Shown: one piece after another, positions 1-44,781 of the stretch
How the letters are laid out: the number at the start of each line of letters is the position of its first letter
Numbering within the stretch: position 1 is the first letter of the stretch
IMG/VR virus record: IMGVR_UViG_3300042507_007459
Location: 1 to 44,781 of that record
Reading direction: 5' to 3' (one strand)
Length of the DNA: 44,781 bases
Source: a virus
Position numbers and translations under genes: made by a program
The notes under the pieces: generated by a model
What the model saw: only the letters and a program-made list of their open reading frames with translations
Databases searched by the model: none
What the model was told of the DNA's origin: nothing

Positions 1-372
1 ATCAATCAATGCTCTTGCATCTTTACCTGATCTTGTTGATAAAAGACGAACTTTACCAACAACTTGACGACTATTTTGATCATACTCAAGACCTTCAATG
101 AGGTGAGATGCTTGTGATAAGCGAACTTCAAAATCTTGTGGATGGTCTAATTGTCCTGTGAGATTACCTAATTTGATTTTCTCTTGTAGATAGTCCAAAT
201 GTGGCAAATACTCACGCTCTTCGTAAATACGGCGATTATTGTTTTCTACACCAAACTGGCAGAAAACACCCTCCAAGATATAACGATCATCTTTCTTATC
301 TTTAACTTGGAGTTTATGATTGCTGTTTTCAACAATAAGGACAACTTTTTGTCCATCAAGTGTCATATCCAT
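1..372 (-). CDS. 21: Prohead core protease, T4 gp21-like (3' part cut by window edge)
   Basis: This is the N-terminal 124 codons of a serine protease that matures the phage prohead by cutting scaffold, internal and shell proteins after Glu. The frame is open to the left edge, so the catalytic Ser lies outside the window. Visible features are a stretch of the form GVFCQFGVENNNRRIY (about residues 35-50, the conserved Asn/Arg-rich entry strand of phage prohead proteases) and LDHP with the likely catalytic His77, followed by the SQASHLIEGLEYD segment and the VVGKVRLLST strand. The start is the ATG at 372, preceded at 381-386 (minus strand) by AGGTGA with 8 bases of spacing. The leader carries a hairpin and a promoter-like CATATATAG. 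Family membership (peptidase family of T4 gp21) is confident from the motif order. Its presence matters for the capsid-targeting N-termini seen elsewhere in the window. Confidence 0.85.
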   Translation of the reverse strand, partial: MDMTLDGQKVVLIVENSNHKLQVKDKKDDRYILEGVFCQFGVENNNRRIYEEREYLPHLDYLQEKIKLGNLTGQLDHPQDFEVRLSQASHLIEGLEYDQNSRQVVGKVRLLSTRSGKDARALID

Positions 373-417
373 ATTATGACTCACCTATAATTTTAAACCC
401 TCATAAAACAGGGAAAA

Positions 418-437
418 GATATTTTTAGGAAAATATC
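418..437 (-). other. Leader hairpin upstream of prohead protease
   Basis: A perfect 8-bp inverted repeat (GATATTTT / AAAATATC) with a four-base loop lies between the promoter-like element at 451-459 and the protease start at 372. It would form in the 5' leader of the minus-strand transcript. Whether it regulates translation or RNA stability is unknown. Confidence 0.35.
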
Positions 438-450
438 CCTTTATTTTACT

Positions 451-459
451 CTATATATG
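451..459 (-). promoter_or_regulatory. Candidate late promoter (CATATATAG)
   Basis: On the minus strand this reads CATATATAG, a variant of the recurrent GATATATA motif found before other transcription blocks of this window. It lies 78 bases upstream of the prohead protease start, farther than the other copies. Confidence 0.35.
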
Positions 460-483
460 ATTTGTTTTACTTGTTTTTTGTCA

Positions 484-542
484 AAAAAATGCGATTTGGG
501 GGGGTTTTAGTGAAAAATTGCATATTTTTTTACGCATTTTTT
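484..542 (-). terminator. Possible terminator after the lysozyme gene
   Basis: A perfect 10-bp inverted repeat (AAAAAATGCG / CGCATTTTTT) flanks a 39-base spacer just after the stop codon of the minus-strand lysozyme gene. The 3' arm on the minus strand runs straight into T-rich sequence. The spacer contains a run of seven C (seven G on the plus strand, 498-504). The long loop and AT-rich stem make this a moderate call. Confidence 0.45.
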
Positions 543-546
543 CATC

Positions 547-1431
547 TTAAATTGAATTTTTACTCAATTTTCCTAAAAATAAGTCAGATTCTTTCTGTCT
601 TCTTCTTCTTAATCCCTTCTCATATTTAGTCCCTAATTTGATTTTTTCTGTCTTTAATACCTCTGCGGCCTCATTATATTTCTTCTGATTTATGAGTTCT
701 GCTGTTTTTGAACCTCTAAATCCACCTGAACCACAATTATAAGCGAATGAAACAAGTGCCGCATACATATCAAGAGTTAAAGGAACATTAATAAAATCTC
801 TTACAGTTTTTTCAAAACGCTTTTTATCCGCTACAAATAGTTCTTCTATCTTCTCATCGCTAATTTCCTGACCTAATTGGAATTGACTATTTAACATATG
901 ACCATATCCGATAGCCCAATGTCTTACATCCCAAAAAGGTTTATTCCTCGGTCTTCCCTCAATCTTTTTCAAAATATTTACATTTTCATCCGATAAATAC
1001 CATTTATCTTTTGGTAAAAATACTCCACTAGCTTCTTGGGGTATTTCTTTCTTTTCTATTTCTCTATTCCACTTTTGTACTACTGCGAGTTTTATACTTG
1101 GAAATATCCTTTCTAAATCTTTGGCCAAATTATGTATTTTCTCTACATCTTCTTTTCTTTGAACAATATTTTCTGATATTTCAATAAAGGTAATAGCTTG
1201 TATAGATTGCGGTCCTCTTATATTTTGGAGTGTATTTACACTAATAGTCAATCTTACTTCATCTTTAACATTTAATATATGACTACCATCTTTAATTTTC
1301 CCATTTACTATTGCTTGTATGAGCATTTCAGGAAATCCACTCACAAGAATTTCTTCTAATAATCCAAACGGAATAAAAACTCTTATGGTTTGTTCAATCC
1401 CCGAATTACTTTCAAGTATAAGTGAGCGCAT
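547..1431 (-). CDS. GH24 (T4-type) lysozyme with unknown N-terminal domain
   Basis: The C-terminal half (about residues 145-290) is a phage lysozyme of glycoside hydrolase family 24, which cleaves the MurNAc-GlcNAc bond of peptidoglycan. The signature is KKIEGRP with catalytic Glu158, Asp168 and then WAIGYGHML; the loop ending in GYGH matches the IGIGH of T4 lysozyme. The position of T4 Thr26 is Ala173 here. The remaining fold markers are present (YAALVSFAYNCGSGGF, GLRRRRQKESDLFL). Residues 1-140 are not recognised and contain no signal peptide or membrane segment, so this may be a virion- or baseplate-associated lysozyme (T4 gp5 also places a lysozyme after another domain) or an endolysin. 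It is the last gene of the minus run and has its own promoter-like GATATATAG 24 bases upstream (1456-1464), so it may be expressed separately from the glycosyltransferases. Confidence 0.8.
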   Translation of the reverse strand: MRSLILESNSGIEQTIRVFIPFGLLEEILVSGFPEMLIQAIVNGKIKDGSHILNVKDEVRLTISVNTLQNIRGPQSIQAITFIEISENIVQRKEDVEKIHNLAKDLERIFPSIKLAVVQKWNREIEKKEIPQEASGVFLPKDKWYLSDENVNILKKIEGRPRNKPFWDVRHWAIGYGHMLNSQFQLGQEISDEKIEELFVADKKRFEKTVRDFINVPLTLDMYAALVSFAYNCGSGGFRGSKTAELINQKKYNEAAEVLKTEKIKLGTKYEKGLRRRRQKESDLFLGKLSKNSI

Positions 1432-1455
1432 GTGAAATATGGTTTAATATTTAAA

Positions 1456-1464
1456 CTATATATC
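1456..1464 (-). promoter_or_regulatory. Candidate late promoter (GATATATAG) for the lysozyme gene
   Basis: The minus-strand sequence AGATATATAG lies 24 bases before the lysozyme ATG at 1431 and overlaps the stop codon of the upstream glycosyltransferase gene. Sequence, spacing and orientation match the other copies of this motif. Confidence 0.55.
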
Positions 1465-2187
1465 TAAAATTGAAGTGGAATATAGTCTATGTTTATCCCA
1501 TTCTTCTTTTATTCTACATGGATATAAATAATTATGTCCCCATTTTCTTTCTATATTAATTGTACTTAACCTTTTTTCATACAATTTTCTTCTATTTTCA
1601 AGTCTTTCTATTCCACCTATATTTTTATAGTGTAAAAGTTTCAAACTTGGATATTTATCATAAACTATAACACCAGCAGGATAACATGCATGACAACCAT
1701 GTTTGAATCCTATATCATCTATTAATTTAGGATCAAATATGGGAGTCTTATCGTACCATGTATCTCTCATTCCCGTTTTTATCTCTTCCCATATATTTGA
1801 TGTAGGATTTGGAAGAGACTCTGACCACATGGAAAATCCAGTAGTTTGAGGAATACTTATTCCTTTTCTTTTACATGAAAGTAAAAATGTTTCTAAATCT
1901 TTATGATAAACAAATTCATCTAAATCGAGAATACATACCCAATCATAATCACGAAATTCTTTCCAAGCAGTATTTTTTATCTGTAAATATACATCATCCC
2001 TAATTTGTCCTTCTGTTTCGTATATTCTTCTTTCTACCAAGGGATGCGCATCACATATTTCAGCAGTTCCATCATCAGATTCATTATCATAGACAATAAT
2101 CTTTTCGCAAAATTTTTCATAGTGATTTAAAAATATTGGTAATAATTGTTCTTCGTTCCATGCTATTGTTATGCAAACCATTTTCAT
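1456..2187 (-). CDS. Glycosyltransferase family 2-like protein
   Basis: A 243-aa GT-A fold enzyme that would transfer a sugar from a nucleotide-sugar donor. The N-terminus has the family 2 layout: a hydrophobic strand followed by AWNEEQLLP (residues 9-17), then IIVYDNESDDGT (about 30-41), and the metal-binding DLDEF motif with Asp88 and Asp90. This subgroup usually modifies surface glycans; the acceptor here is unknown. The ATG at 2187 overlaps the preceding stop codon by four bases (ATGA), with AGGA seven bases upstream, so the two genes are probably translationally coupled. It closes a five-gene block (4722 to 1456) containing four glycosyltransferase-like genes, suggesting sequential glycosylation of a virion or cell-surface substrate. 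Confidence 0.75.
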   Translation of the reverse strand: MKMVCITIAWNEEQLLPIFLNHYEKFCEKIIVYDNESDDGTAEICDAHPLVERRIYETEGQIRDDVYLQIKNTAWKEFRDYDWVCILDLDEFVYHKDLETFLLSCKRKGISIPQTTGFSMWSESLPNPTSNIWEEIKTGMRDTWYDKTPIFDPKLIDDIGFKHGCHACYPAGVIVYDKYPSLKLLHYKNIGGIERLENRRKLYEKRLSTINIERKWGHNYLYPCRIKEEWDKHRLYSTSILDI

Positions 2188-2681
2188 ACGTCTTTTCCTG
2201 TATGCTTAAAAATAACATATCTTACATAATCCATAGATTCTTTATCATCTCTAACAAGATTTTCCCAAGTATCTTTGAAATAAAATGGTATAGGATAAAT
2301 TCCAATATTTATCCAAAGTCCTATACACATATTTTCCTCTTCTTCATCTTCAACGCAATCCCCTACTGTATAATCTACTTGCATAAAGGATAGGGCTGTA
2401 AAAACCAATTCCATAGATTTTGCTATCTCATTAAAATTTGCTTCTTCATCTTCTCCTTGAAATTCTATGGTTTTTAAGATTCTATAAGCATAATCATCAG
2501 GATTAACTCCATCTTCTAAAATTGCAGATTCTGCACTTTTTAAATCTATTTCAAACTCTTGCAATCCTTCAAGTTCTACAATTAAGATTTTATTTCCTAA
2601 TTCGTCATCACTTTTAGTAAAATTACCTTCGCCCCAAACTTTACGAATTCCTTCTATAATATATGCAGATACATCAATCAT
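2184..2681 (-). CDS. Acidic hypothetical protein within the glycosyltransferase block
   Basis: A 165-aa acidic protein with no recognised domain. The start chosen is the ATG at 2681, which overlaps the previous stop (ATGA) and has GGAG six bases upstream; an in-frame ATG four codons earlier lacks such a site. The sequence is rich in Glu and Asp, with a short stretch of acidic residues (EDEEEEN) around residue 120, and is probably a soluble globular protein. It sits between two glycosyltransferase-like genes with 4-base overlaps on both sides, so it is made together with them, but its role cannot be inferred from sequence. Confidence 0.65.
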   Translation of the reverse strand: MIDVSAYIIEGIRKVWGEGNFTKSDDELGNKILIVELEGLQEFEIDLKSAESAILEDGVNPDDYAYRILKTIEFQGEDEEANFNEIAKSMELVFTALSFMQVDYTVGDCVEDEEEENMCIGLWINIGIYPIPFYFKDTWENLVRDDKESMDYVRYVIFKHTGKDV

Positions 2682-3379
2682 AACGTTCTCCATTGCATAT
2701 TATCTATTACTTCATTCCTATTACCAACATCATTTGATATATGATATACCCATTCCGTTTGACGATTTATTTCTGATGGATACATATAATTCCAACATTC
2801 TTCTGCAAATTCAAAAAACGGATTATCCATATTTGGAGATATACAACGAGCTGCATAATTAAAGAGTGCTTGCTCATATATTGGATTGAATCTATCATAA
2901 TTTAGTTCAGGAAGTATTTTTCTAACTAAATGGCATAATCTACGCAATGTTGAAACATCCGCTAATAAGAAACCTGTATTGAAATAAATTTCAGGTCTGT
3001 CAATTTCTTTTAGCATCTGTTGTTGCTGATTAATACGTAGTAAGTTATAGGTATGTTGATACAATGTATTTTGATAATTTCCTATTCTCTCATTTCCGTT
3101 TTGAACTGCTCTTATCTTTTCATTAGGTATTAAAGTAAAAGGAGTTGGAGCATCAGATCGAATGATACAATCAGCGTCAAAGAATGCTATTTGGTCATAT
3201 CCACTTGCAATAAAATCTAAAAATGCTTTATTAAAAGTATATCCAAATGCATCTCCAAGATAAAGTGTAGAAGATACGACAAAATCTGCACCCCATCTTG
3301 AAGCAGCAGATTTCATAGATTCTCTTGAATTTTCTCTTTGAAAATTATTTATGTCTAAAGTTATTAGTGCTCTTTTCAT
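2678..3379 (-). CDS. GT8-like glycosyltransferase, paralogue of the next gene upstream
   Basis: A 233-aa protein with a GT-A type metal-binding motif AFFDADC (Asp68, Asp70), followed by the segments FNTGFLLAD and YEQALFNY and a C-terminal VYHISND. These match the order expected in family 8-like sugar transferases (DxD, N-T/S-G, late His). The gene at 3376-4104 shares the same motifs, with the two Asp residues at the same positions (68 and 70), so the pair arose by duplication. The start is the ATG overlapping the previous stop by four bases; a TTG four codons earlier is less likely. The donor sugar and acceptor are unknown. Confidence 0.65.
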   Translation of the reverse strand: MKRALITLDINNFQRENSRESMKSAASRWGADFVVSSTLYLGDAFGYTFNKAFLDFIASGYDQIAFFDADCIIRSDAPTPFTLIPNEKIRAVQNGNERIGNYQNTLYQHTYNLLRINQQQQMLKEIDRPEIYFNTGFLLADVSTLRRLCHLVRKILPELNYDRFNPIYEQALFNYAARCISPNMDNPFFEFAEECWNYMYPSEINRQTEWVYHISNDVGNRNEVIDNMQWRTL

Positions 3380-4104
3380 ACAGATTTCCAATCATAATCT
3401 TTAACTGTGTCTTTTATCTTCCAAAAATTAAATCCAGTAAAATGCCATACATAATCATTCATTCTTGGAGAATTAATAAGAGGTTCTAAACGATTCCATT
3501 TTTCGTCTGCGAGTAAAAGTTCTTCTTTTCTATATGCTTGCACAACATAATTAAAAAGAGCTTGTTCATAATGAGCCGAATAACAAAATCCTTCTCTTCC
3601 ATCTGTTAGTGGAAGTGCTTGGGAAATTGCTTTAAAAATCGTCTTATGATGTTTGGGGGAAATCATATAAAAACCTGAATTAAAAAAGTTATCCAAGAAT
3701 CTATCTTTTGGAACACCCCATCCGAATTGTTCTTCTAATATATGCCAATAATGTTCTTGTACATTATTTTTTACTGTTATCCATTGCTCACTATTATGAT
3801 CGTGATTTTGAGGATGAATATCAAGAACTGCGATGAATTTACTTTTATCTTGAAAAACTTCAAAAGGATTAGGTGCTTCAATATGAATAAGCATATCTGA
3901 ATCAAAATACGCACATCTATCATATCCTTCAATTTTTTCAAAGGAACAAATTTTTGCAAAAGAAGGATATAATCTATTATCAAATATAGTCCTAACTTCC
4001 AAAAAATCACAATTCCATCTATCTGCCGCATGACTTAATGATTGTCTTGCATTATCAGATAGATGGTTGTTGATATTAACTGTCCAAATAAGATTCTTAC
4101 TCAT
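3376..4104 (-). CDS. GT8-like glycosyltransferase, paralogue of the next gene downstream
   Basis: A 242-aa sugar transferase-like protein with AYFDSDM (Asp68, Asp70), APNPFEVF, NSGFYMIS, YEQALFNY and a C-terminal VWHFTGFN. The HFTG element resembles the HxxG metal ligand of family 8 enzymes. It shares its layout with 2678-3379 and its first four residues (MSKN) with the gene at 4105-4722. The start ATG directly follows the upstream stop codon (TAAATG), typical of a tight operon. It is probably cytoplasmic, as there is no membrane segment. Confidence 0.68.
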   Translation of the reverse strand: MSKNLIWTVNINNHLSDNARQSLSHAADRWNCDFLEVRTIFDNRLYPSFAKICSFEKIEGYDRCAYFDSDMLIHIEAPNPFEVFQDKSKFIAVLDIHPQNHDHNSEQWITVKNNVQEHYWHILEEQFGWGVPKDRFLDNFFNSGFYMISPKHHKTIFKAISQALPLTDGREGFCYSAHYEQALFNYVVQAYRKEELLLADEKWNRLEPLINSPRMNDYVWHFTGFNFWKIKDTVKDYDWKSV

Positions 4105-4722
4105 TTAGATATGAACTCCAAGTACCTTTTCTATACGAATATGTCTAAATTCTTTTGAGAGTGCTTCATAGGTATATCCGTCTGAATAAAAACCTTTTTC
4201 TGCAACCCAACCTACTTTTTCAATGGCTTCTCTTTTTACAACTACTTGCAAAGTATCAATACCACCTACAACAATAGGCCATCCTGAAAGAATTTGTGGT
4301 GGTTGTCCTACCCATGCTTGAAGTGGACCTAAGTGAACTATTTGACAAACTGCAAACCCCACTTCAGGTCCAGTCCCTTCTAATGCACCAACCATTTCTT
4401 CTAAAAATTCAGGGAACATTATATTATCATCATCCAAAAAAGCAAAATACTTACCCTTTAACCAAGGCATTGCTAATTTTCTAACAGATGCACCATAATC
4501 CGCATGATTTTCTTCTAATTCATGAAAAGTGCGTTTTGGTTCTTTTTTAGAAGTAACTGAAAAATATTCACGAAGAACAGGATCAGGCCCATCTGATACA
4601 ATAACATGTTCCCAATCACTAAAAGTTTGCCAATTTACACATGTCATACAACGATTAAGCATCTTAATACCTCTATTCCATGTGGGTGTAAGAACGCTTA
4701 CTGTGGGATTGTTTTTACTCAT
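4105..4722 (-). CDS. Glycosyltransferase family 2
   Basis: A 205-aa GT2 protein with an N-terminal SVLTPTWNRG strand-loop (residues 9-18), VSDGPD (42-47) and the FLDDDN metal-binding motif with Asp97-99. A later region around TLQVVVKREAIEKVGW corresponds to the acceptor-side half. It is short for the family (usually 230-300 aa), but both key halves are present. It is the first of the glycosyltransferase genes in the minus-strand order and lies 44 bases after the methyltransferase-like gene. The upstream Shine-Dalgarno is weak (AGAGA). Confidence 0.78.
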   Translation of the reverse strand: MSKNNPTVSVLTPTWNRGIKMLNRCMTCVNWQTFSDWEHVIVSDGPDPVLREYFSVTSKKEPKRTFHELEENHADYGASVRKLAMPWLKGKYFAFLDDDNIMFPEFLEEMVGALEGTGPEVGFAVCQIVHLGPLQAWVGQPPQILSGWPIVVGGIDTLQVVVKREAIEKVGWVAEKGFYSDGYTYEALSKEFRHIRIEKVLGVHI

Positions 4723-4766
4723 TTTATTTCTCTGAATTATGAATTACTTTTTTTAGAATTTATAGG

Positions 4767-6068
4767 TTAAAAGTTTATACCCGAATTTATCAAAATTTTC
4801 GCAGATTTCTTAATATTTTCTTCATCAATTGATTTTAATACTGAACGAGCAACTCTTCGAGCAACATTTACATTTGTTGCCATACCCATAAATTCCCAAC
4901 GAGCTCTCCATATATCTAATAATTCAAATTCCTCTGGGAATCCTTGCAACCTCAATAATTCTCTTGAAGATAGTCTTCTTAGTTTTTGATGATTTACTTC
5001 TTTCCCATCTTCTAATTTAGTTGGAGCATTTTTTTCGTCATAAATAAGGTTTCTATCCCATCCTTGTCCACCATAAGAAATTGATTTGGCTTCTGCTTCT
5101 GGGTCTAATATTATAGAAGAATACCAATAACCCCTCTCTTTATTAACAGCATTATTTTTCTCCAAATAAAGTTCATGCGTTCTTGTTAAATACAAATTAG
5201 AATTAACACTTGATTCTAAAATGTCTTTTAATTTCCAAGTTCTTTTTTCAGGTTCAGGCCAATCAAAATTTAATGCCGATAGGGGATTAGAAAATGCTAC
5301 AAACCATAATCTATTTCTTAATTGAGGAACGCCATAATTTAAGGCATTTAAAATCGCTGGACTTGTGCAATAATATCCTGTCGCTTCTTTCAAAGTTCTA
5401 TAAGCAACTGCTGTAGATTTTTCAAGGGATTCGTCTCTTTGTGTTTTATTACACTCTATGATAACTGCTTTTGGTTGAAACTTTTTTACAAATTCTATAA
5501 ATGTATACCATTGAGTTTCAACTAAACTTTCATAGTTGGGTTTCGCTCCCCTATTGAGAGGTAAGGATTGAATATCTAAAGAAGTGATAAGTATATCAAC
5601 TTTAGGAATTGCTTTATCTTTTAATACATCAGTATTTGAATAGGGGAATATTCCAAAATTTTGAAAATAAGAAAAATGACTCACTTGTGGGTTTTCATCG
5701 TAAGCAAAAACACAACGACCACCTTCTTGCATAAGTCCCATAGTAGCACCACCTGAATTGCAAAAAATATCTGCAAAGGTAAATGTATATTCCTTTTTTG
5801 GTGGTATATTTATATCATACTCTATTATTGAATTATCTTCAATACAACTTAACAAGGTTTCTTTATTTGTAATATCAGAGTTCTTTATTTCCTCACAAAA
5901 CCACATTCCATAAGATACATCTTCAATAGAAGATACCCTTGTCATTAAATGCGTAAAAGTAGAAATATCCTTTGGTATTACACGCAAATATCCTCTTCTA
6001 TCTTTTTTAGATTTAATATCAAATAGAGGTACACCTATATCTTTAAGTATATCTTTATAGGAATGCAA
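4767..6068 (-). CDS. Cytosine-C5 DNA methyltransferase homologue lacking the catalytic Cys
   Basis: A 433-aa protein with the C5-methyltransferase motif order: motif I as ADIFCNSGGATMGL (about residues 99-112), motif VIII as PQLRNRLWF (248-256), motif IX-like RRLSSRELLRLQGFP, and a final VARRVARSVLKSI in the place of motif X. Motif IV, normally Pro-Cys-Gln, reads Asp165-Ile166-Gln167 within VDILITSLDIQSLP, so the nucleophilic Cys is missing. Motif VI keeps Glu205 but reads ECN instead of ENV. An N-terminal extension of about 90 residues is not recognised. The start is a TTG at 6068 with AGGTGG seven bases upstream, overlapping the previous stop. The protein may bind SAM or DNA without methylating C5, or catalyse another reaction; a decayed enzyme is the alternative, but the frame is intact over the full length. 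Confidence 0.8.
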   Translation of the reverse strand: MHSYKDILKDIGVPLFDIKSKKDRRGYLRVIPKDISTFTHLMTRVSSIEDVSYGMWFCEEIKNSDITNKETLLSCIEDNSIIEYDINIPPKKEYTFTFADIFCNSGGATMGLMQEGGRCVFAYDENPQVSHFSYFQNFGIFPYSNTDVLKDKAIPKVDILITSLDIQSLPLNRGAKPNYESLVETQWYTFIEFVKKFQPKAVIIECNKTQRDESLEKSTAVAYRTLKEATGYYCTSPAILNALNYGVPQLRNRLWFVAFSNPLSALNFDWPEPEKRTWKLKDILESSVNSNLYLTRTHELYLEKNNAVNKERGYWYSSIILDPEAEAKSISYGGQGWDRNLIYDEKNAPTKLEDGKEVNHQKLRRLSSRELLRLQGFPEEFELLDIWRARWEFMGMATNVNVARRVARSVLKSIDEENIKKSAKILINSGINF

Positions 6069-6069
6069 A

Positions 6070-6348
6070 TTACCACCTAGGTTCTGGGAGTGGACAAGAT
6101 GAAAAACGAAGTCGTGATTTTGCCTTTATAAAGCACCCACATTTCATACATCGTTCTTTGACAGCATCTCTATATTCACAAGAATTGCATATATCAACTC
6201 TTTGAAGATATAAAGGATCTGTGTCAGATAAGATATGAGATTGAATTCTCTCTGATTTTTTCTCTTCCTGCTGAATAGTTTGAGATTGAACAGAGGAATT
6301 AGTTGATGTTATTAATGTTGTTTTTTGTTTATTACAATTACAACCCAT
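6070..6348 (-). CDS. Small Cys-rich putative zinc-binding protein
   Basis: A 92-aa protein with two short Cys clusters: CNC at residues 3-5, and a C-terminal knuckle with Cys54, Cys57, Cys67, Cys70, Cys72 and Cys85 (ICNSCEYR, RCMKCGCFIKAK). Spacing and context resemble small zinc-ribbon proteins that are frequent near structural genes of T4-like phages; their function is not known. The start at 6348 was chosen because AAGGAA lies seven bases upstream; an in-frame start nine codons earlier would overlap the collagen-like gene and has no such site. The linker between the clusters is Ser/Thr/Gln-rich and probably disordered. Confidence 0.7.
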   Translation of the reverse strand: MGCNCNKQKTTLITSTNSSVQSQTIQQEEKKSERIQSHILSDTDPLYLQRVDICNSCEYRDAVKERCMKCGCFIKAKSRLRFSSCPLPEPRW

Positions 6349-6359
6349 AGTTATATTCC

Positions 6360-7628
6360 TTATAATAATTGCCAAGCACCTACACCACTATTCGTGGTAT
6401 CTGAATAAATAAGTTTCACCGCACCATAAGCTGCTACTTCATAAGTACCTCCTCCAGTTGGAAGCATAATTGCATTTGCGGCAGAAGAAACTGTCAAAGA
6501 GCCATGTACAATAAACATAGAAAATCCAGTTTCATTTGAAACTACTATTTCTCTGCCATCTGTATTATCATCTATACCTATTAAATTAAATGCTGATGTA
6601 ATAGTACCTACACTTATTTTAGCAAATGATGTATCTACATTAAGGGATAATTCCATACTTGAAGAACCCGAAATGGATTGATTAACCTTTGGGCAGTCAC
6701 AAGGACCCTGTGGACCAATATCTCCTTGGTCACCTTTATCTCCTTTTGGACCTTGATCTCCTGTGTCTCCTTTTGGCCCAGTTGGACCCGTTGGTCCAGT
6801 TGGACCCGCTATACCTGTCGGTCCTTGTGGACCTTGTGGACCTAATAAACCTTGATTACCAAAATAACCCTGATTACCTTGAAATCCTTGGTTACCTTGA
6901 TTACCTTGAAATCCTTGAGGACCTTGACGACCTTGATTACCTTGTGGACCAATTAATCCTTGAAAACCTAAATCACCTTGGCGACCTTGATTACCTTGAT
7001 TACCTTGATTACCCTGATTACCTTGTGGACCATCTATACCTTGCGGACCAGTTCTACCTTGAAATCCTTGACCACCTAATATACTTGCAGGGAATCCTAT
7101 TTCACCTTCATATCTATATGTAGTAACAGCAGGAGGATTTGAAATAGTGACCCCTTCAGGAAGTCCATTTAAAAAGGTAAGAACTCCTGATGAATAATTA
7201 AAAATCCAATCATTCTGACCTAAAGGAACTGGAAACCAAGTTGTAGATAATGTATCATATTTCCATACTTTAGCTTGATATTCAACACCAAAAAGACGAG
7301 GTGGAATACAATCATGTAAATCTCCAGAAGCATCATAGAAAGCATTTGCACTACCTTCATCAAAAGTCAAAGGCTTTTTATGATACTTTGTAAATATAGT
7401 ATCACCCGAATCCTGATAAATTGTTTCATCAGCAATAGCATCAGATTTTAAAGGGTTAGAACTAGGGATTCGGTCTGAATCAATCCATAATTGATTGGGA
7501 TTAATAGGAAATATCTCTGAATATGATTCTTCGAAATTTTCTAAATTGACATTAGTAGTTGCCTTATTAGACTCAACCGTATTATATGTCACATGACTTT
7601 TTTGATTTGGTGTTAATCCCGTACTCAT
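6360..7628 (-). CDS. Collagen-like virion fibre protein
   Basis: A 422-aa protein in three parts. Residues 1-180 form a non-repetitive N-terminal region that probably attaches to the virion. About residues 183-315 form an uninterrupted Gly-X-Y collagen-like rod with many GNQ, GPQ and GPT triplets, ending in a charged GDKGDQGD section and a CDCP cysteine pair. Residues 320-422 form a small beta-rich head domain. Such trimeric collagen-like rods are common in phage tail fibres and head decorations. The gene sits between a hypothetical virion-like protein and the Cys-rich small protein in one minus-strand run that also contains glycosyltransferases. Its Thr- and Asn-rich triplets could be glycosylation targets; that link is inference. 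Confidence 0.75.
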   Translation of the reverse strand: MSTGLTPNQKSHVTYNTVESNKATTNVNLENFEESYSEIFPINPNQLWIDSDRIPSSNPLKSDAIADETIYQDSGDTIFTKYHKKPLTFDEGSANAFYDASGDLHDCIPPRLFGVEYQAKVWKYDTLSTTWFPVPLGQNDWIFNYSSGVLTFLNGLPEGVTISNPPAVTTYRYEGEIGFPASILGGQGFQGRTGPQGIDGPQGNQGNQGNQGNQGRQGDLGFQGLIGPQGNQGRQGPQGFQGNQGNQGFQGNQGYFGNQGLLGPQGPQGPTGIAGPTGPTGPTGPKGDTGDQGPKGDKGDQGDIGPQGPCDCPKVNQSISGSSSMELSLNVDTSFAKISVGTITSAFNLIGIDDNTDGREIVVSNETGFSMFIVHGSLTVSSAANAIMLPTGGGTYEVAAYGAVKLIYSDTTNSGVGAWQLL

Positions 7629-7639
7629 ATTCTATTGGT

Positions 7640-8065
7640 TTACTTTGTTGCTAAAATTTCTAAACGAACTGTGAAAGATCTTTCATTCCTGACATAAATT
7701 AAGTTATTTTCACCAGTTACAACCATCATTTCTCTCAATTTATTCCAATTTGAGTTGTCAATAGACCATTCAATATACTTATTAGAGGATGTGAGTGATT
7801 CATCATTCGGATAAGTAACCATTATAATCATAAATTTCATATCAGAGACACCATTCAATATAACATCTCCGTTTGCCAATTCTGTACTCGTATGAGTAAA
7901 TTCTGAGATTGGAATTGATATCTTTGACAAATCTACTTTATCCAAAGTATTTGAACCTTGAACAACACTTGCCCTTCCACATAAATTAAAGGTAACAAAT
8001 CTTTGCGTTCCTGCTGCATCATCATAGCAATCAAGAGGCATATTTTGGACAAAGGTTATAGACAT
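7640..8065 (-). CDS. Hypothetical protein, probably virion-associated
   Basis: A 141-aa protein without a recognised domain. It is rich in beta-strand-forming residues and lacks signal and membrane segments. It lies 11 bases upstream of the collagen-like fibre gene on the same strand, so it may be a fibre partner, adaptor or small decoration protein. No Shine-Dalgarno sequence is evident before the ATG at 8065. Confidence 0.6.
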   Translation of the reverse strand: MSITFVQNMPLDCYDDAAGTQRFVTFNLCGRASVVQGSNTLDKVDLSKISIPISEFTHTSTELANGDVILNGVSDMKFMIIMVTYPNDESLTSSNKYIEWSIDNSNWNKLREMMVVTGENNLIYVRNERSFTVRLEILATK

Positions 8066-8137
8066 ATCATAGAAATTATTTTAGTGTCATTGAATTAATC
8101 ATTTGAGGATGAAATGAATCTTCTTCATTTTGGTCAA

Positions 8138-9061
8138 TTATTGACTTTTTTTTTCATCTTCACTATTATCTTCTTCAAAGTTATCATGCTCTTCTTCAAT
8201 CGTTGTGTCATCAAAGAAAGTATCATGAGGTTCTTCTTCATATATATCCTCAATTACTTCTTCTATTTTTTCTTCTTCAGATAATTCTTCAGAAATAACT
8301 TCTGTTTCAAAATTATATTCTAAAACTTCTGCTATTTGTACTGGAACTAAAGTATTTTCAACCTCTGCAAGAGTTTCTTCAACTTCATCTATAATAGTTT
8401 CAGCAATTTCTTCTTCATTTATATCTTCTAAAGTTTCTACAGGAATTTCAGGAGTTTCTTCTGCAACTTTAATTATTTCATCAGAAGGTGGGACAATCAC
8501 ATCTTCTTCTTTGGTATTAGATATAACCTCATCTTCGGTTGGTTCTGATTTTTTTGGTTCTTCAACCAAAACTTCTTCAACTTTATTCCCTTCAGGTTTC
8601 AAGTAATCAGAAACAGACTTTAAGAAAGCAAGTGATATAATCGGAATCGGAAGACCAATTAAAAGAGAAAGAATAAATTTTGTTGTTCTTTGCTCTAATT
8701 TTTGCATTGTCATCATTTCTACGAGATCAATGAAAGAATCAATCCATTGTGGATTTGATACCATCGCTTGAGAAATGTAATCGTAGGTATAATAAACATT
8801 ACCAAGCATCTGCATTGCAACAAGCACTACAAATATAAACCATACAGCAAAACGATTTATTTTATCAAGAACTGCAAGAGTCATAAGAGAAGCAATAGAA
8901 CCTATTTCAAAAGCTAATGCCAAAATAATTGCCATCCAAGTCATATTACCTAAACCAAAAAAGGTTATGATGTGGATAGTTGATATCAATGAGGAAAGAG
9001 CAGGAACAGCTAAAAATGAGCCAACAACTAACTTTCTGAAATCATTGGGTTTAAGTTTCAT
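8138..9061 (-). CDS. Four-helix membrane protein with a long acidic tail
   Basis: A 307-aa protein. Hydrophobic segments at about residues 11-35, 38-64, 70-92 and 127-147 predict four membrane helices. From about residue 155 to the end the chain is strongly acidic (dominated by Glu, with Thr, Val and Ile) and probably disordered in the cytoplasm. No enzyme motif is seen. It could be an inner-membrane protein acting during infection, such as a superinfection-exclusion or anchoring factor, but this is not supported by homology. A candidate promoter (AGATATATAA) lies 29 bases upstream, with a terminator before it, so it heads its own transcript, which may continue into the fibre and glycosyltransferase genes. 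Confidence 0.65.
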   Translation of the reverse strand: MKLKPNDFRKLVVGSFLAVPALSSLISTIHIITFFGLGNMTWMAIILALAFEIGSIASLMTLAVLDKINRFAVWFIFVVLVAMQMLGNVYYTYDYISQAMVSNPQWIDSFIDLVEMMTMQKLEQRTTKFILSLLIGLPIPIISLAFLKSVSDYLKPEGNKVEEVLVEEPKKSEPTEDEVISNTKEEDVIVPPSDEIIKVAEETPEIPVETLEDINEEEIAETIIDEVEETLAEVENTLVPVQIAEVLEYNFETEVISEELSEEEKIEEVIEDIYEEEPHDTFFDDTTIEEEHDNFEEDNSEDEKKSQ

Positions 9062-9090
9062 TCTTTATTTAAAATTAATTTTAGATTTCT

Positions 9091-9099
9091 TATATATCT
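9091..9099 (-). promoter_or_regulatory. Candidate late promoter (AGATATATA)
   Basis: The minus strand reads TAGATATATAAG, 29 bases before the ATG at 9061. It lies immediately downstream of a terminator hairpin, a typical boundary between two transcripts. Confidence 0.55.
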
Positions 9100-9101
9100 A
9101 T

Positions 9102-9139
9102 AAAAAAAGAAGCCACCACGCTTTTTTGGCATGATGGCT
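9102..9139 (-). terminator. Rho-independent terminator after the small membrane protein gene
   Basis: On the minus strand an 11-bp stem (AGCCATCATGC with GCGTGGTGGCT) encloses a seven-base loop and is followed by a T-rich tail. Two of the pairs are G-U and form only in the minus-strand RNA; on the plus strand they would be C-A mismatches. The terminator therefore serves the minus-strand transcript. Confidence 0.75.
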
Positions 9140-9160
9140 CAAATAATTGCAATTTTTCAA

Positions 9161-9436
9161 TTATTTTTTAATTACGATATAATTTGCTTGAGATTTCTTA
9201 TTTGCTCCGCCATACATAGCAGAATCAATTTTAGTCTCAATTTTCTTCATTGATTCTCCGTATGTTTTTACTTGATAAGAATATTCAATCATCAATGAAT
9301 CATTGAACTTCTTTTGAGATTCAACTGCTGTAACTGCATTTGAAACTCTTGTGCAAGTAGAACATTGTGAGAACATAGTAGCCAATGAGAAACAAATCGC
9401 AATCAATGGCAGATTTTCTTTAATCTTCTCTAACAT
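9161..9436 (-). CDS. Small membrane-anchored protein
   Basis: A 91-aa protein with a single N-terminal hydrophobic segment (about residues 9-23) followed by a CSTC cysteine pair and a hydrophilic tail with coiled-coil character. The segment followed by Cys could be a membrane anchor or a lipoprotein-like signal, although no standard lipobox is present. Size and layout fit a small envelope protein such as a spanin component, but no partner gene overlaps it, so that is only a possibility. A promoter-like GATATATAG lies 44 bases upstream and a terminator directly downstream, so it is probably a single-gene transcript. Confidence 0.6.
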   Translation of the reverse strand: MLEKIKENLPLIAICFSLATMFSQCSTCTRVSNAVTAVESQKKFNDSLMIEYSYQVKTYGESMKKIETKIDSAMYGGANKKSQANYIVIKK

Positions 9437-9480
9437 CGTTATGAGTTATTTTTATTCAATAGTAATAAACTATTGAAATT

Positions 9481-9489
9481 CTATATATC
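9481..9489 (-). promoter_or_regulatory. Candidate late promoter (GATATATAG)
   Basis: On the minus strand TTGATATATAGAA lies 44 bases before the ATG at 9436 and overlaps the stop codon of the upstream gene. Confidence 0.55.
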
Positions 9490-10057
9490 AAGATGCTTCT
9501 TCTTCTTCAGAATTGGGATTCAAATTATTCTCCAAAGCACCCAATTTCAACTTCAAATTTTGAAGAATTTGTGTATCTTTTCTATATGAATTAACTGTTT
9601 CTGAAATAGGAACAAGCAACTTCTCATAAAATGTCTTAGCAGATTGAAGTCCTACTCCTTCTGCTGATTGAAGCATTTGAAGAATTGGTTCAATGAAGAT
9701 ACCTGTGATTTCAAAAACTTGTGTTTTTCTGCATTCTTTAATTGCTTGTTCAATCTCTGCATGAGCATTAACAATCAAAAAAGCATCGGTAAAACGCCAT
9801 TTTACTCTGTCATGAACGAATTTCTTCAATTCATCTGCGGTATTCAAACCACCTTCAATAACATAGCGTTTTGTGATAGAATCATTTTCCAATCTTTGAA
9901 TTACATCAGCAATAGATTGGATTCTTTCTTCAAGAGAAAGACTTTCATCATCCCATGAACCATTCAAGGATACTTCTTGGTTAGATCCAGTAGGAATTTG
10001 TACCACATCTTCAATGATTGTGGTATCTGTTTCGGCATTGATGACTTTAGGCATCAT
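9488..10057 (-). CDS. Hypothetical soluble protein
   Basis: A 189-aa protein of unknown function, predicted mostly alpha-helical and ending in an acidic tail (EEEEAS). The start is one of two adjacent ATG codons (10057 or 10054); GGAG lies three or six bases before them, and the upstream TTG is unlikely. No domain was recognised. It faces the large intergenic region, from which its promoter must come, although no GATATATA copy is seen on the minus strand there. It may therefore use a different promoter class from the late genes. Confidence 0.6.
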   Translation of the reverse strand: MMPKVINAETDTTIIEDVVQIPTGSNQEVSLNGSWDDESLSLEERIQSIADVIQRLENDSITKRYVIEGGLNTADELKKFVHDRVKWRFTDAFLIVNAHAEIEQAIKECRKTQVFEITGIFIEPILQMLQSAEGVGLQSAKTFYEKLLVPISETVNSYRKDTQILQNLKLKLGALENNLNPNSEEEEAS

Positions 10058-10277
10058 AGTCTCCAAAAAATGTTAAAAATATGTTGTTGTTTGTAATTAT
10101 AAATCAAAATTACACAATTTTTAGAAAATTTACTAAAAAAGTTTATACCCCTAAAATTTGTCAAAAAAGCCCATATTTCAAAAAAGTTTTCCACACAATG
10201 TAACCTTTTGCCTTCTCGTGTGTTATATAGTATATAGGGGTAATGTGATTAAGCCTAGCCCCTTAAGGTTTTCTTTG

Positions 10278-10332
10278 AGTTAATTCTCAGTTAATTCTTA
10301 TCTAATTCATAGTAGACTTTTAGGGTAATTCT
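10278..10332 (+). repeat. Short 11-base-spaced direct repeats
   Basis: AGTTAATTCT occurs at 10278-10287 and 10289-10298. A third, weaker unit (ATCTAATTCA) starts at 10300 and a fourth variant (AGGGTAATTCT) is at 10322-10332. The spacing of about one helical turn between the first three places them on the same face of the helix, as for iterons or operator arrays. Confidence 0.4.
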
Positions 10333-10438
10333 TCTTTGATTTAAGGATTTTATTATTTATTTCTTTTTAATATTAGTCTTTTTATATTTATAGTTCCTAG
10401 GCATTTGTTTAGGAAATATAAAAAATAATTATAAAGAG

Positions 10439-10471
10439 TTTACATTATGTACTGCTCTTCCATAATGTAAA
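10439..10471. repeat. Perfect 11-bp inverted repeat (hairpin)
   Basis: TTTACATTATG and CATAATGTAAA flank an 11-base loop, directly followed by a second small hairpin (AAGCAT / ATGCTT, 10470-10487). Neither is followed by a T tract, so these are not ordinary terminators. They may be structural elements of an RNA or protein-binding palindromes. Confidence 0.5.
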
Positions 10472-10667
10472 GCATGATTAAATGCTTAAAAATTAGGCAT
10501 TTAGAGTATGTTTAGCATAAATGAGTTTTAAAGCCCGAAAGTGTGTCTACTCTAAAAGATTAGACATTTATGGTATTTTTCCTATCAAACTACCTTCTTT
10601 TAATTGAAACAAATATAGTTGTTTTTTTCTATTTTTTGTTTTATCCCTATTTATCCACTAACTTTAA

Positions 10668-10676
10668 GGATATATA
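10668..10676 (+). promoter_or_regulatory. Candidate late promoter (GGATATATA)
   Basis: AAGGATATATAAC lies 49 bases before the ATG at 10726, the first gene of the plus-strand block. It is identical in its core to copies at 24279, 27928 and 29566. Confidence 0.55.
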
Positions 10677-10725
10677 ACATAAATGTCTATTAAATGGTAG
10701 ACAATTAATATTTTTTAACCGCTCC

Positions 10726-11145
10726 ATGAGCTACAACTTATTTTTAGATGATAATAGAACACCCAAAGATATATGGAATCAAACAAAAAGTCCTGAATAT
10801 GCTGTGTATAATTGGGTAACAGTAAAAGATTATGATTCATTTATTGAAACTATTCAAGAGAATGGATTACCTGTTCGTATTTCTATTGATCATAATTTAA
10901 GTGATGAACATATAATTGACACAGATAAGAAAAAAATACCATATGATTCATATAAAGTTAAAACAGGTTATGATTGTATTATATGGCTTGTTGAGTATTG
11001 TATAGATTATAATCTTCCTCTTCCTAAATATAAAATTCACGCTGAAGAAGGATTAGGTAAGAAAAATATTGAAAATATGCTCGAAAAATTTGATAAATAC
11101 CAAAAATCAAAACAATCAACTAAATCAACAAATAAAAAGAACTGA
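10726..11145 (+). CDS. Receiver-like protein of the cyclic-phosphate-processing (cREC) type
   Basis: A 139-aa protein with a receiver-like fold signature: LFLDDNRTP with Asp8 and Asp9 at the end of the first strand, SIDHNLSDE with Asp55 and His56, TGYDCIIWLVE with Asp83, and a final KIHAEE. This set of Asp and His residues, in place of the usual phosphoacceptor Asp/Lys pair, is known from small receiver-like proteins associated with nucleic-acid end or cyclic phosphate processing; the assignment is by motif order only. The C-terminal 20 residues are a Lys/Asn/Ser-rich tail. It is the first gene of the plus block, behind a promoter-like GGATATATA. A role in RNA repair or host takeover is possible but not shown. 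Confidence 0.6.
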   Translation: MSYNLFLDDNRTPKDIWNQTKSPEYAVYNWVTVKDYDSFIETIQENGLPVRISIDHNLSDEHIIDTDKKKIPYDSYKVKTGYDCIIWLVEYCIDYNLPLPKYKIHAEEGLGKKNIENMLEKFDKYQKSKQSTKSTNKKN

Positions 11146-11146
11146 T

Positions 11147-11698
11147 ATGAGATTAAAACCTATCACAGATGAGTATTTCAAACTCAAACAACTTTTTGAA
11201 GAATCTTTGGAATCAAAAAGTTCTCACGAAAAAAATATGCATTATCACGAAATCGGAAAACGATTTGAGAATGCTTATAATGATATTATTTCAATTATTA
11301 ATACTCAAAATCCATTTTCATCTATTGTAGATGGTATGCAAAATGAATTACATCAAGTTCATTTACTTTACAATACCTTTGATAAGGTTCGTAATACTAT
11401 TAACCAATCTTCAACAAAGATTCAGCAAAATTTTGAAAAATATTTAGAATATGCTGAAGGAATGATTGAAGAAATTCGTAATCTTTCACTCTCTCTTGCA
11501 GAAACAGGAGTTGCTTTGGAAACAGTTAATGAATCTAAAGCGAGTGATATTATTAAAGTAATTAAAAAAGAAATACTAAATTTCAAAAAATGGATTGAGA
11601 AAAGAGTAAAAAAGATGAAACAACTCAATACACTAATTCAATCTGATTTAGATATGATTCAAAAGAGTATTCAAAAAGAATTCTCAAGTGTAAAATAA
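11147..11698 (+). CDS. Coiled-coil hypothetical protein
   Basis: A 183-aa protein, almost wholly alpha-helical with long heptad-like stretches and a basic C-terminal third (KKWIEKRVKKMKQ region). No domain was recognised and there is no signal peptide. The ATG at 11147 follows the upstream stop after one base; an upstream in-frame ATG inside the receiver-like gene is unlikely. The coiled coil is reminiscent of the protein at 15276-16058 in general character, but no clear sequence match is visible. Confidence 0.6.
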   Translation: MRLKPITDEYFKLKQLFEESLESKSSHEKNMHYHEIGKRFENAYNDIISIINTQNPFSSIVDGMQNELHQVHLLYNTFDKVRNTINQSSTKIQQNFEKYLEYAEGMIEEIRNLSLSLAETGVALETVNESKASDIIKVIKKEILNFKKWIEKRVKKMKQLNTLIQSDLDMIQKSIQKEFSSVK

Positions 11699-11707
11699 AA
11701 CATAACA

Positions 11708-12388
11708 ATGAAAAATATAAATCCTTTTCAATTATCAACAGTTAAAACAGAAGATTATACATATAGAATAGATTGGTCTCTTTTTGAGGGTGAAATAGAA
11801 TATGATATGATTACTGAAGAACTAAAGGTTGTAACTCTTGCAAGTAAGCATGCTTTTGAAAGAATGGAAGATTTTAAGATTTCTTTTGAAGAACTTGAAG
11901 AAGTAGTTAATAAAGCAGCTGGTAAACTTATTAAAGCATTTAATAGGGATGAAAAAAAATATACTGAAGAAATAGTAGCAACTATTAGAGATAGATCTAA
12001 AAAAATTCCTTATGAATTGATTGTCATTATGGAACCACAAGGTAAACATAATAAAGTTCAAAAGACTGTTAAGAAAGAAGAAATTGCTATGACTGGAGAA
12101 ATTTTTGATAGAACTAAATTGAGAAGAATTAAAGATAATTACGATAATAAAAATATGTATTTAGATGGAGAACCTAGTAAAGGTTTAAGAACTCACTCAT
12201 ATAAAGAAATATTAGATCAACTTGATAAAGAAAAAAAGGATATTGAAAATATAGATTATTTATTTAGAGTATATACTACAAGAAGAAAGAAGAAATATTT
12301 GCCAAATAATGCTAATCAATATGTAATCGATATTTATCCAAATAATGTCGATCTTAAACATTCTAGAGATATGTATGAAGGATTTTAA
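11708..12388 (+). CDS. Hypothetical protein with a DUF4258-like N-terminal stretch
   Basis: A 226-aa basic protein. Around residues 45-75 the pattern KHAFERMEDFKISFEELEEV resembles the His-x-x-x-Arg-Met helix of DUF4258-type small proteins, which belong to the wide RelE/BrnT-like toxin fold, followed by strands (PYELIVIMEP). The resemblance is short and not decisive. The C-terminal half is charged and unrecognised. Gene spacing to both neighbours is tight, so it belongs to the 10726-13436 block. Confidence 0.55.
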   Translation: MKNINPFQLSTVKTEDYTYRIDWSLFEGEIEYDMITEELKVVTLASKHAFERMEDFKISFEELEEVVNKAAGKLIKAFNRDEKKYTEEIVATIRDRSKKIPYELIVIMEPQGKHNKVQKTVKKEEIAMTGEIFDRTKLRRIKDNYDNKNMYLDGEPSKGLRTHSYKEILDQLDKEKKDIENIDYLFRVYTTRRKKKYLPNNANQYVIDIYPNNVDLKHSRDMYEGF

Positions 12389-12836
12389 ACAATATTTAGC
12401 TGAATCTGTAGAAGTAATGGGTGATTCTTTAGAATACATTACAACACTTCTTGAAGAAAAGAGTATCTTATCTAGATTAGTTCGTTTTGAACGTGATTCC
12501 ATAGGTGATTTGACTTCTATTGCATTTGATGTTAATGATTTATCTCCTAAAAAGAGAGAAAATATTATAGCATCTTTACAAAAACATGGATTCAAAACAG
12601 CTTCTATTGAATTTCACGATTGGAATAAACTTTGGATAGTATCTATTGAAAGAATTCGTATTCAAAGAAAAAGTTCAGCAAATGCTCTTGTTAGTTCAAT
12701 TTATTATGGAATTGTTGAACAACCGAAAAAACAAGAAAAAGTAGAAGGGGTACAAGATGGTAAAAAAAGTATGCTTGAAAGGATTATAGGGAAAACCTTT
12801 CATAAGGGAGATAAAGATAACAATGGCAACAAATAA
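12375..12836 (+). CDS. Hypothetical protein with capsid-targeting-like N-terminus
   Basis: A 153-aa protein of unknown fold. The start at 12375 overlaps the previous gene by 14 bases; an in-frame ATG ten codons earlier has no better ribosome site. From this start the first eleven residues are MKDFKQYLAES, which align without gaps with the T4 internal-protein capsid-targeting sequence MKTYQEFIAEA, including the Leu-x-Glu at which gp21 would cut. The body has alternating strands and helices (residues 30-100) and a basic Gly/Lys-rich tail. If the N-terminus is real, the protein is packaged in the head and could enter the host with the DNA. This is inference; no experimental or database support is available here. 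Confidence 0.6.
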   Translation: MKDFKQYLAESVEVMGDSLEYITTLLEEKSILSRLVRFERDSIGDLTSIAFDVNDLSPKKRENIIASLQKHGFKTASIEFHDWNKLWIVSIERIRIQRKSSANALVSSIYYGIVEQPKKQEKVEGVQDGKKSMLERIIGKTFHKGDKDNNGNK

Positions 12837-13023
12837 TTTGAAGAATAAAGCTGAACGATGCATAGATGTTCTAAACTGCATCAAAGATGACCTTTTTGAT
12901 ACAATAGTTGAGCATAATTGTTTTGAAAAAAAGAAAGAATGCCTTTCAAAGATTAACATTTTTAACGAAAGCGCAGAACTTCTCAAAACAATATTCAATA
13001 TAAAAGAAAGAGATAAACAATGA
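12823..13023 (+). CDS. Small helical hypothetical protein
   Basis: A 66-aa protein, Cys-containing (three Cys) and mainly helical. It overlaps the upstream gene by 14 bases and the downstream gene by four (ATGA), so it is probably translated by coupling. No function can be suggested. GGGAG about 12 bases upstream may be its ribosome site. Confidence 0.55.
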   Translation: MATNNLKNKAERCIDVLNCIKDDLFDTIVEHNCFEKKKECLSKINIFNESAELLKTIFNIKERDKQ

Positions 13024-13436
13024 AACGCTACATTAAACTCTATGAAGAATTTTCAAATGATTTAGAGATTACTTTAGAAAAAGAAATTGAAGTAACCTTT
13101 CGTTTTTTGTTAAGAAAAGGCGTAAAGAGTGAACTTCTTAAAAGAATGATTAATGAGCGTTTTATAGAAAGGATTAAACCACCATTCACTTATTCAGATA
13201 TTATATATTACTCATTTGATATAGACCATATAGCAGATATACCGATGAAAGGAAATAGAATACAATCAGAATATGCAATCAAAGCAAAAATTGTATTTGA
13301 AGATGTAACTTTAGATCCTAAAACAATAGATAAAATGATTAAAAGAGGTATAGCAAATTTTTTGAAATTAGAAGAAGATTCTTATTTCAAAGATGAAGTA
13401 GAAAAATCTACAATAGTTTCTATGGATTATATTTAA
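13020..13436 (+). CDS. Hypothetical protein with possible capsid-targeting N-terminus
   Basis: A 138-aa protein beginning MKRYIKLYEEF. Met-Lys, an aromatic residue at position 4 and Glu at position 10 match the T4 capsid-targeting layout, although the residue two before the Glu is Tyr rather than Leu or Ile. The rest forms alternating helices and strands with no recognised domain. It overlaps the previous gene by four bases. Its stop codon overlaps the stop of the terminase gene on the opposite strand (13433-13436), with no terminator between the two convergent genes. Confidence 0.58.
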   Translation: MKRYIKLYEEFSNDLEITLEKEIEVTFRFLLRKGVKSELLKRMINERFIERIKPPFTYSDIIYYSFDIDHIADIPMKGNRIQSEYAIKAKIVFEDVTLDPKTIDKMIKRGIANFLKLEEDSYFKDEVEKSTIVSMDYI

Positions 13437-15214
13437 CTTCTCATCATTTTATAGATATCGCCCATATTTTTAACACTATATGCACTATCATTGTTCATAT
13501 TATCTATCTTTTTACTTATTTCCTTTTTATATCGTTCTTGAACTCCCTCATCCCAAATTTCACTTACACAATCTGGTAAAACAGCAGATTTAAAAAACGC
13601 CATAAGATTCACACAACTCATTGCCAAATCATCATGACCTCTTTCATTTGAATAAGTCCCTGCTTCATTGACACCAAAAGTTGTAAATTCAGAAATAGTA
13701 ATATCATGCGTTAAAATTAGTCTTCTTGAACGAAAAGCGGGTCGAAAATCTTCGCAATAAATTCTTTTCAGTTGATTATTAAGTTTGATGCCTGGTTTGA
13801 ATATCTTATCATCGGATTTATGCTTTGTAGTTACAAAAAGTTCAGTAAAGAACTCTTCGTGTTGAGACATAAGTTCTAAGAAATAATTACCATTATAATT
13901 CATTTCTAAAACAATTTTTAATCTTTCTTCGCCTAAAATATCATAGACAACGGCATTTACTATTTTTACAAAATCAGAAATAGATACAGTATTTGACCTA
14001 AAAACACCAACCTGTTTCAATCCGAAGAAATCAACCTCTCCTTGAAACATTTTGTGTCTTCTTATAGCACCCATACTTAAAGGAACAAGTTGAAATATAT
14101 TCAAGATTGTATAATCTCTATTTGCTCCTTCTGCTAAGTCTATTGAAAGGACGAAAAAGCGTTTTCCAGTTCTAAATCTTCCATTATTATCCTTATAGTC
14201 AAAATCAAAAGAAGAATCCCAAGTAAGATCCTTATAATCTAAATCTTGGTCGTGGAGAGTTTCTATTTCACGAAATTCATATTTCCGTTCACATCTCTTT
14301 GCAAATGAAATTGATTGTCCATCCAAAAGAAATGAAGAACTTGCTACAAATTGATTTCCAAACTCTTGATTAAATGCTTCTTCACTTCCTAAATCTGCTA
14401 TCCATTTTTGTTTCCATGCTTCATCTCTACCAGGAACTTGCCACCAATCAACTCGTAAAGGTACAAATTCACTCTTTTTCTTTATAGCATTATCATAAAT
14501 TTCATAAAACAGATTTAATCCATTAGCAGTTGATGTTATTAACATCTTTGAATTTTTTATTGATGAAAGTGTAGGAAGAATAGATTTATAGAAAGACCTT
14601 GCTATTTTTTCAGGAATATGGGCAAACTCGTCAGCAAAAATTACATCAAAGGTAAAACCAATCGCAGGAGTTTCTGTACATGCTTCTGCAAAAATTCTAC
14701 AACCATTATCAAAAGCCATTCTACCCATATTATTGACTTTAACACCAGGTTTCATAAAAAATGGCAAGTGTCTTAAAATAGTTTTGGTTTTATCTAAAAT
14801 TTCTTCAGAAGTGGCTCTTTTATTGGCTATAACAAGAACATTTTTATCAAAATGAAAACACATATACCATGATAGAAAAATACAACTTGTTATGGTTTTT
14901 CCAATTTGTCTTGAAGCTAAAAAAACAACTCGCTCATTTTTAGCATAAGATTCTATTACCTTTTCTTGATAATCTCTTAAACGAATTTTCTCTATACCAT
15001 TATCAGTCTTTGAAAAACAATAATTGTTAGCAAAATAAAGGATGTCTTTTTGGCATCTAACAATCTCTTCAAGTTCCGATTGTTCATATTCAAACGCTAT
15101 ATTTGCACCTCTCCAATCAGTATCCCCTTCTGAAAAAGGATTCTGTCTAGGCATACTTTCCCCATTAGTAATACTTTCCATCAAATCTTGTACATTCTTT
15201 GTACTCCAAGCCAT
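13433..15214 (-). CDS. 17: Terminase large subunit, T4 gp17-like
   Basis: A 593-aa DNA-packaging motor (T4 gp17 is 610 aa). The ATPase domain has Walker A ASRQIGKT (about residues 100-107) and Walker B VIFADE (191-196), followed by the coupling motif TSTANG (228-232). The C-terminal RNase H-fold nuclease has Asp359 in VLSIDLAEG, Glu437 in LEMNYNG and Asp528/Asp529 in GHDDLAMS. All expected catalytic residues are present. It docks on the portal and cuts and pumps the genome into the prohead. It is transcribed alone on the minus strand from a divergent promoter pair at 15235-15252. No small terminase subunit is recognised in the window. Confidence 0.96.
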   Translation of the reverse strand: MAWSTKNVQDLMESITNGESMPRQNPFSEGDTDWRGANIAFEYEQSELEEIVRCQKDILYFANNYCFSKTDNGIEKIRLRDYQEKVIESYAKNERVVFLASRQIGKTITSCIFLSWYMCFHFDKNVLVIANKRATSEEILDKTKTILRHLPFFMKPGVKVNNMGRMAFDNGCRIFAEACTETPAIGFTFDVIFADEFAHIPEKIARSFYKSILPTLSSIKNSKMLITSTANGLNLFYEIYDNAIKKKSEFVPLRVDWWQVPGRDEAWKQKWIADLGSEEAFNQEFGNQFVASSSFLLDGQSISFAKRCERKYEFREIETLHDQDLDYKDLTWDSSFDFDYKDNNGRFRTGKRFFVLSIDLAEGANRDYTILNIFQLVPLSMGAIRRHKMFQGEVDFFGLKQVGVFRSNTVSISDFVKIVNAVVYDILGEERLKIVLEMNYNGNYFLELMSQHEEFFTELFVTTKHKSDDKIFKPGIKLNNQLKRIYCEDFRPAFRSRRLILTHDITISEFTTFGVNEAGTYSNERGHDDLAMSCVNLMAFFKSAVLPDCVSEIWDEGVQERYKKEISKKIDNMNNDSAYSVKNMGDIYKMMRS

Positions 15215-15234
15215 AAAAACCTCAATAATGTTTT

Positions 15235-15252
15235 ACTATATATTGATATATA
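15235..15252. promoter_or_regulatory. Divergent promoter pair between terminase and the next gene
   Basis: The minus strand reads AATATATAG (15235-15243), 20 bases before the terminase ATG at 15214. The plus strand reads TGATATATA (15244-15252), 23 bases before the ATG at 15276. Two oppositely oriented copies of the GATATATA-type motif lie end to end, so one short region may drive both genes. Confidence 0.5.
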
Positions 15253-15275
15253 CCTACGAAACAAAATTAACTATT

Positions 15276-16058
15276 ATGAAAAAACACATCAAATCGTTTG
15301 TATCTCCTATTTTAAGGGTAAATGAAGAAGAAGAAATGGCTTCAAAGAGTGGGGTTTTAGGTTCTCAATCACAATTATTCGTTGAACCTGAAGAAGCAAT
15401 GGAAATACGTTCAAGAAATAAAGAAATTGTAAAAAGTTCAGTTGGGAAAAATCTTGAAAAATATCTCAATGATTATTGGACTTCAGCTAAAGAAATGGAA
15501 ACGATGGTAATTTCTTTGAAAAATCAAATCGAAGAAAACTACAATAAGATGTTTGAAAATATTAAAAATGCAATACAAGAACTTGAGAAGCATGGAATAG
15601 AAATTGAAAATCAAATTGAATTTGAGAATAATATTGTTATGAAGGTTTCAGAAAAACAAAAAATGCATCATTTGAGCGATGGTGATAAAGTTAAGTTATT
15701 TAATTATTTACAAGAATTAGATGAGAAAAAAGCAGAAACACTAAAGGCTTTTGCGAGATCTACAAATATGATTAATGAATATTATGAATATGTAGAAATG
15801 GGATTATTTTATAAAAAAGCATCAGGTTCAGAAAGAGCAAGAGAACCTTATTTTAGAAAAATGGAAATTCTACCTGAGGTTTCAGAAGGACTGGATTTTG
15901 GCTCAAAATTACAATCTATCATTTCAAGCGTGATGTCATTTTTGAAAAATGCTTGGTCAGGAATGACTAAATATGGAAAATTCTTTGGACTTGAAAATAG
16001 TATCAAAGATTATAAGAAAACCTTGATTGAAACAGAAAAATTTGTTGAATCCTTATGA
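15276..16058 (+). CDS. Coiled-coil hypothetical protein with MK-rich N-terminus
   Basis: A 260-aa protein starting MKKHIKSFVSPI. The first residues resemble capsid-targeting sequences, but no Leu/Ile-x-Glu site follows at position 10; the nearest acidic run is at residues 17-20. Residues 50-200 are helical with coiled-coil character, and a short amphipathic hydrophobic segment lies near residues 205-225 (SIISSVMSFLKNAW). The ATG at 15276 was chosen because it follows the promoter-like element; the open frame upstream runs through the terminase gene on the other strand and is not coding. It is the first gene of a plus-strand block and overlaps the next gene by four bases. Confidence 0.6.
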   Translation: MKKHIKSFVSPILRVNEEEEMASKSGVLGSQSQLFVEPEEAMEIRSRNKEIVKSSVGKNLEKYLNDYWTSAKEMETMVISLKNQIEENYNKMFENIKNAIQELEKHGIEIENQIEFENNIVMKVSEKQKMHHLSDGDKVKLFNYLQELDEKKAETLKAFARSTNMINEYYEYVEMGLFYKKASGSERAREPYFRKMEILPEVSEGLDFGSKLQSIISSVMSFLKNAWSGMTKYGKFFGLENSIKDYKKTLIETEKFVESL

Positions 16059-16795
16059 AATACATAAAACTTTTTGAAACAACATTAACAAGATTAGACA
16101 ATATCTTATCATTAAAATATCCTCCACATTGGATTGCAAAAGTTAAGGGGAATATTTTTGGTAGTAGTGTAGAACAAGAAGATATTGAGAAAGCATTACA
16201 AGAATGGGATTATACTGGCGAATGTCAGATTGTTGATTATGAAACTTGTGAAATATGTGGTCAGCCAAATTTGCGATATTTATTTACTATCAAAAATAGA
16301 TTGATTACCCATATATTGAAAATAGGAAGCGAATGTATTAAAAGATTTTCAGCAGAAGATACTAAATCTATTGTTATTTATGATAGATATATGAATAGAG
16401 TTTATGATGAACGAGTTATTATTAGATTGATAAATAAAGATGTTCAATCTCTCACAAAGGATGCTAAAAAATTAGCGGTATTAGAAAACTTAACAGAACT
16501 TTACGAACTTTCTGATGATAAGTATGTAAGTTTCTTGTTTGATGAATATTCTAATGAAGGAGAATTTTCTCCACTACAAATGGTTTGGCTTCATGATGCT
16601 TTTAGAAAATCGGGGATGGACGCAGAAAAAGTCAATCCAAATAATTTTAATGTAAATATCAGTAATAACTTTTATTTAGACCAAATCTATACAATGGATT
16701 CAGAATCACATAATGTATTAAAAAGATATCTTACAAGAGATCAAAGAAATCGTTTTAATACAAGAATGGAACGCTATAAAATTATCAATAGATAA
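16055..16795 (+). CDS. Protein with a Cys-rich zinc-binding-like domain
   Basis: A 246-aa protein. Residues 57-98 carry TCEICGQPNL (Cys65, Cys68) followed about 25 residues later by KIGSECIKRF (Cys94), with Cys57 as a possible fourth ligand. The pattern CxxCG, then strands, then GS-x-Cys-I-x-x-F occurs in a zinc-binding module of many uncharacterised phage and bacterial proteins. The N-terminus MKYIKLFETT resembles a capsid-targeting sequence with Leu-Phe-Glu at residues 6-8. The C-terminal half is helical and unrecognised. It overlaps the previous gene by ATGA. Confidence 0.6.
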   Translation: MKYIKLFETTLTRLDNILSLKYPPHWIAKVKGNIFGSSVEQEDIEKALQEWDYTGECQIVDYETCEICGQPNLRYLFTIKNRLITHILKIGSECIKRFSAEDTKSIVIYDRYMNRVYDERVIIRLINKDVQSLTKDAKKLAVLENLTELYELSDDKYVSFLFDEYSNEGEFSPLQMVWLHDAFRKSGMDAEKVNPNNFNVNISNNFYLDQIYTMDSESHNVLKRYLTRDQRNRFNTRMERYKIINR

Positions 16796-16796
16796 C

Positions 16797-17216
16797 TTGA
16801 AATTTGATTTATTTCATAAATACCTTAAATCTGATGATTATAGTAAATTTGATATATTGAAAGGTGTTATAGAAGAATTTAATATACCAACTTTAAAGTA
16901 TTTTATTCAAAGAGATGCTGAAATAGTATCAGAATATAATGGAGATTCAATCCTTCATAATGCTTGTTATTTTGGATGTTTAGATTGTATTAAGTTAATA
17001 TTGAAATATAATTTAGTGGATATAGACAAAAGGGATAAGCAATTAAGAACTCCACTTCATATGGCTATTATTTTTGATAGGGATAATTGTGTAGAATATT
17101 TATTGAAAAGGGGAGCAAATAAAGAAGCAATTACAATTACTGGTGAAACTCCCATATCGTTAGCAAAAAGTAGAAATAATAAAAAAATCATTGATTTATT
17201 GGAAAAAACATTTTGA
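16797..17216 (+). CDS. Ankyrin-repeat protein
   Basis: A 139-aa protein with about three ankyrin repeats: residues 49-80 (GDSILHNACYFG...CIKLILKY), 82-113 (LRTPLHMAIIFDRDNCVEYLLKRGA) and 115-138 (GETPISLAKSRNNKKIIDLL). Ankyrin repeats bind other proteins and are uncommon in phages with bacterial hosts. The start is a TTG at 16797, one base after the previous stop; no in-frame ATG occurs before the repeats, so the TTG is probably used. Residues 1-48 are helical and unrecognised. The target is unknown; a host factor or a neighbouring gene product is possible. Confidence 0.75.
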   Translation: MKFDLFHKYLKSDDYSKFDILKGVIEEFNIPTLKYFIQRDAEIVSEYNGDSILHNACYFGCLDCIKLILKYNLVDIDKRDKQLRTPLHMAIIFDRDNCVEYLLKRGANKEAITITGETPISLAKSRNNKKIIDLLEKTF

Positions 17217-17268
17217 TAATCCAAACTAATTTATTATTATTGCAGTAATAATTAAATGGAGAATAAAA

Positions 17269-17523
17269 ATGAGCAACCCTGAACAAAAAACATGGTCTCC
17301 TATAACAGAACCATTAGCAGCAGTTCAAAATCTCATAAATGCGGCTTTATTAGGTCAATCCAAAGGTGCTTATAATTTTGAAGAAGCATCTATCGTATGG
17401 GAATCAATAAAATATCTTGTGAACTTGCAAGTAACTCTGCGGGATAGTAATAAAGATATGAATGATGTTCTTATAGAAGACCTAAGTAAGAAAGAAGATG
17501 AGAAATCTGAAGAAATATCTTAA
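17269..17523 (+). CDS. Small acidic hypothetical protein
   Basis: An 84-aa protein with an acidic C-terminal tail and a central helical region. GGAG lies seven bases before the ATG, one of the clearest ribosome sites in the block. A strong terminator follows immediately, so it closes the transcript that begins at 15276. No function can be assigned. Confidence 0.65.
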   Translation: MSNPEQKTWSPITEPLAAVQNLINAALLGQSKGAYNFEEASIVWESIKYLVNLQVTLRDSNKDMNDVLIEDLSKKEDEKSEEIS

Positions 17524-17530
17524 AATCTGA

Positions 17531-17558
17531 AAACCCACTGAATGTGGGTTTTTTATTT
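17531..17558 (+). terminator. Rho-independent terminator
   Basis: AAACCCAC and GTGGGTTT form a perfect 8-bp stem with a five-base loop, followed by a TTTTATTT tail. It ends the 15276-17523 block, just before the DNA polymerase gene. Confidence 0.85.
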
Positions 17559-17613
17559 GCTTATCTCGTTATTTTTCCTTATTTTTGACTATTATATTTA
17601 GTTTTAGAGTGAT

Positions 17614-19035
17614 ATGATTAATATAGAGCAGAAATCCAATAAATTGATTATAAGCAATTTTAACGAAAAGGGAATGGTTGAATTACATGAATTTCCAATT
17701 CCAAAAAAAGAATTGTTTGATTGGGAGTATTATTCAGATAAGAAAAAAGAAGATGGTATAAAAAGTTGGGATAAAAAACCTGTACAAAAGAATACCAATG
17801 TAAAAAAACTTAATCGATATAGAATTATTGAGTGGGTAGAATCATTTAGTGAAGAAGATAAAGCGAAGATTTATGACTTCCATCAACCAAAAAAATTCTT
17901 TTGTGATATTGAGGTTGAAATTCAAGATGGTTTCCCTGAAGCTCATTTAGCATTAAGTCCAGTTGTTACAATTGCTTTATCTGACGAAGATAATGTAATA
18001 ACTGTGTTAGGTCTTAAAGAGTTATCTGCAAAAGAAATTGATTCTATTGAAAATAAACTAAAAGATTATTTCAAAGAATATACACCAAACATCACATTTA
18101 AGTATGTCCATTTTAATTCTGAATATGACATGCTTTATACATTTTTTGTTAAGTTTCTACCAAGAATTCCTTTTTTGACAGGATGGTATTTTCTTGATTT
18201 TGACTGGAAATATCTTATTACAAGAGCAAGAAAATTAGAAGTCCCTGTGGAAAAGTCTTCTCCTAGTAATAAACTTACAGGTATGCACGAAACACCTTTA
18301 CATAAAGTAATTGTGGACTATAAGGAAATATATGAAAAATGGGATAAAACTCTTAAAGAGAACCTAACACTTGATTGGACAGCAAAAAATAGATTAGGTT
18401 TATCTAAAATTAAATATCCAGGAAGCCTCAAAGAACTTTATCACAATGACTTTAATTTATTTGTATTTTACAATGCTGTTGATACTCACCTTGTAAATCT
18501 TTTAGATAAAAAAACTTCAGTTGCTGATATTTTCTTTAAACTTGGGACTTTAACAAAGTCTGAATATCAAAAGGCATTCTCACCAGTTCATATGACTGAA
18601 AATGTTTTATGTAGAGGCTTACTTGAGAAAAACCTTGTTATGATTCCAATAGAATCAAACAAAAGCAAAGATAGTAAATATAAAGGTGCTTATGTTCATA
18701 AGCCGAAAGTAGGTCTTTATGAGTATGTTGCAGCATTTGACTTTGCAAGTTTGTATCCTTCGGTAATGAGACAATTTAATATATCTCCCGAATCATATCT
18801 TGGTCAAATGGATGAAGAAATTTCTGATAATCCTTTTGAGTATAAAAAAGAAAAAGTAGTAGATATAGAAAATAAAATAGTCTGTGCAAATGGAGCCATC
18901 TTTGATACTGATGATAGTGTTTTAAGAAATGCCTTGGACTATTTTTATGATAAAAGAAAGAAAGCCAAATATCAGTCTTATGAAGTAGAGAAAGAAATAG
19001 AAATTTTGAAGAAGCATTTAGAATCAAAAAAATGA
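17614..19035 (+). CDS. 43: Family B DNA polymerase, N-terminal part (exonuclease plus palm motif A)
   Basis: A 473-aa fragment of a gp43-type replicative polymerase (T4 gp43 is 898 aa). The 3'-5' exonuclease appears intact: Exo I CDIEVE (Asp98, Glu100), Exo II around LDFDWKY (Asp197) and Exo III FYNAVD (Asp290). Palm motif A is FDFASLYPS with Asp376. The chain ends about 100 residues later in a fingers-like helix (FYDKRKKAKY). Motif B (Lys-x3-Asn-Ser-x-Tyr-Gly) and motif C (Asp-Thr-Asp) are absent here and in all other frames of the window. Split gp43 genes are known in some T4-like phages, so a separate C-terminal gene is expected outside. The stop overlaps the next gene by ATGA, and the next gene is not polymerase sequence. 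Confidence 0.92.
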   Translation: MINIEQKSNKLIISNFNEKGMVELHEFPIPKKELFDWEYYSDKKKEDGIKSWDKKPVQKNTNVKKLNRYRIIEWVESFSEEDKAKIYDFHQPKKFFCDIEVEIQDGFPEAHLALSPVVTIALSDEDNVITVLGLKELSAKEIDSIENKLKDYFKEYTPNITFKYVHFNSEYDMLYTFFVKFLPRIPFLTGWYFLDFDWKYLITRARKLEVPVEKSSPSNKLTGMHETPLHKVIVDYKEIYEKWDKTLKENLTLDWTAKNRLGLSKIKYPGSLKELYHNDFNLFVFYNAVDTHLVNLLDKKTSVADIFFKLGTLTKSEYQKAFSPVHMTENVLCRGLLEKNLVMIPIESNKSKDSKYKGAYVHKPKVGLYEYVAAFDFASLYPSVMRQFNISPESYLGQMDEEISDNPFEYKKEKVVDIENKIVCANGAIFDTDDSVLRNALDYFYDKRKKAKYQSYEVEKEIEILKKHLESKK

Positions 19036-19724
19036 AGCCACTTTGTATCATACTAACAACCACAAAGAATCTTGAAGGTTTAAAACAGTATGGAAATCAA
19101 AGTAATGAATTATTTGATTTAGTTGTTATTGATTATACTTCAAAATTAAACGAAAGTCCTGCTAGAAAAGAAGTTATCCACATGGTTTATGAAAATTTAG
19201 GTGGATTCAAATATCAGAGTATAAAAAAACTTTTAGACGAAACTAATATACTTGAATTATATGAGTATTTTTGGTTTCCTGATTGGGATATTGAAGTTGA
19301 TATAGAATCAATTGAAACGATGGTAGAAATCGCTTCATCTTATAACTTAAGTCTTTCACAGCCATCATTAAGCGATGATTCCTATGTATCATGGGATATA
19401 ACAAAGAATAATCCTTCTTCTAAAATTAGGATAACTGATTTTGTTGAAGTTATGTGTCCTTTATTCTCTTCTGAATTTCTTAAAGAGGTTTTATGGACAT
19501 TTTCAATCAACTATTCAAGTTGGGGATTAGACTTCTTATGGGCTTCTTTAAAAGGTGATAGACTGATTGGAATTATAGATTCTGCTGTGGTAAAACACTC
19601 AAGAATTATATCATCACATGAGTGGAAATTACCGAATGCTAGAAATGCAAATGAAGAATTGGAAGAAATTTTGAAAAAATATAATTTGGTTATGAATCCA
19701 CAAGTTATTAAATCATTGATTTGA
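19032..19724 (+). CDS. DUF707-like, glycosyltransferase-type protein
   Basis: A 230-aa protein resembling DUF707 proteins, which are glycosyltransferase-related: FWFPDWDIEVD with a DxD-like Asp84 and Asp86, LSLSQPSLSDDSYVSW (about residues 106-120) and NYSSWGLDFLW with Gly165 and Asp167. It occupies the position where the rest of the polymerase gene would be expected. Its start overlaps the polymerase stop by four bases at the end of a run of seven A. It may have been inserted next to the split polymerase. Function is inferred by motif only; the acceptor is unknown. Confidence 0.6.
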   Translation: MKPLCIILTTTKNLEGLKQYGNQSNELFDLVVIDYTSKLNESPARKEVIHMVYENLGGFKYQSIKKLLDETNILELYEYFWFPDWDIEVDIESIETMVEIASSYNLSLSQPSLSDDSYVSWDITKNNPSSKIRITDFVEVMCPLFSSEFLKEVLWTFSINYSSWGLDFLWASLKGDRLIGIIDSAVVKHSRIISSHEWKLPNARNANEELEEILKKYNLVMNPQVIKSLI

Positions 19725-19873
19725 AAGAACTTACATTTCAATTTAAAACGATTAAAAAAAATTAACCAAAAAATTGAACAAATGCTGTTTTTTTCGTAAA
19801 TTTATATTCCTATATATGTTTTCTAAAACCAAGATTATAAGTAATTATTCAAATAAAAATAAAAGTGAATTTT

Positions 19874-22054
19874 ATGGCAAAAAATCGTGACCTTTCGATT
19901 GAGATTCTTTCTGAATTGACCGCTTTCTCTAAATATGCACGCTTTAAGGAAGATATAGGTAGAAGAGAAACCTGGGAAGAAAATGTTACAAGAGTGGAAC
20001 AAATGCACATTAATAAGTTTCCTGAATTAACAGGTGATATTACTAAAGCATTTGATTATGTTAGAAGAAAGGAAGTAGTACCTTCAATGCGTTCTATGCA
20101 ATTTGGAGGAGAAGCAATTGAGAAAATGAATATTAGAATATTCAATTGTTCTTTTATTGCTATTGAAAGGCCAGCTATATTTTCTGAAATTATGGTATTA
20201 TTGATGGCTGGTACAGGTGTTGGCTATTCTGTACAATATCGTCATATCAATAAATTGCCTGAAATTAAAACCCCTAAAAGAAGTAAAAAGTATGTTATTG
20301 AAGATACAATCTCAGGTTGGGCTGATTCATTAAAGGCTCTTATTAAGTCTTATTTCTATGGTACTCAATTACCAATTTTTGATTATTCACAAATCAGACC
20401 TAAAGGAACTCCATTAAAGACATCAGGAGGTAAAGCACCTGGTCCTGAACCATTGCGTAAGTGTTTAGATGAAATCCAAGCTATATTTACTCGTAAGATA
20501 GTTGGTGAAAAGTTGCGTCCAATTGAAGTTCATGATATTGTGTGTCACATAGCTGATTGTATTTTGGCAGGTGGTATTAGAAGATCTGCAACGATTGCAC
20601 TTTTTGATGCCTTTGATGATGAAATGCTTAATTGTAAAGGTTATCTTTCTGCACAATTTGAATCTGATTTCGTTTATAATAAGCAAACCAAACAATTTGT
20701 TGGTGATGCTAAACATAATGGAAAAATGGTTCAAGTTTATCTTTCAAAACAAGAATTTGATAAATTTGAAAAAGAAGGAACTCTCGCTTGGTATTGGTTT
20801 CATCCACAAAGAGCAAGAGCTAACAATTCAGCAGTTTTCTTCCGTGAAAGATTCTTGGGCAAAGAAACAACAGAAGAAAAAATCATAGCTAAATTAAAGA
20901 AAGAATTTGGCATTACAGAAACTTCTCAAGAGTCTCTTGTAAATACATTTACTAACTTTGTAAATGAATATTTAGTTGCACATAATGTCAATGATAAGTA
21001 TTATGAAGATATCGTTGAAGCAACTACTCAAGATGATTTTATGAAAGTTTGGAAAGCATGTGAAGCATCAGGTTCAGGTGAACCAGGTGTATTTTGGACT
21101 AATGATCCTGATTATGGAACAAATCCTTGTGGTGAAATTAGTTTGAAATCAGCACAAACATGTAATCTATCTTCTATTAATGTAAGCACTTTGAAAGACC
21201 AAAAGGATTTAGAAAATCGTGTTTGGGCAGCAACTCTTATTGGAACTCTTCAAGCAACTTATGATAACTTTGAGTATATCTCTGAAAACTGGCAAGAGAA
21301 TCAACAAGAAGAGCGTCTTCTAGGTGTTTCATTGACAGGAATTTGCGACATTGATTATACCAAATTTGATTGGAAAAAAGCATCAGAGCATTCAACAAAA
21401 GTTAATGAAGAATATGCTCAAAAGTTGGGTATCAATAAAGCATCAAGAATTACTTGTATAAAGCCCGAAGGCACGGCTTCCTGTGTTATGGGAACTGCTT
21501 CTGGTATCCATGCTCGTCATTCTCAATATTATATTCGCAGAATCCGCTATAATAAGCAAGAGCCAATTGCTCAATATCTAATTCAACATCATCCTGAACT
21601 CGTTGAAGAGGAAGAATTTAATCCACTAAATATTGTTGTTGCATTGCCACAAAAATCTCCAGTAGAATCTATTGTGCGTGAACAAGAATCAGCAATTGAT
21701 ACATTAGAAAGAGTTCGTTATTTCAATGATTATTGGGTTACACCTGGTCATCGTAGCGGTCCTAATCAACATAATGTATCATGTACAATTTCTGTTAGAC
21801 CTAACGAATGGACTAAAGTAGGAAAATGGATGTGGGAAAATAGAAGTGTATATTCAGGAATTGCAGTTCTTCCCTATTCAGATGCTATCTATAAACAAGC
21901 TCCATTTGAAGAATGTGATGAAGAAACCTATAATACAATGATGAAAAATCTTAAATCAATAGATTTGACAAAAGTTGTAGAAATAGAAGACAATACAAAT
22001 CTTTTAGGCGAATTGGCATGTGCTGGTGGTGCATGTGAAGTTACTTTTGGATAA
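19874..22054 (+). CDS. nrdJ: Class II (adenosylcobalamin-dependent) ribonucleotide reductase, monomeric type
   Basis: A 726-aa enzyme that reduces ribonucleotides to deoxyribonucleotides for phage DNA synthesis. It resembles the monomeric B12-dependent reductase of lactobacilli in length and motifs: NCSF with Cys92, the finger-loop NPCGEI with Asn417, Cys419 and Glu421, Cys430 in QTCNLSS, and the C-terminal shuttle pair Cys716/Cys721 in CAGGAC. The substrate and effector region RPIEVHDIVCHIADCILAGGIRRS is also present. All catalytic residues are conserved. The ATG at 19874 is chosen over a GTG three codons upstream. No cobalamin riboswitch is visible in the 149-base leader. T4 itself carries class I and class III enzymes, so class II here is a lineage difference and implies a host with cobalamin. 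Confidence 0.93.
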   Translation: MAKNRDLSIEILSELTAFSKYARFKEDIGRRETWEENVTRVEQMHINKFPELTGDITKAFDYVRRKEVVPSMRSMQFGGEAIEKMNIRIFNCSFIAIERPAIFSEIMVLLMAGTGVGYSVQYRHINKLPEIKTPKRSKKYVIEDTISGWADSLKALIKSYFYGTQLPIFDYSQIRPKGTPLKTSGGKAPGPEPLRKCLDEIQAIFTRKIVGEKLRPIEVHDIVCHIADCILAGGIRRSATIALFDAFDDEMLNCKGYLSAQFESDFVYNKQTKQFVGDAKHNGKMVQVYLSKQEFDKFEKEGTLAWYWFHPQRARANNSAVFFRERFLGKETTEEKIIAKLKKEFGITETSQESLVNTFTNFVNEYLVAHNVNDKYYEDIVEATTQDDFMKVWKACEASGSGEPGVFWTNDPDYGTNPCGEISLKSAQTCNLSSINVSTLKDQKDLENRVWAATLIGTLQATYDNFEYISENWQENQQEERLLGVSLTGICDIDYTKFDWKKASEHSTKVNEEYAQKLGINKASRITCIKPEGTASCVMGTASGIHARHSQYYIRRIRYNKQEPIAQYLIQHHPELVEEEEFNPLNIVVALPQKSPVESIVREQESAIDTLERVRYFNDYWVTPGHRSGPNQHNVSCTISVRPNEWTKVGKWMWENRSVYSGIAVLPYSDAIYKQAPFEECDEETYNTMMKNLKSIDLTKVVEIEDNTNLLGELACAGGACEVTFG

Positions 22055-22074
22055 TTATTTTGAACTACTTAAAC

Positions 22075-22111
22075 ATAGGATATCTATTTTCATAGGTATC
22101 CTATTGTTTTC
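22075..22111 (+). terminator. Possible terminator after the ribonucleotide reductase gene
   Basis: ATAGGATA and TATCCTAT form a perfect 8-bp stem with a 14-base loop, followed by TGTTTTC. The T tract is short, so termination may be partial. Confidence 0.5.
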
Positions 22112-22122
22112 TAAGGTGATTT

Positions 22123-22560
22123 ATGGAACTATTTGATGTCGTTAATGCTATATTCCACAAGACAAAATGGAAAGAAGTCCCAAGAACCGATAAAGATAGA
22201 TATTTCTTTATGATAAATAGATTTCTTTCTATTGGCTTACCTAGACAAGCATCAATGTTTAATATTAAGCATATTCCAAAAGAACATGTATTAGATTATT
22301 GGAATAGGCAATTATCAAGACTGTATAATAAAATTCCAGATTGGATTTACACAAAAGGTCAAAAAGCATCAAAAAATGAAATAAATGAGACTAAAATTGA
22401 TGCAGAAATTGTTAAATTGTATTGTGAATTTAATAAATGTAGTCAAGAAGAATTTAAGATGATTCTTAAATATGCTCCTAAAATGCTTGAAGAAGAATTA
22501 CCAATGTATACTCAATTACTTAAATCTCGTAAGAATATTCAATCCACTAATGAAGAATAA
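22123..22560 (+). CDS. 62: Clamp loader small subunit, T4 gp62-like
   Basis: A 145-aa protein (T4 gp62 is 187 aa). The call rests on the sequence feel of the N-terminus (LFDVVNAIFHKTKW, FFMINRFLSIGLPRQA) and above all on its place directly before the gp44-like ATPase, its loader partner in T4. It would complete the heteropentameric loader that places the sliding clamp on primer ends. In T4 the order is 44 then 62; here it is reversed. AGG lies six bases before the ATG. Confidence 0.65.
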   Translation: MELFDVVNAIFHKTKWKEVPRTDKDRYFFMINRFLSIGLPRQASMFNIKHIPKEHVLDYWNRQLSRLYNKIPDWIYTKGQKASKNEINETKIDAEIVKLYCEFNKCSQEEFKMILKYAPKMLEEELPMYTQLLKSRKNIQSTNEE

Positions 22561-22571
22561 GGAAATATAAA

Positions 22572-23540
22572 ATGTCAAAAGCACTTGAACAACTCTTTAC
22601 AGAAAAATTTAGACCTAAAAGAGTAGAAGATATTATTCTTGCTCCTCGTATTAAAAGTGCAATAGGTCAAGATGGCATTCAACAACACCTTCTTTTAATT
22701 GGCTCTCAAGGGATGGGTAAAACATCAACAGCCAAAGCGATTGCTGATAAATATCCACACATGTATATTAATGTCTCTGATGAGTCATCAGTTGATGTTA
22801 TTCGTGAAAAAATTAAAGGATATTGTGAAAGAATTTCTGTTTTAGATGGAGAAGATTCAACTAAAATTGTCATTTTAGATGAGATTGATGGAGCTTCTGA
22901 CCAATTCTATAAAGCCCTCAGAGGAGTTATGGAAGATGAGCGTTATATTTCAAAAGTTCGCTTCATTGGAACGGCAAATTATGTCAATAAAATTCCAGAT
23001 CCGATTCGTTCACGATTCTTTGTTCTTGACTTTAATCCAACAAACAAAGAAGAAGAGCTCGCTTTAATGAAAGACCAAGCAAAAAGAATTGCATTTCTTT
23101 TCAAAACCTTAAATATTGAGTTTGAAAAAGATGCATTATTTGAGTTTGTCAAAAGAAACTTCCCTGATATGAGGTCAATGATAAACAAAATTCAAAATTG
23201 GCATATATCAGGTAGAAATAAAATCACCATAAATGAGATTAAGGAATTAAATTATTCATTCCATGACCTCTATGAGTTAATAACTAGTAAAGACACAGAA
23301 CCAGTTGAAAACTACAAATATATTGTTAAAAATTGTTCTAACAAGGTTGATGATGTTCTTATGAGTTTGCACAATGATTTTCCACTATGGATATCTGAAA
23401 ATAAACCTGAACTCATTAATAAAATTCCAATGTCCCTTGTATTAATAGGAAAGTGGCAAGCAGACAAACAGCAATGTATTGATCCTATTGTAGCCCTAAC
23501 TGGTTGTTTCTTCGAGATTCAAATGCATATGAAATCTTAA
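22572..23540 (+). CDS. 44: Clamp loader large subunit (AAA+ ATPase), T4 gp44-like
   Basis: A 322-aa AAA+ ATPase (T4 gp44 is 319 aa) that opens and loads the sliding clamp. Walker A is GSQGMGKTS (residues 44-52), Walker B ILDEID (101-106), sensor 1 IGTANY (132-137) and the arginine-finger motif IRSRF (145-149), which is conserved in clamp loaders. The C-terminal collar domain follows from about residue 240. AAGGAA lies seven bases before the ATG. No sliding clamp (gp45) is recognised in the window. The last base of the stop is shared with the next start (TAATG). Confidence 0.92.
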   Translation: MSKALEQLFTEKFRPKRVEDIILAPRIKSAIGQDGIQQHLLLIGSQGMGKTSTAKAIADKYPHMYINVSDESSVDVIREKIKGYCERISVLDGEDSTKIVILDEIDGASDQFYKALRGVMEDERYISKVRFIGTANYVNKIPDPIRSRFFVLDFNPTNKEEELALMKDQAKRIAFLFKTLNIEFEKDALFEFVKRNFPDMRSMINKIQNWHISGRNKITINEIKELNYSFHDLYELITSKDTEPVENYKYIVKNCSNKVDDVLMSLHNDFPLWISENKPELINKIPMSLVLIGKWQADKQQCIDPIVALTGCFFEIQMHMKS

Positions 23541-24274
23541 TGAAAAAGAAGCAAATAGTAGAGTTATACAAATCTGAAATTCAATCTGTTTCTGATATAT
23601 TATTATTTAAATCAATAATTATAGATGAATCAGATGCAGTAATTAATGTTATCAAAAGATTTGACTTACCTCGAAATCATAAGTTATTGGGTATATGTGA
23701 ACCAATAGCATATATCTCTCAAAACTTTTTAGAGATAACTAATCATCAATATAGGGGCTATGGGAATAGTAGCCTTAAATTAGCTTCTACTCTTATATTA
23801 GAAGATAATATAAACAATGAATTTTGTAAAAGGGGCATACACGCTTTAGAGTTAGCTATAAAGATTGATGCTCTTTCTACATTTCATGCACTTTTAGATA
23901 TTGGGCATTATGATTATTCTACTCAAGCCGTCTATTTGTGTATAAAATATCTTCGTAACGATATGTTGCAACGATTAGCAGAAGAGGGCTTTGATTTATG
24001 GTTGGAACATATTGATTGGGAATCGAGACCTATAGATGTTCTTATGACAATGATATCTTTCCAAGAAGAATTACCCTTTTATAGAACTCCTAACATAAAT
24101 CAGTTAGTAGTAGAATCTTTAGAGATTCTTTATGAGAATAGCCCACTATACAATTTCGTTAAAACAAAATCTAAAAACTCAACAAATGATTTAAGTCCAA
24201 TCATTAGAAAAAGAAAGGGTTTATTAATTGAAATAGAGAGTGTTTTTTTAAAAATGGCTCATGGTCTTAAATAA
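23540..24274 (+). CDS. Hypothetical helical-repeat protein
   Basis: A 244-aa protein beginning with MKKKQIVELY at the TAATG junction with the clamp loader, implying translational coupling. The centre (residues 100-150) has helix pairs with an ankyrin-like feel (GIHALELAIKIDALSTFHALL, DMLQRLAEEGFDL), but canonical ankyrin residues are mostly missing. No enzyme motif was seen. In T4 the corresponding position carries gp62 and then the translational repressor RegA; this protein resembles neither. Confidence 0.55.
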   Translation: MKKKQIVELYKSEIQSVSDILLFKSIIIDESDAVINVIKRFDLPRNHKLLGICEPIAYISQNFLEITNHQYRGYGNSSLKLASTLILEDNINNEFCKRGIHALELAIKIDALSTFHALLDIGHYDYSTQAVYLCIKYLRNDMLQRLAEEGFDLWLEHIDWESRPIDVLMTMISFQEELPFYRTPNINQLVVESLEILYENSPLYNFVKTKSKNSTNDLSPIIRKRKGLLIEIESVFLKMAHGLK

Positions 24275-24278
24275 AATG

Positions 24279-24287
24279 GGATATATA
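24279..24287 (+). promoter_or_regulatory. Candidate late promoter (GGATATATA)
   Basis: GGGATATATAGGG lies 27 bases before the ATG at 24315. It separates the replication block from the large hypothetical gene that follows. Confidence 0.6.
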
Positions 24288-24314
24288 GGGTAATAAACAA
24301 AATTATTACCTACT

Positions 24315-25931
24315 ATGCGTAATACCCAAGCAATTATTGAAGCAATCTGCAATTATACTACTTTTGATAATAGTCTAAAGAGGGGATTAAATTATCTTAA
24401 AGAATCCAATATAGATATTATTTATTGGGATAATTTGAGTAGTCGAGAAGAAGAAAGATTACTTGAAAACTCACAAAGTTCTGCTATTACCCTTAATCCC
24501 GAAGAAGTAAAAAATGCGTTTGGGAAATTTACAAGTTCTGTTTCAGGTGATTTGGTAAAAGAGAAAACACCTGAAGGATCTGGCAATTGGTTAAAAAATA
24601 ATCTTACATCAATTAAGACTACTGCCCCAGAAGCAAAAACAAAGAGCGAAAAGGATTATGAAGCTCATATGGCAGATAGATATAAATATGCTACGCCTGA
24701 ATTTATTTCCACTTTGGATACAAGGGGTATGAGTCAAGACGAAAGAATCAAGGCTGATATTGAATCTTCCAAAAATTCTTATTATGATTTACTTTCAAGT
24801 AAAGTAAAAATTGTGGGTGCTTCTAATATAAAAACATACATTGAAAAAATATCTGATGATGTAGAAAATTTTGTTTCTCTTGTAACTTACTTAACTGATC
24901 AAATTGTCAAAGAAGCATGGATTAACTCTCCTCAAAAAATTCAAAGTATTTGGGGAAATGAGTTATATTTTATGGAAAATGCAGCTCTTGTTATAAGAGG
25001 TAAGAATATTAAAGGCTTTATGCAAGAATCTTCTAATGTTTTACAATTAGCAACAGATGTAAGTAAATATTTTGTTTTAGATAATGCTAATAATGATATT
25101 AGAAAATCTCTTGAAGAAGTATGGCCAGAGGTGATGGTAAAATCAAAGGAAAAGATTGAGAAATTAAAAGGACCTGAACCAGTAAAAGCGATGTTTGCTT
25201 TTAATGAAGAAATCCACTCTAACTTTTTAACAGCACTTTCTAATGCAGTTTGGGAAAGCATCCCATCTATAATTAAAAAACATGGTGATGAATTTTTCTT
25301 GATTATGGAAGATAATCAAGTTAGTGTAGCACAACATGATGCATTTAATAGTTCTCAATTTCAATCGTATAATCCTATTTTTGAGACAATGTATTATGAA
25401 CTTCGAGAAAAGAAACCATTTAACTGGCTTCTTAAATTAGAAGAATTGCTTGTAGATGATAAAGAAATAGAGAAAAACCTTGAATTATGTACACAAGCGT
25501 TAGTTCAAGAAAAATTGTCAAATATAACTAATTACTCTTATCCTACTGTGGGTCAAATTTCAGGATTTACGGCTCATAAAATAATTCAAACAACATATAA
25601 TTCTGAAAATGGTTTAGGAAAATTTTTAGATGTAAGAGATTCATTATGGATAACATCAGGATATGTTCCTGGAACATTTGGTTTAATCCTTTTACTTTTA
25701 AATGTTTCCTGTGCAGTTCTTTTTGTTGCAACCGCAGAAGATATTGTTGGATTTGATATGTCAAAATCTTATCCACAATTTACAGGACTTCCAATATGGG
25801 AAGCATTTAAGAATGGTGCTATGGATTTAAAGATTAAATATGAAGAAGAAAGAAAAACAAAGAAACCTTTAGAAAAAACAGGAGTAGCGTCCCCTCGTGA
25901 TGCTAAAAAGACAGGTATAAAATTTGACTAA
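24315..25931 (+). CDS. Large hypothetical protein with one C-terminal hydrophobic segment
   Basis: A 538-aa mostly helical protein without recognised domains. A single hydrophobic stretch (about residues 452-476, around GTFGLILLLLNVSCAVLFVATA) may cross a membrane, and the last 40 residues are basic. It heads a transcript with its own promoter-like element. Size, a single membrane segment and proximity to capsid-targeting-like proteins are compatible with an internal or ejected virion protein, but this is speculation. It could also be a host-membrane effector. Confidence 0.6.
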   Translation: MRNTQAIIEAICNYTTFDNSLKRGLNYLKESNIDIIYWDNLSSREEERLLENSQSSAITLNPEEVKNAFGKFTSSVSGDLVKEKTPEGSGNWLKNNLTSIKTTAPEAKTKSEKDYEAHMADRYKYATPEFISTLDTRGMSQDERIKADIESSKNSYYDLLSSKVKIVGASNIKTYIEKISDDVENFVSLVTYLTDQIVKEAWINSPQKIQSIWGNELYFMENAALVIRGKNIKGFMQESSNVLQLATDVSKYFVLDNANNDIRKSLEEVWPEVMVKSKEKIEKLKGPEPVKAMFAFNEEIHSNFLTALSNAVWESIPSIIKKHGDEFFLIMEDNQVSVAQHDAFNSSQFQSYNPIFETMYYELREKKPFNWLLKLEELLVDDKEIEKNLELCTQALVQEKLSNITNYSYPTVGQISGFTAHKIIQTTYNSENGLGKFLDVRDSLWITSGYVPGTFGLILLLLNVSCAVLFVATAEDIVGFDMSKSYPQFTGLPIWEAFKNGAMDLKIKYEEERKTKKPLEKTGVASPRDAKKTGIKFD

Positions 25932-25934
25932 AAT

Positions 25935-26519
25935 ATGAAAAAAAGCATAAAAAGTATAAATGAATCAAATGAGGTTTTACCTTATGTTCAAGATTCTCCG
26001 ATTGTATTAAAATCTTTAGAGTGTAGTGCAAATTACAATAAAGAAAATAATACAATAATAATAAAAGTTGCAAATTCAGATGAATTCGTTTGTGCAGCTT
26101 CAACATTCAAATGGGTAGAAGGATATCCTCAATCCGTTGGATTATCTTATGAGAGATGTAAAAATGCATTGAAACTTTTGAAGAATGATGACATTATAGG
26201 TTGTTTGCAAGAAATCTATAAAATGCCTTATGCTCCCTATTATGTATATTTATTTAACTCAGATAAGAATATGCTCAAGAATTTTAGTTATATTGCACAT
26301 GAAGAATCTGAAGAAAATAAAAAAAGAATTGAACATTTTTTATCTTTAGTTCTACAAAAGGATGATGAGGTAGAAAAGATGAAAAAATCTGATACTAAAT
26401 TTTATAATTTAATTAAATCAAAACTTGAAAATCAAATACTTTATCTTAAATCTAAATGCGAGGTATTCTTTTGGTTTTATCAAGGTCTCCCTCAATTAAC
26501 TCAATTTGGAATATGGTAA
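25935..26519 (+). CDS. Hypothetical protein with capsid-targeting-like N-terminus
   Basis: A 194-aa protein starting MKKSIKSINES. Glu at position 10, Ile two residues before it and Ser after it match the gp21 cleavage rule (Leu/Ile-x-Glu, small residue) in the same register as T4 internal proteins. The remainder is mixed helix and strand with no recognised domain. It starts three bases after the stop of the large protein at 24315-25931. Packaging in the head is an inference from the N-terminus alone. Confidence 0.6.
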   Translation: MKKSIKSINESNEVLPYVQDSPIVLKSLECSANYNKENNTIIIKVANSDEFVCAASTFKWVEGYPQSVGLSYERCKNALKLLKNDDIIGCLQEIYKMPYAPYYVYLFNSDKNMLKNFSYIAHEESEENKKRIEHFLSLVLQKDDEVEKMKKSDTKFYNLIKSKLENQILYLKSKCEVFFWFYQGLPQLTQFGIW

Positions 26520-26549
26520 TATTTACCAATATTTCAGGAAAGTGAAATT

Positions 26550-27671
26550 ATGCTTTATGTTCTTATCGATGCTAATAACTTCTTCATAAAAAATCTTTTT
26601 GCATATAAAAGTGGTATGCGAAAAAGCGAACAATTATTTGAAAAAGAAGAACAAATTATAGAATATTCTCATATCATTAGCAATTCATTATTTTCTCTGT
26701 TAGAAAAGTTTGAGGGCGTAGTTGGATTTATTTTGTGTTTTGATAACAAAACATGGAGAAAGGGGTATTATTCTGAATATAAAGCTCATAGAGAGTATGA
26801 TGATGCGGTAAATTGGGATGCTTATTTCCGTTTTGTAGAAGATTATTGTGAAAAAATTCAAACCATACATAATGTAAAAGTTTCTCGAATAGAAGGTTCA
26901 GAAGCTGATGATTTGTTGTATTTATGGTCAAAAAAACTAAATAGTTCACGATATGATTGTATTGTTGTAAGTGAGGATAAAGACTTGTTACAACTTGTAA
27001 ATAATACAAAATCTAATAATTTTACTATTGTTTATAATAACAATTTTAAAACACCTAAAATCTATAAAAGCCCTCAAACTGATTTAACCGAAAGTGGACT
27101 CAATATAAATGTTTTCAATGTATCTGAAGCATTTATTAATTCAAGAATGATGATTAAATCAATTCTGAATGAAGTTTCATCTATTGAAGATATTGACATA
27201 GAAGATTTTATTTTAACAAAGATACTAATCGGAGATGATGGAGATAATGTTCCGTCAGTATGGTCTTGGAATAGTTCAACTAACAAGAAGAAAAGAATAA
27301 CCCCATCAATTGCACAAAAAATTGTTAAAAACTTTAAGATAATAAATGAAAAACCTATTTATTATCTTCTAAATGATTTTGAATTTTTCAAAAAGGCACT
27401 TTACGATTCTATAAAATTTGTTCTTTCAATTCCGATTGATGAGGAAGCATTAAAAGAAAATATTGAAAGGAATTGTAAATTAATGTGTTTACATCACAAA
27501 TTTTTCCCAAGTCAGTTACTTAAAGATTTTAAAGATAAATATAGTCTTGATTCGATTTCAAAACTTGACAAAGAGCAATTTCTGAAAGGAACGAAATACT
27601 ATCAAGATCCACGAATGAAAGTAGGAAAAAATGATAAGTTAGATTCTTTTTTCAATGCTTTTGGTGGATGA
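26550..27671 (+). CDS. rnh: 5'-3' nuclease of the T4 RNase H / FEN-1 family
   Basis: A 373-aa flap nuclease that removes RNA primers from lagging-strand fragments (T4 RNase H is 305 aa). The metal-binding acidic residues are in the expected order: Asp7 in LIDANNFF, Asp65 in CFDNKTWRK, Glu118 with Asp120 and Asp121 in EGSEADD, Glu142 with Asp143 and Asp145 in SEDKDLLQL, and Asp229, Asp230 and Asp232 in GDDGDNVP. The C-terminal helical domain is present. AGGAA lies nine bases upstream of the ATG. It fits the replication genes of the same strand and partly overlaps the next small gene. Confidence 0.9.
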   Translation: MLYVLIDANNFFIKNLFAYKSGMRKSEQLFEKEEQIIEYSHIISNSLFSLLEKFEGVVGFILCFDNKTWRKGYYSEYKAHREYDDAVNWDAYFRFVEDYCEKIQTIHNVKVSRIEGSEADDLLYLWSKKLNSSRYDCIVVSEDKDLLQLVNNTKSNNFTIVYNNNFKTPKIYKSPQTDLTESGLNINVFNVSEAFINSRMMIKSILNEVSSIEDIDIEDFILTKILIGDDGDNVPSVWSWNSSTNKKKRITPSIAQKIVKNFKIINEKPIYYLLNDFEFFKKALYDSIKFVLSIPIDEEALKENIERNCKLMCLHHKFFPSQLLKDFKDKYSLDSISKLDKEQFLKGTKYYQDPRMKVGKNDKLDSFFNAFGG

Positions 27672-27895
27672 TGAAACGATTTTATGTCTATGTTCGAATG
27701 TATAATACGAATAATGAAAAATTAGTGGCCGAAGGTGTAGAATTTAATAATGAAAATATTGCTTTGCATGAATTTTTAACGCAAACAATTTTAATACTAG
27801 ATTCTATAAAATCTGTATCCAAACACTATTCATCAGTAGGAGAAATCCTCATAGAATGGATAGATTTTGATGAATATGAAACAAAAATTCATTAA
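27668..27895 (+). CDS. Small hypothetical protein
   Basis: A 75-aa protein predicted to fold as alternating strands and helix. It overlaps the nuclease gene by four bases (one of two adjacent ATG codons, 27668 or 27671). Nothing about its sequence identifies a family. A terminator hairpin follows directly, so it ends the transcript. Confidence 0.55.
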   Translation: MMKRFYVYVRMYNTNNEKLVAEGVEFNNENIALHEFLTQTILILDSIKSVSKHYSSVGEILIEWIDFDEYETKIH

Positions 27896-27899
27896 AAAT

Positions 27900-27927
27900 A
27901 GAAATTCTAAAAAAATGAATTTCTTTT
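27900..27927 (+). terminator. Terminator-like hairpin
   Basis: AGAAATTC and GAATTTCT form a perfect 8-bp stem with a nine-base loop, followed by TTT. The stem is AT-rich and the tail short. It abuts the next promoter-like element. Confidence 0.55.
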
Positions 27928-27936
27928 GGATATATA
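27928..27936 (+). promoter_or_regulatory. Candidate late promoter (GGATATATA)
   Basis: TTTGGATATATACTG lies 47 bases before the ATG at 27984, directly behind a terminator, and would drive the S1-domain, gp25-like block. Confidence 0.6.
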
Positions 27937-27983
27937 CTGATATTTGAATTAATTTATTTTTATTATTTGTAAGGAAATGCTCT

Positions 27984-29138
27984 ATGACGGAAAAAGTCAT
28001 TGCCGACCTTCTTCTTGGAAATTTTGATGATAGTCTTTTAACAATGAGTGATCAGACATATCTTGAAAAAATTCTCCTAAACCAAACAATTACCAAAGAT
28101 TTACAGACAGGTTCTGTTTACAAAATTTCTAAAATCGTCCCCTTTGGTAAAGACAAAATTACTGTTGTAACCGAAGATAATGGTGACATCACTGTTCAAC
28201 TTCGAAAAGAAAAAGAGTATCTAAAACTCATAAATTCAACAGTAGAACAATTCATTGAAGCATTAGAGTCTGATTCATCTGACATCATTATGCCCACTCA
28301 TGTTATGACTATTAAATATGGTAATGAAATGGAGGGTACATTAATGGGTGCTCATATTTACGCTTTAAAGGAAACTTTATACAAAGAGATAAAGGATTCT
28401 AAAACTATTTACAATGCTCATGTATTAGAGCGTAATAAGGGTGGATTTTTGGTTAATGTCAATGGTCTTAAAGGATTCTTACCTGGTTCTTTGGCTGCGG
28501 CTAATAGAATTTTAGACTTTGATTTATATCTTAATACCAATATTAATGTAATGGTTGAAGATTATTTGGCAGAATCAGATATGTTTATTTTCTCTAATAA
28601 GAAGTTTATCAAAACTATGCTTCCTATTGAGATTCAGAAATTAAACAAAGTTGATAAATATAAAGGTACAGTAACAGGTACATCCAAATTTGGAATTTTT
28701 GTTGAATTTAACACAATCCTTACAGGTCTTATTCATACAAGTGAGATGAATAAAGAAAATGTTGAAGAGTTTAAGAAAGGAAAGTGGAAGCCAGGAACTG
28801 AAATAGAATTTTGGATTAAAGAGATTACTAACGATAATCGCATTATTCTTACATTTGTTGATCAAAATGCAATGAATCAGAAATATGAGAATCTTGCAAC
28901 TTATGATTCAGAAATGGAGCAAACTGGTCAAAAGCCTATTTATCTTGGTCATGTTGTTTCTGTTAAACCTAATGTAGTTCTTGTAAAAATAGAGGAAGAT
29001 ATTATAGGTGCTTTAGCTGAAAAGGATTTTAAGAAATTTAAGACTTCTCCTCTAAAAGTATCTGATGAAATGCGTGTAAAGATTGAGAGAATTGATGTAG
29101 ATAAACGCAGAATGACATTAAATATGGTTACGGCATAA
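27984..29138 (+). CDS. S1-domain RNA-binding protein (ribosomal protein S1-like)
   Basis: A 384-aa protein with repeated OB-fold S1 modules: about residues 138-210 (NKGGFLVNVNGLKGFLPGS), 222-292 (YKGTVTGTSKFGIFVEF, then TGLIHTSEM, the most canonical one) and 315-382 (GHVVSVKPNVVLVKI, ending in DVDKRRMTLNMV). The layout resembles bacterial ribosomal protein S1, which binds mRNA leaders and helps initiation on weak ribosome sites. The phage protein may redirect translation or regulate its own messages; that is inference. AAGGAA lies nine bases before the ATG. It shares its transcript with the gp25-like gene, which starts one base after its stop. Confidence 0.85.
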   Translation: MTEKVIADLLLGNFDDSLLTMSDQTYLEKILLNQTITKDLQTGSVYKISKIVPFGKDKITVVTEDNGDITVQLRKEKEYLKLINSTVEQFIEALESDSSDIIMPTHVMTIKYGNEMEGTLMGAHIYALKETLYKEIKDSKTIYNAHVLERNKGGFLVNVNGLKGFLPGSLAAANRILDFDLYLNTNINVMVEDYLAESDMFIFSNKKFIKTMLPIEIQKLNKVDKYKGTVTGTSKFGIFVEFNTILTGLIHTSEMNKENVEEFKKGKWKPGTEIEFWIKEITNDNRIILTFVDQNAMNQKYENLATYDSEMEQTGQKPIYLGHVVSVKPNVVLVKIEEDIIGALAEKDFKKFKTSPLKVSDEMRVKIERIDVDKRRMTLNMVTA

Positions 29139-29139
29139 A

Positions 29140-29502
29140 ATGGCTATAAGTGAAATATACAATAAACTACCGAATGACGATTATTATGAAGATAATCGCC
29201 TTGAAATTAAAGATGAATTAGAAGCTCTGATTACAAAAGTAAGAATGGTTATTCTAACTCGGAAAGGCGATATTTTAGGTGATCCTGATTTTGGTGTTGA
29301 TTTAGAGCAATATATTTTTGAAACATTTTTTGACAGAGGAGCAATATATGGTGAATTAAACTCTCAATTCTCCAAATATATTCCTGAAGCAAGTAGATAT
29401 AACCTATCTTGTATAGTCAATACTACAAAAGGTGAATTCAAAGATAATATAGTCATAGACATACTAATAAATCAAGAAAGAGTCCTTGGTTTTTTGATAT
29501 AA
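29140..29502 (+). CDS. 25: Baseplate wedge protein, T4 gp25-like
   Basis: A 120-aa protein of the gp25 family (T4 gp25 is 132 aa), which links the sheath to the baseplate and starts sheath assembly. The conserved pattern includes a helix leading to RMVILTRKGDILGDPDFGVDLEQYIF (residues about 35-60), matching the Gly-x-x-x-Pro-x-x-Gly element of the family, and a C-terminal pair of strands. A terminator with a GAAA loop follows the stop codon. Confidence 0.88.
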   Translation: MAISEIYNKLPNDDYYEDNRLEIKDELEALITKVRMVILTRKGDILGDPDFGVDLEQYIFETFFDRGAIYGELNSQFSKYIPEASRYNLSCIVNTTKGEFKDNIVIDILINQERVLGFLI

Positions 29503-29506
29503 AATT

Positions 29507-29530
29507 AGGCATCGAAAGATGCCTTTTTTA
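29507..29530 (+). terminator. Rho-independent terminator
   Basis: AGGCATC, a GAAA tetraloop and GATGCCT form a perfect 7-bp stem, followed by TTTTTA. It lies four bases after the gp25-like stop codon. Confidence 0.9.
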
Positions 29531-29565
29531 TTTTTTAGGAAAAATGAATGACTTGAAAATTTTAA

Positions 29566-29574
29566 GGATATATA
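29566..29574 (+). promoter_or_regulatory. Candidate late promoter (GGATATATA)
   Basis: AAGGATATATAGTATAAG lies 27 bases before the gp6-like ATG at 29602 and directly after a terminator. Its spacing equals that of the copy at 24279. Confidence 0.62.
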
Positions 29575-29601
29575 GTATAAGACCACAAAAATATATTGAT
29601 T

Positions 29602-31326
29602 ATGAAGCAATTTTTTAAGTTAAATCGAATCACTTTCCAAAGACTTTATGAAGATGCAAAAACATGGTTTCAAACGGTTTACAATCTAACAGCCGACCAA
29701 TTTACTCCTGCATCTCCTTGGGGTCAATTATTAGAGACAATTATAAATCTATCTCAAATGATATTTTATTATATCGAAGATAGTATAACAGAACTAAATA
29801 TAAATACTGCTTCAAGAAGACAATCTATAATTGGTATAGCTGCAATGAATGGTCATTCAGCAACACGCTCTATTAGTGCATCTGGGGATATTTATTTGGA
29901 GTATTCGGGGCAAAGTATTGATATGTTCGGTCAAAGTATAATAATTCCTAATTATACAAAATTATTTTGCTTGAATAATGGTCAAAGTTATATTCTAAAT
30001 CTAAATCAAGATGATATTAGAATGAATATAACAATGAGTGAAAAAATAAAAGTTAAGATAATTCAAGGTGTATGGGAAAATCAAACTTTTACAGGAACTG
30101 GTCAACCTTTACAATCTTTTGAAGTAAATACAAGAGGAAGAAAAGAAATTGATAATAATTTTGTTAAAGTTTATGTAAATGGTGAATTATATCCACAATA
30201 CGATTCTCTTTATGATATTCCTTATGAAAAGGCAGGATGTATTGTAAGAACTGGAATGACATCTGGAGTAGATGTATTTTTTGGGACAGGATTCAATGGT
30301 AAAATGCCGATTACAGGTTCAACGATTCGTGTTGAATATCTAATAACAAATGGTTCATTTGGAAATGTATTAACAAACATAAATAATATTTCTTTTCGTT
30401 GGGATGAAACAGGTTATGATGTAACAGGAAAAGAAATAGATTTGAATTCAGCTTTAACAACAAGTTTAGCAACTCCAATTATATTTGGTTCAGACCATGA
30501 GCCAATAGAATTGACGAGACTTATAGCACCTAAAATGAGTCGTTCTTTTGTATTAGCAAATGCAGAAAATTATTCAATATTTCTTCAAAAAATGAATTAT
30601 TTCAGTATAGTTGACTGCTTTTCAACATTTGATGATAATGTTTTAGAAGACGATAATGTTATCTATATTTTTGCTATCCCTGATATTTTGAAAAGGGTTC
30701 GTAAAAATGAAGAATACTTTACTATTCCTCAAGAAACTTTTGTAATGACAGATGCTGAAAAAGATGCTATTTATAGACTCTTACAAGAGTCAGGGCAAAT
30801 GATTGTAACGACAGCAGTAAAAGTTCTTGATCCAGTAATTACACGATATGTATTAAATATATCAATTATAATTTACGAGGGTTATGATGTTGAAACCATT
30901 AGAGAAAAAATAGTAGAGCGTGTTTCTCAATATTTCTTAAATAATAAGCGTAGAGATAGAATTCCTAAATCGGATTTAGTTGCAATAATTGAAGCGATTG
31001 ATGGAGTAGATTCCGTTGATTTATATTTCTTATGTGAAGGAAATGAACTTAGCAAATATAACTGGTTACAAAATTTAGTAACAAATCCTACTGCTATTGA
31101 ACCTGCTGAAATTGGTTTGGATGAGCATGGTAATATTGTTATAGGAAAGAGTGAATTACCTATTTTAAGAGGTGGGTGGTCAGATAGATATGGTGTAGTT
31201 TATCAAGACAATTCGGATTTAAGTGTTACGAGTTCAATTAATATTGATGTTGCTAAAATTACACCAAAAAATGTCAATCTTGAGTTACATTCAGCAAGTA
31301 TTAAATCATTAAAAGGTTTAAAATAA
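29602..31326 (+). CDS. 6: Baseplate wedge protein, T4 gp6-like (baseplate J family)
   Basis: A 574-aa protein (T4 gp6 is 660 aa) of the baseplate J/gp6 family, which forms the iris that holds the wedge ring around the hub. The N-terminus has a helical wedge core (about residues 1-70, ending in the conserved NTASRRQSIIGIAAMNGH), then beta domains (SGDIYLEYSG, VYVNGELY), and a C-terminal part typical of J-like proteins (IIIYEGYDVETIREKIVERV followed by SDLVAIIEAIDGVDSVDLY). The ATG at 29602 is chosen over an in-frame TTG two codons earlier. It lies next to gp25, as in T4. Confidence 0.88.
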   Translation: MKQFFKLNRITFQRLYEDAKTWFQTVYNLTADQFTPASPWGQLLETIINLSQMIFYYIEDSITELNINTASRRQSIIGIAAMNGHSATRSISASGDIYLEYSGQSIDMFGQSIIIPNYTKLFCLNNGQSYILNLNQDDIRMNITMSEKIKVKIIQGVWENQTFTGTGQPLQSFEVNTRGRKEIDNNFVKVYVNGELYPQYDSLYDIPYEKAGCIVRTGMTSGVDVFFGTGFNGKMPITGSTIRVEYLITNGSFGNVLTNINNISFRWDETGYDVTGKEIDLNSALTTSLATPIIFGSDHEPIELTRLIAPKMSRSFVLANAENYSIFLQKMNYFSIVDCFSTFDDNVLEDDNVIYIFAIPDILKRVRKNEEYFTIPQETFVMTDAEKDAIYRLLQESGQMIVTTAVKVLDPVITRYVLNISIIIYEGYDVETIREKIVERVSQYFLNNKRRDRIPKSDLVAIIEAIDGVDSVDLYFLCEGNELSKYNWLQNLVTNPTAIEPAEIGLDEHGNIVIGKSELPILRGGWSDRYGVVYQDNSDLSVTSSINIDVAKITPKNVNLELHSASIKSLKGLK

Positions 31327-31342
31327 ATTCTAAACTATCAGC

Positions 31343-34300
31343 ATGGCGGATACTTCAAATTTTAGTTATACATGTTGTGGTGGTTTTGAAGAATTAGTTT
31401 TTTGGGTTAATCAAGAAACAAATGCTACAACAACTGATGGTACACAAGGACCTCAAGGAATAGGAATCCAAGGTCCTCAAGGTCCATCTAATGGAGGTGG
31501 TAGTGGTAACCAAGGTAATCAGGGTAATCAAGGAAGACAAGGTAATCAAGGCACACAAGGATTTACAGGAGAAAACGGATTTCAGGGTTTTCAAGGAAGA
31601 CAAGGACCATCCATAGGTGGCTCAGGAACACAAGGATTTCAAGGTAATCAGGGTAATCAAGGAAGACAAGGTAATCAAGGAAGACAAGGTAATCAGGGTA
31701 ACCAAGGAAATCAAGGTAATATAGGCACACAAGGTAACCAAGGTAATAATGGTAATCAGGGTAATCAAGGTAATCAAGGCAACCAAGGAAATCAAGGTAA
31801 TATAGGCACACAAGGTAACCAAGGTAATAATGGTAATCAGGGTAATCAAGGCAATCAAGGCAACCAAGGTAATATAGGCACACAAGGTAACCAAGGTAAT
31901 AATGGTAATCAAGGCAATCAAGGCAACCAAGGAAATCAAGGTACTCAAGGCAGCCAAGGAGCTCAAGGCACTCAAGGAGCTCAAGGCAACCAAGGAGCTC
32001 AAGGCAACCAAGGGTTTCAGGGCAACCAAGGTAATCAAGGCAACCAAGGAACTCAAGGCAACCAAGGGTTTCAGGGCAACCAAGGTAATCAAGGTACACA
32101 GGGTACACAAGGTATTCAAGGGGTCGGTATTCAAGGAATTCAAGGACCCTCAGGAGCAGTAACTGCTGCTGGTGATTATGTAATGCAGGCGGTTTTAGCA
32201 GATAATCAAACATTAACATCGGGAATAGATAATACTATTCAGTTAACAGATCATTATGATCCACAAAATTGGTTTAATATTTCTAATTATAGATTCACCC
32301 CTAATATTGCAGGATATTATTTAATATCATTTGGTGTTTGGTATGGAGTAGGAACTAGTGCATCAGCAGATCAAATAAATGTTCAAATAAATAAAAATGG
32401 TAATACTTCTATGTCAATTGCTCAAGAAGTAGTACCAACTGGAGTTGCTGGTAGATCAGTTACTGGTTCAAAGATTATTTATCTTAATGGAACATCTGAT
32501 TATTTATATTTAACTGCGTATACATCATCTAGTAGTTCACATGTAATACAGGCTGGAGGGGGCGATGAGGGTACTTGGTTATCTGCAATCTTAGTTACAC
32601 AAGGACTAAAGGGAGATCAAGGAGTTCAGGGAGTTCAAGGAGTCCAAGGAGTTCAGGGAGTACAAGGTACTCAAGGTGTCCAAGGTGTTCAAGGTCCTCA
32701 ATGGAAGATACTTCAAGACATAGTTATTGAAAGCGATGCTGATTCTATTCCTAGTAATATTGATTGTAATGATGTAAGTGCGTATTTAAATAGTTTATAT
32801 CCGCCTGATTTTTGTGATACTCTAAATAATAGAGAAACTGTTTATATTCATTGGAATTTTCCAAGTAGTACAAATACAGTTTGGAGTAAAACATTTGTAA
32901 TACAAAAGGATGAAAATGGTAATTGTTCTTGTCTAGAATTAGGTGTTATTTATAGTGGAGCACAAGGGAATCAAGGTAATCAAGGGAACCAAGGGAATCA
33001 AGGGAACCAAGGAAACCAAGGAAACCAAGGAAACCAAGGTACTCAGGGCGTTCAAGGTACTCAAGGCGTTCAGGGTACACAGGGAGCTCAAGGCAACCAA
33101 GGCAACCAAGGCAACCAAGGCAGACAAGGAACTACAGGACAACAAGGAGCAGGTGGAGCATTAGGGTATTATGGTTCATTTTTCGATAGTTTCGATCAAA
33201 CTGCTGCATTAATAAATACAGCTTATCCTGTAAAAGTAAGAACTACTGCTGAAGCAAATGGTATTGTAATTAATAGTGATTCACAAATAACATTTACTTA
33301 TGCTGGAACATATGATATTCAATTCTCATTACAATTACATCATACTGGTGGAGCTGGTTCAGGTAATACTGTAAATATATGGCTCAAAAAAAATGGAAAT
33401 AATATTTCAGATACAGATACTCAAGTTACCGTACAAAGTAATAATCCATATGTTGTAGCGGCTTGGGACTTTTTATTAACAATAAATGCAGGGGATTATT
33501 TAGAACTTGTATGGTCAACGGATAATACCTCTATACAATTGGAGGCTTCTGCAGCAACAGGTATTTATCCTGCTATACCTTCTGCTATAATTACAGTAAT
33601 ACAAGTGATGTATACCCAAGTTGGTCCACAAGGTAATCAAGGTGTTCAAGGAACGCAAGGAACTCAAGGTGCTCAGGGTAACCAAGGAACTCAAGGTACA
33701 CAGGGTACCCAAGGTAATCAAGGTACACAAGGTGCTCAGGGTAACCAAGGAACTCAAGGTACACAGGGTGTACAGGGTGTACAGGGTAGACAAGGTAACC
33801 AAGGAAACCAAGGGAATCAAGGAAACCAAGGTACTCAGGGTCCACAAGGGCCTCAAGGTACTCAGGGTGTTCAAGGTAACCAAGGCAATCAAGGTAACCA
33901 AGGTAATCAGGGTAATCAGGGTAATCAAGGTAATCAGGGTATTCAAGGAATACAAGGAATACAGGGACCTGGTACTACATTGACGATAGATTCTGGAACT
34001 TATTCTCCAACTGTTTATCAGAATGATTATTATCAGGTTAGTATTGGTGACTGTGATAGTTTTGAAGTTACAAATATAGATACCGTAACTGCATGTGGAT
34101 TCAAATATATTCGTATTGGAAGTATAGTACATGTAAGTGGTCAAGTTGATGTTACAAGTGATTTTGATCCAGCATATACTACAAATACCACTGCTTTAAC
34201 CATATCTCTACCTATAACGAGTTATTTTACATCTAGATGCGATTTAAATGGTGTAGGTTCTTTAGATTGTTCTGAACTTGATGGCACTGGCAGCACAAAG

Positions 34301-34465
34301 GATATACAAAGTGCTATTATCTATGCATGTACTGCTACAACTTTAGGCATTTATACTGGAACAAATGATAGGGCTATTGTTGAATATAGACCTACAGAAT
34401 ATACATATAGAATGGATGTTATGTTTACTTATAGAATAATATCAAACCCTAATCCGCCGCAATAA
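31343..34465 (+). CDS. Large collagen-like fibre protein with C1q-like domains
   Basis: A 1040-aa protein built of four collagen-like rods (about residues 34-272, 420-452, 538-604 and 760-877) separated by globular domains (275-415, 455-535 and 610-755) and a C-terminal head (880-1040). The triplets are dominated by GNQ, GTQ, GVQ and GFQ, with Gln almost always in the third position and very little Pro, unlike animal collagen. Two globular parts have the beta-sandwich look of C1q/TNF-like trimerising domains. It follows the baseplate wedge gene and is probably a baseplate-attached fibre or receptor-binding appendage. The repetitive DNA is likely to vary in length between relatives. Confidence 0.75.
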   Translation: MADTSNFSYTCCGGFEELVFWVNQETNATTTDGTQGPQGIGIQGPQGPSNGGGSGNQGNQGNQGRQGNQGTQGFTGENGFQGFQGRQGPSIGGSGTQGFQGNQGNQGRQGNQGRQGNQGNQGNQGNIGTQGNQGNNGNQGNQGNQGNQGNQGNIGTQGNQGNNGNQGNQGNQGNQGNIGTQGNQGNNGNQGNQGNQGNQGTQGSQGAQGTQGAQGNQGAQGNQGFQGNQGNQGNQGTQGNQGFQGNQGNQGTQGTQGIQGVGIQGIQGPSGAVTAAGDYVMQAVLADNQTLTSGIDNTIQLTDHYDPQNWFNISNYRFTPNIAGYYLISFGVWYGVGTSASADQINVQINKNGNTSMSIAQEVVPTGVAGRSVTGSKIIYLNGTSDYLYLTAYTSSSSSHVIQAGGGDEGTWLSAILVTQGLKGDQGVQGVQGVQGVQGVQGTQGVQGVQGPQWKILQDIVIESDADSIPSNIDCNDVSAYLNSLYPPDFCDTLNNRETVYIHWNFPSSTNTVWSKTFVIQKDENGNCSCLELGVIYSGAQGNQGNQGNQGNQGNQGNQGNQGNQGTQGVQGTQGVQGTQGAQGNQGNQGNQGRQGTTGQQGAGGALGYYGSFFDSFDQTAALINTAYPVKVRTTAEANGIVINSDSQITFTYAGTYDIQFSLQLHHTGGAGSGNTVNIWLKKNGNNISDTDTQVTVQSNNPYVVAAWDFLLTINAGDYLELVWSTDNTSIQLEASAATGIYPAIPSAIITVIQVMYTQVGPQGNQGVQGTQGTQGAQGNQGTQGTQGTQGNQGTQGAQGNQGTQGTQGVQGVQGRQGNQGNQGNQGNQGTQGPQGPQGTQGVQGNQGNQGNQGNQGNQGNQGNQGIQGIQGIQGPGTTLTIDSGTYSPTVYQNDYYQVSIGDCDSFEVTNIDTVTACGFKYIRIGSIVHVSGQVDVTSDFDPAYTTNTTALTISLPITSYFTSRCDLNGVGSLDCSELDGTGSTKDIQSAIIYACTATTLGIYTGTNDRAIVEYRPTEYTYRMDVMFTYRIISNPNPPQ
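31715..31940 (+). repeat. Tandem repeats (81- and 72-base units) in the collagen-like rod
   Basis: A unit beginning GGTAATATAGGCACAC starts at 31715, 31796 and 31868. It is 81 bases (27 residues) and then 72 bases (24 residues) long; the difference is one or more GNQ triplets. The copies use varied Gly and Gln codons. The repeats are coding and in frame, so expansion or contraction would change rod length without shifting the frame. Confidence 0.8.
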
Positions 34466-34480
34466 ACTTAAAAATAATTT

Positions 34481-34489
34481 AAGATATAT
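34481..34489 (+). promoter_or_regulatory. GATATATA-type motif close to a start codon
   Basis: AAGATATATAGAATAT directly precedes the ATG at 34497. The distance is much shorter than in other copies, so a transcript would be almost leaderless or the motif here is coincidental. Confidence 0.3.
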
Positions 34490-34496
34490 AGAATAT

Positions 34497-34817
34497 ATGA
34501 CAAATTCATCTGACATATTTTTACATATTGAATCAGGGATAGAATATTATCCTGAAAATGATGATACAGTAATTTTTCAAATTCATTGTACAAAGACAAA
34601 TACATGTCCTGTTAAAATATGGACATATTCATCAAGTGATTATATAGAATTTCCCCCTAAAAGTTTTATACAGGGGGCAGTTTATCCTATTGTAGTGCAT
34701 AAAATGGAATTTCAAGAAAATGAAGCATCATTTATAGGATATAAAAGAAGTCGTAATGCGACAAATAATTTTATGCGTAAAGGTTTGATGAGTCAGATTA
34801 ATCTTAAAAACAAATAA
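34497..34817 (+). CDS. Small hypothetical virion-region protein
   Basis: A 106-aa protein, beta-rich with a basic C-terminus and no recognised domain. It lies between two large fibre-type genes, so it may be an adaptor, cap or chaperone for one of them. No Shine-Dalgarno sequence is seen; a promoter-like motif lies immediately upstream. Confidence 0.58.
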   Translation: MTNSSDIFLHIESGIEYYPENDDTVIFQIHCTKTNTCPVKIWTYSSSDYIEFPPKSFIQGAVYPIVVHKMEFQENEASFIGYKRSRNATNNFMRKGLMSQINLKNK

Positions 34818-34828
34818 AGCTCAATATT

Positions 34829-37675
34829 ATGGCATCCCTCATAACAGAATTTAAGAGAAGAGTGGAAAAAATTATTAGTGGTTCAAGACCCAAAGTTCCA
34901 CCAGTTGGTACAAATCATGTAGATGATTATAGTCTTTGGACTTCTGATACAATTTATAAAGGTGAATTAGGTATAAATCTCACTGAAGGTACTTTATTTA
35001 CTCAAGATGGCAGACAACCTGTTGAATTTAATAAAGAAGATGCTATAATGGGTGGTCATATATTACAAACATCTGGGGTTTCTTCCCAATACTTATCAGT
35101 CACACAGGGAAAAATAAGATTACAAGGTAAAACATATTGGACACCTACTCCAGTTGATGTAGTTGATACAAACATTTATATTGAGCCGAATACAAGTTCA
35201 TATCCACGTATAGATACGATTTGTATTAAAGGGGATCCTACTCTTTATTATTCAGGTTTAGATTTATATGGAACAGAATTTTATGTTGTAAAAGGAACTC
35301 CTGCTACTGAACCTGAACCACCTGATGTTCCTAGTGGATACTATTTTGTTGGTGTATGTTGGATTTATCCAAATGGATTACCAACTTCTACACTTTATCC
35401 TTTAAGTCATTCACAAGGAGTTTTATCTACATTTCCTTTATCCGTAGTTACAACAAAAGACTTTGTTCAACAGAGAAGATTGACGGTTCACCCTTGGAAT
35501 TATACAACTTTATATTTCAGTCAACAAATAGTAAAATATAATCAAGAATTATATTGGGTTATTACAACTCATCAATCAGACGATTCTTCTATACAAAATG
35601 ATATAGATGATGGTAAAATTATAAAAATTTGTTGTGGTTCAGGTGGTTCAGGAGGTCAAGGGACACAAGGTAATGCTTTTTCAGATATAGGTAGTTACCC
35701 TACTGACGGAAATTGGACAGATGGATTATTTACATGGACACCTAGTACTTTAATTTTAGATGCTTTTGATGATATTAATAAATTTCTTTTAAATCAAATT
35801 GAATCACAACCTTCAATGATGCCATCAAATCAACTAAATGACAATACCATAGAAGCACAAAATGGTTTTTCTGCTCGTTGGTATGATACTGGGCTTGTAG
35901 AGGCAAATGTTTTCACAGATCAAGAATTACCTATCATTCAAAGTATTACTCCATTTCGTTCTTATGAAAATGGAGAAATATTTGGGTATTCTGATTTTAA
36001 TGGTTCTTTAGATTCAACAAGTGTCTATAATGTAGGACCTTCATTACATCCTCCTGCAACTAATATTAATGAAACTGGTTCGGTTTTATCATTAGATTTA
36101 GTAAAAAATGATGCATTTGCAGGAAATGAAGATTTAGAAGGAAAATTTTATAATGTATTTACTTTTGAATTAGCAAAAACTGGAGCAGTTCTTCCTGCAA
36201 GTGATACTATTCAATATATGATGGGTATTGAATATGATAGTTCTTTTGGTAATACAACAGCAGAATTAGAATTTTATGTAGAGCAAATCACAGCAGCACC
36301 TCTGTTAAGTTCAATAGATATAAAAGGAGTTTGGACAAGTAAATATGTTTCAGGAGTTCCTGTATTAGAAGAAGCTGATATTGTAAAATTTAGTTTTGAT
36401 GCTGAAAATTGTGTAGGATATTTTTATCATAAAGACCATATTGTAAAGATTTTAGGTCCATATGTTAATCAAAAGTTACTACCACAAACTGATAGTTCTT
36501 GTACATCAAGTTTACCATTTACAGCATTAAGTCAAATTGTTCAGTTCACTGATGCAGAAAGTGATATAATTGCAGGTTCTTCAAGTACATCACTAACGCA
36601 GACATTTAATTTAACTGTCCATAATGCAAAAGGTGTTGGAACAACAGGAATACAGAATGTTACAAGTGTAACTACATCGTCATATAAAATATTTATAGAT
36701 GATGTTTCAGATGAAGCAGGAGTTCGATATACATCAGGTATAGGAACTTATCCAACTTCAGGTTATGGTAATCTTTATGATTCATCACAATCACAAGAAG
36801 ACTTAACTACAGGTGGCAATGAAGAATTGCAATTATTCTGTGGAGTTTATCAATACCCTTCTCAAGATTTTAGTGGTTCTGATATGGTAGATATATCATC
36901 AGTTAATGTTAGTGGTCCAGATTATAGTGGTTTAACAGGCACAAGATGGGCTACATTCAATCTTGGGACGATATCCGACCAGAAGTATGTTAATTTAGTA
37001 ATTAAGGGTGCTACGGGCATTTTTCAGGATTTAGATAATGGTACAACATTTTCTAATAACATAACTTTACAAGTTAGAGTAGATGGTTCATCACCTACTT
37101 TAGGTTGGGTAGACGCTAATGAAGCGTATAATCCAATCTCATTAGAAAATCCAACAAATGATGGAGACCCTGCTCTTGATTTAGGATCATCAACACCTAC
37201 AATAAGAAGAGTAACATTCGGTCAATTAGCTAAATCGGGAACTATCCATGTTCGTATCGGTATAGATGAAACATCAGGTGTTACTTTTACTAATATAGAT
37301 AATTATGAACCTACTATAATTAATCAAGACTGGGCATATTTCACAATAGGTAATATAATTACACAAACAGAAGTTTCATTTACTATTGATAATAGTAATG
37401 GTACAATAGCAGAAGACTTCGTAGATGGCATAAAAATGACTGAAAATCTTGAGATTCAATTGCGTATTGTTGGTTCTTCAAGTACAGATTGGTTAGATGC
37501 TAATTCTAAATATATTAGTGGAGACCCTGAAAATTATAATGAAGCCGCTTTAGATGTTGAAAATTCAACTGCTACTGAAAGAACTATTACTTTTGGTTCA
37601 ACACCAAGAACAGGTGAAGTTCAAGTAAGAATAAGAGGAAATTATAAGGTATTTAGTGGAGTAACAATAGTTTAA
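34829..37675 (+). CDS. Large tail fibre or baseplate protein with C-terminal repeat domains
   Basis: A 948-aa protein. The N-terminal 200 residues have the character of a phage structural attachment domain (SDTIYKGELGINLTEGTLFTQDG, GYYFVGVCWIYPNG). A Gly-rich linker with a trace of collagen triplets (GGSGGQGTQG) is near residue 273, followed by lectin-like beta domains. At the C-terminus two domains of about 105 residues resemble each other (about residues 706-810 and 834-948): each starts WAxFxxG, has a GSS-DANxxY segment and ends in a TFG-V-VRI strand. The duplication suggests a multivalent binding head. It is probably a receptor-contacting fibre; the receptor is unknown. Confidence 0.65.
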   Translation: MASLITEFKRRVEKIISGSRPKVPPVGTNHVDDYSLWTSDTIYKGELGINLTEGTLFTQDGRQPVEFNKEDAIMGGHILQTSGVSSQYLSVTQGKIRLQGKTYWTPTPVDVVDTNIYIEPNTSSYPRIDTICIKGDPTLYYSGLDLYGTEFYVVKGTPATEPEPPDVPSGYYFVGVCWIYPNGLPTSTLYPLSHSQGVLSTFPLSVVTTKDFVQQRRLTVHPWNYTTLYFSQQIVKYNQELYWVITTHQSDDSSIQNDIDDGKIIKICCGSGGSGGQGTQGNAFSDIGSYPTDGNWTDGLFTWTPSTLILDAFDDINKFLLNQIESQPSMMPSNQLNDNTIEAQNGFSARWYDTGLVEANVFTDQELPIIQSITPFRSYENGEIFGYSDFNGSLDSTSVYNVGPSLHPPATNINETGSVLSLDLVKNDAFAGNEDLEGKFYNVFTFELAKTGAVLPASDTIQYMMGIEYDSSFGNTTAELEFYVEQITAAPLLSSIDIKGVWTSKYVSGVPVLEEADIVKFSFDAENCVGYFYHKDHIVKILGPYVNQKLLPQTDSSCTSSLPFTALSQIVQFTDAESDIIAGSSSTSLTQTFNLTVHNAKGVGTTGIQNVTSVTTSSYKIFIDDVSDEAGVRYTSGIGTYPTSGYGNLYDSSQSQEDLTTGGNEELQLFCGVYQYPSQDFSGSDMVDISSVNVSGPDYSGLTGTRWATFNLGTISDQKYVNLVIKGATGIFQDLDNGTTFSNNITLQVRVDGSSPTLGWVDANEAYNPISLENPTNDGDPALDLGSSTPTIRRVTFGQLAKSGTIHVRIGIDETSGVTFTNIDNYEPTIINQDWAYFTIGNIITQTEVSFTIDNSNGTIAEDFVDGIKMTENLEIQLRIVGSSSTDWLDANSKYISGDPENYNEAALDVENSTATERTITFGSTPRTGEVQVRIRGNYKVFSGVTIV

Positions 37676-37679
37676 TTTT

Positions 37680-38483
37680 ATGAATATCATTCTTAATTTT
37701 TTACAATCTTTGTTAGAAAAGATGAAAACAGATAGTAGATATTTCTACTGGTTAGTAATTATTATCTTAATAATTGCCTTAATATTTACTTCAAGAAGTT
37801 GTAAATCAGCTAAATTAGAAGCTGAATATGCTAAAAGTAATATAATGGCTATAAAAGATACTTTAAGAAAAGAAAAGAATAAAAACGGAGAAATGGAATA
37901 TCTAAAGTTGAGTTTTGTTTCTGATATAAATAATTTAAAAACGCTCAATAAAGATTTATATGATGAAGTTCAAAAAATGACAGGAAAAGTAGTTTCTATG
38001 TCAAAAACTATTGTAAGTATTCAGGGTACATTAGTCGGTATTGAACAGGATAGAAGAAAAGATAATCCAATTCAATTAAAAAACGATACTTTAATTGCAG
38101 AGTATAAATTTGAAGATTCAGGTAAAACTTGGAGTAGAAGTATTAAAGGTAAATCATATTTATTTATGATGAACAAAACAGATAGCACTTATGCTAAACC
38201 TCTTTTTGATGTTTTAACAGAAGATAATATGAACCTTACAATTTTTGCTTCTTTGCGTAAAAGAGAGTCCGATGATATGTACGAATATGTATTAAGAACG
38301 GATTACCCTAATGCTAAACTAAATGTAGAGGGTTTTGTTGATCCTAATCAATTTAACAAAAATCCATTTACCTCAGAAGATAAATGGATTTTCGGTCCTT
38401 ATATTGGAGCAGGATTTGGAACAAACTTTTCCATCATGCCTCAAATTGGTATAGGATTAACTTATAAAATCATAGGATTTTAA
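37680..38483 (+). CDS. Membrane-anchored coiled-coil protein, possible envelope-spanning protein
   Basis: A 267-aa protein with a basic N-terminus, a single membrane helix (about residues 22-37), a coiled-coil stalk (40-120) and a C-terminal beta part. It ends GPYIGAGFGTNFSIMPQIG with a final Phe, the pattern of outer-membrane-type beta strands seen in some phage and Bacteroidota proteins. An inner-membrane anchor, a periplasm-length stalk and an outer-membrane-like end suggest a spanin-type lysis protein. The lysozyme at 547-1431 is far away, so the role remains open. Its stop overlaps the stop of the opposing fibre gene (38480-38483). Confidence 0.6.
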   Translation: MNIILNFLQSLLEKMKTDSRYFYWLVIIILIIALIFTSRSCKSAKLEAEYAKSNIMAIKDTLRKEKNKNGEMEYLKLSFVSDINNLKTLNKDLYDEVQKMTGKVVSMSKTIVSIQGTLVGIEQDRRKDNPIQLKNDTLIAEYKFEDSGKTWSRSIKGKSYLFMMNKTDSTYAKPLFDVLTEDNMNLTIFASLRKRESDDMYEYVLRTDYPNAKLNVEGFVDPNQFNKNPFTSEDKWIFGPYIGAGFGTNFSIMPQIGIGLTYKIIGF

Positions 38484-40468
38484 GTTCCTAAATATACTGC
38501 ACTAATATGTCCTGAAAGATACCATAAATTAAAGGTAGTTGGTTGAGTATAGATATAATTAACACCATCAAAGAATGGAGAATAAAGAGCACCTACGCCT
38601 AAAGAAATAGTGTCTGTATCATTAAGAAAAATAATATCAGAACAATTAACTGTCCAAGTTGGCCATGGAAATGTGCTTACTCCCAAAGGTAAATTTACAC
38701 CTAAATAAGCAACAGGATTTATAGTAGAACTTTCTGCTATTGAAAGATATGAATATTGCTGTCCATTTTTAATCAAACTACTTGCTATTGTCGTTGGATA
38801 AAAATAACCTTCTGATGTAAAACTATCAGATAATTCTACAAGTCCAAAAGCAAAAGCATTAATTTGCCAGTATCCTACCTTACCAGGTTTGAATGAAGTT
38901 TCTTGCTTTAATAGTGAATCATTTACATCGGTATAAATTGGTTTTGAAAAATCCGCTACATCAAACCTTAAATTTCTTGTAAAAGCTAATGTACCATTAT
39001 TCTGAACAATAATATTTTCATATTGTAAAGGTGTACCAAAAGGTTGTCTAATAGCTCCATTTTGTCCCCATTTATATTTGAATCCTTCAAATTTTCCTGA
39101 ACCAGTACCGCCTGAAGAAGTAGCACTAATTTTAATTTTTCCACTATCTTTAGTTATAGATATATTATTACCTTCTTTGAAGTCCAATAAAGCATTACCA
39201 ACAGCAGGTATAGATTCTTTTAAAACACCATCTTCATCATAAATCCTTGCTGTTCCGAAATAATTTGTTGCTGTTGTTCCTGTTGTATCTAATCCTATTT
39301 CTAAACCAGTATAACTACCATCTAAATTATAAACTTCTGTAATAGAAATACCATTACCTTCTTTAAGTCTTAAAGTGGTGTTTAAACTTGTAGCGGATTG
39401 ATCGATTCCCTTTGTTGTTTCACTTGCATCAAATATTCTAACAACATCATAGAAATTTCCTCCTCCACCACCACCTGAACCGCTTAATTTAACCCAATTG
39501 CTGTCTTCATAAGCAAAAACTGCATTTTCTGTCGTATCGTATACAATCATTCCATTTTCAGCAGTAAGAGTAGTAGAATTTACTGAATAAAGAGTAAATG
39601 GAGAATTAACATAAGTGTTATCCGCATTAAATTGAATTACATTAGCAGATAAATCTATAATTTGATTATGATTACTATCTCCTGAGGGAACTGATGCTAT
39701 TTTTAATGTTTCTTCATGTCTATTACCAACTCCACCCCAATTTACAGTTAAAGTAAATCCTGATTGATTTTGCCAACCATAAAGTTTATTATAAATAAAT
39801 CCTGTTGAATTCGCCAAATGTATATTTTTACCATCACCATAAATACTAGAACTTACATTACCTTCTGATGTATAAATTTTAAGACCCATTTCTTGAAGCC
39901 AATTCTGCGTGGTTGTACTTGCACCTAAAACAAAATCTGCTGTATCCGCACCAATCGAGGAAAATGGCTCAACTGTGAAACTTGGAGAAGTTCCAGTAAT
40001 ATCCGTAATTTCCAATGTATAATTGGTCTTTATAGGTTTGATAATTTTAGTTTTGTCATTAGCAGTTGGAATAAAACTATCAAAAAGACTTAAACCCCCT
40101 CCACCACTAGTTGAATTAATAGTTCCTATATTTGTCCATTGGATTGGAGATGTGGTTGAAATTTTTTCATAAACATCACCTGTGTTTGCTTCCAAGAAGA
40201 AATCTCCAAGATTTGTTCCAGTTTTATCAAAACTTGAAAAACTATCGCCAAAATACCAACGAGAACCTGCTTGCCCATTTGGACCTTGTGAACCTTGAAC
40301 ACCTATTGCACCTGGAGGACCTGGTACTCCTGCTGCTCCTCTTTTTCCTTCTTCTCCACGCAATCCTTGTGCTTGTGAAACGATATCAAAATTAGAATTA
40401 ATTTTTTCAACCATTTCTCCAAAAGTGTCTTGATTTGTTACTAATTTTGTAAGGTTTAAGTTAGGCAT
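38480..40468 (-). CDS. Tail fibre-type protein with a short collagen-like segment
   Basis: A 662-aa protein. Residues 1-34 are a helical N-terminus (FGEMVEKINSNFDIVSQAQ, a type common in phage fibre proteins). Residues 35-70 form a Gly-X-Y segment with Pro and charged residues (GEEGKRGAAGVPGPPGAIG), unlike the Gln-rich rods elsewhere in the window. The rest consists of beta-rich domains with Gly-rich linkers (GGGGGNF near residue 345). It probably forms a trimeric fibre. It is transcribed with, and starts just after, the large gene upstream. Confidence 0.7.
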   Translation of the reverse strand: MPNLNLTKLVTNQDTFGEMVEKINSNFDIVSQAQGLRGEEGKRGAAGVPGPPGAIGVQGSQGPNGQAGSRWYFGDSFSSFDKTGTNLGDFFLEANTGDVYEKISTTSPIQWTNIGTINSTSGGGGLSLFDSFIPTANDKTKIIKPIKTNYTLEITDITGTSPSFTVEPFSSIGADTADFVLGASTTTQNWLQEMGLKIYTSEGNVSSSIYGDGKNIHLANSTGFIYNKLYGWQNQSGFTLTVNWGGVGNRHEETLKIASVPSGDSNHNQIIDLSANVIQFNADNTYVNSPFTLYSVNSTTLTAENGMIVYDTTENAVFAYEDSNWVKLSGSGGGGGGNFYDVVRIFDASETTKGIDQSATSLNTTLRLKEGNGISITEVYNLDGSYTGLEIGLDTTGTTATNYFGTARIYDEDGVLKESIPAVGNALLDFKEGNNISITKDSGKIKISATSSGGTGSGKFEGFKYKWGQNGAIRQPFGTPLQYENIIVQNNGTLAFTRNLRFDVADFSKPIYTDVNDSLLKQETSFKPGKVGYWQINAFAFGLVELSDSFTSEGYFYPTTIASSLIKNGQQYSYLSIAESSTINPVAYLGVNLPLGVSTFPWPTWTVNCSDIIFLNDTDTISLGVGALYSPFFDGVNYIYTQPTTFNLWYLSGHISAVYLGT

Positions 40469-40482
40469 TATTTCCTCTGCAA

Positions 40483-43400
40483 TTATATTTTTTCAAAAGT
40501 AATTGATAAAGATAATTGAGCATTCGCTAAACTATCTATATTCTTTTTAATTAAAACATCCTCAGTACGATTATCTAAATTTATTCCTGTTTCTTCATTA
40601 AATAATAATTCATTTCTTGTAACAGGACTTGTATTTAGGAATACTTCTTGAGTTTCTCTATTACCTCTTGAATACAATCTTACTGATGATATCTTGTATA
40701 TTTTCAAAAGATTTAGTAGTATATATTCGTCAAAAAAGTTATCTGTAAATAAATCATTATTTCTCAAAGAAGAAAGAGAGTTTAAAATATTGGATCTTAA
40801 TAATGTAGTTTTTAGACATTTTAAAATCATATTTGATGGATATAAATGAATTTGAATTTCATTATTTTGTATTTCATACCAAAAATCTTTTGAGATGTCT
40901 TTGTAATCTGAAAAATCAAAGTCTTCAAGGATTAATGTATTTGGGGTATTAATTAGTTTAGAACCTAAAAATGATTTAATTTCTTCTGCTTCCACTAAAG
41001 GATTAACACCTGAAAAGGTACTTTTTCCTTCATAGAACTGATAAAAATTATAATCCCATGTTGAAGAAATAATAGAATAATCTTTGTAATCTATACCTGT
41101 TTCATCAATTAAAGGATAACTACTTTCAAATGCTGTATCTGCTAATGTTAAAATTTTCTTATCTGATACTTTATGATATCCTAAATTCATAATCTTTCCG
41201 AAGTTATTACTATTAAAGAAGAACCTTGTATTTGGTTTTTTACAATCATAAAATTCTTCAAGAAATGAAGTAGATTCACTTGCGGTAAAAGATATTATAG
41301 AACGAGTTTTAGGAATATAATCTCCACCATATCGTATTATTTGAAAATCATAATCACTTTGAACTATATTATATCCTATAATCTGATTAACAATTAATTC
41401 AGTTGGGATAGTTTTATCTACATCTGGTTGTAATAATCCTGTTTTACCTATTGTACTAGGATATTGATACTTTAAACCAAATGTTGAATAATTAACACTT
41501 TCTGTTTTAGTTCCATCTTCTTGTATTAAGATATGGGTATAATCACGACTTTCAATTTTTTTAATTAAAGATGCAAATGATATTTTTCTTATTATATCTT
41601 TAAGTGAATTTATACCACTTTTAAGATAATATGCAGATGAATTGTTAAATGAATTTGAAACATTTACAGAATGATCTGAATGAACGGGAGGATTTATCAA
41701 ACGATTTTCAGGAGATGAATTTAATACTGAATAGTTTGATAATCCTAAAAATTCATAAGCAATCGCATCTAAAATCGGTAAATCAATTTGATTTGGAGTA
41801 TATGTATAACTAATTGATTTTGAATCTAATGAATTCAAAAACTGACCATATATCTGTAAATTAATATACTTTGATTCAATATCTGTATCTATATCACGTT
41901 TTCCATATCCAAATACTCTGATGTCATCAAAAACACCTCTATCTGATATGGTAATTTGTTTTGATAAATCTTCACTAGTTGAGAATGAAATAAGTTTATT
42001 TGCATCTTCTTGTTTTGTGTAAAGATATGTAGGATTAATTGAACCTGTTAATTGTAAATCATATGGAGTAAATGAAAAAATAGAATCTGAATCAATAGAA
42101 ATATTTTTAGAAGAATCTATTGTGTAAAGACCTAAAAGATTAATTTCCTCATTTGGAAATTCATATGATTGAAGAAAAACTTCAATTACAAAAGTTAATG
42201 TTTTCCACTTTCTATTTTCTACAAGTTTTACATTATAATTATTACCTGTTTTAAAAGGTTGTCTTATTATAGGTTTTAAAACAGATGTAAATCTCCAATC
42301 ATCATAAAAAGAAGGATTTGTAACAATCAATTCAAAACGAGTACCCTTAAAGAATACAAAAGATTTATCTAAAATATTATCATATTTAATATAAGTAAAC
42401 AGATTTCTTTTTTCTGTATTTAGAAAAGTATCATTATACATTTCTTTGTGTGATCCTCTTATGAATAAACGAGAAAATCCATCATAATCAACATCATATA
42501 GGTCATTGTCGTTGACATTTGAAAATGTATAATTTCTATCTGACTCACTTGCTACTGGACTATACCAATGGGGGATACCATTAATATAATACCATTCATG
42601 AGTATGCATCAATAGACTGCTAGGTGTTTCAATAGTATTATCAGGACTAAAGTTACGAACACCAAAAGCTAAATTAGTATTTAATCTATATCCATTTGAA
42701 CGAACATCACTTGAATGCGGTAAAACCCATTTATTTATGTATGCTATATTCCGACTTTTATGACAAAGATTTTTATTATAGTTTTCTCTTAACCTGTCAT
42801 ACTCGCTTCTTAAAAGATTAAATGAAAATCTTTCAGGACTATTTTCTGCCTTTAAATCTTTAAGAATTTGAACTTCACTCTCATCAATAAAATCGTTGAG
42901 TCCATTAAAACCTTCAAAACTATTTAAGTTAAATTCTTGTGTATAAGTATCTATTTCATTAAATACAGTAAATGATAATGGTGTTTCAACATTATAAATA
43001 GTTGCTATTTTATCAATATTTATGAATGTAGGTGTTGCAGTATCACCAACATAAATAATTCGAGCACCATTTGGAATTCCATTTCCTTTAACATATAATC
43101 CTACATATAATCCTGAAACATCACCTGTTATTGATGTTATGTTGAAATTAGGTGTTTCAATATACATTGTTCTTTGGAGAGGAGTTGCTATTTTATCATA
43201 ACCTTTAGCATTTTGAAAATAAGGCTTCTCAATTGATTCTAAAGTTTCTTGATATGTAAAATAAAAATGACTTACTTCCTTATCACCAAAAGTTTCATTA
43301 TACAATGCAGGTATGGTATGCATACATATGAAATTAGATTCAGTTTCTATATTAATGGTTTCACTATTTACCTCAATTTCTTCACCTGATGTTAAAACAG

Positions 43401-44781
43401 CATAGAGAGTAATTGTTGTGGGATTATTTGTTGTTAAATTGATTTTATATTGGCAGTATATTCTAAAAATCTGATTTAAAGGAAGTTTCTCATTTTGTCT
43501 AAATCTATAAAAAGCTATTTTTATTTCTTCTGAAGGAACATATGAATAATCAGAATCTAAATAATCCATATCAAAATCTTCAATAGGTAGAAAACTCATG
43601 ACTCCTAAAGAATTTTTGTGAAGATTATAAAAAATAACATTTGATTCTTTATCGACATCAGGGATAGCACTATCTTTTAATTCAACTTCTATAAATGAAG
43701 TAGATTCATTATTTAGATAATAAAAAATGTTATTATCTAAATTGTAAGATTTAATTTGCTTATTACCATTAGATGTCTTAATCCATTCATCTCCAAGAAT
43801 ATTATTTTTGGTATCACTTGGAATCAGGAAAGAATTTCTTTTTGAACCATATTGATATTCGTAAGAAATAATTTTTTTATATTGTGGAACAGATGAAACA
43901 TAATTATAGATATATCCCTTACTACTTAAATTATGTATGAGAATATTTGAAATATCTGTATGATTGTTTCTTAAATCTATTTTTAACTTATACACAGCAT
44001 CGGGTTCAAATGTGGTTCTTATTAAAAACCCATCTGATTTTTTTGAAATTGTAAATTTCTTATATTCAAAGGTGTTAAATGATTCAATAATTGAATCTAA
44101 ATATTCACTCGAAGAAGCACCAGGATTGAAATAATTATAAGTATATTCATTAGAGTATCTGATAGTGAAAATAATATCACTTGAGAAGTTTCCACTATTA
44201 ATTATTCCTTTGCTTACATCTTTTATGTAAAGGGATGTTTTGAATAGATTATTATCTTGTGAAATATCAGAAATCTCACATCTTCTATTTTTTAGTAAAG
44301 AAGGATTAGTAGTATAATCTAAATTAGCTGCATAAACATTAGGAGAAGTATTAACATTTGCTAAATTAGAATTACTGCTAAGATTAATAACTGTATTTGA
44401 AGAAGTATTTACTTGTGGGTTTAAATTTAAAGTTACTTCAAATGTAGTCTTATCATTCATATTAGATATGTTTATGACCTCTCCATTTGTAATAGAAGAA
44501 GTATAATCACCATTAATAGTAATATAAGCCGAAAAAGTAATTGTTGAAGTTGTAGTTTGAGTTGCATTATTTGAAATAGTAATCTCATTAATGCTAGTAT
44601 CAATAGCTGTAATTATGGTATTATCAGGAATACCAACACCACTAACCTTTTGCTTTATTATAAGATTATTCGTTGATGCAACTGTAAAAGTATTACTTCC
44701 ACTTGATATAGAGATAGATTCAGAAAATGAATTAGATGCAGATAAAATCTTATTATTATATTCCAAATAAATATAAGAACC
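40483..44781 (-). CDS. Very large fibre/adhesin-type protein (5' end cut by window edge)
   Basis: At least 1432 residues; the frame is open to the right edge with no stop before it, so the true start lies outside (an internal TTG at 44766 is not convincing). Near the visible N-terminus and again about 550 residues later is a small repeat with the core VSGVGIPDNTIITAI / VKGNGIPNGARIIYV, a strand-turn motif frequent in phage adhesins. The remainder is Asn- and Ser-rich, beta-type sequence without enzyme motifs. It is probably a long tail-fibre subunit or baseplate-attached adhesin, co-transcribed with the fibre gene at 38480-40468. Confidence 0.68.
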   Translation of the reverse strand, partial: GSYIYLEYNNKILSASNSFSESISISSGSNTFTVASTNNLIIKQKVSGVGIPDNTIITAIDTSINEITISNNATQTTTSTITFSAYITINGDYTSSITNGEVINISNMNDKTTFEVTLNLNPQVNTSSNTVINLSSNSNLANVNTSPNVYAANLDYTTNPSLLKNRRCEISDISQDNNLFKTSLYIKDVSKGIINSGNFSSDIIFTIRYSNEYTYNYFNPGASSSEYLDSIIESFNTFEYKKFTISKKSDGFLIRTTFEPDAVYKLKIDLRNNHTDISNILIHNLSSKGYIYNYVSSVPQYKKIISYEYQYGSKRNSFLIPSDTKNNILGDEWIKTSNGNKQIKSYNLDNNIFYYLNNESTSFIEVELKDSAIPDVDKESNVIFYNLHKNSLGVMSFLPIEDFDMDYLDSDYSYVPSEEIKIAFYRFRQNEKLPLNQIFRIYCQYKINLTTNNPTTITLYAVLTSGEEIEVNSETINIETESNFICMHTIPALYNETFGDKEVSHFYFTYQETLESIEKPYFQNAKGYDKIATPLQRTMYIETPNFNITSITGDVSGLYVGLYVKGNGIPNGARIIYVGDTATPTFINIDKIATIYNVETPLSFTVFNEIDTYTQEFNLNSFEGFNGLNDFIDESEVQILKDLKAENSPERFSFNLLRSEYDRLRENYNKNLCHKSRNIAYINKWVLPHSSDVRSNGYRLNTNLAFGVRNFSPDNTIETPSSLLMHTHEWYYINGIPHWYSPVASESDRNYTFSNVNDNDLYDVDYDGFSRLFIRGSHKEMYNDTFLNTEKRNLFTYIKYDNILDKSFVFFKGTRFELIVTNPSFYDDWRFTSVLKPIIRQPFKTGNNYNVKLVENRKWKTLTFVIEVFLQSYEFPNEEINLLGLYTIDSSKNISIDSDSIFSFTPYDLQLTGSINPTYLYTKQEDANKLISFSTSEDLSKQITISDRGVFDDIRVFGYGKRDIDTDIESKYINLQIYGQFLNSLDSKSISYTYTPNQIDLPILDAIAYEFLGLSNYSVLNSSPENRLINPPVHSDHSVNVSNSFNNSSAYYLKSGINSLKDIIRKISFASLIKKIESRDYTHILIQEDGTKTESVNYSTFGLKYQYPSTIGKTGLLQPDVDKTIPTELIVNQIIGYNIVQSDYDFQIIRYGGDYIPKTRSIISFTASESTSFLEEFYDCKKPNTRFFFNSNNFGKIMNLGYHKVSDKKILTLADTAFESSYPLIDETGIDYKDYSIISSTWDYNFYQFYEGKSTFSGVNPLVEAEEIKSFLGSKLINTPNTLILEDFDFSDYKDISKDFWYEIQNNEIQIHLYPSNMILKCLKTTLLRSNILNSLSSLRNNDLFTDNFFDEYILLNLLKIYKISSVRLYSRGNRETQEVFLNTSPVTRNELLFNEETGINLDNRTEDVLIKKNIDSLANAQLSLSITFEKI

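What the first reader, a model, noticed from the sequence alone, without database searches (positions are those of the whole stretch)
4767..6068. C5-methyltransferase homologue with the catalytic Pro-Cys-Gln replaced by Asp-Ile-Gln
The SAM-binding and DNA-recognition motifs are recognisable over the full length, yet the nucleophilic Cys is Ile166 and motif VI reads ECN rather than ENV. Reading the DNA of 5555-5605 on the minus strand confirms the change is not a frame error. The frame is intact and the gene lies in a tight run with glycosyltransferases, so it looks maintained. It could bind DNA or SAM without methylating, act as a decoy against host restriction, or perform different base chemistry. 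Loss of catalysis follows from the known mechanism of the family; any new role is inference.
Basis: partly seen in the sequence, partly recalled or inferred. Interest (0 to 1): 0.7.

Follow-up and report, generated by a model that had tools for sequence, protein, structure and literature searches.

The report
Conserved phage pseudo-methyltransferase lacking catalytic cysteine
A lineage of large bacterial viruses keeps a DNA-methylating enzyme's fold but has replaced the amino acid that does the chemistry in every known relative, so the protein almost certainly no longer methylates cytosine the usual way and has been kept for another, still unknown, job.

Summary
The 433-aa product of 4767-6068(-) is a full-length C5-cytosine methyltransferase homologue (PF00145 2e-38; AlphaFold pLDDT 87, best PDB match M.HhaI) whose Pro-Cys-Gln reads Asp-Ile-Gln. 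It is not an isolated decaying copy: five phage lineages, 44-72% identical to each other, carry it at the same place in the same operon, all with intact frames and none with the cysteine (four read DIQ, one NIE). Bacterial relatives found without selecting on this motif all have PCQ (30 of 30 read). The five form one clade (SH-aLRT 100) on a very long stem; the nearest active relatives are Bacteroidota enzymes, about 30% identical. Losses go beyond the cysteine: Pro80, Asn120, Arg97, Asp60, Trp41 and Asn304 (M.HhaI numbering) are gone in all five. The flipped-base residues Glu119, Gln161, Arg163 and Arg165 are kept, new invariants appear (Cys103-Asn104, Ile166, a C-terminal tail), and dN/dS is 0.17-0.50. 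Best reading: a maintained pseudoenzyme, most likely a non-catalytic DNA- or base-binding protein, apparently co-translated with a small Cys-rich protein. Its role is inference. It is a new variant of a known kind (inactive homologues such as DNMT3L exist).

The parts
4767..6068 (-). pseudo-C5-cytosine methyltransferase, 433 aa, TTG start, stop included
5568..5576 (-). motif IV D165-I166-Q167 in place of P-C-Q
5748..5771 (-). motif I D-I-F-C-N-S-G-G; C103-N104 invariant in the clade, A-G in 100% of PCQ relatives
5442..5456 (-). motif VI E205-C-N-K-T; Glu kept in all five, the Asn of ENV lost
5310..5327 (-). motif VIII P-Q-L-R-N-R; Q249, R251, R253 invariant
5031..5132 (-). target-recognition-domain core, residues 313-346 (GGQGWDRNL); 71% mean identity within the clade
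4863..4886 (-). motif X G-M-A-T-N-V-N-V in place of G-N-S-V-A-V-P
4770..4826 (-). C-terminal tail (residues 415-433, ...KSAKILINSGINF), conserved in the clade and absent from PCQ relatives
6070..6375 (-). small Cys-rich DUF6171-like protein immediately upstream; probably starts at an inner ATG (MGCNCNK...)
6066..6078 (-). junction AGGTGG-TAA-T-TTG: Shine-Dalgarno-like GGTGG inside the last codons of the DUF6171-like gene, kept in all five loci
6360..7628 (-). collagen-like (GXY repeat) protein, first large neighbour upstream
4105..4722 (-). family 2 glycosyltransferase, first gene downstream
1456..4104 (-). two glycosyltransferase-like genes (one a weak GT8 match below cut-off, one without a Pfam match), a 169-aa protein and a Glyco_tranf_2_4 gene
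547..1431 (-). lysozyme-domain protein at the end of the run

Best explanation
A pseudoenzyme. An ancestor of this jumbo-phage lineage acquired a full-length Bacteroidota-type C5-cytosine methyltransferase (with its ~90-aa N-terminal extension), lost the nucleophile and the PCQ-ENV coupling, and has kept the fold under purifying selection since. Shown: fold, clade-wide loss of Cys, maintenance, synteny, a stop-start junction that looks translationally coupled to a small Cys-rich protein. Follows from the known family mechanism: no canonical C5 methyl transfer, because C81 makes the covalent bond to cytosine C6. Inferred: the protein still engages DNA through the kept TRD core and flipped-base residues (E205, Q249, R251, R253) and may still hold SAM or another adenosine ligand, acting by binding rather than by chemistry, possibly together with the DUF6171-like protein and in the late, virion-decoration stage of infection.
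For: PF00145 and M.HhaI homology, model pLDDT 87.2 and pTM 0.89. Five lineages, all Cys-less, same operon, intact frames; the marker-gene searches, which do not look at the methyltransferase, found the same five and no operon without it. Nearest active relatives are Bacteroidota enzymes at ~30% identity, N-terminal extension included; 30 of 30 read from a search of 395 Bacteroidota genomes with the pseudoenzyme profile have PCQ. Monophyly SH-aLRT 100, stem 3.13 changes per site. dN/dS 0.17-0.50 with near-saturated dS. Cytosine-contact residues E119, Q161, R163, R165 kept in all five while P80, C81, N120, R97, G98, L100, D60, W41, N304 are lost in all five; N120-P80 is a known coupling of motifs VI and IV, and R165 binds cytosine O2 and aids flipping (PMC4802922). 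Against PCQ pairs of similar divergence the clade is looser in motifs II-V and tighter in motif VIII (0.79 v 0.64) and the TRD core (0.71 v 0.63). One PF00145 gene only in the 199,927-bp relative contig, so no active partner seen there.
Against: No binding evidence exists. The TRD lost 17 of 35 family-invariant positions and kept 7, no better than the rest of the protein, so DNA recognition may be gone too; kept E/QxRxR residues could be structural. The difference in retained positions between the SAM/catalytic motifs and motifs VIII+TRD+IX is borderline (14/73 v 23/66, Fisher p=0.054). The regional comparison is untested statistically and its PCQ pairs are related. Net charge of the window protein is -1 (pI 6.6), unlike the other four (+5 to +11). 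It evolves faster than most operon neighbours.
Confidence: 0.5

Rival explanations
1. Protein-protein role: the fold is a scaffold or adaptor for its operon partners (DUF6171-like protein, collagen-like fibre, glycosyltransferases), with no DNA function left.
For: Strict operon linkage and a stop-start junction with the DUF6171-like gene in all five loci. New invariant residues and a new conserved C-terminal tail absent from active relatives. TRD lost half of its family-invariant positions. The one phage relative of the small protein, in S-SRM01, lies beside an adhesin tip gene.
Against: Motif VIII with both arginines is the most conserved part of the clade (16 of 26 invariant, P=0.0005), which an adaptor need not keep. 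Co-transcription is not interaction.
Confidence: 0.25
2. New chemistry in the rebuilt pocket: the protein is an enzyme using a different nucleophile or cofactor (for example C103, or a SAM-derived group).
For: C103-N104 are invariant in the clade and replace residues (Ala-Gly) invariant in PCQ relatives; S163, T209, E213, T398 and N399 are further invariants at family-signature positions. Adenosine contacts are kept in kind: F/Y102, D/N/E124, N/H145; EhMeth binds AdoHcy with F12, D37, N58 (PMC3380923), so SAM binding is not excluded. C5-carboxymethylation of DNA by a related enzyme is known (8yf3).
Against: No Cys, Ser or other nucleophile sits at position 166 in any member; the known C5 reactions of this fold need the covalent step. 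A switch to a motif VI Cys, as in m5C RNA enzymes, fails: position 206 is C,S,S,C,S. C103 maps to the cofactor side (HhaI A19), not to cytosine C6. Coordinates of the model were not available to inspect the pocket.
Confidence: 0.14
3. Restriction decoy or site mask: it occupies the ancestral recognition sites on phage DNA and keeps the host endonuclease off.
For: Parent enzymes are Bacteroidota DNA methyltransferases of restriction-modification type (some fused to or beside endonuclease genes). Catalytic-site mutants of this family can still bind DNA; in M.HhaI R165A raised DNA affinity fourfold (PMC4802922).
Against: The TRD signature GGMGRERNL became GGQGWDRNL and 17 of 35 TRD-region invariants are lost, so ancestral specificity is unlikely to persist. 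The gene sits in a run with virion-decoration-type genes, not with early anti-host genes.
Confidence: 0.07
4. A decaying relic or an artefact of assembly.
For: Fast evolution compared with most neighbours.
Against: Five intact frames at 44-72% identity with near-saturated dS and dN/dS of 0.17-0.50, shared operon, high-confidence fold, recurring Ile with different codons.
Confidence: 0.02

Closest known systems
C5-cytosine DNA methyltransferases (PF00145/TIGR00675; M.HhaI; Bacteroidota type II enzymes such as L170, L187)
   Same: Full-length fold, N-terminal extension of the Bacteroidota subfamily, motif I GG, Glu of motif VI, QxRxR of motif VIII, motif IX, GG.G..N of the TRD.
   Different: No catalytic Cys; P80, N120, R97, D60, W41, N304 lost; motif X rewritten; new C-terminal tail; phage operon with glycosyltransferases.
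DNMT3L and inactive DNMT3B isoforms
   Same: Catalytically inactive C5-methyltransferase homologues kept by selection; they act by binding an active enzyme (PMC3380923; PMC3716610 and PMC4853477 abstracts).
   Different: No active partner seen in the 200-kb relative contig; kept Glu/QxRxR; independent phage origin from a Bacteroidota-type enzyme.
DNMT2/EhMeth
   Same: Same fold; EhMeth holds AdoHcy with Phe, Asp and Asn at the positions where this clade has F/Y, D/N/E and N/H (PMC3380923).
   Different: DNMT2 keeps the motif IV Cys and methylates tRNA.
DNA C5-methylases of jumbo phages (survey PMC7824862)
   Same: Phage-borne C5-methyltransferase fold in jumbo phages.
   Different: The survey treats them as active modification enzymes; the word 'inactive' does not occur in its text.

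Membership tests
C5-cytosine DNA methyltransferase (by descent and fold) | Significant PF00145/TIGR00675 match over the whole domain | tested here: met
   PF00145 133 bits (cut-off 22), TIGR00675 105.8 (cut-off 100.65)
C5-cytosine DNA methyltransferase (by descent and fold) | M.HhaI-like fold | tested here: met
   Model pLDDT 87; Foldseek 5lod E=3.1e-19, TM 0.74 by target length
Active C5-cytosine methyltransferase | Motif IV Pro-Cys nucleophile | tested here: not met
   DIQ in four lineages, NIE in one
Active C5-cytosine methyltransferase | Motif VI ENV | tested here: not met
   Glu kept in all; Asn replaced by C/S
Active C5-cytosine methyltransferase | Motif VIII QxRxR | tested here: met
   Q249, R251, R253 invariant
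Active C5-cytosine methyltransferase | SAM binding | tested here: inconclusive
   D60, W41, N304 equivalents lost, but adenosine-side residues kept in kind
Active C5-cytosine methyltransferase | Methyl transfer to cytosine | not testable with these tools
   needs an assay
DNMT3L-type inactive partner | Active methyltransferase partner in the same genome | tested here: inconclusive
   Only one PF00145 gene in each of five contigs, up to 199,927 bp, all possibly incomplete; a host partner is not excluded
Restriction decoy | Parent TRD specificity kept | tested here: inconclusive
   7 of 35 TRD-region family invariants kept by all five, 17 lost by all five

The most novel reading that the evidence does not exclude
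A phage-specific enzyme or base reader that evolved from a DNA methyltransferase by rebuilding the methionine half of the cofactor pocket (C103-N104, S163, I166, T398-N399) while keeping the flipped-base residues, so that it flips or reads a base, or modifies a nucleic acid or virion component by non-canonical chemistry, together with a Cys-rich DUF6171-like partner.
Probability: 0.12. Interest if true: 0.85.

Novelty: new variant of a known kind. Interest (0 to 1): 0.52.

Why it matters
Automatic pipelines would call this protein an active DNA cytosine methyltransferase, since it passes the PF00145 and TIGR00675 cut-offs, and so would predict m5C in phage DNA that is probably not there. If the pseudoenzyme reading is right, it is a phage counterpart, from an independent origin, of inactive DNMT homologues, and it comes with clear tests (binding, partner, knock-out). 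The kept flipped-base residues without a nucleophile raise the question of whether base flipping can be reused without methylation.

Tried and rejected
Isolated or decaying copy: rejected. Nucleophile moved to the motif VI Cys: rejected, C/S/S/C/S at 206. An active paralogue in the same phage: none in the 200-kb relative contig or the other four, not excluded elsewhere. Thymidylate-synthase-family (dCMP hydroxymethylase-type) cytosine modification as a context: no PF00303 match in five contigs. First genome-contig scan with the pair alignment found no relative. Two further viral scans (A4, A10) gave no sixth lineage. Operon markers against INPHARED: two gave nothing, the GT2 only weak partial hits and the small protein one phage. 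PADLOC gave only general methyltransferase models. Literature searches for a described Cys-less phage C5-methyltransferase found none in the held library.

Full report
What was checked. The reading frame 4767-6068 on the minus strand is open (433 aa, TTG start). It matches PF00145 end to end (E=2e-38) and TIGR00675 above its cut-off. M.HhaI is the best sequence match in the PDB. An AlphaFold model built on 27 sequences has pLDDT 87.2 and pTM 0.89, and M.HhaI is its best PDB fold match (5lod, E=3.1e-19). Motif IV reads I-T-S-L-D-I-Q-S-L-P-L; the codons are GAT ATT CAA at 5576-5568.

Not an isolated copy. Searches of viral contigs gave four other lineages with a full-length homologue: L001 (66% identical to the window protein), L007 (66%), L009 with its near-identical L010 (56%) and L027 (47%). 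Motif IV is DIQ in the first two, NIE in L009 and DIQ in L027. None has the Cys, and all frames are intact. Two searches with the neighbouring glycosyltransferase, which are blind to the methyltransferase, found exactly the same contigs. In every locus whose flanks are long enough to show it, the order is collagen-like gene, DUF6171-like gene, pseudo-methyltransferase, GT2, two glycosyltransferase-like genes, a ~169-aa gene, Glyco_tranf_2_4, lysozyme-domain gene. Two later scans brought no sixth lineage.

Origin. The nearest active relatives are chromosomal methyltransferases of Bacteroidota, about 30% identical and sharing the N-terminal extension. All but one of 160 relatives collected by motif patterns show PCQ by text search; in the remaining one, L096, the motif was not found and it was not examined further. 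That collection is biased towards PCQ because the patterns included it. An unbiased test used the pseudoenzyme profile on 395 Bacteroidota genomes: all 30 matches read at this column have Cys. In a tree of 74 proteins the five phage proteins are one side of a branch (SH-aLRT 100) with a stem of 3.13 changes per site. The exact sister group is unsure because long branches meet.

Phage context. The terminase is closest to huge metagenomic phages and to Sphingomonas phage PAU and Tenacibaculum phages; the DNA polymerase is closest to huge metagenomic phages and Lak phages. This points to a T4-like jumbo phage, perhaps of Bacteroidota; the host is inference. The window is a 44,781-bp virus record without known ends. 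The L009 contig is 199,927 bp and holds a single PF00145 gene.

Selection. NG86 dN/dS among the five is 0.17-0.50 with dS near 1-1.4, thus nearly saturated and rough. Neighbours range from 0.03 (GT2) to about 0.47. The gene is constrained but evolves faster than most of its operon.

What is lost and kept. Of 155 alignment positions at least 95% invariant in 85 PCQ relatives, all five phage proteins keep 40 and lose 74. In M.HhaI numbering, lost in all five: A19, G20, F24, W41, D60, G78, P80, C81, R97, G98, L100, N120, N304. Kept in all five: D16, G22, G23, E119, Q161, R163, R165. E119 contacts the flipped cytosine and R165 its O2; N120 ties motif VI to the P80 carbonyl (PMC4802922), so the loss of P80 and N120 together looks coupled. 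From the counts, the chance that four named residues all fall in the kept 40 of 155 is about 0.004; the residues were chosen after seeing the table, so this is only indicative. Loss of SAM binding cannot be claimed: EhMeth binds AdoHcy through Phe12, Asp37 and Asn58 (PMC3380923), and the clade has F/Y, D/N/E and N/H at those places. The methionine half of the pocket is rebuilt, with C103-N104 invariant.

Regional conservation. Against PCQ pairs of similar divergence the clade is looser in motifs II-III, IV and V and tighter in motif VIII (0.79 v 0.64), motif I (0.71 v 0.59) and the TRD core (0.71 v 0.63), and it has a conserved C-terminal tail that the others lack. This fits binding without catalysis. 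It is suggestive only: the PCQ pairs are not independent, and the family-invariant TRD residues themselves are mostly changed (7 of 35 kept).

Gene junction. In all five loci the DUF6171-like gene ends in (A/C)GGTGG-TAA, followed at once or after one base by the TTG or ATG of the pseudo-methyltransferase. This looks like translational coupling and suggests, without proving, a shared function. Between a 12-pair terminator-like stem at 9140-9110 and a weak one at 354-339 (minus strand) no terminator-like site occurs on this strand; the number of such sites is no higher than in shuffled sequence.

Mechanism. Shown: fold, clade-wide loss of the nucleophile, maintenance, synteny. Established knowledge: C5 methylation by this fold needs the motif IV Cys, so canonical catalysis is gone (about 95% sure). 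Inferred: non-catalytic DNA or base binding (about 50%), a scaffold for operon partners (25%), new chemistry (14%), a restriction decoy with ancestral specificity (7%).

Membership. By descent and fold it is a C5-methyltransferase homologue; as an active C5-methyltransferase it fails two tested defining features (PCQ, ENV). It resembles DNMT3L in kind (inactive homologue), but no active partner was found, and a host partner cannot be tested here.

Novelty. I found no description of a Cys-less phage clade in the held papers, and a survey of jumbo phages does not use the word 'inactive'. Most subscription papers are not held, so priority cannot be claimed. Inactive C5-methyltransferase homologues are a known kind; this is a new, independently evolved variant.

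Noticed in passing
6066-6078 (-), and the same junction in L001, L007, L009, L027: Shine-Dalgarno-like GGTGG lies inside the conserved Pro-Arg-Trp stop of the DUF6171-like gene and serves the next start; the conserved PRW end may be partly a ribosome-binding site.
   Followed up: partly
4105-4722 (-): The GT2 next door is 82-97% identical across lineages in which the pseudo-methyltransferase is 44-72% identical (dN/dS 0.03-0.11), the slowest gene of the operon.
   Followed up: partly
6360-7628 (-) and L027:1630-4347: Collagen-like protein grows from 422 to 905 aa between lineages by extra GXY repeats beside several glycosyltransferases; a glycosylated fibre is possible.
   Followed up: no
6070-6375 (-); L188:5908-6243: The only INPHARED phage with a relative of the DUF6171-like protein is S-SRM01 (two records of one genome); there it lies beside an adhesin tip gene and near a flavin-dependent halogenase.
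   Followed up: partly
15042-16058 (+) and 13433-15214 (-): Two long ORFs overlap by 173 bases on opposite strands at the terminase start; the true start of one is probably further in.
   Followed up: no
8138-9061 (-): Hydrophobic N-terminal half with a long Glu-rich tail of variable length in the same run of genes; function unknown.
   Followed up: no
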